A stretch of DNA of 50,073 bases from Clostridia bacterium (lineage in GTDB: Bacteria; Bacillota; Clostridia; Christensenellales; Borkfalkiaceae): NCBI GenBank assembly GCA_017448355.1, contig JAFSLQ010000030.1:1-50073 (forward strand), read 5' to 3'. The notes under the pieces are model-generated. The model was not told where the DNA came from, searched no databases, and was given only the letters and a program-made list of their open reading frames with translations. The translations under genes and the position numbers were made by a program. Each line of letters begins with the position of its first letter. The first letter of the stretch is position 1. This document shows, piece by piece, positions 1 to 50,073 of this stretch.

Positions 1-2
1 AA

Positions 3-74
3 AAGAAAAAACAGGCAGAACCGCAGTACGGCGATTTTATAACGGGTCCTGTCGGCAAGAAAAAGAGAAAATAA
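3..74 (+). CDS. yidC: C-terminal end of a membrane protein insertase, probably YidC (partial)
   Basis: Only the last 23 codons and a TAA stop lie in the window. The tail is basic (KKKQAEPQYGDF... ending GKKKRK), as expected for the cytosolic end of YidC/OxaA, which inserts proteins into the cytoplasmic membrane. The identity rests mainly on position: in Firmicutes yidC directly precedes jag, and the next gene 24 bases on is a clear jag. No catalytic or membrane part is visible, so the name is an inference from synteny. Confidence 0.55.
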   Translation, partial: KKKQAEPQYGDFITGPVGKKKRK

Positions 75-97
75 CGTTTTATATATAGGAGACAAAA

Positions 98-895
98 ATG
101 GAATTTACAGGAAAGACCGTTGAAGAAGCGATTGAAAACGGACTTAAAGAATTAAGTTTAGAAAAAGAAGAAGCGGAAATCACAGTTATCGAAGAGCCGA
201 CGAAAGGCTTGTTCGGAAAAATGAAAGGAAAGGCAGTCGTATCTATCGAAAAGAAGGCGACGGGAAACGAAAGCGCAACGAAATTCATCCAGAAAGTTTT
301 AGATATTTTAGATATCAACGCAAAAGCACAGTTAGACGAAGAAGCGAAGGAAACCACGATAAACGTTATTGCGGAAAATTCTTCGGAAGTTATCGGCTAT
401 CGCGGTGAAGTGTTGGACGCACTTCAAACCCTTGCCGGCGCAATCGCTAATATCGGCAATAAAGAATATAAAAAAGTCGTTGTAAACTGCGAAAACTACC
501 GCGAAAGAAGGGAAGAAACTCTCGTTTCCTTGGCGCACAGGTTAGAAGAAAAGGCCGTTTCTTTAAGAAGAAGCGTAATTTTAGAACCGATGAGCCCGTT
601 TGAAAGAAGAATTATTCACACCGCCCTTGCAGATAGCCAAACGGTTAAAACGGAAAGCGAAGGAAAAGGTATGAACAGATACGTAGTTATTATTCCTAAC
701 GATAAGGACGAGTTCAGTAAACCTTATAATGCAGGCAGAAACCAGTCCTTCCGTCGCGGGAACGACAAAAAGAACGGTAAAGGCTTTAAAAAAGGATTTT
801 CCGATAAGCGCGAAAAAAAGAGTTCCGGATTTACCGAAAATAAAAGGGTAAAATCATCCGGTTTCGGCACTTATCTCGGCAACAGCCTTAAATAA
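98..895 (+). CDS. jag: RNA-binding protein Jag (KhpB/EloR)
   Basis: 265 residues. Jag/KhpB is a cytoplasmic RNA-binding protein that works with KhpA and influences cell elongation and division in Firmicutes. Three parts are visible: an N-terminal Jag_N domain (about 1-50, TVEEAIENGLKELSL and a GLFGKMKGKA loop), a KH domain (about 75-150, with VIGYRGEVLDALQ as the GxxG-type loop) and an R3H domain (about 152-215, PFERRIIHTAL holding the R-x3-H motif). A basic, Ser/Lys-rich tail of about 45 residues follows. The ATG at 98 follows a GGAG site. It is probably cotranscribed with the yidC remnant upstream. A rho-independent terminator follows at once, so the usual downstream mnmE is absent here. 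Confidence 0.95.
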   Translation: MEFTGKTVEEAIENGLKELSLEKEEAEITVIEEPTKGLFGKMKGKAVVSIEKKATGNESATKFIQKVLDILDINAKAQLDEEAKETTINVIAENSSEVIGYRGEVLDALQTLAGAIANIGNKEYKKVVVNCENYRERREETLVSLAHRLEEKAVSLRRSVILEPMSPFERRIIHTALADSQTVKTESEGKGMNRYVVIIPNDKDEFSKPYNAGRNQSFRRGNDKKNGKGFKKGFSDKREKKSSGFTENKRVKSSGFGTYLGNSLK

Positions 896-909
896 GAAGA
901 AAGAAAAAT

Positions 910-933
910 AAAGTCCCCTTTTCGGGGACTTTT
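910..933 (+). terminator. Intrinsic terminator of the yidC-jag unit
   Basis: AAAGTCCCC and GGGGACTTT form a 9-bp stem with a short loop, followed by TTTAAATTTTT. It lies 15 bases after the jag stop. Confidence 0.85.
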
Positions 934-946
934 AAATTTTTAAAAA

Positions 947-1144
947 TCAAGACAAAATATCGTTAAAATCTTCGTCGAACACTTTACATATTTTATAAAG
1001 CATAGAAAAACTCGGTTCGCAAACCCCTTTTTCCCACGCACTTACGGTGCGTTGGTCAACGTTAAGCAAGTTCGCTAAATCTTTTTGCGACATCTTTTTA
1101 GATATACGAAGACTTCGTAAGTTTTCCTTAAACTTAATTTCCAT
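947..1144 (-). CDS. XRE-family HTH transcriptional regulator (65 aa)
   Basis: A single helix-turn-helix Cro/CI domain fills almost the whole protein: LRISKKMSQKDLANLLNVDQ followed by the recognition helix RTVSAWEKGV. There is no effector domain. Such mini-regulators usually repress their own promoter and a divergent neighbour. The gene is divergent from the SHOCT membrane protein at 1239, and two palindromes fill the 94-base gap, so it very probably controls both. The DNA-binding fold is near certain; the signal it senses is unknown. Confidence 0.9.
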   Translation of the reverse strand: MEIKFKENLRSLRISKKMSQKDLANLLNVDQRTVSAWEKGVCEPSFSMLYKICKVFDEDFNDILS

Positions 1145-1154
1145 ATACTAAATA

Positions 1155-1201
1155 TTACCAAATAATTTGGTAAAATACTTGACTTACCAAAATATTTGGT
1201 A
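1155..1201. promoter_or_regulatory. Two operator palindromes between the divergent XRE and SHOCT genes
   Basis: The left site 1155-1173 is TTACCAAATAATTTGGTAA, a perfect 9-bp inverted repeat around one base. The right site 1185-1201 is TACCAAA-N3-TTTGGTA. Their centres are 29 bases apart. The right site exactly fills the space between the -35 and -10 boxes of the SHOCT gene promoter. They are the obvious binding sites for the XRE protein encoded at 947-1144. Confidence 0.8.
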
Positions 1202-1205
1202 TAAA
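1179..1205 (+). promoter_or_regulatory. Promoter of the SHOCT-domain gene
   Basis: TTGACT (1179-1184) and TATAAA (1200-1205) with a short 15-base spacer. The spacer is occupied by the second operator palindrome, which suggests repression by steric block. Confidence 0.6.
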
Positions 1206-1238
1206 CTGAATATATCAAAATAAACAAGGAGAAAACTT

Positions 1239-1805
1239 ATGAAAAAAACAGTTAAGAACATTTTAACGACTATCGGTTTTATTGTCGTTTTCGTAGGCTG
1301 GATTATTGACGGTATGAAAGTAATGCTTTCAACAACGGACTATTCGTCGGGGATACTCGCCGTATTATCGATTGCGTTTATATTTACCGATAAAAAGATT
1401 TTGCAAAATATCGGGTACGGATTTTCCGCGCTTCTCGGGGCTTACGGAATTATTTGGCTTATTTACGAAGTAAACGTCGTAACTTCAATCGGTGCGATTG
1501 TAATGGCTGTTTCGGCAATACTGTATATGTTTGAAATAATACTTGCCTTCTTCGGTTTTATAAAGACAGAATACGCCGATAAACAACCGACTAATTACGA
1601 CAATATCGTTGAATACAGCGAATTGTTAAAGGCAGGAATTATTACCGAAGAAGAGTTTAACAAGGTAAAAGCGGAAGCGTTAAATAAAAAAGATAGCAAA
1701 GGCGGAAGTATTGACGAACTTAAAAAATGGAAAAAACTCGTTGACCAAAAAATAGTTTCGGAAGAAGAATATAAAGTGGTTAAAGATAAAATACTTAAAA
1801 AATAA
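1239..1805 (+). CDS. Membrane protein with tandem SHOCT-like C-terminal repeats
   Basis: 188 residues. Three to four hydrophobic segments occupy roughly residues 8-115. The soluble tail holds two copies of a short SHOCT-type helical motif: YSELLKAGIITEEEFNKVKA near 130 and WKKLVDQKIVSEEEYKVVKD near 165. SHOCT motifs are short oligomerisation or regulatory tails found on many bacterial membrane proteins. The start follows an AAGGAG site. It is divergent from an XRE regulator and probably repressed by it. The specific role is unknown; an envelope-stress or small-molecule-responsive protein is possible but unproven. Confidence 0.75.
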   Translation: MKKTVKNILTTIGFIVVFVGWIIDGMKVMLSTTDYSSGILAVLSIAFIFTDKKILQNIGYGFSALLGAYGIIWLIYEVNVVTSIGAIVMAVSAILYMFEIILAFFGFIKTEYADKQPTNYDNIVEYSELLKAGIITEEEFNKVKAEALNKKDSKGGSIDELKKWKKLVDQKIVSEEEYKVVKDKILKK

Positions 1806-1828
1806 AACGAGAAAAAAATCAATAAAAA

Positions 1829-1850
1829 ATAACGGCGATTTCGCCGTTAT
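1829..1850. terminator. Bidirectional terminator between the SHOCT gene and rubredoxin
   Basis: ATAACGGCGA-TT-TCGCCGTTAT is a 10-bp stem with A-rich sequence on the left and T-rich on the right. It can stop transcription from both convergent units. Confidence 0.85.
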
Positions 1851-1867
1851 TTTTCTTTTAGTTAAGA

Positions 1868-2023
1868 TTAGTTTTTAGAAAACATATCTTTTCCTGCACC
1901 ACAGAGTGGGCAAGCGAAGTCAACAGGTAAGTCTTCAAACTTTGTTCCCGCAGGGATACCGTTTTCAGGACTGCCGACTTCTTCGTCGTATTCCCAGCCG
2001 CAAGCGTCGCAAATATACTTCAT
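1868..2023 (-). CDS. Rubredoxin (51 aa)
   Basis: A small Fe(Cys)4 electron carrier. Translation gives [15 protein letters not shown], then [16 protein letters not shown], with the two CxxCG knuckles that hold one iron. The length is typical of free rubredoxins. It starts with ATG after a GGAG site and lies 21 bases downstream of the flavodiiron protein gene, in the same direction. It is probably the cytosolic electron donor to that enzyme, alongside the enzyme's own fused rubredoxin domain. Convergent with the SHOCT gene; a shared terminator follows. Confidence 0.95.
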
Positions 2024-2044
2024 AACTTTTCTCCTTTAAGTTTT

Positions 2045-3835
2045 TTATTTTATAGGTTCAAAATCACTTGCACCGTGTTTACATAACGGGCAAACGAAAT
2101 CTTCGGGGAGAGTTTCCCCTTCGTAAACGTATCCACAAACTTTACATACAAAACCATTCTTTCCTTCCGTTTCAGGTTTCGGTTTAACGTTTTGCTGATA
2201 GTAAGTGTAGGTCATAGTCTCTTTTTGAGAAATAACCCTTGCTTCGGTAATCGAACAGATAAACATACCGTGCGTGCCTAAATCGACGTACTGTTCGACT
2301 TTAAGCGACATAAACGAGTTTATATACTGCGGTAAGAAAACAAGCCCGTTATCCGAACGCAGAACGTTTATATTTTCAAACTTGTCGGCAACTCTTCCGC
2401 TTTGGAAACCGAAGTTTTGGAAAACCGAGAAAGGCGCTTCCGTCGAAAGACAGTTAATATTCATTTTTTCCGTCTGCTTTATTACGTAATGCGAATAGTT
2501 CTGTTTATTGATGCAAACGGCAACCCTGTTCGGGTCGTTGGTTACCTGCGTAACCGTGTTTACGATAAGCCCGTTGTCTTTCTTGCCGTCGTTAGACGTG
2601 ATAACGTATAACCCGTATCCGATATTAAAGAGCGCCGATAAATCGTTTTTGTTTGCCGTTTCGCCGTTCTGTGCAATGTATTCCGTCGTAAGTTCTTCCG
2701 CCATTTTTTCTATTTCTTCTTCGTTTACTTTATTCATAGCGGAAAGTATTTTTACGTTGTTATTTAAGTAGTTTAAGTTCTTGCAAGGCGCGAGTAAGTT
2801 TTTCATTACGTTGAGTGCCGTAGGCGCCCAAGACCCGTTTTCGATAAACCCGACGGTTTTATTCTTAAAGCCGTGTTCTACTAAGCGGATAATAAAATCT
2901 TTCATAAACGGGAAGATTTCGGCGTTATAAGTTGTCGTTGCAAAAACGATTTTTCCGTAACGGAAAGCGTCTTCAACGTCTTCCGCCATATCCGTTCTCG
3001 CAAGGTCGGATACCACAACTTTCGGGCAACCTTTTTCCTTTAATTTGTTTGCAAGAAGTTCGACTGCCTTTTTGGTGTTTCCGTAAACGGAAGTGTAAGC
3101 AATCATAATGCCTTCGCTTTCAGTCTGATAGGAAGACCAGATATTATATAAGTTTAAGTAATAGCCGAGATTTTCTTTTAAAATCGGGCCGTGTAGCGGA
3201 CAAATGGTATTTATTTCGAGAGCGGACGCTTTCTTTAATAGTGCCTGAACCTGTGCGCCGTATTTTCCGACTATGCCGAAAAAGTAGCGCCTTGCTTCGC
3301 ACGCCCAGTCTTCGTCTACGTCTAACGCACCGAACTTTCCGAACCCGTCGGCTGAAAACAAAATCTTATCGTAACTGTCGTAGGTTACGATAACTTCCGG
3401 CCAGTGTACCATAGGTGCGGTTACAAAAGTTAAAGTGTGTTTGCCGAGAGAAAGCGTGTCCCCTTCGCCGACTACTATTCTTCTGTCGCTAAAATCAGTG
3501 CCGAAAAAGTTCTGCATCATATTGAAGGCTTTTTGAGAAGACACGATAGTCGCGTTTTTATACACGGACATAAATTGCATTACGTTCGCCGAGTGGTCTG
3601 GTTCCATGTGTTGAACTATGAGATAATCGGGTTTTCTCCCGCCAAGGGCTTCCGCCACGTTGTCGAGCCACTCGTGGGTAAAGTTTTTATCAACGGTGTC
3701 CATAACGGCGATTTTATCGTCGATTATAGCGTAAGAATTATACGCCATACCGTTAGGAACGATATACTGACCTTCGAATAAATCTATTTTATGGTCATTA
3801 ACGCCGATATACTTAACGTCTTTTGATATTTCCAT
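2045..3835 (-). CDS. Multidomain flavodiiron protein: MBL diiron + flavodoxin + flavin reductase + rubredoxin
   Basis: 596 residues. Flavodiiron proteins reduce oxygen to water or nitric oxide to nitrous oxide in the cytoplasm and protect anaerobes. Domains in order: metallo-beta-lactamase diiron core (1-240) with ligands H76, E78, D80, H81 (HMEPDHS), H144, D163 and H215; a flavodoxin domain (about 243-390, TSVYGNTKKA phosphate loop) binding FMN; a flavin-reductase-like FMN domain (about 400-550); and a C-terminal rubredoxin (about 560-596, VCKVCGYVYEG ... CPLCK). The last two domains make it longer than the basic FprA type of about 400 residues and may let it draw electrons more directly. 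It heads an operon with the free rubredoxin. Whether O2 or NO is the main substrate cannot be read from the sequence. Confidence 0.95.
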   Translation of the reverse strand: MEISKDVKYIGVNDHKIDLFEGQYIVPNGMAYNSYAIIDDKIAVMDTVDKNFTHEWLDNVAEALGGRKPDYLIVQHMEPDHSANVMQFMSVYKNATIVSSQKAFNMMQNFFGTDFSDRRIVVGEGDTLSLGKHTLTFVTAPMVHWPEVIVTYDSYDKILFSADGFGKFGALDVDEDWACEARRYFFGIVGKYGAQVQALLKKASALEINTICPLHGPILKENLGYYLNLYNIWSSYQTESEGIMIAYTSVYGNTKKAVELLANKLKEKGCPKVVVSDLARTDMAEDVEDAFRYGKIVFATTTYNAEIFPFMKDFIIRLVEHGFKNKTVGFIENGSWAPTALNVMKNLLAPCKNLNYLNNNVKILSAMNKVNEEEIEKMAEELTTEYIAQNGETANKNDLSALFNIGYGLYVITSNDGKKDNGLIVNTVTQVTNDPNRVAVCINKQNYSHYVIKQTEKMNINCLSTEAPFSVFQNFGFQSGRVADKFENINVLRSDNGLVFLPQYINSFMSLKVEQYVDLGTHGMFICSITEARVISQKETMTYTYYQQNVKPKPETEGKNGFVCKVCGYVYEGETLPEDFVCPLCKHGASDFEPIK

Positions 3836-3864
3836 AATTTAACTCCTTATTGTTTATCTTATTT

Positions 3865-3893
3865 ATTATACCATAAACCCCCGATTAAAACAA
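3865..3893 (-). promoter_or_regulatory. Promoter of the flavodiiron-rubredoxin operon
   Basis: On the minus strand TTGTTT (3893-3888), a 17-base spacer, and TATAAT (3870-3865), about 30 bases before the start codon. Confidence 0.75.
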
Positions 3894-3927
3894 TATAAAA
3901 AAGATAATAACCGATAATTAAATAAAA

Positions 3928-3958
3928 AAATAAGCCTTCAACTTTTTGAAGACTTATT
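3928..3958 (-). terminator. Intrinsic terminator of the beta-helix lipoprotein gene
   Basis: AAATAAG-c-CTTCAA pairs with TTGAAG-a-CTTATTT; the minus-strand exit side is T-rich. It lies just after the stop codon of the gene ending at 3976. Confidence 0.8.
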
Positions 3959-3975
3959 TTCTTTATAAAACTCTT

Positions 3976-5841
3976 TTAATTTATCGTTGCCGAAGCGCTT
4001 GCGTAAACGGTTGTATACCCGCTATACGAGTAAGCGTTGGTGTAAGAAATAGTAGTTCCGGAAACAGATACCGTGTGGTCGCCGAGAGATAATCCCTTCG
4101 TGTTAGATTGCGTTTTGGTAAGCGTCGTCGTGAAACTGCCTTCGCTTACTGCACCGCCACCCGGGTTTCCGCCACCGCCTGCATTACCGCCACCCGAAGG
4201 TTTGTTCGGTGGCATCATAAATCCCCTTTGACCGCTGAACGAACCCGAATATCCGGGAGCGCAACCGATAACGACTACTATTCCGCCCGTAACCGAAATA
4301 GAGTTCGCCGCGTCTATCGGGCTTGCCATTTGTTGGTTAGGGCCACGGGTAATAACCGTTCCGCCCGTGATCTTAATTCCGCCGTTAGAGTCTATGCCGT
4401 CCCGATCCCCGTTCGGGTTGACCGTAACGTCGAGCCTTCCGCCCGAAATGTTTATCTGACAAACGGTACTTTGCTGACTTTCCGTAAGGTTAGAATTCGT
4501 CGCGTTCACGCCGTCGTCGAGTGCGTTAATCGTCGTTTCCCCGCCCGATATGTCTATCGTTTGCGCTTCGATACCTTCGTAGCAGGTTAAAATGTTTATA
4601 ACGGTATTACCCGCAATTTTAAGGTTGGTATCGGCGTGAATACCGTCGTCGCTTGTTGATATCGTGAACGTTCCGCCGTAGATTAGTGCCGACCCCGAAT
4701 TAGTGTGTATAGCGTCGTCCACCGTATTGATATTGAACTCGCCGCCTTCTATTAAAATGGTGTAATCATTGCTTGCTACCGTAAGTTCGTTAGTCTGTTC
4801 GGTATCGGTCTCAAGGTAATAGTCTATTTCCCCTACTTTAATGCCCTTAACGCTTTCAGATAAAACGGCGTAGGTACTACCCTTTTTAACGTTGTCTTTT
4901 GAAACTTTTTCGTGCGTCGTTCTATTATACATACCGCTTTCCTGATTTTCCGTTGCGGTATAATTGTCGTTCCAAGTCGGCGTCGTCGTAATATCGAAAG
5001 TGCCGTCCTTTATGTAAACCAAACTGTCCGCTTGTATGCCGTCGCCCTTTACCGTCGTCGTATGAATAGTGCCGTCAACGATAATTACAAACCCTTTGTC
5101 GAACTTAAAAGTCGGTGCGGCGGATACCGCATCGTAATCGCTTTCCGCATGGATAATGTCTTTGCCGACGGATACCGCGTCTATCGTAAGCCCGTCGAGA
5201 TAAACGCTGTCCGCTGTTATAGCGTGTTTAACTGCCTGAACGCCGATTGTTCCACTAAGACCGTAAAACACTTTGTCGCAAGCGATAGCAGATTTTGTCG
5301 AGTTAATAGCAAGCGTTCCGTTTCCGTTTATCGTTAAATCTTCCGTCGTACTTATAACGTGTTTATCTTTTACTTTACTGCCAAGGCTGTTTGATAGGGT
5401 ATTTTCCCCGATAAGCGTTATTATAAGTTTCGTGCCTTCGTCGGCAGAGATAACGCTTTTATCTTCTGCCGAAATATTAACCCCGTCAAGATAGATATGA
5501 ACGACGCCCAAGTCCGCCCCGACCGATATAGTGTCCGAAAATTCGCTTGTATATTTATATATTCCGCCCGCCGTTATCTTTTTAGTTCCCGTCGGGCAGG
5601 ATTCAGGTAAAGCAGTTTCTTTCTGTTCGACAGATAAACTTCCCGCAAGCGCGGTAGTCATATCGGAAATAGAAGTGTATGTCGCCGAAGTATCGGCAAT
5701 CGCGTTTTGTCCGCTTTCCGTGTCTATGGTAGTGCCGTTTTCGGTTTCCGTTTCGTCGCCGTTGTTTTTGTCGCACGCAACGAGAGAAAACGCCATAACA
5801 ATCGCTAAAATAATCGTAAATAATTTAAATAATTTTTTCAT
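3976..5841 (-). CDS. Secreted lipoprotein with Cthe_2159-type beta-helix carbohydrate-binding domain
   Basis: 621 residues. It starts with a lipoprotein signal (MKKLFKLFTIILAIVMAFS then lipobox SLVAC) followed by an acidic linker. From about 75 to 560 it consists of short beta-helix turns such as GTKLIITLIGENTL, GSALIYGGTFTISTSDDGIH and GGETTINALDDGVNA. Recurrent DDGIHA/DDAIHT loops are likely Ca2+ or ligand sites. The pattern matches the Cthe_2159/DUF4353 family, which binds acidic plant polysaccharide and cellulose. A Gly/Pro-rich stretch near 540-560 precedes a C-terminal beta-rich tail. It is predicted to be anchored on the outer face of the membrane. It is a single-gene unit with its own promoter and terminator. 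Confidence 0.85.
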   Translation of the reverse strand: MKKLFKLFTIILAIVMAFSLVACDKNNGDETETENGTTIDTESGQNAIADTSATYTSISDMTTALAGSLSVEQKETALPESCPTGTKKITAGGIYKYTSEFSDTISVGADLGVVHIYLDGVNISAEDKSVISADEGTKLIITLIGENTLSNSLGSKVKDKHVISTTEDLTINGNGTLAINSTKSAIACDKVFYGLSGTIGVQAVKHAITADSVYLDGLTIDAVSVGKDIIHAESDYDAVSAAPTFKFDKGFVIIVDGTIHTTTVKGDGIQADSLVYIKDGTFDITTTPTWNDNYTATENQESGMYNRTTHEKVSKDNVKKGSTYAVLSESVKGIKVGEIDYYLETDTEQTNELTVASNDYTILIEGGEFNINTVDDAIHTNSGSALIYGGTFTISTSDDGIHADTNLKIAGNTVINILTCYEGIEAQTIDISGGETTINALDDGVNATNSNLTESQQSTVCQINISGGRLDVTVNPNGDRDGIDSNGGIKITGGTVITRGPNQQMASPIDAANSISVTGGIVVVIGCAPGYSGSFSGQRGFMMPPNKPSGGGNAGGGGNPGGGAVSEGSFTTTLTKTQSNTKGLSLGDHTVSVSGTTISYTNAYSYSGYTTVYASASATIN

Positions 5842-5902
5842 CTTAACTCCTTTTTAAAATAATAACAATAAATATAACGAAACATCTATTCTTTTTTGTT
5901 AT

Positions 5903-5931
5903 ATTATAGTATAAAACCGCCGATAATACAA
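5903..5931 (-). promoter_or_regulatory. Promoter of the beta-helix lipoprotein gene
   Basis: TTGTAT (5931-5926), 17-base spacer, TATAAT (5908-5903) on the minus strand. It is back-to-back with the promoter of the dehydrogenase gene. Confidence 0.75.
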
Positions 5932-5958
5932 GTGGCAAAATTAAAAACCCCGTGCCGA

Positions 5959-5987
5959 TTGACATTGAAAGGCAAATGCGATATAAT
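5959..5987 (+). promoter_or_regulatory. Perfect-consensus promoter of the SDR gene
   Basis: TTGACA (5959-5964), exactly 17 bases, TATAAT (5982-5987). The predicted start of transcription is near 5994, which leaves a leader of about 26 nt. Confidence 0.85.
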
Positions 5988-6019
5988 TTCAGTTAAAGAA
6001 AGAAAAAGGAAAATAAGTA

Positions 6020-6838
6020 ATGAAAAGCGTTTTGATAACGGGCGCATACGGCGGTATGGGGTACGCGACGGCGAAACTTTTGGCAAATAACGGGTACACC
6101 GTTTTTGCACTCGATAAAACCGTTCGGGAAAGTGAAGAAAATATCGTTCCGATAGAAACAGACTTAACCGACTTTGAAAGCGTTGAAAGGGCTTTTAAGA
6201 CTGTTTCCGAAAAAACGGACGGGTTGTATTCAATCGTGCATTTTGCGGGAATATACCGCCTTGACTCACTCGTCGAGATGAGTGAAGAACGGTTTACGGG
6301 TATATTTGATATAAACGTGTTCGGTGCATACAGAGTAAACAAGGCGTTTTTGCCACTTTTAAAAAAGGGCAGTAAAATTATTATAACGACGAGCGAACTT
6401 GCACCGCTTAATCCCCTGCCGTTTACGGGTATCTATGCGATAACCAAAACCGCGCTTGAAAAATACGCCTTTTCGTTGCGTCAGGAACTGCAATTATTAG
6501 GTATAAGCGTATCCGTCGTTCGTCCGGGGGCGGTAAAGACGGGGCTTCTTTCCGTTTCGACAAAAGAACTCGATAGTTTTTGCGACAATACTAAAATCTA
6601 TTCCTATAACGCCGAAAAGTTCAGAAAGATAGTAAACAGTGTGGAAGCAAAAAGCGTTCCGCCCGAGAAGGTCGCAAAAACGGTTATGTGCGCTATTGTT
6701 GCCAAAAAGCCCCGATACGTATATAACCTAAACCGTAATCCGCTACTAAAAATACTAAATATTCTGCCGAAAAAATGGCAAACGAAAATAATCGGAAAAA
6801 TATTAAAAAACGATAAAAAAACAGTCGGAAAGGATTAA
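6020..6838 (+). CDS. Short-chain dehydrogenase/reductase (SDR) family oxidoreductase
   Basis: 272 residues. Classical SDR signatures: the NAD(P)-binding TGAYGGMGYATA glycine motif at residues 7-18, HFAG in place of NNAG near residue 74, a catalytic Ser in TTSELAP, and the YAITK active-site Tyr-Lys pair. A PGAVKTGLL segment follows. The C-terminal 60 residues are basic (KKPRYVYNLNRNPLLKILN) and may touch the membrane, as in SDRs acting on lipids or polyprenyl substrates, but the substrate is not predictable. It has its own perfect promoter. Its stop codon sits in the loop of the terminator. Confidence 0.9.
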   Translation: MKSVLITGAYGGMGYATAKLLANNGYTVFALDKTVRESEENIVPIETDLTDFESVERAFKTVSEKTDGLYSIVHFAGIYRLDSLVEMSEERFTGIFDINVFGAYRVNKAFLPLLKKGSKIIITTSELAPLNPLPFTGIYAITKTALEKYAFSLRQELQLLGISVSVVRPGAVKTGLLSVSTKELDSFCDNTKIYSYNAEKFRKIVNSVEAKSVPPEKVAKTVMCAIVAKKPRYVYNLNRNPLLKILNILPKKWQTKIIGKILKNDKKTVGKD

Positions 6839-6851
6839 CCTTTCCGACTGT
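6821..6851 (+). terminator. Terminator overlapping the end of the SDR gene
   Basis: ACAGTCGGAAAGG (6821-6833) pairs perfectly with CCTTTCCGACTGT (6839-6851), followed by a T-rich tail. The 13-bp stem encodes the last residues of the protein and the TAA stop (6836-6838) is in the loop. Confidence 0.9.
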
Positions 6852-6883
6852 AATTGTTTTTAATCGTCGTTTAACGATATTCC

Positions 6884-7231
6884 CTAATACTTAAAAAAGC
6901 GTAAAAGGGCGGATATAATAGGAAAATTGTAGTTTTTATCGTACAGCGTAAAGGACTGCAACGCCGTTCTTTCCGATTCCTTAATATCAAAGTGAACTCG
7001 AACCGTCTGGCACGGGCAAGCGGGTAGTTTCAGATAATACGATAAGCCTAAATAGTCAGCGTTTATCGGCATTAGAGAAAAGATAAGTTTTCTATTTGCC
7101 GAACAAAAGCAAACTTCGTTCAGCCCGCACCTGACCATTTTAGAGAAAATAAGTTTTCCTTGAAAAGTCCTGACCGTTAAAAACGCGGGTAATCCCTTTT
7201 TTGAAACGCTTATAATAAGCCTGACTTTCAT
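6884..7231 (-). CDS. Hypothetical protein, paired with the upstream repeat-fold protein
   Basis: 115 residues, not recognised as a named family. Its start codon overlaps the stop of the preceding gene at 7231, so the two are translationally linked. Its C-terminus (LQSFTLYDKNYNFPIISA) resembles the C-terminus of the upstream protein (EQSFTLTDANYAGLPVASA), which suggests the two share a terminal strand pair or domain derived from a common ancestor. No signal peptide or membrane segment is visible. It is Cys-containing (CFCSAN, CPC), unlike its partner. Confidence 0.6.
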   Translation of the reverse strand: MKVRLIISVSKKGLPAFLTVRTFQGKLIFSKMVRCGLNEVCFCSANRKLIFSLMPINADYLGLSYYLKLPACPCQTVRVHFDIKESERTALQSFTLYDKNYNFPIISALLRFFKY

Positions 7232-7776
7232 TATTCACCGGTAAAGGTCATTGTTGCCGACGCAACGGGTAGCCCCGCATAGTTAGCGTCGGTTAAAGTA
7301 AAAGACTGTTCGGCTATCGGCGAGTTAAGAACGTATTCCGTTTGCGTTGCGTTTGCCATATTCACGGTGATAACCCCTTCGTAAAGGTTGTGGTTATCGT
7401 CCGTCGCTTTTTGAACAAAATACAACACGTATGGCGTTCCGCTGTTATAAGGAACGTTGTTAAACACCGCTTCGCCGTTTGCGTTAATAGTTACCGCCGA
7501 ACCGTATTCCGTTGCCCCCGTGCTGTCCGTCATTACGACAGAACCCGAAGTTACGGGCGTTCCGCCACTTGCCCCCGTTTCGTTGAAAATAAGGGTCAAA
7601 ACGCCGTTTGCACTGACGGTGAAACTGCCCGATCCCGCCGACTCGGTCGCCGTGTAAGACGACGGGGACAGGGTTGTCGCCTCATAGCCGTTTGCAACGA
7701 CCGTAACCGAATAAGTCCCCTTTTTCATCTCGGCAGACCCGCTACCGTTTGTAATCTCTACGTTATAATTTGCCAT
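7231..7776 (-). CDS. Small beta-sandwich (prealbumin-/Ig-like) repeat protein
   Basis: 181 residues, beta-rich and low in Lys and Cys. Two or three Ig-like or collagen-binding-B-type modules are suggested: MKKGTYSVTVVANGYEATTL, then SGSVVMTDSTGATEYG with NANGEAVFNNVPY, typical of prealbumin-like folds. There is no signal peptide and no LPXTG motif, so its location is uncertain. It is followed by an overlapping partner gene whose C-terminus looks similar. The start follows an AAGGAG site. The function is unknown; an adhesin-like or structural protein is possible. Confidence 0.65.
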   Translation of the reverse strand: MANYNVEITNGSGSAEMKKGTYSVTVVANGYEATTLSPSSYTATESAGSGSFTVSANGVLTLIFNETGASGGTPVTSGSVVMTDSTGATEYGSAVTINANGEAVFNNVPYNSGTPYVLYFVQKATDDNHNLYEGVITVNMANATQTEYVLNSPIAEQSFTLTDANYAGLPVASATMTFTGE

Positions 7777-7879
7777 TTATTTCTCCTTTGTTTAAATTCG
7801 GCATATTTTAATGCCTTCTATATTTTATTCAAAAAAGAAAATAAAAGTGTTTTTTTGTATTGAATTTAAAATAAAAACA

Positions 7880-7894
7880 CCGACTTAAAGTCGG
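7880..7894 (-). terminator. Terminator after the alarmone hydrolase gene
   Basis: CCGACTT-A-AAGTCGG is a 7-bp stem with a T-rich minus-strand exit (TGTTTTTATTTT). It ends the alarmone synthetase-hydrolase unit. Confidence 0.75.
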
Positions 7895-7906
7895 CGTCCG
7901 CTATTT

Positions 7907-8386
7907 TTACCAGTCGTATTTCTTTTTAAGTTTTATAAGTTCTTTTCTTATTTCTTCCGAAAAGTCCGTAAACCACTCTTCCGTTTCGGAGATATAGCGT
8001 TTTGCAAACGCGTCGTCCGCCGATTTAAGGCTTTTAAGATTATCGAGCCTGTCCGCCGCTTTAACGCGGAAGGCAATATCGTTCGACTTTACGCCCGCGA
8101 TATAATCTTTCATAGAATAGCCCTTATTTTTGGTAAGCAGTTTAACCGCCGTAAGCACACGTTCGTTCGAGAGAGAAAGTATCTCTTCTTCCGTCGCGTC
8201 GGTATCTTCAAGCAGGTCGTGAAAATAGCCCGTTATCTGATAATCCAAAGGATATCCCCCGTCTTTTATCGCACGCGCAACCGCAACGGGGTGAACGATA
8301 TAATCTTCTCCGCCCTTCCGTTTTTGGTTTTTATGTTTTTCTTTGGCAAATTCGTATGCCCGTTTTAGTATTTCGTCGCCCGTCAT
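7907..8386 (-). CDS. HD-domain small alarmone hydrolase (SpoT/MESH1-like)
   Basis: 159 residues, close to the size of free-standing (p)ppGpp hydrolases. HD-type metal motifs are in the SpoT order: HP at 32-33 (YIVHPVAVARAI), HD at 56-57 (FHDLLEDT) and a distal Asp in AADRLDNL (D112, N116). This family removes the 3'-pyrophosphate from (p)ppGpp or related alarmones. It lies 6 bases downstream of the synthetase gene in the same operon, so the pair reproduces a split RelA/SpoT. It could act as the neutralising partner if the synthetase is toxic. The fold call is strong; the exact substrate is unknown. Confidence 0.85.
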   Translation of the reverse strand: MTGDEILKRAYEFAKEKHKNQKRKGGEDYIVHPVAVARAIKDGGYPLDYQITGYFHDLLEDTDATEEEILSLSNERVLTAVKLLTKNKGYSMKDYIAGVKSNDIAFRVKAADRLDNLKSLKSADDAFAKRYISETEEWFTDFSEEIRKELIKLKKKYDW

Positions 8387-8392
8387 ATCCGT

Positions 8393-9463
8393 TTATTGCT
8401 TTTTAATTTTTTCCTTAAACGCAAAAAGTCTTTCCGCCTGTTCACGGGCTTTCTTTTTGTTTTTCATAGAGAGATTGAAAAACTCCGTCGCTTTTTCAAT
8501 CGTATAACCGTCGTCAATAATCTTCGCAATGCATAAAAACCTTAACCCGATATCGAGTGAAAGTTCTTCTACGCCCGTGCCCGTTAAGAAGGCGTCGATA
8601 AGCCGCAAAGCAAACGCGCGTTCTTTTATAAACGTTTCGTGCAGTTGTTTTAACGTTTCTATCCCGAGAAAGTTTAATTGCCGTATGTAATTTTCGGCGG
8701 AAGAATAGTTTATCTTCGTTGCCGTTATCGTCGATATATCGTTATAAAACTCTTTCATATCCTTGTTGTAAGTAACGTAGATAAACAAGTTGATAACGTC
8801 GAGTTTCACGTCGTCCACTTTGCCTTCCGTGATATCGTTTTTAACTTCTGATATGTAGTCGTTTACCCTGTCCCTTATCTCGATAAACTTTTCGTCGGCA
8901 ATCTCCAAAAGCCCCGCTACCCTTGCGAACTCTCTTATTATTGCGTTCGGAATACCGACTTCCGCTTTATAAGACAAGTCGTGGTCGATTGCAGACCAAG
9001 CGTGTTGCAATACCGAACGGATTTGCAATTCGAACTTAATCCCGCAAAGTTCTTTCGGGAAGCCCTTTTCTTCCGTCATCGAACAGATAAAGTGTATTGA
9101 AAGATATCCGAAAGACGAAGGGTCTAAAAGTTTCCGTTTATCTATCGAGTTTTCTTTATCTACGTCAAACCACTCGCCGATTAAGTCGGCAATCTTATCT
9201 ACGTCGTCGGAAAAATAACATATGATTCTCGTGCCGCAAAGGTCGGTTATATCGGTGATATCCGTATATTTTTCGCCCTTTCTTTGCAGTTTACCGATAA
9301 GGCTGGCTTCCGTTTTAACTCTCGTTTCAACGGCGAACACGGGAATATTTTTTTCATGCAGTTTTTCTTTGTAAAACCCGCTTAAAAATCCGCAGATTTT
9401 CTGATACTTGTCCTGATTTTTTCTGAAATCTTCGAGTAATTGTTCGTGTTTATAGTAAACCAT
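8393..9463 (-). CDS. RelA/SpoT-type alarmone synthetase domain protein
   Basis: 356 residues. A RelA_SpoT nucleotidyl-pyrophosphotransferase domain occupies about 15-170: RVKTEASLIGKL (R48), DITDLCGTRIIC (D74), GYLSIH (119-124), then the catalytic Glu in FELQIRSVLQHAW (E145) and DHDLSYK. A helical C-terminal part of about 180 residues has no named domain; it lacks HD, TGS and ACT, so this is not a full-length Rel. It probably transfers pyrophosphate from ATP to GTP/GDP, or to another nucleotide or RNA target as toxic small alarmone synthetases do. It has its own TTGACA/TAGAAT promoter and is cotranscribed with the hydrolase. Confidence 0.85.
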   Translation of the reverse strand: MVYYKHEQLLEDFRKNQDKYQKICGFLSGFYKEKLHEKNIPVFAVETRVKTEASLIGKLQRKGEKYTDITDITDLCGTRIICYFSDDVDKIADLIGEWFDVDKENSIDKRKLLDPSSFGYLSIHFICSMTEEKGFPKELCGIKFELQIRSVLQHAWSAIDHDLSYKAEVGIPNAIIREFARVAGLLEIADEKFIEIRDRVNDYISEVKNDITEGKVDDVKLDVINLFIYVTYNKDMKEFYNDISTITATKINYSSAENYIRQLNFLGIETLKQLHETFIKERAFALRLIDAFLTGTGVEELSLDIGLRFLCIAKIIDDGYTIEKATEFFNLSMKNKKKAREQAERLFAFKEKIKKQ

Positions 9464-9510
9464 TTTTTATCCGTCCTATATTTAACCGCGCTTTTACGCC
9501 GCGCATATAT

Positions 9511-9539
9511 ATTCTATCACTTCGGGCACGGATTGTCAA
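9511..9539 (-). promoter_or_regulatory. Promoter of the alarmone synthetase-hydrolase operon
   Basis: TTGACA (9539-9534), 17 bases, TAGAAT (9516-9511) on the minus strand, about 48 bases before the start codon. Confidence 0.8.
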
Positions 9540-9606
9540 TTATAAAAAAATATGCACCCTTCGTGTAAAACCGAAAAGCGCATAAGTTTTTTAATATCTT
9601 CCGTTG

Positions 9607-10023
9607 TTATTTAGCCGCGTCAAAAATAACGTTTACTTTGCAACCGATAGAAGACGTGTAGTCTAATTCGAGATACAACTGCCCTGCACCGTCTTTTGCG
9701 GTAAGCGTATTAGAAACGCCGCTTTCGTCGGTTATAGTTACCTTGTCGCCGTCCTGAACCCAAGTGAATTCGCCCGAAGCCTTGCCGTAAGACCATATTT
9801 CGCCTTTGCCTTCCGCCTTAAACTTCCAACTGTACTTTCTTGCTTCTTTAAGGTAATTGTTTTCTACGTAGTCTTCTTGCGTTTCGGTAAGCGTAACGCC
9901 TACGCCTTCTAACCCCGATTGAGTGTAAGTTCTGCCTTCAACGGTCGAAGAACAAGCGGCAAGCGACAAAATCGCGCATAAAGAAAGACAAAGAGTTAAC
10001 GTAATTACTAAAAGTTTTTTCAT
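9607..10023 (-). CDS. Small lipoprotein of unknown function
   Basis: 138 residues. The lipoprotein signal is clear: MKKLLVITLTLCLSLCAIL then lipobox LAAC. The mature part is a compact beta-rich domain (GEFTWVQDGDKVTITDES, GAGQLYLELDY), like many small lipocalin-like proteins of gut Firmicutes. It is predicted to be anchored to the outer face of the membrane. It stands alone behind a perfect-consensus promoter, so it is probably well expressed. Confidence 0.8.
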   Translation of the reverse strand: MKKLLVITLTLCLSLCAILSLAACSSTVEGRTYTQSGLEGVGVTLTETQEDYVENNYLKEARKYSWKFKAEGKGEIWSYGKASGEFTWVQDGDKVTITDESGVSNTLTAKDGAGQLYLELDYTSSIGCKVNVIFDAAK

Positions 10024-10064
10024 GTTTTTTCTCCTTTTTAAGCACAGCCCTTTACTTAAAAGAA

Positions 10065-10093
10065 ATTATATACTCTTTCCGCCCCTTTGTCAA
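10065..10093 (-). promoter_or_regulatory. Perfect-consensus promoter of the small lipoprotein gene
   Basis: TTGACA (10093-10088), 17 bases, TATAAT (10070-10065) on the minus strand. Confidence 0.85.
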
Positions 10094-10132
10094 TACTTGC
10101 GCCGATTTTAACACGGCTTTTTTTAGAGAAGG

Positions 10133-10330
10133 TTAGTTCCCTTTCTCGCCGCAATCATAAAGGCGGAACGTAATCGCCACGCCTTCTATAACGACCATTT
10201 TTACTGCCTGAATAGAATAGTCCTGCAAGTCGATATTGAGTTTTTTCCAAGCGTTCGGAATAAAATTATTATTCATATATTCTTTTGCACATAAACTTAT
10301 CAAAAAAGGCTCGATATTTTTGCATCGGTA
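10133..10330 (-). pseudogene. 3' fragment of an unknown gene, cut off at repeat R1
   Basis: An open frame reads through the gap and ends at TAG... stop position 10133. The last 47 codons start with an ATG at 10276 (MNNNFIPNAWKKLNIDLQDY ... ITFRLYDCGEKGN), but the same frame continues upstream without a stop (KNIEPFLISLCAKEY) right up to the repeat at 10331. The peptide looks like genuine coding sequence, with no good ribosome site at the internal ATG. The simplest reading is the tail of a longer gene whose 5' part was lost at the repeat. The family is not recognised. Confidence 0.55.
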
Positions 10331-10364
10331 GTTTTTGATTTTGCGAAAACTTGTACGGTTTTGC
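10331..10364 (+). repeat. Dispersed repeat R1 (TTTTTGATTTTGCGAAAACT core)
   Basis: The core TTTTTGATTTTGCGAAAACT is followed by TGTACGGTTTTGC. It matches one of the 41-bp units at 12801-12841 with a single change over 33 bases. It sits at the truncated end of the gene fragment on its left and 10 bases before the promoter of the glycosyltransferase gene. Confidence 0.85.
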
Positions 10365-10372
10365 TTTTTTCA

Positions 10373-10401
10373 TTGACAACGTGTATAAAAATCTATATAA
10401 T
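10373..10401 (+). promoter_or_regulatory. Perfect-consensus promoter of the glycosyltransferase gene
   Basis: TTGACA (10373-10378), 17 bases, TATAAT (10396-10401). The predicted first base is near 10408, so the Shine-Dalgarno GAGGTGAG (10408-10415) would be at the very 5' end of the mRNA and the leader only about 10 nt. Confidence 0.85.
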
Positions 10402-10417
10402 AAAATAGAGGTGAGAG

Positions 10418-11545
10418 ATGAGTAAATATGTTGATAAACATTATAAATACATACATATTTTTTTCCATGACGATATAAAATTCAACCCATACGTTGTGTA
10501 TATGGTAAACGATCCTATGGCGGGTTTTAATCCTGACGAACATTATTTTCTTACGTCAAAGCAGAAAGTTTATGAAGAGATAAAGGGATATAAAAACACG
10601 GCGTTATATGATTATATAGAACCATGCGAAATTATAAACGAAGTCGCTCCTTTTTGCGATTGGCTTATTATCCACGCAATACCTACTGCGTGGGACATGA
10701 TAAGGATCAATCCGGAATATATTAATAAACTTGTTTTGCGCTCTTGGGGACACGACATCTCAAGGGAAATATATCATCATTTTCAACCCATAAAAAATAT
10801 TTACAAGTTGATTATTAAATTGAAAAAGCGCTGGAAGGAAACTATAAGAAAGGCAAGGATAATCACGGGAGATAATGTGACGGATATTATCAACATAAAA
10901 AATGTTTTTGGTGAAAATGTTCGCACAATGGCAACACAGTATCCAACGGATATTACGGAACAACAGTTGGATGAAGATAGAAAGACAGAAAAAAAACACG
11001 ATAAAAACATCACATACGTTATGGTTGGGCATTCTGGTATGAAAGTAAACAACCATATCAAAATACTTAAAATGCTGGAAAAGTGGCAGAATGAAAATAT
11101 AAAAATTTTTATTCCTCTCTCATATGTGCATAAGCCTTATGAAAATAAAATAAAAAAATACGTTGCAAAGCGGTGGAAAAACAATAAGGCGGAAATAGTT
11201 CAAAAATTTATTCCCTATAAAGAATACGTTAGGTTTATAAAGGAAATGGATATAATGATTTTTGACGGGAAAATTTCTTATGCACTCGGCAATATAAAAC
11301 TTGGAGTATTTTTTAAAAATAAATTTTTTCTCAATGAAAAAGGAGTTATTTATCAGGGGTTTAATGAGACAGCAAACCCGGTTACGCCGACTTCCAAGTT
11401 AAATAAAATGAGTTATAAAGAATTTATCTCTCCTGTAACTTATCCTAATTTCGAAAATAACGGCATGCGTGTTCACGGCAAGGAATATTGTTTTAATGAA
11501 TGGAAGGAACTTTTTTATAAATTAGATAACGAAAAAATACAATAA
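10418..11545 (+). CDS. Glycosyltransferase family 56 (4-alpha-L-fucosyltransferase / WecF-like)
   Basis: 375 residues. The pattern matches the GT56 family (TDP-Fuc4NAc:lipid II transferase WecF and relatives), which adds a sugar to a lipid-linked oligosaccharide at the membrane. Visible landmarks: an N-terminal HIFFHDDIKFNPYVVYMVN strand region, HAIPTAWDMI and LRSWGHDISREIYHH in the N-half, and VGHSGMKVNNHIKILKML with IPLSYVH in the nucleotide-sugar half. The length suits the family. It is isolated from other polysaccharide genes and carries its own promoter and terminator between repeats R1 and R2, so it resembles a self-contained cassette. The codon use is AT-richer than in the genes to its left. 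Confidence 0.8.
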   Translation: MSKYVDKHYKYIHIFFHDDIKFNPYVVYMVNDPMAGFNPDEHYFLTSKQKVYEEIKGYKNTALYDYIEPCEIINEVAPFCDWLIIHAIPTAWDMIRINPEYINKLVLRSWGHDISREIYHHFQPIKNIYKLIIKLKKRWKETIRKARIITGDNVTDIINIKNVFGENVRTMATQYPTDITEQQLDEDRKTEKKHDKNITYVMVGHSGMKVNNHIKILKMLEKWQNENIKIFIPLSYVHKPYENKIKKYVAKRWKNNKAEIVQKFIPYKEYVRFIKEMDIMIFDGKISYALGNIKLGVFFKNKFFLNEKGVIYQGFNETANPVTPTSKLNKMSYKEFISPVTYPNFENNGMRVHGKEYCFNEWKELFYKLDNEKIQ

Positions 11546-11548
11546 AAA

Positions 11549-11652
11549 CTAAGCGGGAGTGTAGGCATATTCTATAATCCTATCTTTGTGGTTTTTTAAG
11601 TATAACAGGTTTTTATTTTTATAAAAAATAAAGTCCTTAATATCTATCAATT
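11549..11652 (-). pseudogene. Short 3' gene remnant convergent with the glycosyltransferase
   Basis: About 33 codons read LIDIKDFIFYKNKNLLYLKN and then HKDRIIEYAYTPA before a TAG stop at 11549. The upstream frame is closed by a TAA. There is no ribosome site. It reads like the tail of a degraded gene rather than a small protein. The family is not recognised. Confidence 0.35.
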
Positions 11653-11667
11653 TTTAATCTACAAACG

Positions 11668-11705
11668 AAAAAGCACCCTGTCCGAAAAAGGTCAAAGTGC
11701 TTTTT
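11668..11705 (+). terminator. Terminator after the glycosyltransferase gene
   Basis: AAAAAGCAC (11668-11676) pairs with GTGCTTTTT (11697-11705), with a small inner CC/GG pairing. The tract of T residues completes a typical intrinsic terminator. Confidence 0.75.
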
Positions 11706-11731
11706 GTTTAATAAGTTAACGGTTTTTCCCT

Positions 11732-11758
11732 GTTTAATTTTTGATTTTGCGAAAACTA
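11732..11758 (+). repeat. Dispersed repeat R2
   Basis: GTTTAATTTTTGATTTTGCG then AAAACTA, in the same orientation as R1 and R3. It stands at the exact 5' truncation point of the SLOG pseudogene. Confidence 0.8.
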
Positions 11759-12047
11759 CAAAAAGACTTTCCGGACATTGAATTGATTTTTATTTTTCCG
11801 TATCAGGATACGTCTTACAGCAAATTGCAAATAGCAAGTGAAACATATGACGGCACTCTTTATCCCCCGATAGAAACCGTACCGAAAAAAATTTGCAATA
11901 TTACAGCGCAACGAGTGGATGGTTGATAGTTGCGACCTGTTAGTTGCTTATGTAAAATATTCCTGGGGTGGCGATAGAAAAACCCTAGACTACGCAATTC
12001 GAAAAAAGAAACCTTATATAAACTTTGCGGGACGTCAAAAAGGCTGA
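11741..12047 (+). pseudogene. Truncated, frameshifted SLOG/DUF1273-like gene
   Basis: The first frame gives LRKLQKDFPDIELIFIFPYQ, the middle strand of a DUF1273/YpsA-type SLOG fold. After the A7 tract at 11885-11891 the family pattern continues in another frame as FAILQRNEWMVDSCDLLVAY, then VKYSWGGDRKTLDYAIRKKK, ending at TGA 12045-12047. One extra A in the tract explains the shift. The N-terminal FTGHR and GGALGFD-type part, present in the intact relative at 40954-41457, is missing because the gene is fused to repeat R2. Non-functional. Confidence 0.8.
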
Positions 12048-12065
12048 GATTATCTCAGTCTTTTT
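12037..12065. terminator. Bidirectional terminator between the SLOG and flavodoxin pseudogenes
   Basis: AAAAAG-g-CTGAGAT-t-ATCTCAG-t-CTTTTT is symmetrical and serves both convergent units. Confidence 0.85.
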
Positions 12066-12077
12066 GATTTATCGATA

Positions 12078-12536
12078 TTAAATATGTTTGATAAACTGTT
12101 CTAATTGTGCGGGGGTGTTCAGTATCTTGCCGTTTTTAATGGTCGCAGTTGTGCTTTTTGCTAAATCGGTTTTGGCTTTACCGAGACCGCTGCCGCCGCT
12201 CGTTGCCCAAATTATAATTTCCTTACCGCTGAAATCATATGCCTCTAAAAAAGTGTTGACGATAGTCGGCGCGGTGTACCACCACACGGGATAGCCGAGC
12301 AAAATCCTATCGTATTTTGATACGTCCATATCGCCCATTATAATTTCGGGGCGAGAAGACTTATCTTTCATTTCAAGCGAACTTCTGGAATTTTTATCCA
12401 TTCAGTTAAGGTCGGCATCCGTGTAAGGCTTTACGGGTTTTATCTCGTAAGTATCCGCACCGATTTTACTTTCAAGTTTTTCGGCAACGCCTTTCGTTAC
12501 TCCGCTTGCGCTAAAATATGCCACTAAAGTTTTCAT
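12078..12536 (-). pseudogene. Flavodoxin gene broken by a TGA stop
   Basis: A full 152-codon flavodoxin frame runs from ATG at 12536 ([20 protein letters not shown], the FMN phosphate loop) to 12078. It is interrupted by TGA at 12404-12402, directly before MDKNSRSSLEMKDKSSRPEI. In relatives this place is usually Trp (LNWMDK), so TGG to TGA is the likely mutation. The rest is intact: GYPVWWYTAPTIVNTFLEAY and the second FMN loop WATSGGSGLGKA. Re-initiation at the following ATG would make only the C-terminal 107 residues, without the FMN phosphate loop. TGG is used for Trp and TGA for stop elsewhere, so recoding is not indicated. Confidence 0.8.
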
Positions 12537-12638
12537 ACATTTTTCTCCTTTAATTATGGATTATTATATCATAAAGCAATAAAAAAATAAAGCCCCTGAA
12601 AAAGCTTAACACCTTCAAGGACTTTTAACAAAAGCATA

Positions 12639-12759
12639 TTATTTTATATTCCTATATTTTTCATTGATTGTAATAAAACTGCCTTGTCCATTATTTCTAT
12701 GTATCGTTGCTATTCCCGCTTTTTCTAACACGCCTGAAAAATACGTTGAACGTCTAGTC
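12639..12759 (-). pseudogene. 3' gene fragment cut off at the tandem repeat R3
   Basis: About 38 codons read RRSTYFSGVLEKAGIATIHR and NNGQGSFITINEKYRNIK to a stop at 12639. Upstream the frame passes into the 41-bp repeats, whose length is not a multiple of three, so that part cannot be ancestral coding sequence. It is probably the end of a winged-helix or similar domain, but the family is not recognised. The 5' part is missing, as for the fragment at R1. Confidence 0.5.
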
Positions 12760-12923
12760 GCGTTTGATTTTTGATTTTGCGAAAACTTGCGTGATTTTGC
12801 GCGTTTGATTTTTGATTTTGCGAAAACTTGCACGGTTTTGCGCGTTTGATTTTTGATTTTGCGAAAACTTGCGTGATTTTGCGCGTTTGATTTTTGATTT
12901 TGCGAAAACTTGCGTGATTTTGC
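12760..12923 (+). repeat. Tandem array R3: four 41-bp units
   Basis: Units at 12760-12800, 12801-12841, 12842-12882 and 12883-12923. Each reads GCGTTTGATTTTTGATTTTG followed by CGAAAACTTG and CGTGATTTTGC. Unit 2 has CACGG in place of CGTGA and is the unit most like R1. There are no spacers, so it is not a CRISPR array. It lies between a truncated gene and the IS21 element. Confidence 0.95.
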
Positions 12924-12931
12924 GGCCCCGC

Positions 12932-12967
12932 TAGGGGGGTGTTTTACCGGGGTTTTTACCCCCCCTA
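12932..12967. repeat. G/C-run hairpin next to the IS21 end
   Basis: TAGGGGGGT and ACCCCCCCTA bracket GTTTTACCGGGGTTTTT, giving an 8- to 9-bp stem. The base composition is unlike its surroundings. It may be the outer end of the insertion sequence or a separate palindromic element. Confidence 0.5.
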
Positions 12968-13092
12968 CCCCCGTAGGCGTTCTCACTTTCTCACCAAATC
13001 AAAAACTTTTCTTATATAAAAGTTCTTTCTAGCGAAAAAACTGAATATTCAAAATTAAATTTTATTTATAATCAAATTAAATCTTTAAGGGT

Positions 13093-13827
13093 TCAGCACC
13101 TATCAAATATACCTTTGTGAGTTCTTAGTCTATAACTGCCACCTGTCAGCGTTATGACCTGACAATTTTCGACCACCCTGTCAAGTAAAGTTTCGGCTGT
13201 TTGTTCATCGTAAAAGATGTCTCCCCAGCCTTCGAAAGTTCTGTTCGTACCTATTATTAGTGATTTCCTTGTATTGAGATTGTTGATTTTTTTATAAAGA
13301 GTTAGCGTCTCTTCTCGGTTTAACGGCGTATATCCCAGTTCGTCTATTATTACCACGTCGCAGTCTTCTATATAGTCCAACTTGATTTTACTTTTTTTGA
13401 CTTCCTGCTGTGTCTTTATTAAAAACAGCAATTCGTTTACCGTGGTATACACCACCTTTTTGTTATTGCCTATCGCCTTTAACCCGATTGCAACGGCTAG
13501 ATGGGTTTTGCCCGTTCCCGCACTACCTATTAGAAGAACGTTGTATTTATCTTCTATCCACTTCGTTTCAGAGAGTTTTTGTAAATGCCACTTGGTAAGT
13601 TTTTCCTGTGCGTCCAGTTCAAACTCTTCCATCGTCTTTATAACTGGGAACTTGGCTCTTTTTATTAGCATCTGTTCCTTATTGCCGTCGCGTATCTCCT
13701 GTTCCGTTCGCAGCACCTTTTCCAAAAACCGCCACTCCTTTTCCGTGCCGTGTAGGTCGTAAACGTTTCTTGCAAGGTTATTTAGGTTTAGTTTTCCCGC
13801 CAACTCTTTTATCCTAGATAAGTCCAT
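13093..13827 (-). CDS. istB: IS21 family helper ATPase IstB
   Basis: 244 residues. DnaC/DnaA-like AAA+ ATPase that assembles on target DNA and stimulates the IstA transposase. Walker A is in LLIGSAGTGKTHLAVAIGLK, Walker B in VVIIDELGYTPLNREE, and sensor 1 in SLIIGTNRTFEGWGDIF. I chose the ATG at 13827 (MDLSRIKELAGKLNL) because GGAGGCGG lies just upstream; an earlier in-frame ATG lacks such a site. It overlaps the end of istA by 14 bases, typical of coupled translation in this family. Confidence 0.95.
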   Translation of the reverse strand: MDLSRIKELAGKLNLNNLARNVYDLHGTEKEWRFLEKVLRTEQEIRDGNKEQMLIKRAKFPVIKTMEEFELDAQEKLTKWHLQKLSETKWIEDKYNVLLIGSAGTGKTHLAVAIGLKAIGNNKKVVYTTVNELLFLIKTQQEVKKSKIKLDYIEDCDVVIIDELGYTPLNREETLTLYKKINNLNTRKSLIIGTNRTFEGWGDIFYDEQTAETLLDRVVENCQVITLTGGSYRLRTHKGIFDRC

Positions 13828-15310
13828 CGTCCGCCTCCGTAAGTAAATTATAATTGGCAAGTTTCCTATACCTTGAAGTGGTGCGTTTGGGTGCTATCTC
13901 TTTTAAGTTTCTTTCGCCTACTTGGATTAAGAGTTCGGACAGCACTTCTGTAAAGCAAAACCGATTTTCGCTTGAACAAGTCACTATTGCGGAAATTATA
14001 TCGTCCTTTGAATACTGCTTTTCTATTTTATGCAACAGCCGTGCCTGTTCTTTTAAGTACCGTGGCTTTGTCATTTCTATCCTTTCGATAAACTTGACTA
14101 CCACGCTGCTTGACTCGTACTTTTCCTTGGCTTTTGCAAAATAGTTTTTATCCACCTGTATCTCTCGGTCAACCTGCGCTTTGCCTTTACCTTTAAGTAG
14201 TCGGTGGGTCACTATCTTTTTATCCGTCGCCATGTCGATAATATGCAGTGCGCTGCCTTCTATCTCCAATCTTACCCTGTCCCCTATATTACACTTACTC
14301 GGCGGAACGGAATACCTGTTGCTTTTGTAAGTAATATAGTACAGGTCGGATACTCTTGCCACTCTCGTTTTGTTTAGGTCGATTTCTACGGGGTGATGCT
14401 TTGTAAGTTTCGGCTGTTCTTTAACAAATAACTCCCGCGGGGTCTTTTTGGTTGCTTGGTGTATCTTGCCGTTGCCCGTTCTGTCCAGCCACGCCAGGCA
14501 TTGACTGTTTAATGCGTCTATGCCGCAATACTCTCTACCTTCCAAAAAGTTCTGCTTGACGAATTTCACTACGTTCTCTATCTTGCCTTTACTGTTCGGG
14601 TCGTGCGGTTTACATACTCTTGCCTCAAACCCCGCCGCCCGCTTGTATTCGTCAAACTCCTTCGTGAAAATTATGTTGCCGCAGTTTTCACTTACCACCA
14701 TCGTCCTGTCCTGATCGTACAGTATCTTTTTCGGTCTCCCGTCAAAATACTTGAAAGCGAGTTCGTGGGCATAGGCAAACGCGAGAGAATCGAACGGTTC
14801 TGACAGAAAGTAAACGTATTTCATCCGACTGTAAGACAGCACCATACAGAAGAAATATACTCTGTTAGTCCCGCCGTACATGTTAGGCATCTGATACTGC
14901 CCGAAGTCCACCTGCGCTTCTTCGCCCATCGGGGTTTCTTCCACCATCTGTCGAACGGAAACCTTTTTGTCCGATAATCCCATCCTACGCTTTAAATCTT
15001 TTATGTACCGATAGAAAGAATTCATGGACGCAAGGTGTTCGGTGTCGCCGAGCCTTTCCTTTAATCTATCGTAGATAACGCTAGCGGGAAGTGTATTGTT
15101 CTCGGTTATAATTTCGACGATTATGTCTCGGTACTTGCTGTATTCCGACTTAGTTTGGTCTTTTTCTTTCAGGAAAACGTCTTCGGGCATATCCCAATAT
15201 TTGTACACGACGTACTGGGTATATTTTGTTTTAAGCACCGCCTCGTTCCTCGTTAATCCCTGCTTTTTTAACTTCTGGATATCCACGTAGTCTTTATACG
15301 TTATTTTCAC
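13814..15310 (-). CDS. istA: IS21 family transposase IstA
   Basis: 498 residues from a GTG start at 15310, chosen because AGGAGG lies 7 bases upstream. An N-terminal helix-turn-helix region (YVDIQKLKKQGLTRNEAVLK) is followed by an integrase-type DDE core: first Asp in AQVDFGQYQMP, second in KKILYDQDRTMVV, and the Glu in HDPNSKGKIENVVKFVKQNF. A C-terminal beta-barrel part (ITYKSNRYSVP, VRLEIEGSALHI) completes the family layout. It catalyses strand transfer of the element together with IstB. No frameshift is seen. Confidence 0.95.
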   Translation of the reverse strand: MKITYKDYVDIQKLKKQGLTRNEAVLKTKYTQYVVYKYWDMPEDVFLKEKDQTKSEYSKYRDIIVEIITENNTLPASVIYDRLKERLGDTEHLASMNSFYRYIKDLKRRMGLSDKKVSVRQMVEETPMGEEAQVDFGQYQMPNMYGGTNRVYFFCMVLSYSRMKYVYFLSEPFDSLAFAYAHELAFKYFDGRPKKILYDQDRTMVVSENCGNIIFTKEFDEYKRAAGFEARVCKPHDPNSKGKIENVVKFVKQNFLEGREYCGIDALNSQCLAWLDRTGNGKIHQATKKTPRELFVKEQPKLTKHHPVEIDLNKTRVARVSDLYYITYKSNRYSVPPSKCNIGDRVRLEIEGSALHIIDMATDKKIVTHRLLKGKGKAQVDREIQVDKNYFAKAKEKYESSSVVVKFIERIEMTKPRYLKEQARLLHKIEKQYSKDDIISAIVTCSSENRFCFTEVLSELLIQVGERNLKEIAPKRTTSRYRKLANYNLLTEADDGLI

Positions 15311-15444
15311 ATATATACCTCCTAAATATTTAATTGTTTTGATTTTCTCGTCTGCGTGTATCACTACCGCAGACGCCTACACAATCATAGCCCCACCTCC
15401 TTTTATATAATGCTATTATACCGTATCTTTGAACCAAATCATAG

Positions 15445-15480
15445 AAAAAAACGAGAAGAATTAAATCTTCCCGTTTTTTT
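15445..15480 (-). terminator. Terminator after rloB
   Basis: ACGaGAAGA and TCTTCcCGT form a stem flanked by A6 and T7 runs; on the minus strand the exit is T-rich. It lies directly after the rloB stop. Confidence 0.75.
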
Positions 15481-15485
15481 GTTTG

Positions 15486-16106
15486 TTATTTAACAGTTAA
15501 TTTTAATGCCTCAACAAGTTTATAAACGTTAGTGCTTGAATTCCACTCCCAAATACATGGTCTTGAGTTCTCTCCATATCTTTGCTTGTGTTCTTTCATC
15601 CTTGTTTGGTATACAACTTTTGCGTTTTCTATAGCAGTTTCATAATATGGAATAAAATACTTTTTTAATTGTTCTTCCGATGTCTTATCATATTCTAATC
15701 CTGCCTTTTTAGAATTCAAATATTCCGTTAACTCTTCCTCGTGTTGCCTTGTATCCATCGGCTTTTTACATTTTTGAAAATGAGAAATTAACCATACTTC
15801 AAATGCTAAATTAGAAAAAGCACATTTTATACTACATCTCTCTGCTAACTGTATTGCTGGAATTAATCTATTATCTTCACTGGTTTTATCAACATCAAAA
15901 ACAACCCAGATTTGATTTGCTTCTCCAATGTAACGTTTAGCATATTCAACCAAGCCTAGTGGATCTGCATTTTGAAATTCAATTTTTACATCAAAGATAC
16001 TTTTCTTTGCTCTTAATAAAGTGAAATAATTGTATTCTGTTTCTTTACCATTAGTGATGATGTAAAATTTATCACGAGATGGCTTCAAATCTTTTCTTCG
16101 TCTCAT
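15486..16106 (-). CDS. RloB-family protein (AbiLii-like), TOPRIM-related
   Basis: 206 residues. The RloB/AbiLii pattern is clear: KFYIITNGKETEYNYFTLL at the N-terminus (the conserved Glu of a TOPRIM-like fold), IWVVFDVDKTSEDNRLIPAI carrying the DxD metal site, and CAFSNLAFEVWLISHF. RloB proteins are predicted metal-dependent nucleases that work with a RloA ATPase in phage defence. It begins 8 bases after the rloA stop, so the two are one operon. Other RloAB pairs sit inside restriction-modification loci, as here. Nuclease activity is inferred. Confidence 0.9.
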   Translation of the reverse strand: MRRRKDLKPSRDKFYIITNGKETEYNYFTLLRAKKSIFDVKIEFQNADPLGLVEYAKRYIGEANQIWVVFDVDKTSEDNRLIPAIQLAERCSIKCAFSNLAFEVWLISHFQKCKKPMDTRQHEEELTEYLNSKKAGLEYDKTSEEQLKKYFIPYYETAIENAKVVYQTRMKEHKQRYGENSRPCIWEWNSSTNVYKLVEALKLTVK

Positions 16107-16114
16107 ATTTCACC

Positions 16115-17416
16115 TCATAAATTGTCAGTCATGTTCGGAAGTGAAGAATAGAAACCAGCCAAATATTTTTTACTAAACAAATCATTTTTACGAACGTTTT
16201 TATAGTCAGATAACGCGACCAAATAACTTTCTCCTTGTTCGTTTTTACTTGTGAAGTAAATTTGATCTCTTCTTAAATCTTCATCCATAATCATCACATT
16301 ATGAGCTGTACAAACAAGTTGTGAGTTTTTGGGGTTATTGTCAATTGAGTTAAACAATTTAATTAAGAAATCTGCAACTAAAAAATGTAGTTTTGCATCC
16401 ATTTCGTCAATTAAAATTACTCTGCCTTGATCAAGAGCAGCAAGAATCCAACCTAAATAGCACAGCAGTCTTTCTGTGCCTTCAGAATTAAATCCCTTAT
16501 CCTTAAAGAGCATAACATTCTTTTTGCCGACTTTCTTACCGTTCTTATTATATATGTCAAAGAAGGTCTCCATGTCTATATTAAACAGGTTATTTTCTTC
16601 TTGTTTTAATTGACCACGAAATGCATTTGGTTGAATTTGTAATTGTGTATTTAACCTAAGCACATCGTTGATATCCGCCATATTTGCCACTTTATCTTTT
16701 TTGACTCTAATATCGCGAATACCTATATCGGCAAGTTCCAAAATAGCCAACGCTTTATCTCTATATTTGCCGCTTTCCAGCGTATAAATATCAAGACTGT
16801 TAGCATTATTTTCAAATACTATTAATAAGTTTTGAAACCAACTCATAACATCATTTAAATATTGATTTATATCCAAATGAAAATTACCACCAACTGATAA
16901 GAATAGTGAATTAGGTGCAAGATTTATTAGTCTTGAAGCGGTTTTATCTAACCCCATTATGTCCAATTGGTTGCCCTTTCTATAAAATACATGAGTTAGC
17001 CTTTCTTTCCTTTTATCCAGCCATTCTGCCGTCACAATACTACCTTGTAAAGTAAAGCCGTACTTATAGAAAGTACCATTTTGAATAAATTCTACTTCAA
17101 ATAAAGTATCTTCACTAAAGGCATAATCATAGAACGCAAAATACTCATTGTTTCTAACTATAGGCATTTGAGAAGCAGAAAATAGAATTACATTCTTCAT
17201 ATATGCTAATGCTTTTATTACATTTGATTTGCCTGATGCGTTTGCGCCAAAAATTACAGCTGATTTTAATAACTCGTTTTCATCTTTTGGCATTATTTTT
17301 TCATCTACCGAGAAGGTATTTATGTTTTTTAATTCGGCATCTTTTACCGCTTCCATACTCAAAACATTTTCTTGATAAAATGACCTATAATTCTTAAATC
17401 TGAAATTGACTAACAT
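16115..17416 (-). CDS. RloA-family AAA15/ABC-type ATPase (AbiLi-like)
   Basis: 433 residues from ATG at 17416, which has AAGGAG at the right distance; a TTG two codons earlier is too close to it. The protein is an OLD/SMC-like ATPase of the AAA15 class: LVNFRFKNYRSFYQENVLSM, Walker A IFGANASGKSNVIKAL (57-64), Walker B RVILIDEMDAKLH near 340, and a switch His in VCTAHNVMIMDEDLRRDQIY. The middle is a long insertion replacing the coiled coil. With RloB it forms a two-gene system like lactococcal AbiL. It probably senses phage components and licenses the nuclease partner. Confidence 0.9.
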   Translation of the reverse strand: MLVNFRFKNYRSFYQENVLSMEAVKDAELKNINTFSVDEKIMPKDENELLKSAVIFGANASGKSNVIKALAYMKNVILFSASQMPIVRNNEYFAFYDYAFSEDTLFEVEFIQNGTFYKYGFTLQGSIVTAEWLDKRKERLTHVFYRKGNQLDIMGLDKTASRLINLAPNSLFLSVGGNFHLDINQYLNDVMSWFQNLLIVFENNANSLDIYTLESGKYRDKALAILELADIGIRDIRVKKDKVANMADINDVLRLNTQLQIQPNAFRGQLKQEENNLFNIDMETFFDIYNKNGKKVGKKNVMLFKDKGFNSEGTERLLCYLGWILAALDQGRVILIDEMDAKLHFLVADFLIKLFNSIDNNPKNSQLVCTAHNVMIMDEDLRRDQIYFTSKNEQGESYLVALSDYKNVRKNDLFSKKYLAGFYSSLPNMTDNL

Positions 17417-17609
17417 AATCAACTCTCCTTTTTGTAGTTATATTCTACCACTATTATACCCCATTGTCAAGTTCTTATATGCTATTTTTGCAAATTTTTT
17501 ACAAATGTGCGCATTAAGATTTTTAGGTATAAGTTAACCATTTGTATAACAAGCGGTTAATTTATATTATTGATTTTATAATTTTCTTCTTTCATGTTAA
17601 ACCAAACTA

Positions 17610-19229
17610 TTAACTTTCATGTTTTTTACCCCAAGAACGACCAAAGAGTTCTCCTCCATTAGGGAATAGCTTAATCTTAGCATACTGTTCAAGTAATGCA
17701 GACGTTTCCTCATTATAAGAATCCTGTTTATCTAACGCCACAAACACTTGTTTTTTGCAATTGATATATTGATTAATAATGTTTCCGACGCCCTCATCTG
17801 ATATCTGTTTTAATAAAACGGAATCATGTACTAAAATCGGAAGTTTGGTAAGATGCGCAATTGCCAAATCAAAAACCACTAATCCTTTATACGCAATGCC
17901 AGTACCAGTATCATTTGGAGTTATAAAATGATAATTTGATTCAGTAAAATGAATGATTGGCGCATTATAATGATCCACATACAATTTTTTATTTATTGTA
18001 TCCATCTCCACATTAATGTCTTTTTCTATCAAACCAAGTTGTTCAAGTTTTATATTTGTCAAACTCTCTTCATCCGCCTTTTTAATACGAATAAGTTCCT
18101 CTGCTTTGCAGAACGCATCGTTTTCTCGTTTCAATCTCTCAATTATTTTCAAAAAAGTAGCATGTCTCTGCAATATAATCTTCGACAGTTTGGGATTATG
18201 TATTAACCCTTTTAATTCGTTTTCTAATGTTTCAATTATCTCATTATATTCTTTAATTTGTCTTTCAAGTTTTCTTTTTTCTTCTTGTAATTCACTTTTA
18301 AATACGACAGATATTTGCTTATGAAAATGTTCAATCTCATCAATATGTTTGATATTAATATTGGGGAAAAACTCTTGTAGTTCGTGGGTTGCTTCCGTAG
18401 TTGTCGAAAACCTATAAGCTTCATTCTCTTTGATTGTAGTAAGTCGGCTTAGTATATTGCTACGTATACGTTTAACACGTGACAGTCTGTTCTTAATTGA
18501 AATCGCCTCTTCTGATGCAGCCGAATCTATATCAAAAAATCCCGTATCCAATTCTTTTGAAATTTTTTCAATTTCATAGTTTAATCTTTCTATTTCTTTT
18601 TCGTTATTCTTGTAATTTTGTTTGCTTATTTTTGCTATATAATTCAACTTCTGTGCTTTATCAAAAGTATCATAAGCTTTTTTAGATGATTCTGCACGGA
18701 TTGCAATCTCTTCTATAGGTTTATATTTATCAAATAGTTTTAATAATGCCCATATAGCGTCCTTTTCTTTTTCTTTTGGAGTATAATGCAGGGGATGTTT
18801 TTCATCGCAGTTTTCCTTCCCGTAAACACGAATATATCTTCCAACAGCATTCCTAAAAGTTAATCCATACAATTTCATGTCATACATTTTTGATAGCCAA
18901 TCACAGTATTCATCAAGTGATATAGAATTTATTTTGTTATACCTTTCATCGCATTTCCAAACTATATTTCTATCCAGTATAGAACGTGAAAAATAATACA
19001 TCTCGTTTGCAAATTTAAATTTAAAATATATGTCATGTTCTTCAACATTATTAACTATGTCAAAGGCATCAGAATACGTGTTCCCACCAAAAACATAATC
19101 TATTATAAGCATTAATGTTGATTTACCTATAGAATTATCTCCGGCATTTGTTCCTAACACCACATTGAATCCGTCTGAAAACTCAATTTTTTGTTGATGA
19201 AATTCCTTACAATAAATTTCACAAAGCAT
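17610..19229 (-). CDS. DUF2326-type SMC-like ATPase of an ABC three-component system
   Basis: 539 residues from ATG at 19229, behind AAGGAGGTG. The N-terminus has LCEIYCKEFHQQKIEFSDG and the P-loop GTNAGDNSIGKSTLMLIIDY (about 26-45). A long coiled coil follows (about 190-400, rich in Lys/Glu: ENDAFCKAEELIRIKKADEE). The C-terminal head has GTGIAYKGLVVFDLAIAHL as the signature region and LPILVHDSVLLKQ as the Walker-B-like strand. This architecture is the DUF2326 branch of ABC ATPases that occurs with a small middle component and a variable effector (ABC-3C). Both partners lie directly upstream and overlap. It probably detects foreign DNA and triggers the HNH effector. Confidence 0.85.
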   Translation of the reverse strand: MLCEIYCKEFHQQKIEFSDGFNVVLGTNAGDNSIGKSTLMLIIDYVFGGNTYSDAFDIVNNVEEHDIYFKFKFANEMYYFSRSILDRNIVWKCDERYNKINSISLDEYCDWLSKMYDMKLYGLTFRNAVGRYIRVYGKENCDEKHPLHYTPKEKEKDAIWALLKLFDKYKPIEEIAIRAESSKKAYDTFDKAQKLNYIAKISKQNYKNNEKEIERLNYEIEKISKELDTGFFDIDSAASEEAISIKNRLSRVKRIRSNILSRLTTIKENEAYRFSTTTEATHELQEFFPNINIKHIDEIEHFHKQISVVFKSELQEEKRKLERQIKEYNEIIETLENELKGLIHNPKLSKIILQRHATFLKIIERLKRENDAFCKAEELIRIKKADEESLTNIKLEQLGLIEKDINVEMDTINKKLYVDHYNAPIIHFTESNYHFITPNDTGTGIAYKGLVVFDLAIAHLTKLPILVHDSVLLKQISDEGVGNIINQYINCKKQVFVALDKQDSYNEETSALLEQYAKIKLFPNGGELFGRSWGKKHES

Positions 19230-19452
19230 AGTGCAACACCTCCTTATCATCTTTCTTAAATAAATCTAATGTGCCCAAAGCAAACAAAAAATCTAACGCA
19301 TCAATAAAATCGGCTATTGTTTCAAAATGATTTTCGATTTTTTTATACAATTCGTACACATACATATCTTGAGATTTTAGCAAATTTAATATCGGATAAA
19401 ATTTCCCTAATACACTTTCTTTATAAGATGTTACTTTATTTGGTAATTTCAT
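19219..19452 (-). CDS. Small middle component of the ABC three-component system
   Basis: 77 residues from ATG at 19452, preceded by GAGGTG. All-alpha with no catalytic motif: KVTSYKESVLGKFYPILNLL and IADFIDALDFLFALGTLDLF. The second segment has the winged-helix or adaptor character seen in ABC-3C middle components. It overlaps the HNH gene upstream by 17 bases and the ATPase gene downstream by 11 bases, so the three are translationally coupled. It is probably the adaptor that joins effector and ATPase. The assignment depends strongly on this context. Confidence 0.75.
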   Translation of the reverse strand: MKLPNKVTSYKESVLGKFYPILNLLKSQDMYVYELYKKIENHFETIADFIDALDFLFALGTLDLFKKDDKEVLHYAL

Positions 19453-20245
19453 CAAACACCTCACAATTCTGAACAAAAAATGCAATAACAATCTCACAGG
19501 CTTCTCTTGATGTTGATTGTGTTTTGTTTTTTAACCAATCTGCCATTTGATAAAAAATCATACTTTTATTTGAGCTCCTATCTCTCATTTTTAGATAACA
19601 ATTCCGAATTTGACCTGCAAGCACTTGCTGGTTAAAACCATTTTTGCCATCAATTTCTTTCAAACAATCTCTGACATAAGGGAAATATATGTGTACATAA
19701 CTTTCAATTCTTGTTTTAATTAACAATTCACTATTTTCAAATTTATTGGTTAAATACACTGGCTCATAGTTCAAATCTGCCAACTCCATCTCCGAAATAT
19801 TTGTCAATCTAGATATCACTATCGAGACATCCCGTTCGACATCCAAAGATCTAATTGCGTTATTTAAAGCGGATTCCGTCAATAATCGCTTTTTAATATC
19901 CAATAAGTGATTATAATCTTCAACTGTAGTATGATAATCCTGTGTTGAATGGCAGTCCAAACAGATGGCAATTTTGTTTTCAAAAGACTCAGAATTTCCT
20001 CCCAGTCTTTCTACATCCTTTAATGTTTCATATTGTGCAATAGTAGGTCTATTAGGATAAATATGAGCTATCTGGAATAACCTATTTTTTTTCTTTTGTT
20101 CTCTATAAATAAGTGCCTTCCCGCACAACGGGCAATGATGATTGACTTCCCCTAAATAAAGTGCTACATCATGTGATGAGGGGTTTTCTCTTTCTTTCAA
20201 ATACGAATCTTTTTCAATAATCTTATTTAGTTCTTCTTGTGTCAC
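19436..20245 (-). CDS. HNH nuclease effector of the ABC three-component system
   Basis: 269 residues with a GTG start at 20245 that overlaps the TGA of the preceding small ORF. A zinc-stapled HNH finger is visible: CPLC at 38-41, a catalytic His in FQIAHIYPN (H61), Asn in FENKIAIC and CLDCH (95-99). The C-terminal 150 residues are helical and match the usual effector tail that docks on the middle component. HNH enzymes cleave DNA; in this setting it would degrade phage or host DNA after the ATPase is triggered. Clear domain call, inferred role. Confidence 0.85.
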   Translation of the reverse strand: MTQEELNKIIEKDSYLKERENPSSHDVALYLGEVNHHCPLCGKALIYREQKKKNRLFQIAHIYPNRPTIAQYETLKDVERLGGNSESFENKIAICLDCHSTQDYHTTVEDYNHLLDIKKRLLTESALNNAIRSLDVERDVSIVISRLTNISEMELADLNYEPVYLTNKFENSELLIKTRIESYVHIYFPYVRDCLKEIDGKNGFNQQVLAGQIRNCYLKMRDRSSNKSMIFYQMADWLKNKTQSTSREACEIVIAFFVQNCEVFDEITK

Positions 20246-20394
20246 TTTTTTATCCTCACCAAGTCATCTGATTTTTTACTAGATACGTCTTTTGTTATAG
20301 TTACTAAAAAATCACTAAAATTTTTAAAGGAAATTACTTGCTTATACTCTTCTGTATATTCAGTTTTTCGCAAAAAATTAAATAAAAAAGCCAT
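20242..20394 (-). CDS. Small ORF (50 aa) coupled to the HNH gene
   Basis: MAFLFNFLRKTEYTEEYKQV at the start and KKSDDLVRIKK at the end. The stop codon overlaps the GTG start of the HNH gene (GTGA), which is typical of operon genes. It starts 24 bases after the Res stop. It is amphipathic at the N-terminus and basic at the end; no family is recognised. The ribosome site is weak. It could be a fourth component, a regulator, or only a leader that couples translation. Confidence 0.5.
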   Translation of the reverse strand: MAFLFNFLRKTEYTEEYKQVISFKNFSDFLVTITKDVSSKKSDDLVRIKK

Positions 20395-20418
20395 ATATAT
20401 ATCTAAAATTAAATCGCT

Positions 20419-23400
20419 TTATTTACTAACGATGTCCATCAAGTGCTGGTATGTATCAACAACATCGTAATGCACTTCGCCGTCGTTTATCATTGAAAAT
20501 AGGCGTTTAGCACAATCTATTTTTGCTTTTTCTGCACCTTTTAACTGCATACTGTCCATACTACCTTTCGTTTCTGCAACAAAGTAAATATATTTTACTT
20601 TGCCTTCGTAAAAAGCAATTGCCCAGTCAGGCGAATAATCTCCGACAGGTGTAGGAATTTTAAATCCACGTGGTAGTTTAGCATAAACGCATACTTCGTC
20701 CGTTGCCCTATCCAAATCCATAGCAAAGTTTTTCTCGGTATCGCTATCGTAAACGACGTAAGGTGTAATGTGCCTGTCCGCCTTGTATGCCTTGTCAAGC
20801 GACAAAAGATTTTTGCTGACCGTAAATATATCGCTCGAATACGGCTCTTCGTCAGTGATATTATACTTAATTTCGTCAACGAACATAGTCGCCTTTTGCT
20901 CGTCAATAAAATCAATTACCTTCGTGATAAACTCTTCGGGATTTTTAGCAAACATAGCAAAAATATCCGCACGCAATCCTTTAAGAATTTTAACAACCGT
21001 TTTACGGGTAAGTTTAGTTCCTTTGCAAATTTGTCCTATTAAATCGTAAGGTACGGAAAACCCTGCGGTATTTTTAAGAGTAGTGGTTTTTGTTTTTTCT
21101 TCGTTAAATTCTAAAATGCTTTCACCCTGCGAACCGATTGTTCGCTTATAAGTAAGTTCCGTAACAAAAAGGTCTTTATTGATAGCGGAAACAGACTTTT
21201 CAATAAGTTCGTCGCTGTCAAATTCCACGGTATAAGCGTATTTATGATTGATACGTTTCCATAACGCCTGAAACTCTTTTTGACTGAACCTTTCGTTAAG
21301 ATCGTTGTCGGTAATTTTAGGCTTGTTTGCGGAAGTAACCATTTCGTCAAGCACTTTTTCGTCAAATATCGCCTGAACGAGTTTATGAATACCGCCCGCA
21401 AGCGGTACAAGTTCTTCGGAAAGCGGCGCTAACTTGCCCGTCTCCGCGTCTTGCCTATAAGTGTCCGTAACGTTGCCGTCATCGTCGATATAATCGTTTC
21501 TGATAAGATAGCGTTCGATTTTAGCCGCTTGCTCTTTGGTAATTTCAACCAACTCGTCGCCGACCTTAATAAACTTGCCTGCAAAATATTCGCGCGTAGC
21601 TTTTGTAGGTCTTTCATAAAGTGTTTCTTTAATATCACGTTGCAAATCGCTGACAAAATCCTTATAACTGTCGCTTGCAATAACCGTCAAAACGTTTATA
21701 TCGTGAACTTTAACCGAAGAAAACGAACTATCTATTCTATCGCCTGCGGAGTTTACGCAAAGTCGCATACCGCGCCCTACTTCCTGCCGCTTGTTTATCT
21801 CGCTACCCGATTGCTTTAACGTACAAATCTGGAACACATTAGGGTTATCCCAACCTTCACGAAGTGCCGAGTGGGAGAAAATAAACCGAGTCGGCTCGTC
21901 AAACGATAAAAGCCTTTCTTTGTTCTTTAATATTAAATCGTAAGCGGAAATATCTTCGCACTCGCCCTTGCGGTTTACGGAAGAGTTTACCGCACGCCCT
22001 TTTTTATCGATAGAAAAATACCCTTTATGTGTGTCCTTTACGTCTATTGATCTAAGATACTTTATGTATGGCGTTTCGATAAGCGACATATATTCGTTTA
22101 AAACACTCATATATTCCTGCTCGAACATTACGCCAAAATCGCCTAACAACTCGTTGCCGTCTTCATCATATTGGCGGTAATGCGCTACTTCGTCAATAAA
22201 GAACAACGATAAACACTTTATACCGAGATTAAAAAGTCTTTCTTCCTTTTCAAAATGCGAAATAATAGTTTCACGAATTTGAATTTGCCGCATATCCCTT
22301 TCTGAAATATCGTTTCTGACTTCGTCCACGGACAAAGTAATACCGTTTAAGAAAGTTATCGTATTATCGACGGGATTTATCTCTTTAACAACGTAGCCGT
22401 CTTTATATTCTTCAAGCGAAATATCGGAATTGCCCTTTGATAAATCATAAAGGCTGTCGTTTACGGAAACAGTTTTCGTCGCACGGATAACGGAATTATC
22501 GGCTTTTCTCATATCGAAAGAAAGCCTTGCCATAGGCGGTTTAACGGGATCGACTAAAATTTTAGATAAGTAAACGAACCCTTCCGTGCCGTGTAAGTTT
22601 TTAAGTTCAAAGCCCTTTACTTCTATCTTTTTAACAAGTTTTTTATTGTAAGCGTCAAGCGCGTCTAAAACGTAAATAAGGTTGTGCGTGTCTCTGTGCG
22701 TTGCCGAATAGTTTAACGAGAACAGCGGATTAAAACGCTTTAACGAAGTTTGCGTTGCGTCGCCGCCTAACTTTTGCGGTTCGTCCAAAATAACGATAGG
22801 ACGGTTAGCCGCAATAACGTCTATCGGACGGCGAGAACCGAAACTGTCCTGCTTGTTGTAAATAATACGCGCCGCTTCGTTGTTCGCACCTTCTTTTAAG
22901 GACTGCGCAAACGCCTGACTGTTTATAATCATAACGTAAATATCTTTGCTCGCCGAAAAATTGTCGAGCTGGTTAAGATTTTTGCTGTTATATATAAAGA
23001 ACCTTGCCTTTTTGCCATAAGTCTCGAAGAAGTGATCTTCCATTACTTCAAAGGACTTTTTAACGCCTTCACGAATAGCGATTGACGGCACTACGACGAT
23101 AAACTTGCTCCAACCGTAAACTTTGTTTAACTCGAACATAGTTTTTATGTAGCAATAAGTTTTGCCCGTCCCCGTTTCCATCTCTATATCAAGCGAACAA
23201 CGGCAATTCTGCCCTAACGGTTTAGAAAGTGCGGAAGATTGCTTTATATTGTTTTCAAGTTGCAAACCACGGATATTTTCAAGTAATTGCGTGTCGGAAA
23301 GTGCAATGGGTGCATTTTCAAACCCGCTGCCGTCACTACTTAAAATATCGTCTTCTAAAATACCGATTTGTTTGGGCGAAGTTATGTTCCCTAAATCTCT

Positions 23401-23502
23401 TAAATAGGAAACTTTGTCCATATAAGGTTGTCCCTTAAAAACGTTTATAACGGCATTTACCGCATCCGTCTGATATTGTTGAATCTTAAATTTGAATTTC
23501 AT
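20419..23502 (-). CDS. Type III-like restriction enzyme subunit (Res): SF2 helicase-nuclease
   Basis: 1027 residues. Helicase motif I in ETGTGKTYCYIKTMFEL (109-115), motif II DEPQ in IVILDEPQKLGG, motif III-like SATHRD, motif VI region QEVGRGMRLCVN, and the WDNPNVFQICTLKQS motif V region. A C-terminal PD-(D/E)xK nuclease is suggested by SPDWAIAFYEGK and FVAETKGS. This is the layout of type III Res subunits, which translocate or switch on ATP hydrolysis and cut DNA together with Mod. The ATG overlaps the preceding stop (ATGA). Mod lies two to three genes upstream instead of adjacent, because accessory genes occupy the usual Mod-Res junction. Confidence 0.92.
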   Translation of the reverse strand: MKFKFKIQQYQTDAVNAVINVFKGQPYMDKVSYLRDLGNITSPKQIGILEDDILSSDGSGFENAPIALSDTQLLENIRGLQLENNIKQSSALSKPLGQNCRCSLDIEMETGTGKTYCYIKTMFELNKVYGWSKFIVVVPSIAIREGVKKSFEVMEDHFFETYGKKARFFIYNSKNLNQLDNFSASKDIYVMIINSQAFAQSLKEGANNEAARIIYNKQDSFGSRRPIDVIAANRPIVILDEPQKLGGDATQTSLKRFNPLFSLNYSATHRDTHNLIYVLDALDAYNKKLVKKIEVKGFELKNLHGTEGFVYLSKILVDPVKPPMARLSFDMRKADNSVIRATKTVSVNDSLYDLSKGNSDISLEEYKDGYVVKEINPVDNTITFLNGITLSVDEVRNDISERDMRQIQIRETIISHFEKEERLFNLGIKCLSLFFIDEVAHYRQYDEDGNELLGDFGVMFEQEYMSVLNEYMSLIETPYIKYLRSIDVKDTHKGYFSIDKKGRAVNSSVNRKGECEDISAYDLILKNKERLLSFDEPTRFIFSHSALREGWDNPNVFQICTLKQSGSEINKRQEVGRGMRLCVNSAGDRIDSSFSSVKVHDINVLTVIASDSYKDFVSDLQRDIKETLYERPTKATREYFAGKFIKVGDELVEITKEQAAKIERYLIRNDYIDDDGNVTDTYRQDAETGKLAPLSEELVPLAGGIHKLVQAIFDEKVLDEMVTSANKPKITDNDLNERFSQKEFQALWKRINHKYAYTVEFDSDELIEKSVSAINKDLFVTELTYKRTIGSQGESILEFNEEKTKTTTLKNTAGFSVPYDLIGQICKGTKLTRKTVVKILKGLRADIFAMFAKNPEEFITKVIDFIDEQKATMFVDEIKYNITDEEPYSSDIFTVSKNLLSLDKAYKADRHITPYVVYDSDTEKNFAMDLDRATDEVCVYAKLPRGFKIPTPVGDYSPDWAIAFYEGKVKYIYFVAETKGSMDSMQLKGAEKAKIDCAKRLFSMINDGEVHYDVVDTYQHLMDIVSK

Positions 23503-23996
23503 CTTGTTTTTCTACCTATTTGTCGTATATATTTTTTATCAAGAAAAATCAATAATTGTGCTAATTCTTCGCAAGGATTGTTTTCTTTTTCTGATAATAA
23601 AAAGATTCTTTCTTTTAGTTTTTCTTCTGAAAATATAGGTGGTCTTGGTTTGTTTTTATATATATTATTATTGAACTTTTTATACTCATAATCAAAGCTA
23701 TTTATAATATCATTTAAATCAGACAACACAAAAAATAATCGCATAATTTCCATGTTGCATTTGTTCTTCTTGAAAAATGGAGAAAATTCTTTAACAGCCA
23801 ACAATCTCTCTTCATTTCTTCGAATTAAATTTTTTACTTCTATATTTATGTTTTTATCGTTTTGCACTTTTTCAATTATTTTAGTAATATCTGGCAAACC
23901 ATCCTTGTATGTGTTATTAAAAAAATCATTTAGGAATTCTATGTACGCATTATGATATTCTCTTCCGTAATGTATAGATAAGCAAATAATTTCACG
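23499..23996 (-). CDS. -1 frame extension of a two-TM protein (C-terminal cytoplasmic part)
   Basis: Codons from 23996 read REIICLSIHYGREYHNAYIE, FLNDFFNNTYKDGLPDITKI and on to RQIGRKTR, 165 residues, ending in ATGA overlap with res. The frame has no plausible ATG or ribosome site at its beginning, and its first 20 codons overlap the zero-frame end of the gene at 23939-24175. A -1 shift on A_AAA_AAC joins the two into about 225 residues: two TM helices plus a helical cytoplasmic domain. A TTG at 23897 would be the only internal alternative start. It is either a programmed frameshift product or a gene broken by loss of one A. Confidence 0.6.
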   Translation of the reverse strand, partial: REIICLSIHYGREYHNAYIEFLNDFFNNTYKDGLPDITKIIEKVQNDKNINIEVKNLIRRNEERLLAVKEFSPFFKKNKCNMEIMRLFFVLSDLNDIINSFDYEYKKFNNNIYKNKPRPPIFSEEKLKERIFLLSEKENNPCEELAQLLIFLDKKYIRQIGRKTR

Positions 23997-24175
23997 TTTT
24001 TTATAAAGTATTCTGTCAGATAAGTAATAAAAACAACAAAAGCACTTGCAAAAACTCCTATAAAAATATCATCTAATATCTCAATAGGAAAGGTATATTT
24101 AAATATTAAAGACGCAATTATCGCAAACAAACATAAAACTATTGCTATTATTGATCCTGTTTTATATGTTCTCAT
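23939..24175 (-). CDS. Two-TM membrane protein, zero-frame product (78 aa)
   Basis: Two hydrophobic helices: GSIIAIVLCLFAIIASLIF (about 7-25) and DDIFIGVFASAFVVFITYL (about 35-53). The start at 24175 has AAGGTGG upstream and lies 16 bases after the stop of the preceding gene. The frame ends early at TAG 23941-23939. The peptide after the slippery site (VKLFAYLYITEENIIMRT) is less protein-like than the overlapping -1 frame. It is likely the N-terminal anchor of a longer protein, in the style of the other two-TM genes of this island. Confidence 0.65.
   Translation of the reverse strand: MRTYKTGSIIAIVLCLFAIIASLIFKYTFPIEILDDIFIGVFASAFVVFITYLTEYFIKNVKLFAYLYITEENIIMRT
23996..24002 (-). other. Slippery heptamer A_AAA_AAC (candidate -1 frameshift site)
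   Basis: In the zero frame the codons are ATA AAA AAC, so the heptamer is exactly in phase. A -1 slip continues as CGT GAA ATT into a 165-codon open frame. No strong downstream stem is evident by eye. Confidence 0.5.
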
Positions 24176-24191
24176 TTACCACCTTGATAGT

Positions 24192-25142
24192 TTATTTATT
24201 CTCTATTGTTGCTTGTATCCGCCTTTTTAATTTTTCTGGGATTTCAGATATATTACTATAAACAATGGTATTTACCTGTGCCACGTCAAAATGCAATCCG
24301 CTTTTTAGTTCCGATTCACTGCAAATATGTATTACTTCTTTTCCAAGTCCCAGCGCATAACCCGCTTCATAATAAGCACCGTTATTGTGGTGCGATAATT
24401 CCGCAATAACAAATTTGCTGTTTTTTATCTCGTAAAGCATTTCGGGAATTATCTGGTGATTATGTTCAATTTCATCCATAATCCGCACGTTATAACCCGC
24501 AAGTCCTTCTTTAATTTTATCCCTTAACGCTTCCGTTTCTTTTCCAAATTTCATTGCAACAAAAACATTTTTATTGTCCATATGAGATTTTTGCAGCTCA
24601 TATATTCTACTCCACGCTTTTGGCAATAATTGTATATCTTCAGCATCAACTACTTTTATTAAATTTTCTTTTTCTAAATAATCAATTATAAATTTAGCGG
24701 CAATATATGAAGAATAGTTTTCACTTATTGTTTCACTGCTTTTGCTGTCTGCAAATAGCAATTCGTTAGAAATCGTAACATAGTCGCCTTGAAAATTCGA
24801 AAACTCAGCAAGTTTTAACAATATTAAATCAATCTTATCTGCAAAAGTTTTAGGATACCACGCATTTACAATATTTAATGATAAAAATTGTGTATCACAA
24901 ATAGGCACAATACAAGCCTGATAATCCTTGAACTCGTTTTCAGTGCCTATAAAATAATCTCCTTTTTCTTTTTTATGATAAAAAATATAACTCTTTATTT
25001 TATTTTTTTGTTCTATAGACAACCTATCAAATTTCACTTGATGCATTATCCATCTTCCACAGTCAGGACATTGCGTCATTACAAATCCGTATTCGTATTT
25101 TACTTCTGACATTGCACCGCATAAAACGCATTTTTCGCTCAT
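24192..25142 (-). CDS. Zinc-ribbon protein with C-terminal nucleoside deoxyribosyltransferase-like (TIR-like fold) domain
   Basis: 316 residues. An N-terminal zinc ribbon (C5, C8, C25, C28: KCVLCG ... CPDCGRW) is followed by a helical or winged-helix middle (about 90-185). The C-terminal Rossmann-like domain (about 190-290) reads NVFVAMKFGKETEALRDKI, IIPEMLYEIKNSKFVIAELS and NNGAYYEAGYALGLGKEVI. The conserved Asp/Glu and YYEAG pattern is that of the nucleoside 2-deoxyribosyltransferase-like superfamily, relatives of TIR and SLOG domains, often NAD- or nucleotide-cleaving or sensing effectors in defence. It sits between Mod and Res as cargo. Enzymatic activity is inferred. Confidence 0.75.
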   Translation of the reverse strand: MSEKCVLCGAMSEVKYEYGFVMTQCPDCGRWIMHQVKFDRLSIEQKNKIKSYIFYHKKEKGDYFIGTENEFKDYQACIVPICDTQFLSLNIVNAWYPKTFADKIDLILLKLAEFSNFQGDYVTISNELLFADSKSSETISENYSSYIAAKFIIDYLEKENLIKVVDAEDIQLLPKAWSRIYELQKSHMDNKNVFVAMKFGKETEALRDKIKEGLAGYNVRIMDEIEHNHQIIPEMLYEIKNSKFVIAELSHHNNGAYYEAGYALGLGKEVIHICSESELKSGLHFDVAQVNTIVYSNISEIPEKLKRRIQATIENK

Positions 25143-25203
25143 ATTTATAGAACTCTCCCTCCATCATTCGTTTCATATTGGTATATCGCAAATTTAATGA
25201 TTA

Positions 25204-26097
25204 CTATCTTATTTTTATATTTGATGTTTGTATTTTTACTTCGTTTAAACCGTTACTAAATAAAAATTCTTGCATTCCCAATAATGCTATATCTGATTTA
25301 TTATAAGGGCTAATAGTTATCTCTTCGATAATGCCATTTTCTATCGGAAAACCATTAAATTCTATTTGCGGCTTAAAAAATCCATCTTTTTCTATAAAAA
25401 CCTTATTTGCAAAAAACTTGCCTTGATCATCTGTTTTGGAGAACCATTCGTCATAATATTTTAAACCTATTCTATATTCACTCTCGTATTTATATGCACT
25501 TTCCTTTCTTAAAGAACATAATTGATTTAATAAATAAGGTATATTGAGTACTGCTTCGGGTGCATTAAAAATATTAATTAAAAATTGTTTCTCGTCGTTT
25601 GCTATGCCATTACCATACTGTATCTTCCCTCTAACGATATTGTCCAACCCAATTGAGAACAACCTATCTCTTATCCTATAAAAAAAGTCAAATAATTTTT
25701 GACTGTTAAATTTAATACAGCATCCTGTTTTGCCATACCCTGACCATAATGCCAAATCATCACTTTTATCCGTCATAGATAAAATATAAAATTTTGTGTC
25801 GTTATGATATGCTGGCTCTAATAATATTTTTTCTTTTTCAACTCTTTTTACATTATATGTATATGTAATTCCTTTTTCTAAATCGGATAAATCCTTTATT
25901 ATCTTATCATAATACTTTAACTTATCTTTTAACTCCAACAAGTATTTATGCAAAACTTCAATACTATATTTTAATTCAGTTTTATCGTTTAAAAACCTAT
26001 AATCGGTCAACCTTATCGTTTTATTTTCTATTATAGATTTTAATGCTTGCAATGAAGTATAGTGATATAATTCTTGTTTTTCGTATTGTAATTTCAT
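25204..26097 (-). CDS. DUF2971 domain-containing protein
   Basis: 297 residues. The N-terminal signature YHYTSLQALKSIIENKTIRL with TDYRFLNDKTE is diagnostic for DUF2971, followed by ILSMTDKSDDLALWSGYGKT and ESAYKYESEYRIGLKYY. DUF2971 proteins are uncharacterised but frequent in defence islands and resemble ADP-ribosyl-transferase-type folds in having an N-terminal H-Y-T motif; that comparison is an inference. It starts 2 bases after the mod stop and is AT-rich compared with mod and res, which suggests acquisition as cargo. Confidence 0.85.
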   Translation of the reverse strand: MKLQYEKQELYHYTSLQALKSIIENKTIRLTDYRFLNDKTELKYSIEVLHKYLLELKDKLKYYDKIIKDLSDLEKGITYTYNVKRVEKEKILLEPAYHNDTKFYILSMTDKSDDLALWSGYGKTGCCIKFNSQKLFDFFYRIRDRLFSIGLDNIVRGKIQYGNGIANDEKQFLINIFNAPEAVLNIPYLLNQLCSLRKESAYKYESEYRIGLKYYDEWFSKTDDQGKFFANKVFIEKDGFFKPQIEFNGFPIENGIIEEITISPYNKSDIALLGMQEFLFSNGLNEVKIQTSNIKIR

Positions 26098-26099
26098 CC

Positions 26100-28046
26100 T
26101 TACAACACTCTCCTTGTGGTGTTGGGACTGTAGGTGGCGAAGATTTGGTCAAAGTTTGTGCTTGTGGAGTCGGAAGATAAACCGCTGTCACGGAATACCG
26201 CAAATAACGGTTTTTTCTTTGCTATTTCTTTAACCACTTCTTCGGTGATGCCGTCGTCAAAACAAGCGATTAAATCGTCGTCGTTTACGATATATACGTG
26301 TTTACCCGTGATTTCCTTTTCTTCTATTTTAGCGGATAAGGGTTTACCTAAATCAAGCATAACTTGAAAGAGCAAGTCAAGCGGAGTGCGGTCTTCTTTT
26401 ATATTGCTCTCTAAACTGTCAAGCAAACTTTGAGTATATTCGGACGGCTTATAATACACGTCTTTCATATTACTGCTGTCAAGTTTAAGCACTCTAAAAC
26501 CTATGTCAACGTTTTTCAGGTCTTCAAGTAAATTTGTCGGTTCTACAATTTTTTTACCCGCACGGCGGATACGCTCTTTACCTATTTCGCAGATGTTTTT
26601 ATAGCCTGCCTTGTAGGCTTCGGAATTTTCGTCGCACTTTTCGGGGAGTTGCACCATAATAAACTTACGCTTGCCGCCATCTTCTGCATTATATCTCATT
26701 ATCGCATCTGCTGTAGATGCTGAACCACTAAAAAAGTCTAAAATGATATCATCATTTTTTATTTGTGCAATATTCATTAAATATTTTATTAAAGGAGTCG
26801 GTTTGGCATAGTCAAACGGTATCCCAAGCTCACCTAACTCGTGAGAGGCAATTTGATTAATATATTCTTCAATAAAACTATTTGGCTTCGCAGAATTTTT
26901 ATCTAAAACATCATTTAAATAAGTCTTTGTAAATACATTCCATTTTGCAGGTTCTTTGTTTTCATTTAAAAGATTAGAGGATTTAACTTGTTTTATTACA
27001 ATTTTATCTTTATTTGCTTCAAATGTTGCTCTCGACCATCTCCAAATCCCATCTCCCAAATTTGGTCTTTCTGGAGGGAATGTTGTACCAGGAGGTATAA
27101 TTTTTGAACCATCTGGACAATCAATCCAAAATCTTTGTTCTGGATTTCTATTTTGAAGAGATGACATATACAATCTTACTAATTGATAACGCTCTCCTTT
27201 ACGAGGTCCATCAGTTTCAATTAAATTATATGAATCAATGTTTGCACCTCCTGTAAATTCTACCGCTGACTCTCTATTTTTAGTGTATGTTAATAAATAA
27301 TCAAAATTAGGTGCCCAAAAATCACCTTTATTATTACTTTTCTTTGTGATTCGACCTGCACAACCAATAAAATTATCTTCACCAAAAACTTCGTTACATA
27401 TTTTTTTAAGATTTTCCACCTCATTATCGTCTATACTAATAAAAATCACTCCATCATCAGACAATAAATCTTTTGCGACTTTTAAACGCGGATAAATCAT
27501 ATTAAGCCAATCGGTATGGAACCTTCCGTTAGCAATATTATTTGCACGGACATCATACAGGATATTACCACTTTCATCGTAAACACCTGCATTCGCAAGA
27601 TAATCTTTATATGTCACATTAAAATTATCATTATAAACAAAAGAATCTCTGCCCGTATTATAAGGCGGGTCTATGTAAATCATTTTTATTTTGCCAAGAT
27701 ACGTTTCCTGCAAAAGTTTTAATACGTCTAAATTGTCGCCTTCAATATAAAGATTTTCGGTATTGTCAAAATCGACGGACTCTGCCTTACACGGGCGGAG
27801 CGTTGCATTTATCGGCGTATTTGCAAGTAAAATGGACTTTTTCTTATCCGGCCAAGTGAATTGATAGCGCTCTTCCTTATCGTCGATAAGCGTATCGCTC
27901 ATTTCTTGTTTAAGAATGTCAAAATCCACTTTAAGCGTAGGTTTACCGTCCCTTAACACTTCCGTAACGCAATTAGGAAAAAGTTCCCTTATTTTCTCGA
28001 TATTCCCCTGCACGTTATCTCTGCTTTCCATTTTCAACTTGTCCAT
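26100..28046 (-). CDS. Type III-like adenine DNA methyltransferase (Mod)
   Basis: 648 residues from ATG at 28046 (MDKLKMESRD), chosen because AAGGAG is 7 to 8 bases upstream; the longer frame has no such site. Motif IV is DPPYNTG (126-132) and motif I is LDFFSGSASTADAI near residue 440, so the order is that of beta-class N6-adenine methylases used by type III systems. The region between them (about 180-420), which holds the target-recognition domain, is distinctly AT-richer than both ends, so it looks exchanged. It modifies the host's recognition sites and guides Res. It overlaps the preceding gene by 32 bases. Confidence 0.93.
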   Translation of the reverse strand: MDKLKMESRDNVQGNIEKIRELFPNCVTEVLRDGKPTLKVDFDILKQEMSDTLIDDKEERYQFTWPDKKKSILLANTPINATLRPCKAESVDFDNTENLYIEGDNLDVLKLLQETYLGKIKMIYIDPPYNTGRDSFVYNDNFNVTYKDYLANAGVYDESGNILYDVRANNIANGRFHTDWLNMIYPRLKVAKDLLSDDGVIFISIDDNEVENLKKICNEVFGEDNFIGCAGRITKKSNNKGDFWAPNFDYLLTYTKNRESAVEFTGGANIDSYNLIETDGPRKGERYQLVRLYMSSLQNRNPEQRFWIDCPDGSKIIPPGTTFPPERPNLGDGIWRWSRATFEANKDKIVIKQVKSSNLLNENKEPAKWNVFTKTYLNDVLDKNSAKPNSFIEEYINQIASHELGELGIPFDYAKPTPLIKYLMNIAQIKNDDIILDFFSGSASTADAIMRYNAEDGGKRKFIMVQLPEKCDENSEAYKAGYKNICEIGKERIRRAGKKIVEPTNLLEDLKNVDIGFRVLKLDSSNMKDVYYKPSEYTQSLLDSLESNIKEDRTPLDLLFQVMLDLGKPLSAKIEEKEITGKHVYIVNDDDLIACFDDGITEEVVKEIAKKKPLFAVFRDSGLSSDSTSTNFDQIFATYSPNTTRRVL

Positions 28047-28818
28047 CGTTATTCTCCTTAGATACTTTTTTAAAATAATTGACAATTAAAATGCCTTCCT
28101 TAATGGTGGAATTATATAACTCTTTTATTTCTGCATTATTCAAGATTTTTAACTGTAACTCGTGATATTCTAAAATAATTTGATTTGCGAGTTTATCAAC
28201 TTCATGCATCCAATCTAAAACACAAGTAGTTTTTGTGGAAGTATCCTCTTCAATATTTATATAATTGTCGTTTTCTTTTTTTTGTGCGGAAAATATATCA
28301 CTTTCTTCCATTACTTTTATCGCCTTATGCAAAGTAATGATTTGGTCAGCGCAATAATTTGCTTTCATTAAAACTGACTCAAAATATCTAAATTGTTTTA
28401 ATAAAAATATGCTATCGTTATTTATTTCATATTCCAGTTTAATTTTTTCTTCTGTTGATGCCAAAAAAAGATTTTTTTGCTTAAAGCATAAATCAATAAT
28501 TTTATCTACATTTATATAATTGACATAAGCAGATTGAAAATCACTAGCAAAATTAGTAATATCCGATAATAAGTTTTGTCTTTTGTTTTCTAATTGATAT
28601 TTTTCATTTTGTTTATATGCAATAAAACCTATTATAAACGTAGCAATACCGCTTATCCAACCACTTATTACAGTCAATAAGTTCGCTTTTAAGTCGGTAC
28701 TCTTAACCCATATTAAAACTGCTATATTTCCACATAAAATCAAGCCTATAATTACCCAAAAGCACCATTTTGTGTAAAAAGGTTTGTTTGCTTTTTCTTC
28801 TGATTTAGCCTTCTTCAT
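28015..28818 (-). CDS. Two-TM protein with helical cytoplasmic domain
   Basis: 267 residues. Two hydrophobic helices near the N-terminus (WCFWVIIGLILCGNIAVLIW and ANLLTVISGWISGIATFIIG), then KQNEKYQLENKRQNLLSDIT and a long mostly helical cytoplasmic part. No family is recognised. It overlaps the DUF4391 gene by 14 bases and mod by 32 bases, so it belongs to the operon. It is AT-rich, like the other cargo genes. Two-TM proteins beside nucleic-acid sensors often act as membrane-disrupting effectors, but no evidence here shows that directly. Confidence 0.7.
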   Translation of the reverse strand: MKKAKSEEKANKPFYTKWCFWVIIGLILCGNIAVLIWVKSTDLKANLLTVISGWISGIATFIIGFIAYKQNEKYQLENKRQNLLSDITNFASDFQSAYVNYINVDKIIDLCFKQKNLFLASTEEKIKLEYEINNDSIFLLKQFRYFESVLMKANYCADQIITLHKAIKVMEESDIFSAQKKENDNYINIEEDTSTKTTCVLDWMHEVDKLANQIILEYHELQLKILNNAEIKELYNSTIKEGILIVNYFKKVSKENNDGQVENGKQR

Positions 28819-29452
28819 TTAGTTTTTCTAATTCCCTTTTTAGTTCCTTTAATCTGTCGTTTAACTCAAAACGCCTTTTTGACTGTTTTTCGGTATCGAC
28901 TTGTTTTTGCAGTTTTTCTATTTCTCTATTCAGTCTTAAAATCTCGTCGTAGCGGTTTACAAAATCTACCGTGCTTTCTTCACTTCTTGCCGTTATCGGG
29001 ATAAGTTCGTCTATCAAAAAGGTATAAACGTCGTCAAGATTTTTTACGGTAAGCGGCAAAGATTTTACTTCGTTTATATTAACCCATTCCGTTTGATAAT
29101 ACTTGCCGAGTTTTACGCCCTTTTCCGTCTTTTCTTTATATGCACCGTAAAAGCAGTATTCTTCACCAACCTGTAAAACAAAAAACGTGTGCAAGTTTAT
29201 CGCTTTATCGAGTGCGGCTATAAATAGTTTCGGTATATCCTTACTTGGCAGAGTTATGGTAAAAACATATATCTCTTTTACAATGCCGCTTTCGGTAAAA
29301 TTCATTGTATCATTAGACAAAACGTTTGAAAGCGTTACCGACAATATACTTTTAGCGTCTTCTTTTACGATTTTATCCGCCGTTATCTGTTTATAAAGTT
29401 CCCTTAAAGTAAATCTTCTGTTTACCTGTGTTTTTGTACTTAAATTCAGCAT
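28805..29452 (-). CDS. DUF4391 domain-containing protein
   Basis: 215 residues. DUF4391 pattern: FTLRELYKQITADKIVKEDA, the central VFTITLPSKDIPKLFIAAL strand-helix unit with INLHTFFVLQ, and a C-terminal coiled coil (EILRLNREIEKLQKQVDTEK). The family is uncharacterised but recurs between an SNF2-like helicase and a Mod gene in type III-like loci, which is exactly its place here. Its ATG overlaps the helicase stop (TAATG). It is probably an adaptor of the helicase complex. Confidence 0.85.
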   Translation of the reverse strand: MLNLSTKTQVNRRFTLRELYKQITADKIVKEDAKSILSVTLSNVLSNDTMNFTESGIVKEIYVFTITLPSKDIPKLFIAALDKAINLHTFFVLQVGEEYCFYGAYKEKTEKGVKLGKYYQTEWVNINEVKSLPLTVKNLDDVYTFLIDELIPITARSEESTVDFVNRYDEILRLNREIEKLQKQVDTEKQSKRRFELNDRLKELKRELEKLNEEG

Positions 29453-32400
29453 TATCTTATTACTACAAACGATATGAGTTCAAAGTCGTCAAGCCCATCA
29501 ACGTTTTCCTGAAACAGCACTTTACTGCCGACCTTGAAAAGCGATTTTAAATCGTTTTCTTCCTTTACTTCGCAAATACTTAAAATCGCTTCGTCAAGCA
29601 ATTTATTATACTTGTCCATCTTTGCGCCGTCTTTTGTCTCCTTATTAAACAAGCGGCACACTTCGGCAAGCGGTTCGGTTTTACCTTTACAAGTGGCACG
29701 CAACACATCTAAAACGTATTTTACTTCCAGATGGTTATACATTACTTCACCGTTCTCTTTTAAGTAAACAAGATAGAACGGGTGCAAGCGGTTTTGCTTG
29801 TTTATATTTATTCCGTTATTACGGTTGCAAAGGACAAAAATTATGCCTTTTTCTATTCCCTTACTTTCATCGGCTTCAACGACTGCGTGCAGACCTTTGG
29901 TTACGCCTTGCGGATCACCGTTCGCTTTATGATAAGCATTTAAATCCATTACAAAATCGTTAAGTCCCAAGTCGGTGATAGATATATTGCCGTCAACGTC
30001 TTCTAAATCCTGCAACGTGCCTTCCTGCAATTTCTTTAACTGCTCTTTGCGGTAATCCATTTCTTCATTTTCGGAAGATAGAATATTATCGTCCGCTGTC
30101 GCCGTAGCGTTTACTATCGTCATTCTTGCGGAAACACGCTTATTAAGATTGATATACTCGTCAAGGCTTATATCGGGCCAGAAGTTTACAAGTTGTATAA
30201 CTTCGTTTCTACTGCCTATCCTGTCTATTCGTCCGAAACGTTGGACGATACGGACGGGATTCCAATGTATATCGTAGTTTATGCATATATCGGAGTCCTG
30301 CAAGTTCTGGCCTTCGGATATACAATCCGTTGCGATAAGTAAATCTATTTCGCTTTTTTCCGTCGGATATATAACGTCCTTTTGTTTTGAAACGGGCGAA
30401 AAAAGAGTTAAAATTCTATCCGCAGACTGATTACCGCCTACGTTTGTTTTATTTTTATTACCGCCCGTTATCTCGGCAGAATATATGCCGTATTTTTCCT
30501 GCACAAAGGGTGCAAGAGTTTGATATAAATAATCCGCCGTATCTGCAAACGCTGAAAACACGAGTATCTTTTTATTGCCGTTATTTAAGCCTGTATATAA
30601 TTTATAATCAATTAAATCCTTTAACTCTTTCAGTTTGCTGTCTTTATCGGGAGTCACACGTTTCATTTCAACGTATAACTTTTCAAGTATCTCGATATCG
30701 TGTTTTATATCACGTTTCCAAGTGTAAATATCGATATCGGAAAGTTCTATATCTATAACTTTACCCGTCGAAACTTTTTGAAACGAATACATCTCGTCTT
30801 CGTCCGGATCGTCTATTACAAAACCCGTAATCTCTTTCTTTATAGACGCTTTTTTATTGCCTTTTTCGTAATCTTCTATTACCCCAAGCGTATCACGGTT
30901 TGTTTCAAGTAAGTAGTCCAATGTAAGCCTGAAAGCGTGCACGCTACTCTCTAAACGTTTTAAAAGATTTATCGTCATTAACTTTTTGATGCCGTTTTCA
31001 CGGTGCATCTGACGAGTTAAACCTTGTCCCAAGGCATTTGCGTTAGGATCTTCTTTTGATAAGTCTATCCTATACTTTTCTTCATACTTATCTATCTTTG
31101 ACGGGAACAGCATTGCTAACGGAGCATATACGTTCATTGTCATTGACAATAACTGTTCGTATATATCCTTAAACTTCATTACGCTTGCATCGTCAGTAAG
31201 TTTCGGATAGAAAGATTTTGTCGGAAGTCGATTCGGGAACTTTCCTATATCTTTTATATCGTAATATTTTTGTATGTGTTTACGGCTTCTCGCTATCGTA
31301 ACGCTATCAAGAATAATAGAAAAGTCTATATCGAGTTTGTCCATTAAATCTTTTGCGTGGCGTTCTTCTATCGGAAGTTTACTCCAAGCATTAAATACCT
31401 TTTGTGCATTAGCAAAAACCACCTGCACGCTTTTTGACGTGTCAATGGCTCTATTCATTTCCGAATAGTCGCCCGCGTAAGCAAGCAATAATTGATTTTT
31501 TAAATCGTTATAACGGTTATTAACAGGCGTTGCGGAAAGCATAAGCACTTTCGTCTTAACACCTTCCTGCATTATCTTTTTCATTAAAAAGTCGTAGCGC
31601 GTGTCTTTGTCTTTATGTGCTGAATTATTGTTGCGGAAGTTATGGCTTTCGTCAATAACAACAAGGTCGTAGTTTCCCCAATTTACAGTCGCCAAATCCA
31701 TACTCCCGCTTTTGCCAGACGTCCTGCCTAAATCGGTATGAAAAAGCACGTCAAAACGAATACGGTCTTTATAAAACAAATTCGTAGTTTTATTGCCCTG
31801 ATACTGCGTCCAGTTTTGCTCTAACCGTTTAGGACAAAGCACCAATATAGACTTGTTCCGTAGCGAATAATACTGCATTACCGCAAGCGCGGTAAAAGTC
31901 TTACCCAAACCAACGCTATCCGCTAAAATACAGCCGTTATACTTTTCAAGTTTATTTATACACCCTACTGCACCGTCTTTCTGGAAGTTATAAAGTGTAT
32001 TCCATATAATGCTGTTTTTAAAGCCCGTCGCTTCGTTGGGCATATAGTCTTCGTCTAAATCTTCCAAAAACTCTTTGAAAATGTTATAAAGTATAATGAA
32101 GTAAATAAATTCAGGCGAATTCTCTTTATAACAACTCGATATGTAATCTACTACCGTATTTGTTATATCTTCTAACTGGTTATCGCTATTCCACAGTCTA
32201 TCAAACTCGGAAATAAAAAACTTGCTTTGCTCTGAATTGTCGTTTTTCATTATCCCAACAAGTTTACTGTTTTTATTTTCGTACCCCAAGTCTGCCGTAG
32301 TAAAGCCGTCAATAGGTGTATAATGAGTTAATTTATCACCGTTTTCAATGTTTATCATTGATTGTGTCGCAACTGGTTCTTTTAACGATTTTATTTTAAC

Positions 32401-32745
32401 TTTATTCCTAATCCACTCTGCACACTCTCTTGCAATCGCCTTTTGCGTCATTTGATTTTTTAGCCTTATTTCAAATTCTGTTCCGCAAAGCGCAGTTTCC
32501 CCAAGTTTAGGGATATAAAATTCTCGCTTTTCTTTTTTGATATTATCGCTTACCTGTGCCGGCAAAAAAGCAGGGGTTGTAAATAAAAATTTAAGTTCTT
32601 CTATACTTTCAAGTTCCTGTTTTAACGCAGAATAAGCATAAATCGAAAAGCATGACGCCGCTATTCGTAGTCTTGCGCCACTCTTTATTTCCGATTTCAG
32701 ATCATCGCCAAGCAACTTGCTTGTATTGTTTATTATCTCAACCAT
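29452..32745 (-). CDS. SNF2-like SF2 helicase with PLD-like N-terminal domain
   Basis: 1097 residues. The N-terminal 100 residues (GARLRIAASCFSIYAYSALK, FLFTTPAFLP) have the strand pattern of a phospholipase D-like domain, but no HxK motif is seen, so it may be a non-catalytic version. The helicase core has Walker A ADSVGLGKTFTAL (275-283), DESHNFRN as motif II, LMLSATPVNN as motif III, and the C-lobe ISEGQNLQDSDICINYDIHW with QRFGRIDRIGS as motif VI. It is likely a DNA translocase that serves the type III-like defence locus. It is followed by DUF4391, Mod and Res genes in one operon. Confidence 0.9.
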   Translation of the reverse strand: MVEIINNTSKLLGDDLKSEIKSGARLRIAASCFSIYAYSALKQELESIEELKFLFTTPAFLPAQVSDNIKKEKREFYIPKLGETALCGTEFEIRLKNQMTQKAIARECAEWIRNKVKIKSLKEPVATQSMINIENGDKLTHYTPIDGFTTADLGYENKNSKLVGIMKNDNSEQSKFFISEFDRLWNSDNQLEDITNTVVDYISSCYKENSPEFIYFIILYNIFKEFLEDLDEDYMPNEATGFKNSIIWNTLYNFQKDGAVGCINKLEKYNGCILADSVGLGKTFTALAVMQYYSLRNKSILVLCPKRLEQNWTQYQGNKTTNLFYKDRIRFDVLFHTDLGRTSGKSGSMDLATVNWGNYDLVVIDESHNFRNNNSAHKDKDTRYDFLMKKIMQEGVKTKVLMLSATPVNNRYNDLKNQLLLAYAGDYSEMNRAIDTSKSVQVVFANAQKVFNAWSKLPIEERHAKDLMDKLDIDFSIILDSVTIARSRKHIQKYYDIKDIGKFPNRLPTKSFYPKLTDDASVMKFKDIYEQLLSMTMNVYAPLAMLFPSKIDKYEEKYRIDLSKEDPNANALGQGLTRQMHRENGIKKLMTINLLKRLESSVHAFRLTLDYLLETNRDTLGVIEDYEKGNKKASIKKEITGFVIDDPDEDEMYSFQKVSTGKVIDIELSDIDIYTWKRDIKHDIEILEKLYVEMKRVTPDKDSKLKELKDLIDYKLYTGLNNGNKKILVFSAFADTADYLYQTLAPFVQEKYGIYSAEITGGNKNKTNVGGNQSADRILTLFSPVSKQKDVIYPTEKSEIDLLIATDCISEGQNLQDSDICINYDIHWNPVRIVQRFGRIDRIGSRNEVIQLVNFWPDISLDEYINLNKRVSARMTIVNATATADDNILSSENEEMDYRKEQLKKLQEGTLQDLEDVDGNISITDLGLNDFVMDLNAYHKANGDPQGVTKGLHAVVEADESKGIEKGIIFVLCNRNNGININKQNRLHPFYLVYLKENGEVMYNHLEVKYVLDVLRATCKGKTEPLAEVCRLFNKETKDGAKMDKYNKLLDEAILSICEVKEENDLKSLFKVGSKVLFQENVDGLDDFELISFVVIR

Positions 32746-32775
32746 AGTTTTTCAGTTCGTTAAATCTTTTGATAC

Positions 32776-32976
32776 TTATAAAACTTCGTCAGGTAGTTTT
32801 ATATCTTTTTCTTTACAAAGAGTTTCAAAAGCGCGCAAAGCCTTAAAAGACGGATCGGTCTTACCGTTTTCCCAACGATTGACGGTAGTAAAGTTTACAC
32901 CAAGAAGATTGCCGAACTCTGTTTGGCTTAAATGTAATTGCAATCTCACGTATTTTACTTGCTTACCAAAATCCAT
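32776..32976 (-). CDS. XRE-family regulator heading the defence operon (66 aa)
   Basis: A single HTH domain: VKYVRLQLHLSQTEFGNLLG followed by VNFTTVNRWENGKTDPSFKA. It is the first gene after the promoter and 30 bases before the helicase gene, so it is very probably an autoregulator of the long restriction-ABC operon. Such mini-XRE proteins typically delay nuclease expression until methylation is established. The start follows an AGGTGA site. Confidence 0.9.
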   Translation of the reverse strand: MDFGKQVKYVRLQLHLSQTEFGNLLGVNFTTVNRWENGKTDPSFKALRAFETLCKEKDIKLPDEVL

Positions 32977-33006
32977 AATATCACCTATAATTTTTCAATT
33001 GTATTT

Positions 33007-33035
33007 ATTTTAGCATAAATGCCATATTTTTGCAA
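33007..33035 (-). promoter_or_regulatory. Promoter of the restriction/ABC defence operon
   Basis: TTGCAA (33035-33030), 17 bases, TAAAAT (33012-33007) on the minus strand. TTGC-N9-GCAA overlaps the -35 box and is a possible operator for the XRE protein. Confidence 0.65.
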
Positions 33036-33112
33036 TAGATTAGCAATTGATTTTTAAATAAATTTATTAACCTCTATAAATTAACCGCATTGAAATTTAA
33101 AAAATAAGAATA

Positions 33113-33135
33113 ACGGCTGAGACAATCTCAGCCGT
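33113..33135. terminator. Bidirectional terminator
   Basis: ACGGCTGAGA-CAA-TCTCAGCCGT is a perfect 10-bp stem with T-rich exits on both strands. It ends the small hydrophobic gene at 33152 and separates it from the defence operon. Confidence 0.85.
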
Positions 33136-33151
33136 CTTTTATTATTCAATA

Positions 33152-33370
33152 TTAAATATGTTTGCTTATTAGTTTTACTACTTTCACGCACGATGGAACT
33201 AACACCAAAGGAACACCTAGCAAAATAAAAACCGAACCAGGCGGAGATAAAAATGTGAGAACTCTATTAATCTGCAGTATTCCTGGTAGCATATTATAAA
33301 TTGCCATAGCAATGCCATTTATTACACTCCAAAAAATTTGTAATAAAACACTTAAAATTTCTATTATCAA
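33152..33370 (-). CDS. Small hydrophobic membrane protein (72 aa)
   Basis: It uses a TTG start at 33370 with an ideal AAGGAGGT six bases upstream. Two hydrophobic segments: LSVLLQIFWSVINGIAMAIY and VFILLGVPLVLVPSCVKVV. No family is recognised. It follows the gene at 33409 by 38 bases in the same direction. A holin-like or toxin-like role is possible but unsupported. Confidence 0.65.
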   Translation of the reverse strand: MIIEILSVLLQIFWSVINGIAMAIYNMLPGILQINRVLTFLSPPGSVFILLGVPLVLVPSCVKVVKLISKHI

Positions 33371-33408
33371 ATATTTACCTCCTTTTTTATAAAAAATATT
33401 ATAAATGA

Positions 33409-34212
33409 TTAAATATGGTATCCCAATGATGCAAGTGTAAACAGCATAAAGTATAAAACTGCCGTGTCAAATGCGACCTTCTCATGCTCCATTACTATCC
33501 TTATTAAACGTTCTTTGTCTTTGTTCGGTTGTATCTCTATAATAGGGTTATCCAATTTTTCTTTTATTTCATCTGGGTCTGCATGCCCCCATAATGACAA
33601 AGCAATTCCTGCCCATCCTGTTGCTAAAATCGTTACACAATTCTTTTGCGTAATAGAAGAGAGAATAGCCTTTTCGGGACTCAAATTTTTTTCTGCCATT
33701 ATCTTCTTGAGCATGTCTTGAGCATTTTCGTCTTTACTAAAATCAAGCGTAATGTGTGTTTTTTGTTTTCTATTGCTTCTCCCATTATCTAAGAAAACCT
33801 CCTTAAATACTGCTAGTTTTGTAGCATCATCCACGCCTTTCAAGTTTTCTTCTTCATAAGACTTCCAGTCGGCCACAATAGGACTCTCCACTATATTTGT
33901 AAAAAGCCCTAACTTTTCCTGATAAGCTTCTCGATTTGTCAGCAATAGTTCCCCTAACTCTAATAAAGGTTCTGATGCCTTTATTAATTCTGTCCACTTA
34001 TAAAAACCTGCTAGTCTTGCAACAATATGTTGCGCTTTCATTAACGTAAAAGGTTCTTCTTCGTCAATATCGAAGCTCATAATAATATCATCGATATCAT
34101 GAAAAAAGCGAGGACTATAATCATAGAAACCCTCGTCTTCATTGAACACTCTCGTGTTATAATCTTTTAAAAGATTTTTAGCTTGTTGTTTAAAAAATTC
34201 TACTTTATTCAT
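33409..34212 (-). CDS. Conserved protein of unknown function (FFKQQAKNLLKDY type)
   Basis: 267 residues from ATG at 34212, behind AAGGAG; an upstream ATG lacks one. The N-terminal half has VEFFKQQAKNLLKDYNTRVF, FHDIDDIIMSFDIDEEEPFT and LMKAQHIVARLAGFYKWTEL, a conserved arrangement seen in many accessory proteins of gut Firmicutes, with no assigned function. The C-terminal third contains a ribbon-helix-like stretch (KTHITLDFSKDENAQDMLKK). No membrane segment is certain. Its promoter is TTGTTC-17-TATAAT. Confidence 0.65.
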   Translation of the reverse strand: MNKVEFFKQQAKNLLKDYNTRVFNEDEGFYDYSPRFFHDIDDIIMSFDIDEEEPFTLMKAQHIVARLAGFYKWTELIKASEPLLELGELLLTNREAYQEKLGLFTNIVESPIVADWKSYEEENLKGVDDATKLAVFKEVFLDNGRSNRKQKTHITLDFSKDENAQDMLKKIMAEKNLSPEKAILSSITQKNCVTILATGWAGIALSLWGHADPDEIKEKLDNPIIEIQPNKDKERLIRIVMEHEKVAFDTAVLYFMLFTLASLGYHI

Positions 34213-34292
34213 AATAATATACTCCTTATATTTTGGCTCATTGTCTATAAAATGCGTTCGTAAACTTAAAGACAATAAACCTTTTAATAAAG

Positions 34293-34321
34293 ATTATATT
34301 ATCTGTTTAATGGCTGAACAA
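34293..34321 (-). promoter_or_regulatory. Promoter of the 33409-34212 gene
   Basis: TTGTTC (34321-34316), 17 bases, TATAAT (34298-34293) on the minus strand. Confidence 0.7.
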
Positions 34322-34446
34322 TTCTTTGCACGAACGAGCAGGCATGCCATACACCTTGTAAGAATTATATCAAATATTATATTTCCTGTCAAGTAGTCTA
34401 AAAAAATAACTAGTAATGCCCCCTTACAAATTTTATTATATTCAGT

Positions 34447-35142
34447 CTATACTACTTCTTTTACGACAGTTTTTGTTTTTGCAAACCGATGAATCGCCAA
34501 ACTGATAATAAGACTATTCTTCGCCTCATTGAGCACTTTTTTAGGCTCTCGCATTTCTAATAATCTCAAAAGCCTTTGTGCTTTTGCTATCAATGTATAT
34601 GCCGCTACCCCGTCGCCTATTCTTTTAGTCGTCTCCAACTCTTTAGCCGTCAAAAATTTACGCCATGTTGCGACTTCTTTCTCCGATAAATATTTCTCTG
34701 AGATATAACCTTCTTGTCCACATATGTATTTGCTTAAACCATCATCAAACCCTTCTACCTTTAGATCACGAATATATGTATTCCACGTTTCAAAGAGATC
34801 TTGCGGCAAAATATTATTTGCATCAGTTTCTTGTAGTAAAAAAATCCCACTATCATTTTTCCAGTTTTTACAAAAAGAGAAAATGCCGTATATGTTTTTT
34901 ACCAAATTATCTGCATCCAAAGCAAATTCTTTTTCGTCTGCTTTACTGTAATCCATTTCAAGACGTAAATGCGCAAAATCATTGCTATAGCAGTTTTCTA
35001 TATTAGGGATATAAAGCACCCCGTTCATATCGGTATAACGTTTCATTTCTTCAATCACTTCCTGTCCAGAAAACAACTCTTCCAACAACTTAATGCCAAA
35101 AGCAAGTTTAGCAGGATTTATTCTTATCATGTTTTGTTCCAT
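34447..35142 (-). CDS. Hypothetical protein (231 aa)
   Basis: Soluble and mostly helical: MIRINPAKLAFGIKLLEELF at the start, then LRLEMDYSKADEKEFALDAD, and a C-terminal helical part rich in Leu and Arg (AKAQRLLRLLEMREPKKVLN). No family or catalytic motif is recognised. It lies 60 bases downstream of the HARE-HTH-like gene in the same direction, with no obvious terminator between, so the two may share a transcript. Confidence 0.55.
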   Translation of the reverse strand: MEQNMIRINPAKLAFGIKLLEELFSGQEVIEEMKRYTDMNGVLYIPNIENCYSNDFAHLRLEMDYSKADEKEFALDADNLVKNIYGIFSFCKNWKNDSGIFLLQETDANNILPQDLFETWNTYIRDLKVEGFDDGLSKYICGQEGYISEKYLSEKEVATWRKFLTAKELETTKRIGDGVAAYTLIAKAQRLLRLLEMREPKKVLNEAKNSLIISLAIHRFAKTKTVVKEVV

Positions 35143-35202
35143 TTATTTCCCCTCCTATATTTTTTCACTTAACTCCTTAAAAAGAACGCCGTGGCCCCCT
35201 TT

Positions 35203-35628
35203 TTATTTTTTCTCTTTTACTATTTTTATAACTCCCGATTCCCTTTTAAGCTTGATATAGTTTCCTTTCAGACATTCAAACTTTTGCGGATAATTTTGCG
35301 CCGTTGCCCTAATGTCCTCTCTCTTGGCTAACGACCCGTCTTTTTTGAAATACAAATTAGCGCTGGCTATGTCGTTTACTATCTGGTCTACGTGTACGGC
35401 ATCCTCAGGCGCGCTAATTAAAACTCTTTCAAGTGCTTCTACAAGCGTGACGCATTTTGCCTTCGGCCTTTTTACTTCCCCCATATTAAAAAAGGATACT
35501 TTTAAAACTTCTTTCTCGTTATCCCCTATAACAAGCACTTCCCCGTAGGTCCTTATCTTTTCTTTAACTAACTCCAAATTTTCCCGTAGCGTTTTTTCTC
35601 CTACAATTGCGTCCTTTGAATAAATCAT
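35203..35628 (-). CDS. Protein with a HARE-HTH-like domain (141 aa)
   Basis: I start it at ATG 35628 (MIYSKDAIVGEKTL) because AAAAGGAGAAAA lies just upstream. The C-terminal half, VEALERVLISAPEDAVHVDQ, IVNDIASANLYFKKDGSLAK and FECLKGNYIKLKR, follows the helix-wing pattern of the HARE-HTH domain, which links DNA-modification, restriction and chromatin proteins and is thought to recognise DNA features. The N-terminal part resembles a small antitoxin-like fold (LRENLELVKEKIRTYGEVLV). Its presence inside a defence island is consistent. It is a domain-level inference only. Confidence 0.6.
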   Translation of the reverse strand: MIYSKDAIVGEKTLRENLELVKEKIRTYGEVLVIGDNEKEVLKVSFFNMGEVKRPKAKCVTLVEALERVLISAPEDAVHVDQIVNDIASANLYFKKDGSLAKREDIRATAQNYPQKFECLKGNYIKLKRESGVIKIVKEKK

Positions 35629-35659
35629 CTTCTTATTTTCTCCTTTTTTCTGCACTAAT

Positions 35660-35688
35660 ATTATATAATTTTTAAATCGTAAACACAA
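35660..35688 (-). promoter_or_regulatory. Promoter of the HARE-HTH-like gene
   Basis: TTGTGT (35688-35683), 17 bases, TATAAT (35665-35660) on the minus strand. Confidence 0.7.
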
Positions 35689-35856
35689 GAATATACGACA
35701 TTTCATAACTTTATAATATTTATAATAGACCTGCACACCCTTTTATAATTCCCCCTAAAAACTTAAAATTTTTAGCACTAAAAAAAGACCTTGAAAAGTC
35801 AAGATCTCAAAAAAATGCGAAAATAGCCCATTTTTGCCTAAAAATATGCAAAAATA

Positions 35857-35884
35857 GGTCGAAAAGACAAAAGACTTTTCGACC
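35857..35884 (-). terminator. Terminator of the GHKL-DUF4325-membrane unit
   Basis: GGTCGAAAAG and CTTTTCGACC form a perfect 10-bp stem; on the minus strand a CCTATTTTTGC tract follows. Confidence 0.8.
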
Positions 35885-35929
35885 CACACACTTGGTTGCA
35901 AATATAGTATGTAATAAGAACCATTATAA

Positions 35930-36508
35930 TTATTTTTGGATATATAATTTCAGCCTGATTTCGTCTAATTTATTATCGATCAATGCTACCTGTTTTTTGA
36001 TATAAGATTTTTTCTCTTTTAATGTTGCGCCATATAAATTATCAGTAATTTCTTCTTTAAATGAAGATAGATTATTTTCAACAAAATCTAGCTCATCTTT
36101 AATTGTTAAATCACCAACATATTTCTTTAACAAGTCTAATTTATTCCCTAATTTCTTAAAATATAAAAGTATTTCTTTATTATAATGCTGTAATTTGTCA
36201 TCGCCATTTCCGGAATAATCAAAATTTGGCGAAAATAAATGTGTAGGATCTTCAACCAAAATGTTTTGCATTTTACATATAATCACTTCATATGCTTCAA
36301 TATATTTTTCATAATCTTGCTTTTTATTTGCAAAATAAAAAGTTATAATAAAAGTCGCCAAAAAAGCAAGAAAAATTGATAACCAATGGGCAAAATCAAC
36401 TTTTAGAAAAGCACAATCAACAGTTAAATCTATTATTAGCCATACCACCAAAAAGACGACTACTGCAATAGCAATCCCCCAAGACCATTTCTTTTGTTTA
36501 TCTCTCAT
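35930..36508 (-). CDS. Two-TM protein with cytoplasmic helical domain
   Basis: 192 residues. Hydrophobic helices WGIAIAVVVFLVVWLIIDL (about 10-28) and LSIFLAFLATFIITFYFAN (about 43-61), then a charged helical tail ending KLDEIRLKLYIQK. Its layout is like that of the two-TM proteins at 28015 and 23499-24175. It starts 1 base after the DUF4325 gene ends, so it is the third member of that unit. No family is recognised; it may be the membrane effector or anchor of the unit. Confidence 0.7.
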   Translation of the reverse strand: MRDKQKKWSWGIAIAVVVFLVVWLIIDLTVDCAFLKVDFAHWLSIFLAFLATFIITFYFANKKQDYEKYIEAYEVIICKMQNILVEDPTHLFSPNFDYSGNGDDKLQHYNKEILLYFKKLGNKLDLLKKYVGDLTIKDELDFVENNLSSFKEEITDNLYGATLKEKKSYIKKQVALIDNKLDEIRLKLYIQK

Positions 36509-36509
36509 C

Positions 36510-36833
36510 TTATATTGCTTTCTCCATATATTTTTGTATAGTTTCCAGAAGATAAGGTTCTTCTAAAGAGACAAATTCTAATGTCTTAACAACCTCTTCT
36601 TTACCAAACTTCCTAACAAGGCCACCAAATGCTTCTTCCAAAAAAGATGGCGGATAGCCATAGCCTCCATCAAGATTTATTTCTAATTTTACTTTTTTCT
36701 CTACGGCTTCATTGTATTTAGGAACTAAAACTTTTTCTCTAAATTCTTCTCCTGAGAATTCTCCGTCTTTTTGATATCTGGGGCCCGGAGTCTCTGAAAA
36801 ATCTTTCGCAATATTTATTATTATTTTTTCCAT
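36510..36833 (-). CDS. STAS-like DUF4325 protein
   Basis: 107 residues. The DUF4325 signature is clear: FSETPGPRYQKDGEFSGEEF at the N-terminus and DGGYGYPPSFLEEAFGGLV in the core. DUF4325 has a STAS-like fold and is normally the partner of a GHKL ATPase, analogous to anti-sigma/anti-anti-sigma switches. It lies 4 bases downstream of exactly such an ATPase gene. It is probably a regulatory switch of the three-gene unit; the target is unknown. Confidence 0.85.
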   Translation of the reverse strand: MEKIIINIAKDFSETPGPRYQKDGEFSGEEFREKVLVPKYNEAVEKKVKLEINLDGGYGYPPSFLEEAFGGLVRKFGKEEVVKTLEFVSLEEPYLLETIQKYMEKAI

Positions 36834-36837
36834 TCTT

Positions 36838-37854
36838 TTAACCTCTCATTCCGTTTATATCTAATTCCCAATAAAATATTGTTCCCATTATTTTATTTTT
36901 CATTTCTTTTGCTGAAATTTTTGCGTCATCATCTATGAAACAATATGCTTTATTTGACAATAAATGCAAGTTTAAAATTTCTTTTTTAATTGCATAATTT
37001 TTTATAGTTGGCAGTCCATTATTTCGATAAGCCAATTTAGTTTTTGACCTAAATTCGCCGTTAAGGGCAGACTCTAATAATTTGCCTTCTTGTTCTCCAA
37101 ATAAAGTCTCTTTGAATCGTTTTCTTAATGTGCTTGGTATCCCCAACCCCGTATCTAAGAAAGTTGTTTTTATCAAATTGTTTTCACACTCTACATAAAT
37201 GTACCAGTTCTTTATAGTGTATGATTTACCATCGTAAGCGTGCTCATAAGTATTATACATCATTTCTGCCATAAGCGGATACAAAAACTTCGTATTTTTT
37301 CTAGTACAATTTGCTTTCTCTATAACAAAATCACATATCTCCTTTAAAACCTTACTATCGTTGCTTTGTCCTGTCCTTATTGTTATTTTATTTGCATTCG
37401 CATTGACTTTTTGGACACGAGAATTGACAAAATCTAAAAACCCAGATTCCTTAAATTTTTCTAAAGCAATTTCATTTTGGGGAAGATTTCCTCTAAATGT
37501 ATGTTTTGCCAATCCAATGTTTTGAAGATTTTTTATCAAGGCTAATAAATACATTATAGCATCAATCGTAACATCTTTAATTTTACTTAAATCAAAATAT
37601 ATTGTAACTTTATTATCCTTATGATTCTTTATGTAATATTTTATTTCATCGAAAAATTTTGAAAGTTCGTCAGGATTATTGATTATACTAAAGTTTTCAG
37701 GTGCAAATACGGTTACTTCTTCTATGTCCCTTTTCCTTGTTGGAGACTTCGTCTTTTTGATATAATTGTTCTCTATCGGATTATAAATATGACTTTTGTT
37801 TGTCTTATTCTTTCTTTTTTTAAGATTTTTTAAATTGCGACGTTTTATCCACAA
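36838..37854 (-). CDS. STAS-GHKL (HATPase_c) ATP-binding protein
   Basis: 338 residues. A very basic N-terminus (KRRNLKNLKKRKNKTNK) is followed by a STAS-like part (about 48-150, KVTIYFDLSKIKDVTIDAIM) and a GHKL ATPase (about 160-335) with N-box EMMYNTYEHAYDG (197-209), G1 box DTGLGIP (234-240) and G2-like RNNGLPTI. No His-phosphorylation domain is seen, so it is not a sensor kinase. It is paired with DUF4325 and a membrane protein. The TTG start has a weak ribosome site, so the true start may be nearer residue 45. Confidence 0.8.
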   Translation of the reverse strand: MWIKRRNLKNLKKRKNKTNKSHIYNPIENNYIKKTKSPTRKRDIEEVTVFAPENFSIINNPDELSKFFDEIKYYIKNHKDNKVTIYFDLSKIKDVTIDAIMYLLALIKNLQNIGLAKHTFRGNLPQNEIALEKFKESGFLDFVNSRVQKVNANANKITIRTGQSNDSKVLKEICDFVIEKANCTRKNTKFLYPLMAEMMYNTYEHAYDGKSYTIKNWYIYVECENNLIKTTFLDTGLGIPSTLRKRFKETLFGEQEGKLLESALNGEFRSKTKLAYRNNGLPTIKNYAIKKEILNLHLLSNKAYCFIDDDAKISAKEMKNKIMGTIFYWELDINGMRG

Positions 37855-38032
37855 TCTATATCTTTTATTATTTTTATGAATACTATCGCCCCCATTAAAT
37901 GTGCTGTCATAATATTATCATATTTTATTAAAAAAATCAATGGCAAACGCATATATGAATAATAATATTATGTTATCTTCAATTAGAATGAATTATTTTA
38001 CTATTTAAATTTCATTTCTCAAATCTATACAT

Positions 38033-39397
38033 TCATTCATATAAATCCTTACCGTCAACGTAGGAAAATCTATCAAGTTTCGTTTCCTTTCCTGAAACCG
38101 TAACAAAACCGATATTGCCTATACTTAAGCCTTTAATTCTTTGTATTTGCTTTTCTTCGTCAAGCATTTCTTTTTCGCTTAACGCCCCGACATAATACTT
38201 TGTCTCGTAAATATCGTAAACATCTTTTCTTTTTAATACTATATCAAACTCGCCGTTCTGTTTATTTACGCTGTCGTCGTAATAATAAGTGCCTATATCG
38301 AGAACGCCCTTCAATTTACCTTTCTTTGCGAGAATTGAGAAATACGTCCTGCCGATTTCTTCAAATCTATGTGAAATAAACGTTATAATCGACGGTTCAA
38401 TATATTCGTCATAAAAACTTTCTGCTCCAAGCATCTGTAATGCACTTTTGTTTTTATATACGAAAGTGTAATAAAATCTCAAAAGATTATCGTTGATTTC
38501 ATAATAAACTTTTTTTCTATCTTCTTTATAATTTATCGGATAAACCTTTGATAAAATCTCCATTTCGGTAAGCGTTTTAAGATGTTTGCTTAAAAGCCCG
38601 TTGCTTTCCATATCCAACTTTTGTTCAATATCCTTATGCTTTTTCTTTCCGTTTGCAATAGCGAAAAGAATCCTTTCGGCATTTATATTGTTTGACAAAT
38701 CGGACATCAACAAATGCTCTGCGTAATTACTGACCGCACTTGCGGGATTTAATATCGTTTCTATTATGTTTTCTTTTAACGTTTTATTCTCGTCTAAACA
38801 ACTATTTACAAACGGCGAGCCCCCGAATACCGAATAAAACCCTACTTTATCATATATCGTTTTTTCTTTATAAAACCGTGCGGTTTCAATATAGTTCAGT
38901 TCTTTTAAGTTTATTATCTTATCAAACCTGCCATATAAAGCGTTCCCCTCGGTTAATAAGGATTTCATCATACCTATATGAGAACCGGAAATAAACAGAT
39001 TTATATTTTTAATATTGTTGTCGATTATATTCTGAAATATAGAATCGATTTCTTCCGACGGTGTAAACGCTTTTAAATAGGGATATTCGTCTATAATTAT
39101 GTTCAAATCCATACTTAACGTATTAAGGTAAGCAAAAACTTCCTGCATTGAATTAAAAAGCAATTTTACAGGTATCACTTTTTTATCTAAAAGCCTATCG
39201 ACAAAATTGCTTATGTTATCTTTTAATGTGGACTTTACACACTCGTAATAAACGGTAATATTTTTGCTACCTTTTAACGCTTTTTTAAGTAAAGTTGTTT
39301 TTCCGACTTTTCTTTTCCCGTAAAGCAACAAACTCTTTCCTGATTTTTGCGCCATTTCTTTTATTATTTTTAATTCTTCTTCCCTTCCTATAAACAT
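38033..39397 (-). CDS. AAA+ ATPase with C-terminal DUF234 nuclease-like domain
   Basis: 454 residues. Typical of the archaeal/bacterial ATPase family with DUF234: FIGREEELKIIKEMAQ, Walker A LLLYGKRKVGKTTLL (27-35), Walker B in LNIIIDEYPYL, the FISGSHIGMM sensor, a winged-helix middle (HKDIEQKLDMESNGLLSKHL), and a C-terminal PD-(D/E)xK-like part, GEFDIVLKRKDVYDIYETKY. These proteins are common in anaerobes; they are thought to be nuclease-linked ATPases of mobile elements or defence, and the biochemical role is unproven. It is a single-gene unit. Confidence 0.88.
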   Translation of the reverse strand: MFIGREEELKIIKEMAQKSGKSLLLYGKRKVGKTTLLKKALKGSKNITVYYECVKSTLKDNISNFVDRLLDKKVIPVKLLFNSMQEVFAYLNTLSMDLNIIIDEYPYLKAFTPSEEIDSIFQNIIDNNIKNINLFISGSHIGMMKSLLTEGNALYGRFDKIINLKELNYIETARFYKEKTIYDKVGFYSVFGGSPFVNSCLDENKTLKENIIETILNPASAVSNYAEHLLMSDLSNNINAERILFAIANGKKKHKDIEQKLDMESNGLLSKHLKTLTEMEILSKVYPINYKEDRKKVYYEINDNLLRFYYTFVYKNKSALQMLGAESFYDEYIEPSIITFISHRFEEIGRTYFSILAKKGKLKGVLDIGTYYYDDSVNKQNGEFDIVLKRKDVYDIYETKYYVGALSEKEMLDEEKQIQRIKGLSIGNIGFVTVSGKETKLDRFSYVDGKDLYE

Positions 39398-39469
39398 ACA
39401 TTACACCTCTATATTTTACTGAATTGTTTTTCAATGAATTTTAATTCATTATAACTCCAATATTGTTTT

Positions 39470-39499
39470 TTGTCAATGCTTTATGACAGATTTTAAAAT
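39470..39499 (+). promoter_or_regulatory. Promoter in front of structured leader A
   Basis: TTGTCA (39470-39475), 18 bases, TAAAAT (39494-39499). The predicted first base, near 39506, is five bases before the outer stem of leader A. Confidence 0.6.
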
Positions 39500-39510
39500 A
39501 CCCTTATATA

Positions 39511-39711
39511 TTTTGCCTTTTCGTTCGGTTAACTTTGCCATAGTCCAGCGGGAGCATCAAGGATAAAAAATTTTTTAGTCGTATCACAACGGATACGGCT
39601 TTTCCTTTGCGCCTAAAAACTTTTTTATTTTTCCCCTTGATTCTCCCTTTTTATGTAATGATTACACAATAATTTCGTCCTATGGCGTCTTTCCCCTGCC
39701 GAAAGGCAAAA
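39511..39711 (+). ncRNA. Structured leader A (nested palindrome, ~200 nt)
   Basis: Nested pairing: P1 TTTTGCCTTT (39511-39520) with AAAGGCAAAA (39702-39711), extended by CGG/CCG; P2 GCCATAG (39537-39543) with CTATGGC (39680-39686); P3 GGGAGCATCAAGG (39550-39562) with CCTTGATTCTCCC (39635-39647), TTTTTAG with CTAAAAA; a tip hairpin CGTATC/GATACG (39580-39597); and a side hairpin TGTAATGATTACA near 39654. It stands between a promoter and the ribosome site TATAAGGAG of the 39740 gene. Leader B at 41796 shares the outer stem sequence. It may be a cis-regulatory RNA, a stable RNA, or a palindromic mobile element. Confidence 0.6.
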
Positions 39712-39739
39712 TTACAAAATTATATAAGGAGATAAAACA

Positions 39740-40084
39740 ATGATTGACAAAGAAACTTTAAGTTACAAAAGGGGCTTCGCAAAAGGTATTGAGATATATA
39801 CCCAGAACTTGTCAAAAGGCTACTATGCTGACGAAGACAACAAAAAATGCGTAGGCGTGTTTAAGCATTATGCCGAAACAGGATTTAAGAAAGGCATAAA
39901 ACTTAACGACGGTCAAAGACAATACTTTTACGGTATGGCAGACGGTATCGAATACAAATACAAACAAGGCGGAACGCCACTAATTAAAGAGAAAAAAGAA
40001 AGCATTTTAGAACGTATCGAAAACGAACACTTTTACGGCAAACCTACCTATACAAAAGATATAGACGACGAATTATTCGGTTAA
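39740..40084 (+). CDS. Hypothetical accessory-element protein (114 aa)
   Basis: Soluble and Lys/Tyr-rich: MIDKETLSYKRGFAKGIEIY, YFYGMADGIEYKYKQGG, ending YTKDIDDELFG. It starts behind AAGGAGA, 28 bases after the palindromic leader A. The methylase-like gene follows 10 bases after its stop, so the two are cotranscribed. No family is recognised. Proteins of this sort are frequent in the small-gene arrays of plasmids and conjugative elements. Confidence 0.65.
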   Translation: MIDKETLSYKRGFAKGIEIYTQNLSKGYYADEDNKKCVGVFKHYAETGFKKGIKLNDGQRQYFYGMADGIEYKYKQGGTPLIKEKKESILERIENEHFYGKPTYTKDIDDELFG

Positions 40085-40094
40085 GGATAAAATT

Positions 40095-40940
40095 ATGAAA
40101 AACAGTAATTACACTCAATTATCAATGTTCGATATCGTACTCGAACAACCGAAAGAAGAAATAACGCAAAAATTTGACAGCGGCAAGGTCGAAGAAAACC
40201 TTGCCGTCGTTTCAAATACGGAAAATAATAACCTTTGTCCGTATAAAATACCCACGATTGACGAAATCGTTAAACTTATCGAAAAATCTGCTTACGGAAC
40301 AGATAAAACACGGCTTATATCAAATGTTTTCGAGTGTGGGGCTATCGCTATATCTAATCTTTTAGACTTAATCCAAAAAGCCGAAAGAGAGAAACGATAC
40401 ACCGACATAATGAATAATTACAAGCCCGAAGACAGAAATTCGCTATGCAATATTTTTTCAAAAATTTACGCATTATGTTCTTCGGTAGTATATGACGACG
40501 GCGTTTTTAAAGATTATCTCGGCGAACTGTTTATACGCTTAAATCAAGGAAACAGTCATACGGGACAATTCTTTACGCCTTTCCACATATCTAAATTTAT
40601 GGCTGAATGTGCACTACTCCCCGATATTGTTAAAGAAAAAACCAAAGACGATGGAATATTAACTATATCAGATCCGTGTTCGGGCGGTGGCGGTATGATG
40701 GTAGCGGCTCTTTCCGTATTAAAAGAATGCGGAATAAACTACGGACGGAACTGCTTTGTTGCCTGCTCGGATATAGATATTCGGTGCGTTCACATGACCT
40801 ATTTACAATTATCACTTGCCGGTGTTCCCGCTATCGTAAAGCATCAAAACTCTTTAACGAGAGAAACTTGGAGTATCTGGCGAACGCCCGCTTTTATGCT
40901 ACAATACCCGCGCTTCATGAAATACGAAAAATATAATTAA
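40095..40940 (+). CDS. N-6 adenine methylase-like protein lacking motif IV
   Basis: 281 residues. AdoMet-binding features are clear: HTGQFFTPFHISKFMAECAL (the motif X-like start of gamma-class enzymes) and motif I SDPCSGGGGMMVAALSVLK, then NCFVACSDIDIRCVHMTYLQ. The catalytic NPPY/F (motif IV) expected next is replaced by KHQNSLTRETWSIWRTPAFM and the protein ends about 20 residues later. It therefore has a cofactor fold but probably cannot methylate DNA in the usual way; it may be a regulatory or decoy form. The N-terminus has LSMFDI, a sliding-clamp-binding-like motif. It is part of the plasmid-like module. Confidence 0.75.
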   Translation: MKNSNYTQLSMFDIVLEQPKEEITQKFDSGKVEENLAVVSNTENNNLCPYKIPTIDEIVKLIEKSAYGTDKTRLISNVFECGAIAISNLLDLIQKAEREKRYTDIMNNYKPEDRNSLCNIFSKIYALCSSVVYDDGVFKDYLGELFIRLNQGNSHTGQFFTPFHISKFMAECALLPDIVKEKTKDDGILTISDPCSGGGGMMVAALSVLKECGINYGRNCFVACSDIDIRCVHMTYLQLSLAGVPAIVKHQNSLTRETWSIWRTPAFMLQYPRFMKYEKYN

Positions 40941-40953
40941 AAATTTTATTCTA

Positions 40954-41457
40954 TTACGGAGAGTTTGTTATAACAGACTCTCCGTATTTTTTTGCGACGT
41001 TATATACCATCAACCCGTTTTTAATAGCGTAATTCACGGTATATGCTGTTCCCCCGCTGTTTCGTTTCAAATAACAAATACAGTACCCGCTGTTATCTAC
41101 AAGGTGGCGATTGCGCTTTTGCATACAACCGTCATAATACTGCTCCGAAACATAAACTACTTTATCCGCTTGGCGAAGAATATCGTTATATCTTTTAATG
41201 TCATAATCGCTCCAACCACGCGTCTGATTTTTACACGGCAAAACGAGTATAAGTTTTATTCGCGGAAAACTCTCTTTTAATTCCAAAACACTCTCGGCGG
41301 CGATAGTGTCAAATCCTAATGCTCCGCCTGCCCCGAAAAATATTACCCCTTTATTTATTAGAGCAATAACGGCTTTTTTAACTTGCGCTTTTATACTGTC
41401 AAAATCGCTACGGTTAATTAGTCTATGACCTGTAAAACAACACGTCCTTTTTTTCAT
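40954..41457 (-). CDS. SLOG-family protein (DUF1273/YpsA-like)
   Basis: 167 residues. SLOG Rossmann-like fold: RTCCFTGHRLINRSDFDSIK at the N-terminus, the glycine-rich FFGAGGALGFDTIAAE, LILVLPCKNQTRGWS, MQKRNRHLVDNS and NSGGTAYTVNYAIKNG. SLOG proteins bind nucleotide-derived ligands and occur in plasmids, phages and defence loci. The intact copy here helps to identify the broken relative at 11741-12047. Upstream lies a long structured minus-strand leader or RNA (41521-41727) with a terminator, so its expression may depend on read-through. Confidence 0.88.
   Translation of the reverse strand: MKKRTCCFTGHRLINRSDFDSIKAQVKKAVIALINKGVIFFGAGGALGFDTIAAESVLELKESFPRIKLILVLPCKNQTRGWSDYDIKRYNDILRQADKVVYVSEQYYDGCMQKRNRHLVDNSGYCICYLKRNSGGTAYTVNYAIKNGLMVYNVAKKYGESVITNSP
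40955..40986. terminator. Bidirectional terminator between methylase-like and SLOG genes
   Basis: TACGGAGAGT-t-TGTTA-TAACA-g-ACTCTCCGTA, nearly perfect, with T-rich exits on the plus strand. It overlaps the last codons of the minus-strand SLOG gene. Confidence 0.85.
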
Positions 41458-41476
41458 AATATCCCCGAGAATAAAT

Positions 41477-41515
41477 ATAGCCGCTTAAAATCTTTTTTAG
41501 ACTTTAAACGGCTAT
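41477..41515 (-). other. Hairpin upstream of the SLOG start codon
   Basis: ATAGCCG-c-TTAAA and TTTAA-a-CGGCTAT form a 12-bp stem with one bulge, 20 bases before the SLOG start. It may be a regulatory stem of that mRNA. Confidence 0.6.
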
Positions 41516-41520
41516 GAAAT

Positions 41521-41727
41521 TAAAAATGCCGCCCCCATACGAGAGCGGCACCGTAGAATATACCTTTCTCGTAAGTTGCTAAACTCGTTTACGTTCCCCT
41601 AAAAACAAAAGTTCTATGGAGTTAATAAACACGATAAGAGATATAATCCTACCACGATTATATCCATAGAACAAGGTTTTTATTAAGTTTGGAGAACGTC
41701 TATATAAATATAGTGTTCGAGTTTAGC
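41521..41727 (-). ncRNA. Candidate structured RNA with own promoter and terminator (~207 nt)
   Basis: On the minus strand the predicted first base (41727) is the first G of GCTAAACTCG, which pairs with CGAGTTTAGC (41587-41578). Inside, ACGTTC (41699-41694) pairs with GAACGT (41596-41591), TAAAAAC (41682-41676) with GTTTTTA (41606-41600), GTTCTATGG (41672-41664) with CCATAGAAC (41619-41611), and ATATAATC with GATTATAT at the tip; CTATAT-TT-ATATAG is a side hairpin. A terminator hairpin follows. It is either a free-standing RNA or an attenuating leader of the SLOG gene. Confidence 0.65.
41527..41550 (-). terminator. Intrinsic terminator of the candidate RNA
   Basis: On the minus strand TGCCGC-N12-GCGGCA followed by TTTTTA. 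It sits about 70 bases before the SLOG start codon. Confidence 0.75.
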
Positions 41728-41733
41728 ATACTT

Positions 41734-41762
41734 ATTATAACTTTTTTATTATCAAAAGTCAA
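41734..41762 (-). promoter_or_regulatory. Promoter of the candidate RNA
   Basis: TTGACT (41762-41757), exactly 17 bases, TATAAT (41739-41734). The expected +1 at 41727 is the first base of the outer stem. Confidence 0.8.
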
Positions 41763-41776
41763 CCCGTATATATAGT
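41749..41776 (+). promoter_or_regulatory. Possible weak promoter for leader B
   Basis: TTATCA (41749-41754), 16 bases, TATAGT (41771-41776). It overlaps the opposing promoter of the candidate RNA, so the two may exclude each other. Confidence 0.35.
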
Positions 41777-41795
41777 ACAACACAATCACTTTATA

Positions 41796-41987
41796 TTTTT
41801 GCCTTGTCGTTCGGACTATCGTAGCATACTTCTCGCAAAGGTAAACGGATAAAAATATTACTGTATTGATTATCAATTTATACCTTTACAGTAATATTTT
41901 TATCTTTTTCGTTGACCTTTGCTTTCATATTTTAACACTTTTAACCTTAACCGAAGTATGCTTCTCTGTCCGTGCCGACAGGCAAAT
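41796..41987 (+). ncRNA. Structured leader B (nested palindrome, ~190 nt)
   Basis: P1 TTTGCCTTGTCG (41798-41809) with CGACAGGCAAA (41976-41986, one bulge), extended by CGGAC (41812-41816) with GTCCG (41968-41972); P2 AGCATACTTC (41823-41832) with GAAGTATGCT (41953-41962); P3 GCAAAGGT (41835-41842) with ACCTTTGC (41915-41922); P4 a perfect 18-bp stem, 41848-41865 with 41887-41904; tip hairpin TTGAT-t-ATCAA. The start of P1 and the closing GCCGACAGGCAAA resemble leader A, but P2-P4 differ in sequence. The ribosome site of the 42014 gene follows. Confidence 0.6.
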
Positions 41988-42013
41988 AAAAAAATATAAG
42001 GAGAATACGAAAA

Positions 42014-42247
42014 ATGGAAACGTATTACACAAGCACCAATGGTTTAGGTAAAGCGATAATTTTCGTTTACGAAAAAGACGACTTATTCGAAGTCATTAAA
42101 ACATTAAAGTTTATCTCTAAGCTGCTATGTCTGAAACTCGACTACGACGTTGATTTTGACGAAAACGAAATCAGCGTACCCGTAACGGATTATTACGAGT
42201 TTAAGACCTTACAAAGAAAATTAAACGACCACTGCAAAGTGGCGTAA
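42014..42247 (+). CDS. Hypothetical small protein (77 aa)
   Basis: METYYTSTNGLGKAIIFVYE at the start and NEISVPVTDYYEFKTLQRKL near the end; an alpha/beta protein without recognised family. It is the first gene after leader B, behind AAGGAGAA, and opens a run of ten closely spaced genes in the same direction. It is likely an accessory protein of the conjugative or plasmid-like module. Confidence 0.65.
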   Translation: METYYTSTNGLGKAIIFVYEKDDLFEVIKTLKFISKLLCLKLDYDVDFDENEISVPVTDYYEFKTLQRKLNDHCKVA

Positions 42248-42264
42248 AAAAAGGAGAAAACATT

Positions 42265-42681
42265 ATGAAAACAACCAAAGAACAAAGAAAAGAACAAGCC
42301 GTCAAGTTATTAGAACAACTTGACATCTACAAGCCGTATATCAATGGCTTTAAGCAGTCTGACAAAGTATGCTTTTACGAAAACTTCGGCGGTTTCTGGG
42401 TTGACCAAGAACCGGAAATTGAAAAGAAAATGCAAGAGATCGAAAAAGAATACAACTGTACCGTTTACGCTATCACTCACGAATTTACCGAATTCGGCGA
42501 ACTTTACGATTTTCTCTTGGTTACAAGTGACAAAAGCGAGTGGGAAACTCTGGTAGAAAAAGCGCAAGGAAACGAATACTACACTTTTGCTTATTGCTGG
42601 AATAAAGACGACGACTGTTGTTCGGAATTCGGCACGTTAATAGTTAAAAGTTTCGGTGGCGGGATAAAACGCATCGGATAA
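42265..42681 (+). CDS. Hypothetical protein (138 aa)
   Basis: Acidic and soluble: MKTTKEQRKEQAVKLLEQLD, CFYENFGGFWVDQEPEIEKK, and the central YAITHEFTEFGELYDFLLVT. A Cys-containing DDDCCSEFG is near the end. The family is not recognised, but such proteins are common next to PcfJ in accessory elements. It starts behind AAAGGAGA, 17 bases after the previous stop. Confidence 0.65.
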   Translation: MKTTKEQRKEQAVKLLEQLDIYKPYINGFKQSDKVCFYENFGGFWVDQEPEIEKKMQEIEKEYNCTVYAITHEFTEFGELYDFLLVTSDKSEWETLVEKAQGNEYYTFAYCWNKDDDCCSEFGTLIVKSFGGGIKRIG

Positions 42682-42691
42682 GGAAAAAGAT

Positions 42692-42979
42692 ATGGACGAC
42701 ATAAAAATTCAAATAACTTATCGCGGGAAAACCTATGACTTTATATACGGTTCACAAGCATATATCTTTCACACGGGGCTGTATAACGACGTCCAGAAAA
42801 AATACGGAATAAAGGGCTTGCTCGAATACGTATCACTTGTAAATGCTTGTTATCTTAAAGACAGCAACCGAACACCGCTTGGCGCATTAAGCGATTATGT
42901 AGCAACACACTTTAAGAAATGCAAAAAATTAGGTCGGGAAGAAATACTCGACTTGTTTTATGAACAATTCGATTTATAG
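42692..42979 (+). CDS. Hypothetical small protein (95 aa)
   Basis: IQITYRGKTYDFIYGSQAYI opens a beta-rich N-terminus, followed by helices (YGIKGLLEYVSLVNACYLKD, LGREEILDLFYEQFDL). Not recognised. It is spaced 10 bases from both neighbours and so is part of the same transcript. Confidence 0.6.
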   Translation: MDDIKIQITYRGKTYDFIYGSQAYIFHTGLYNDVQKKYGIKGLLEYVSLVNACYLKDSNRTPLGALSDYVATHFKKCKKLGREEILDLFYEQFDL

Positions 42980-42989
42980 GAGAACAAAA

Positions 42990-43196
42990 ATGACACCTTA
43001 TAAAACAACGGCGCATATAAATTCGCTAAAAGGCAAAACGGCGGAAATTACCGTTTTAGATAAGCCGATAGAAAGTGAAAACAATTACATAGTAGATTAC
43101 GGCGGGGTTAAATGCTCCGCCGTTTTCAATTACTTTACCTGCGCTTTTTACGCAGACGATATTTATGGAATTATTAAGGAGAAAGATTATGAATAA
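42990..43196 (+). CDS. Hypothetical small protein (68 aa)
   Basis: The ATG at 42990 is preferred because AGGAGAA precedes it. The protein is a small beta-rich domain: TTAHINSLKGKTAEITVLDK and NYIVDYGGVKCSAVFNYFTC. It overlaps the next gene by 8 bases. No family is recognised. Confidence 0.6.
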   Translation: MTPYKTTAHINSLKGKTAEITVLDKPIESENNYIVDYGGVKCSAVFNYFTCAFYADDIYGIIKEKDYE

Positions 43197-43626
43197 ATAC
43201 CGTGAACTTAAAACAAGACAGCAAAAAGAAATGGACGCCTTCCCTTTCGGCGTATGCTTTTCGGATAAACAGTTTGAAGAAATGATGACAAAGTGGAATC
43301 TAACCGTAAACGATACGGATAAAATCTGCTCTGTCGGCGGTGGCTGCTATATCCGGAAATCCGACAAAGACGCTTTCCTTGAAATGTTTAAGCGTTTTGA
43401 AAAAGAAAAGCGAGACGCTATTGCCGAAGATAAAACGGGCGACGGGCTTATCTACGATATGTTCCTATACGAACTCGCTAACCACGAATACTGTATTACC
43501 TACGATACCGCCGAAACGTTTGACGCGCTTGACCTTACGCAAGAAGAAATAGACAAGGACAAGCGGTTATCCCACGGGCTTAAAAAGGCTATGAAAGATT
43601 ATTTGAAAAACACAAAGGAGTTTTAA
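43189..43626 (+). CDS. Conserved accessory-element protein (145 aa)
   Basis: I start it at ATG 43189 (MNKYRELKTRQQKEMDAFPF), where AAGGAGAA is well placed. FGVCFSDKQFEEMMTKWNL and ICSVGGGCYIRKSDKDAFLE resemble a family of small conserved proteins carried by Firmicutes plasmids, phages and conjugative elements (similar to DUF7659 proteins). The C-terminus is acidic (LDLTQEEIDKDKRLSHGLKK). The function is unknown. Confidence 0.7.
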   Translation: MNKYRELKTRQQKEMDAFPFGVCFSDKQFEEMMTKWNLTVNDTDKICSVGGGCYIRKSDKDAFLEMFKRFEKEKRDAIAEDKTGDGLIYDMFLYELANHEYCITYDTAETFDALDLTQEEIDKDKRLSHGLKKAMKDYLKNTKEF

Positions 43627-43627
43627 T

Positions 43628-43993
43628 ATGGCTACGTTAAACGATTTGAAAGAATATTTAAATTACGAGTTTTCGTCCGGTTGCTATACGGGCGAAGATT
43701 ACAAAAGTTTCCAAAGAAAGTATATCAACTACTTAAAAACTTTATCCAAAGAAAATGGCTGGGAACTTTGTAAGGTATTAAAAAACCATTACGAATTTTC
43801 CGCCTTTTTTAAGTTTAAGGATAAATACGTATATTTCTCTATATCCGACGTGCGTTTCTTCCGTAACGAGTGGTATAACAACATTTTAATAAGAACTGCT
43901 GAAAGCGATAGCGACTATCACGGCGGATATAATTGTTATTCAACCTTGCCTATTCTTAATTTTCGTATCAATAAATTATTCGGCAGGTGTTAA
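43628..43993 (+). CDS. Hypothetical protein (121 aa)
   Basis: Aromatic-rich soluble protein: ATLNDLKEYLNYEFSSGCYT, YEFSAFFKFKDKYVYFSISD and YHGGYNCYSTLPILNFRINK. Start behind AAGGAG, 1 base after the previous stop. No family is recognised; part of the small-gene array. Confidence 0.6.
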   Translation: MATLNDLKEYLNYEFSSGCYTGEDYKSFQRKYINYLKTLSKENGWELCKVLKNHYEFSAFFKFKDKYVYFSISDVRFFRNEWYNNILIRTAESDSDYHGGYNCYSTLPILNFRINKLFGRC

Positions 43994-44251
43994 ATGTACT
44001 ACGGCTATAAAATTGAAATAACGGAAGACGGAAAAACTAAATATAATATTTGCAGAACCCCTAACGAAACTCTTTTACAATTAGAATATTATTTAAAATT
44101 TCCGCCTTATGTTAAAAACAGAACGATACGGATATTAGACATTACGAAACAAGAAGTTAAAGACGGTATATTCGATAAACTCCCTTGGTATTCCACGGGA
44201 GTTATTTTTTTAACAATAACTATTAAAAATTTAAGGAGAAAACAAAAATGA
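43994..44251 (+). CDS. Hypothetical small protein (85 aa)
   Basis: MYYGYKIEITEDGKTKYNIC, then LLQLEYYLKFPPYVKNRTIR. The C-terminus is hydrophobic then basic (WYSTGVIFLTITIKNLRRKQ), so a membrane-touching tail is possible. It begins immediately at the preceding stop and overlaps the next gene by 4 bases (ATGA). Confidence 0.6.
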   Translation: MYYGYKIEITEDGKTKYNICRTPNETLLQLEYYLKFPPYVKNRTIRILDITKQEVKDGIFDKLPWYSTGVIFLTITIKNLRRKQK

Positions 44252-45195
44252 TTGTATTAAATCTGAAAGCAAACGATAACCAGCAAGAACGGCTTAAAGC
44301 CTACCTGCAAGACAACGTTTCCGAAACTCTTGCGAACAAAATAAATAACGGCGTAAAAATAGAAAAAGACGGCAAGCAGTTGATCTCTAAAAAAGACCTT
44401 GACGATTTTTTGGACTACGCCTGCAAAAAAGCGCAGGAACAGGCTGAAAAAGGCAAACGCTCGGCTATGGTGGAAGATGAAATTGTTTTCGGCTGGGCTA
44501 TGCACTATTTTGAAGAAGACAGCATCGAAGGCAAGTTATATAACACAGACGGAACGCCGTACGAACCGCCTAAACCGAAATACACACCGAAACCCGTTAC
44601 TACCGTTACGCCACCGCCTAAAAAAAATATTCAGCCTAATATGTTCGACCTTTTAAGTAAAAACGAAGACACTGACAATCAACACGGTGACGATACGGAC
44701 GCAGAAACGGAAGAACCAGAAGATGACATCACCGAAGAAGAAAAACAGGAAGTCTTTGAAGAATTAGCGCAAGAAGAACAACAAAAAGAAACCTCAAAAG
44801 TCAGCCCTATATACACACATTATACAGAACTGCAAGAAAAATATCCCGACTGCGTTATAGCCTACCGTTTAGGAGATTTCTATGAAATATTCGGTGAAAA
44901 CGCCGTTAAGATAGCGAATGCTTTAGATCTGACTTTAACAGGGCGTGATGTTGGCTTACCTGAACGGATACCGATGGTAGGCTTTCCCTATCACGCCGCA
45001 GATATTTATATAGCAAAAATAATAGAGAAAGGTTTTAAGGTGGCCGTTGTGGAAAGTCTGAACGATATAACCGTAAAGCCTGAAAATATGAAAATAGATA
45101 TGGAAACGGGAGAAATTATTAAAGATGATAATAACGGCGCTTTAATAAATATCCTTAAAGAACTTTTCGGAAACACTTTGGAGATAAGATTATGA
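44248..45195 (+). CDS. PcfK-like protein fused to a MutS domain I
   Basis: 315 residues. The N-terminal part (about 1-110) follows the PcfK-like family of conjugative plasmids: ERLKAYLQDNVSETLANKIN, SKKDLDDFLDYACKKAQEQA and DEIVFGWAMHYFEEDSIEGK. A Pro-rich then acidic linker (about 115-185) leads to a MutS mismatch-recognition domain I (about 186-285): HYTELQEKYPDCVIAYRLGD with FYEIFGENA, LTLTGRDVGLPERIPMVGFP and YHAADIYIAKIIEKGFKVAV. There is no MutS ATPase, so it can only bind DNA or partners. The gene overlaps pcfJ by 4 bases. Confidence 0.85.
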   Translation: MIVLNLKANDNQQERLKAYLQDNVSETLANKINNGVKIEKDGKQLISKKDLDDFLDYACKKAQEQAEKGKRSAMVEDEIVFGWAMHYFEEDSIEGKLYNTDGTPYEPPKPKYTPKPVTTVTPPPKKNIQPNMFDLLSKNEDTDNQHGDDTDAETEEPEDDITEEEKQEVFEELAQEEQQKETSKVSPIYTHYTELQEKYPDCVIAYRLGDFYEIFGENAVKIANALDLTLTGRDVGLPERIPMVGFPYHAADIYIAKIIEKGFKVAVVESLNDITVKPENMKIDMETGEIIKDDNNGALINILKELFGNTLEIRL

Positions 45196-46508
45196 AAACA
45201 AATTTTACAATAAGACCTATACCCAAATATCTGATAAAAAGAATAAGAAAACTCGACCTTAAATACTATCCCGAACAGGTAGGCATTACAAGGTATTACG
45301 CTTACTTTACGACTAAAAACAAACAATTATGTAAAGTGACCATAGCCCTTAAAAACCGTAAAAAAAGATGGGCGGTAAAACAGGTAGCAGTACACTTTAT
45401 ACACGAAAATTTCGGGTATTGCAAAGATATAGAGTATTTCTGGCTGGGCGGTTACGTCGTAGGCTGGTATCAAGAAGGGTTTTCTACTTACTGCAAAACG
45501 TGGGAAGACGGTAAATGGTATCAAATTAAAGATAAATATTATGATCCGGCGGCCACTATCGTTAATATAGAATATCTTGAAAGGTTTCCCGAATATAAAT
45601 ACGCCCAATACGACAGCGTTTATATTTACAATATTTTCCGTTACCTGCGACTTTACGAACAATATCCGCAGATGGAATACGTTATGAAAATGGGCTTACG
45701 TAGGTACGTTATGAGTAAAATGATTTTAAGAAAATGTCAAGATAAAACGTTTTGCAAGTGGCTTTATAGAAATAAAGAACGTTTGACCGAGATTAACAAA
45801 TATTACGACGTTTCGGTAGTACTTAAAGCGTATAAGACAAATAAAGATTTAGACGAACTGCAAGCGGAATCGTGGATAGTAAAACACTATGCTCACGACG
45901 AAAACTTAAAGCCTATACGGAAACAATTCCGCGGTGAATTACCGAAACTTTATAAATATATAAATTCGCAAAAAATTACGACGGACTTATATAGAGATTA
46001 TTTTACCGCCTGCGAATATCTGAAACTTGATATGAACATTCCTAAAAATCGCTACCCGCAAGAATTTATGCGCTGGCACGATATTCGAATAAACGAGTAT
46101 GATACGGCAAAAATAAAAGCGGACGAAAAACAAAGAAAAAGTTTTTACGCTAAATTCCTTAATATTGCAAATAAGTATATGCCTTTACAAAAAGAAAATG
46201 AAGATTACTGCGTAATAATTGCAAAATCCCCTGCGGAACTTATACAGGAAGGTAAAAAACTACACCATTGTGTAGGCGGTATGGGATACGACCAAAAATT
46301 CGCAAAGGAAGAAACGCTTATATTCTTTATCCGCACTATGAAAAACCCGAATAAGCCTTTCGTTACACTTGAATATTCACTTGAAAAACGTAAAATATTA
46401 CAATGTCACGGAAATAATAACTCTATACCTAATAGCAACGTAATGAATTATATAAACAAAGTATGGCTACCTTATGCCAACAAAAAAATTAAACAAATAG
46501 CCGCTTAA
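45192..46508 (+). CDS. pcfJ: PcfJ-like protein
   Basis: 438 residues. PcfJ is a conserved cytosolic protein of Firmicutes conjugative plasmids and elements; the biochemical role is not known. The diagnostic C-terminal block is present: CVIIAKSPAELIQEGKKLHH, CVGGMGYDQKFAKEETLIFF and NKPFVTLEYSLEKRKILQCH, with a His/Cys cluster (LHHCVGG) that could bind metal. The N-terminal half is Tyr/Lys-rich and less conserved. It overlaps the PcfK-like/MutS gene by 4 bases. Confidence 0.9.
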   Translation: MKTNFTIRPIPKYLIKRIRKLDLKYYPEQVGITRYYAYFTTKNKQLCKVTIALKNRKKRWAVKQVAVHFIHENFGYCKDIEYFWLGGYVVGWYQEGFSTYCKTWEDGKWYQIKDKYYDPAATIVNIEYLERFPEYKYAQYDSVYIYNIFRYLRLYEQYPQMEYVMKMGLRRYVMSKMILRKCQDKTFCKWLYRNKERLTEINKYYDVSVVLKAYKTNKDLDELQAESWIVKHYAHDENLKPIRKQFRGELPKLYKYINSQKITTDLYRDYFTACEYLKLDMNIPKNRYPQEFMRWHDIRINEYDTAKIKADEKQRKSFYAKFLNIANKYMPLQKENEDYCVIIAKSPAELIQEGKKLHHCVGGMGYDQKFAKEETLIFFIRTMKNPNKPFVTLEYSLEKRKILQCHGNNNSIPNSNVMNYINKVWLPYANKKIKQIAA

Positions 46509-46529
46509 AACGGCAAAGGAGAAAATAAT

Positions 46530-46850
46530 ATGGAAAACTATTTTAGAATTACAGGCTTTATACCCGAAAAGAATTTATCTTTTATAATAGATTCTTACGG
46601 GGCTTATAAAAAACTATGGCAATTTTCTGCCGTGCTTATAGCCAAGGGTTGCAGAATAATAGAAGTTGCTAATTCCGAAAAATTTATTGACGGCAATATT
46701 CCTAAACTTGAAAAACCATCGACTAAAATGGTGTTGCGAGCAACCGCCGAAGGAGAGCCTATACATACTACTTATGAATTTAACGGTATGACGTACAAGG
46801 CTATACAAGTCAGCGATAAAACTTATATCCCTGACAAAAACAGGATATAG
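46530..46850 (+). CDS. Conserved accessory-element protein (106 aa)
   Basis: MENYFRITGFIPEKNLSFII then DSYGAYKKLWQFSAVLIAKG and CRIIEVANSEKFIDGNIPKL. This conserved opening is seen in small proteins of Firmicutes conjugative elements. The function is unknown. It starts behind AAAGGAGA, 21 bases after pcfJ, and is the last gene of the array before a terminator. Confidence 0.7.
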   Translation: MENYFRITGFIPEKNLSFIIDSYGAYKKLWQFSAVLIAKGCRIIEVANSEKFIDGNIPKLEKPSTKMVLRATAEGEPIHTTYEFNGMTYKAIQVSDKTYIPDKNRI

Positions 46851-46860
46851 CCTATATAAT

Positions 46861-46886
46861 ACAGGCACGGAAATTCCCGTGCCTGT
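46861..46886. terminator. Terminator ending the plasmid-like array
   Basis: ACAGGCACGG and CCGTGCCTGT form a perfect 10-bp stem, followed by ATCTGTTT. It can also serve the convergent membrane gene. Confidence 0.85.
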
Positions 46887-46903
46887 ATCTGTTTATCCAT
46901 GTC

Positions 46904-47398
46904 TTAAAATAATATATAACAAATGCAACCACCGATCATAAAAAGTGTAAGTTGTATAATCATCAAAGTCCAAAAGATACGTTTAGTATCTTTAATAATT
47001 TTACCGCCTTGCACTAACTTTTTATCAATACTAGGGATAAGATAAATGATTACAATCGACACTACCATACACAATAAAGATATACCTAACAATACAAAAT
47101 CTCTGGTATTTTCCAGATTTACAAAATATTTTTCTGTAAATAAATCTAATGATGTATTTAATACAAAAAATATAAAATAGTTATATATTTGGTGTTTAAA
47201 ATTAAAGATTGTTATTACACATAAGCTTGCAAACCAATTAAATGACTGTTCATATAAGCTTATAAAAAAACTCCCTATAAAGTTGTCCGCATCAAAACCC
47301 CTTATCGTTTTAATAAAAACCATTAAAACGATAAATAAGTATATACAAGCGCTCAGTTTTGTAAAATTGCGCCAATCTTTCTTTTGTTCTTCTGTCAT
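46904..47398 (-). CDS. Four-TM membrane protein (164 aa)
   Basis: Four hydrophobic helices: SACIYLFIVLMVFIKTI, FNWFASLCVITIFNF with IYNYFIFFVLN, DFVLLGISLLCMVVSIVIIY and FWTLMIIQLTLFMIGGCICY. The ATG at 47398 (MTEEQKKDWRNF) gives a normal cytosolic N-terminus; a further ATG seven codons upstream is possible. The ribosome site is weak, and a strong 14-bp hairpin covers the region just upstream. No family is recognised. Confidence 0.65.
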   Translation of the reverse strand: MTEEQKKDWRNFTKLSACIYLFIVLMVFIKTIRGFDADNFIGSFFISLYEQSFNWFASLCVITIFNFKHQIYNYFIFFVLNTSLDLFTEKYFVNLENTRDFVLLGISLLCMVVSIVIIYLIPSIDKKLVQGGKIIKDTKRIFWTLMIIQLTLFMIGGCICYILF

Positions 47399-47415
47399 AT
47401 TACTAACCATAAACA

Positions 47416-47445
47416 TCAACGGACAGTAAGTTTACTGTCCGTTGA
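47416..47445. terminator. Perfect 14-bp hairpin between membrane gene and LRR gene
   Basis: TCAACGGACAGTAA (47416-47429) and TTACTGTCCGTTGA (47432-47445). It is a likely terminator of the LRR gene, though the T tract is weak, and it may also hinder translation of the next gene. Confidence 0.6.
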
Positions 47446-47456
47446 TAGGTTAAATT

Positions 47457-50073
47457 TTATCCGCGTTTCCAATAGTTGTACTTGTATCTTGAAGTTAAGT
47501 AACTTGCGGCGGTAGAGGTGTTTGACAAATCGCTACTTAAAAGCGACGATGGACTACTCATGTTGCTATTACGAGAAACCTTCCAACCGCTTGTATTTAT
47601 AAACGTTGCACTTGTTAGCTTGCTACAACCAGAGAACGCACAATACCCTATACTCGTTACGCTGTTTGGTATAGTTATACTTTTCAAACCGCTACAATTC
47701 TCGAACGCAGAACTACCTATACTCGTTACACTGTTTGGTATTGTTATACTCGTTAAACTACTACAACCAGAGAAAGCATAATCCCCTATACTCGTTACAC
47801 TATTTGGTATTGTTATACTCGTTAAACCGCTACAACCAGAAAACGCAGAACCCCCTATACTCGTTACACTACCGTCAGTAGGAATTATACTGTTTTTATA
47901 ACCTAATATAAGGGTTTTACTTGATGTTTCAATTAAACAATTACCGCTACTGTGATACCCTGTGTTTCCACTTGTTGCGATTATACTCGTTAAACCGCTA
48001 CAACCTGAGAACGCACCCTCTCCTACACTCGTTACACTGTTTGGTATTGTTATACTCGTTAAACTACTACAATTATAGAATGCAGAACCCCCTATACTTT
48101 TCGCACTGTCAGGTATAGTTATACTCGTTAATTTAGTGCAATTACGGAACGCAGCACCCTCTATACTCGTTACACTGTCAGGGATAGTTACACTCGTTAA
48201 ACTGCTACAATTCTCGAACACAGAAATCCCTATACTCGTTACATTGTCAGGTATAGTTATACTTGTTAATTTAGTACAATTACGGAACGCAGCACCCCCT
48301 ATACTCGTTACGCTGTCAGATAGAGTTACACTCGTTAAACTGCTACAATTCTCGAACGCAGAACTACCTATACTCGTTACGCTGTTTGGTATAGTTATAC
48401 TTTTCAAACCGCTACAATTCTCGAACGCATATCTACCTATACTCGTTACACTGTTTGGTATTGTTATACTCGTTAAACTACTACAACCAGAGAAAGCATA
48501 ATCCCCTATACTCGTTACACTATTTGGTATTGTTATACTCGTTAACCCGCTACAACCAGAAAACGCAGAACCTCCTATACTCGTTACGCTATTACCTATA
48601 GTTACACTCGTTAAACTACTACAATTCCGAAACGCAGAACCCCCTATACTTTTTACACTGTCAGGAATTATCACTGCTTGTATGTTATTATAATTATTAA
48701 ACACGCCATCGCCTATATTAACAACACCATAGATGATATTAATCGTTCCCTGTATTTTTTTCGGCACAAAAACAATTTCCGTTTTACCCCTATTGTAAAC
48801 AATACCACCTTGACTATAAAAATATTTATTTCCAATATCAAAGGTCACATTATTTAACTGTGTACATGAAGCCAAAAGCGCTTTAATATTACTTGCGTTT
48901 ATAACACTACCATATATTGTTAATTTTTTCAAAGAAGTAAAATTATCAAATGCTGAATTATTAATAATGCTAACTCCATACCCGATAGTTAAATCATTAA
49001 TTTTACAACCTATAAAAGCATTTGCACCGATAGTTCCTCCTTCTACCGTTAGTGTTTTTAATGAAGCAGGCGGCACATCCCCTTCATAATAATTAAAAAT
49101 CCAACCAAGATAGTTATTCTCTGAAGAATTATGGCTTTCACCAATAAATGGTAAAGTCATTGCTTTTATTTTTTCGCAACCCTTGAACGCACTACCTCCT
49201 ATCCTCATTACACTATTTGGAACAATTAGCGTCTCCAGATTATTACAATCCCAAAATGCTAAACTCTCGATGCTTCTTACGCCCTCTTGAAGTTCTACAA
49301 ATACTAAGTTTGTACACCTCATAAATGCATAGCGTTTTATTATTCCGTTTTTAATTACAACCGAACATAAACCACTACACCCTTTGAATGCACCCTCTCC
49401 TATACTCGTTACACTATCAGGTATAGTTACACTCGCTAAACTACTACAATTACAGAACGCATAATCTTCTATACTTGTTACACTGTTTCCAATAGTTATA
49501 CTCGTTAAACTGCTACAATTATAGAAAGCTCTATTCCCTATACTCGTTACGCTGTCAGATAGAGTTACCCTCGTTAAACCGCTACAATTATAGAAAGCGC
49601 CGTATAATATATTGCCGCCAGTTACCGTTACTTTTGTTAATGATGACGGGATATAATATGTAGTTTTAGTAGTTGAATTCGTACTACTACTATAATACGA
49701 TTGTTGTGTAGCAGTCCCCCCAGTATAATCCCATGTACAGAAGATATAGCCGAACGGCATTTGATAAGTATCACTACTGGTTACGGCTGCTTTTGCCCCT
49801 ACAAAAGGAATAGTTAGTTCTTGTAATGATGTACACTTTCCGAATGTATACTCTCCAATACTCGTTACACTATCAGGTATAGTTACACTCGTTAAACTGC
49901 TACAATTATAGAACGCATAATATCCTATACTCGTTACGCTGTTTGGTATTGTTATACTCGTTAAACTACTACAATTACAGAACGCATAATCTTCTATACT
50001 TGTTACACTGTTTCCAATAGTTATACTCGTTAAACTGCTACAATTATAGAAAGCTCTATTCCCTATACTCGTT
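47457..50073 (-). CDS. BspA-type leucine-rich-repeat surface protein (5' end outside the window)
   Basis: The open frame runs through the window edge, so at least 871 residues are present and the start is missing. An internal ATG at 49760 (MPFGYIFCTWDY) is not the start, since repeats continue upstream in frame. Over 25 units of about 23 residues follow the BspA/LRR_5 consensus SITIPNSVTSIGDYAFSGCS. These solenoids mediate adhesion to host or other cells, or carbohydrate binding, and are usually secreted. The C-terminus (SLLSSDLSNTSTAASYLTSR then YKYNYWKRG) has no LPXTG or anchor. Neighbouring repeats are almost identical in DNA, with large internal duplications. Confidence 0.9.
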   Translation of the reverse strand, partial: TSIGNRAFYNCSSLTSITIGNSVTSIEDYAFCNCSSLTSITIPNSVTSIGYYAFYNCSSLTSVTIPDSVTSIGEYTFGKCTSLQELTIPFVGAKAAVTSSDTYQMPFGYIFCTWDYTGGTATQQSYYSSSTNSTTKTTYYIPSSLTKVTVTGGNILYGAFYNCSGLTRVTLSDSVTSIGNRAFYNCSSLTSITIGNSVTSIEDYAFCNCSSLASVTIPDSVTSIGEGAFKGCSGLCSVVIKNGIIKRYAFMRCTNLVFVELQEGVRSIESLAFWDCNNLETLIVPNSVMRIGGSAFKGCEKIKAMTLPFIGESHNSSENNYLGWIFNYYEGDVPPASLKTLTVEGGTIGANAFIGCKINDLTIGYGVSIINNSAFDNFTSLKKLTIYGSVINASNIKALLASCTQLNNVTFDIGNKYFYSQGGIVYNRGKTEIVFVPKKIQGTINIIYGVVNIGDGVFNNYNNIQAVIIPDSVKSIGGSAFRNCSSLTSVTIGNSVTSIGGSAFSGCSGLTSITIPNSVTSIGDYAFSGCSSLTSITIPNSVTSIGRYAFENCSGLKSITIPNSVTSIGSSAFENCSSLTSVTLSDSVTSIGGAAFRNCTKLTSITIPDNVTSIGISVFENCSSLTSVTIPDSVTSIEGAAFRNCTKLTSITIPDSAKSIGGSAFYNCSSLTSITIPNSVTSVGEGAFSGCSGLTSIIATSGNTGYHSSGNCLIETSSKTLILGYKNSIIPTDGSVTSIGGSAFSGCSGLTSITIPNSVTSIGDYAFSGCSSLTSITIPNSVTSIGSSAFENCSGLKSITIPNSVTSIGYCAFSGCSKLTSATFINTSGWKVSRNSNMSSPSSLLSSDLSNTSTAASYLTSRYKYNYWKRG
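47647..47868 (-). repeat. Intragenic duplication copy 1 (partner at 48367-48588)
   Basis: About 220 bases are nearly identical to the segment 720 bases to the right, with only a handful of differences. 720 is a multiple of 3, so the reading frame is kept. It encodes about three LRR units. Confidence 0.9.
48367..48588 (-). repeat. Intragenic duplication copy 2 (partner at 47647-47868)
   Basis: Second copy, at a constant offset of 720 bases. Confidence 0.9.
49437..49548 (-). repeat. Intragenic duplication with 49962-50073
   Basis: 112 bases are identical to the last 112 bases of the window at an offset of 525 (175 codons). The second copy runs into the window edge, so the duplicated block may be longer. 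Confidence 0.9.
49962..50073 (-). repeat. Second copy of the 112-bp duplication, reaching the window edge
   Basis: Identical to 49437-49548. Confidence 0.9.

Follow-up and report, generated by a model that had tools for sequence, protein, structure and literature searches.

In the window, the whole stretch of 50,073 nucleotides of contig JAFSLQ010000030.1 (Clostridia bacterium) analyzed here, a 207-nt RNA is predicted on the minus strand in front of the gene of a SLOG protein (SLOG proteins are small and bind nucleotides). It belongs to a multi-copy family with four conserved helices, and we consider it likely that it is a cis-acting leader which controls the following gene by transcription attenuation. 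The original prediction had left the choice between a free-standing, 6S-like RNA and a leader that attenuates the SLOG gene. The evidence is much stronger for the leader than for the free RNA, but its use is not restricted to SLOG genes. The structure is more than the rod proposed at first, because covariation in 55 to 90 homologues shows competing helices. Apparently, the leader RNA is an uncatalogued structured RNA class of a known kind, i.e., an orphan attenuator or riboswitch candidate.

Promoter, ends and parts of the leader RNA

The sigma-70-type promoter of the RNA matches 11 of the 12 consensus letters. It was the best of seven promoter-like sites in the 2.5 kb scanned, where the number of sites is not above chance (shuffled sequences give 7.4 ± 3.2 sites at the lower threshold of the scan). 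The predicted first base of the transcript, 41727, is located six bases past TATAAT and is at the same time the first base of the outer stem P1. The RNA ends with an intrinsic terminator, which consists of a stem (41552-41525) followed by a T run. That promoter, stem start and terminator fit each other to the base, as claimed in the original prediction, is borne out by reading the sequence and by the fold: the minimum free energy of the 207-nt RNA is -74.5 kcal/mol, compared to -39.7 ± 4.1 kcal/mol for 200 dinucleotide shuffles, none of which was as good (z -8.5). The absence of an open frame was likewise confirmed. No ORF of at least 60 aa overlaps the RNA on either strand, and the longest minus-strand frame fully within it comprises 31 aa and begins with TTG. 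The cmsearch match on the leader RNA spans positions 41520-41727. The features are as follows.

41734..41762, minus strand: sigma-70-type promoter TTGACT-17-TATAAT, with a geometry found family-wide
41521..41727, minus strand: whole leader RNA, from the predicted +1 to the end of the terminator T run, 207 nt
41718..41727, minus strand: 5' arm of P1, GCTAAACTCG, from the predicted +1 (covariation, 55 homologues)
41656..41664, minus strand: 5' arm of the apical hairpin P3, GATATAATC (covariation)
41640..41652, minus strand: apical strand GTAGGATTATATC, i.e., the 3' arm of P3 and GTAG of the loop; its alternative partner is the tail (helix LR)
41626..41639, minus strand: partly conserved stretch TCTTATCGTGTTTA, 3' of P3, a candidate sensing element
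41578..41587, minus strand: 3' arm of P1, CGAGTTTAGC (covariation)
41567..41575, minus strand: outer 5' arm of the antiterminator, CTTACGAGA
41553..41564, minus strand: GGTATATTCTAC, 3' strand of the long-range helix LR; its first five bases double as the inner 5' arm of the antiterminator
41538..41552, minus strand: 5' arm and loop of the terminator; some of these bases (GTGCC, TCTCGTA) serve in the antiterminator as well, as its 3' half
41525..41536, minus strand: 3' arm of the terminator, followed by the T run
41477..41515, minus strand: second hairpin resembling a terminator, with 17 pairs including 5 G-C, located past the leader and ahead of the SLOG gene
40954..41457, minus strand: gene of a SLOG protein, YpsA family, 167 aa (PF06908, E = 3.5e-22)

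The position of the promoter relative to P1 recurs in the family. In 77 of 89 copies (all of the 90 rows except L108) a promoter with at least 9 of 12 consensus letters ends 5-8 nt ahead of P1, which is true for 1.9% of letter-shuffled upstream sequence, and in 74 of the 89 the best site is located exactly 6 nt from P1. Among the 38 copies outside the training set of covariance model R2 (see below), such a promoter was found in 31 and a distance of 6 in 33. Judged from these sequences, the geometry is not chance, and because it recurs, P1 and the predicted transcript begin at the same base in most family copies.

Four helices of the RNA compete: the terminator, the antiterminator, LR and P3. 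In the window, LR is formed by the apical strand and the tail, whereas the antiterminator has an outer stem, CTTACGAGA with TCTCGTA, and an inner one, GGTAT with GTGCC. Since both P3 and LR use the apical strand, they are mutually exclusive; so are LR and the antiterminator, to which GGTAT is common, and the antiterminator and the terminator, which both contain bases of GTGCCGCTCTC. An interpretation in which the outer stem of the antiterminator forms a pseudoknot with the loop of the terminator was dropped, as the stem is nested once the inner GGUAU/GUGCC pairing is included. At least 90% conservation was found for GGUA in the apical loop and for the UC of UCG, which is located in the bulge 3' of P3, and at least 70% for the G of this UCG. 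The first G of the GGUAG loop falls outside LR; therefore, pairing in LR alone does not account for its conservation.

Conservation and covariation of the competing helices

Compensation of stem changes in homologues had been put forward as one test of the RNA gene, together with a covariance model built from homologues. The changes are compensated, and the model revealed a multi-copy family with covarying helices. In the alignment of 55 homologues, 96.7% of the cells of P1 are paired and all of its 10 pairs show two-sided changes. LR is paired to 93.1%, and 9 of its 12 pairs have changed on both sides. The values are 85.2% for the five pairs of the outer stem of the antiterminator and 96.0% for the lower stem of the terminator; over both alignments the terminator stem reaches 95-96%. 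P3 is paired to 72-78% on the 55 homologues and to 82-84% on 90 rows.

On these 90 rows, P1, P3 and the terminator together are paired to 92.9% and show a covariation of 0.564 compared to 0.213 ± 0.008 in shuffled alignments, where the fitting of the alignments (A6 and A7) to the model favours P1 and the terminator and, in A7, also P3. LR and the antiterminator are not part of model R2, yet they share conserved letters with it. LR is paired to 89.1% (covariation 0.324 vs. 0.235 ± 0.008 shuffled) and the ten pairs of the antiterminator to 86.4% (0.389 vs. 0.259 ± 0.011), some alignment rows being tandem copies of one locus and hence not independent. Four of five covariation measures of the antiterminator were reached by none of 500 shuffles; the fifth, the number of pairs with a two-sided change (8), was equalled in 86 of the 500. 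Slid versions of the helices never exceeded a covariation of 0.204. All four helices were found again in the 38 copies outside R2 training, at a pairing cut for listing of 0.68, slightly below the 0.70 used otherwise. These are 38 of 40 matches; two rows of L165 were dropped, whose scores are identical to those of L099, which is in the model.

The strands of each copy also fit each other better than those of other copies. Strand swapping and single-sequence folding were applied to 88 of the 90 rows (without L108, which is incomplete, and L080:6367-6466). The own LR duplex has a mean energy of -11.1 kcal/mol compared to -7.0 ± 0.26 kcal/mol for permuted strands (lowest of 2000 permutations: -7.9), the own antiterminator -14.7 compared to -9.7 ± 0.30 kcal/mol (lowest of 2000: -10.9). 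Own strands were better than the median swap in 83 of 88 copies for LR and in 82 of 88 for the antiterminator. When the eight copies of the own genome are compared with each other, five have their own tail as the best LR partner and four their own strands as the best antiterminator partners, with about one expected by chance in each case.

The antiterminator fold, in which the tail pairs with the 5' arm of the terminator, has a z-score below -2 in 79 of 88 copies and below -1 in 86, if only the stretch 5' of the terminator is shuffled, copy by copy. The median energies over the 88 copies are -15.3 kcal/mol for the antiterminator, -16.6 for the terminator and -6.7 for the shuffled sequences; for the leader in the window the values are -16.0, -18.6 and -5.9 kcal/mol (z -4.6). 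A z-score above zero was obtained for two of the 88 copies. One of them is L074 of the own genome, in which both LR (-0.5) and the antiterminator (z +0.7) are poor although its SLOG gene follows at a distance of 0 nt. The four helices are conserved, covarying and mutually overlapping pairings, and the computed energies of terminator and antiterminator are similar.

Distribution of the family and downstream genes

A DNA search gave matches in 12 of 101 genomes, the own genome included here and in the following counts. The DNA matches L010, L011 and L015 (two genomes) cover the promoter only and were dropped. Covariance model R1, built from six homologues, matched in 46 of 151 genomes and in the own genome at six places with E < 0.001 and at one with 0.62. 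Model R2, built from 55 homologues, identified 8 places in the own genome. Within the order, it matched in at least 33 of 200 genomes, at a maximum of 10 places per genome, and within the class in at least 15 of 391 genomes. In a draw of 398 genomes of the phylum a match was obtained in the own genome only, which is no proof of absence, since the wide searches filter strictly. All tallies from searches of more than 40 genomes are lower bounds, as stricter filters were applied and few candidates were scored per genome (R1, 151 genomes: 17; R2: 12 for the order, 6 each for class and phylum).

A search with the tail pattern yielded 21 named records, 18 of them with an R1 match. The carriers are uncultured Clostridia or Clostridiales MAGs, and for 10 of the 18 the title names the host: gut of sheep, goat, deer or water buffalo. 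The other three records (L095, L100 and L102) show no R1 match and look coincidental. Several loci carry tandem arrays of two to four copies, most of them with their own promoter (L052, L006/L053, L054, L055, L096 and L099). L052:6630-7303 contains three copies and L054:6389-7376 four; the rods differ strongly, the promoters and tails are nearly identical. The arrays stand before SLOG, lipoprotein, Rho_N-like and unknown genes. With its own promoter per copy, an array would mostly yield short RNAs from the upstream copies, which perhaps act as decoys.

In Rfam 15, no family reached its gathering score on the leader RNA, neither in the window nor in 36 other loci and with neither strict nor permissive settings (L008 and L128 in this set are one place). 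Matches above threshold were RNase P, L10 leader, tmRNA and tRNAs, all of them elsewhere than the leader RNA; a few sub-threshold matches overlap it. Plasmid records gave no match, and among the phage matches listed (the best 20 of 50) only the promoter stretch was covered. Two patterns searched in IMG/VR gave 0 records; a third gave 3 records in an apparent phage coding frame, which have no R1 match and were rejected as chance. No description of the leader RNA was found in titles and abstract openings of openly licensed PMC text, which is weak evidence of absence.

The genes behind the 90 copies were classified by a SLOG profile and a crude signal peptide/transmembrane rule. In raw counts, a SLOG gene follows 28 copies, a gene for a signal-peptide or membrane protein 25 and another ORF 20. 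The remaining 17 copies have no ORF of 80 aa starting within 200 nt; the downstream sequence covers this distance for 13 of them and is shorter for 4. Taking all classes together, 59 of the 90 copies have an ORF start at a distance of up to 100 nt and 39 at up to 20 nt. The corresponding numbers are 23 and 14 of the 28 SLOG genes, and 23 and 15 of the 25 signal-peptide or membrane protein genes. The SLOG rows count the gene of L096 twice and include a 76-aa remnant at L005; all 28 were recognized by a profile built without the seeds L058 and L074, two divergent SLOG kinds for which Pfam gave no match. SLOG is the commonest single recognized neighbour, occurs in several divergent kinds and was also found behind the leader in other families of the class (L117, L121).

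In the own genome, the leader precedes SLOG genes in three copies and lipoprotein or secreted-protein genes in four; the remaining copy stands before an esterase-like frame, read from the sequence, which runs off the contig. Other neighbours include a BspA-type LRR protein and HTH_3 regulators (11 downstream proteins checked against Pfam). A small protein behind the leader at L111:3428-3850 has a Rho_N-like region that does not pass the Pfam cut-off (PF07498, E = 0.0021), and the proteins after the leader at L052:7320-7742 and L103 resemble it by eye. Conversely, with a profile made solely of RNA-linked SLOG proteins and 61 genomes searched, 8 of 30 SLOG loci (best match per genome, 30 genomes) carry the leader. 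Because of this, and because other genes share it, the leader is not an obligate accessory of SLOG genes, and SLOG seems to be one of several members of a regulon. Thus, of the second option of the original prediction the attenuation leader stood, given the competing conserved helices and the nearby ORFs, and the restriction to SLOG did not.

In B. subtilis, YpsA is reported to confer protection against peroxide and, if overproduced, to disturb cell division (PMC6459960). By analogy, tight control of a YpsA-type SLOG protein would be plausible on these two grounds.

Some further observations concern the neighbourhood of these genes. A 118-aa protein follows the SLOG gene at L059:7277-7630, L060, L093 and L108; for the one tested (L059) no convincing Pfam family was found. 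At L005/L065 an intact leader is followed by what was found only as the 76-aa SLOG remnant. In the window, a degenerate SLOG-like stretch with several stops is located at 11691-12029 on the plus strand (SLOG profile, E = 3.7e-17), with no R2 leader beside it, and a long repetitive LRR-like frame, BspA-like by eye, at 47457-49760 on the minus strand, with no R2 leader in front. An unusual-looking ORF at 44248-45195 on the plus strand fuses a PcfK-like region and a MutS domain I, and a PcfJ-like ORF follows directly. These surroundings may belong to a conjugative element.

Proposed attenuation and alternative explanations

The logic of a transcription attenuator is suggested because four conserved helices compete for shared strands. 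RNA polymerase would start at 41727 and make the domain closed by P1. Near the end of the RNA, the terminator, which would stop transcription, and the antiterminator, which would allow reading into the SLOG gene, would compete for bases. As long as P3 holds, the apical strand would be hidden and the tail free, and the antiterminator could form, with read-through into the gene. Invasion of P3 by the tail, beginning at the GGUAG loop, would instead produce LR; the antiterminator would then be deprived of its inner strand and the terminator would stop transcription. The balance between P3 and LR would be shifted by a signal from outside, such as temperature or a ligand, protein, ion or RNA, perhaps via the conserved GGUAG loop and the likewise conserved bulge with UCG 3' of P3. 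That the helices act in transcription, which state is ON, the dynamics and the part of an outside signal are what we infer.

Riboswitches with kissing loops and transcription-terminator expression platforms, e.g., cobalamin riboswitches, have a similar design. They share with the leader the closed domain, the choice between terminator and antiterminator, a long-range pairing from apex to platform, and several copies per genome before different genes, including tandem copies. For many riboswitch classes, tandem copies have been described (PMC9481103). Unlike in such riboswitches, the apical core of the leader is modestly conserved, most tandem copies have their own promoter, P1 starts at the predicted +1 and no Rfam family matches. 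Tentatively, the RNA might form a new riboswitch class, in which the apical GGUAG loop and the UCG bulge bind a small signal and so set read-through into SLOG and cell-surface genes; we regard this as possible, though doubtful. The signal would perhaps be nucleotide-derived, of the sort that SLOG domains bind, with the strand exchange between P3 and LR as the switch. T-box leaders (RF00230) are built on a terminator/antiterminator design as well and resemble the leader in the length of about 200 nt and in the alternative helices. However, no T-box appeared in the Rfam output, and no tRNA-synthetase or amino-acid gene was noticed by eye among the downstream proteins inspected.

Some findings do not fit a plain leader. 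Tandem copies mostly have their own promoters, 17 of 90 copies lack a near ORF, the helices of L074 are poor, and the gene in the window is preceded by a second terminator-like hairpin. That P1 mostly begins at the predicted +1 fits a discrete stable RNA, too. The RNA could therefore be a free-standing small RNA acting in trans, whose neighbour genes are there by chance or are partners via occasional read-through. The promoter and strong terminator of most copies, the arrays and the copies without a close gene agree with this explanation, which we judge to be unlikely. For such an RNA, there would be no obvious use of an antiterminator covarying with the terminator. Moreover, the next gene is of the SLOG or the signal-peptide/membrane type in 53 of 90 copies (raw count); for 29 of the 53, its start is no more than 20 nt past the RNA end, too near for another promoter in between.

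An RNA-protein module comparable to type III toxin-antitoxin systems, with SLOG as partner or toxin, the RNA as antitoxin and the terminator setting their ratio, appears very improbable to us. In type III systems, a promoter, a structured RNA, a terminator and a gene follow each other as they do here, and the frequency of SLOG among the neighbours (28 of 90), its divergent kinds and its occurrence in other families of the class would suit a partner protein. But no short-repeat antitoxin was seen, and the same RNA stands before proteins unrelated to each other (lipoproteins, BspA-type LRR proteins, HTH regulators), and 8 of 30 SLOG loci (best per genome) have the RNA. PADLOC gave no match for eight of nine proteins tested and weak ones only for L072 (E = 0.0014 and 0.0094).

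There is hardly any room for a lineage variant of 6S RNA (RF00013): the leader shares the rod-like outline and the paired ends with it, and the place of a 6S RNA would be vacant, as RF00013 matched nowhere in the own genome (96.7% complete), but it matched neither the locus nor 36 further loci, and an RNA at 8 places in one genome, linked to genes and with a terminator-antiterminator design, differs from 6S RNA. The msr-msd RNA of a retron, which has a similar a1/a2-like closing stem and a long hairpin, was already considered unlikely in the original prediction and is practically dismissed here: both RVT_1 hits in the genome fall on different contigs (C41 and C53), and no reverse transcriptase was seen among the listed downstream proteins (by eye; 11 checked against Pfam).

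The proposed attenuation leader adds an orphan attenuator class with a testable switch, whose four competing helices are named to the base, and with a linked set of genes. To our knowledge, the signals of SLOG proteins are largely unknown. The linked genes offer a handle on these proteins and on the control of surface lipoproteins in gut Clostridia, which are mainly known from metagenomes. If the riboswitch reading is true, it would link signalling by nucleotides with remodelling of the cell surface in uncultured Clostridia.
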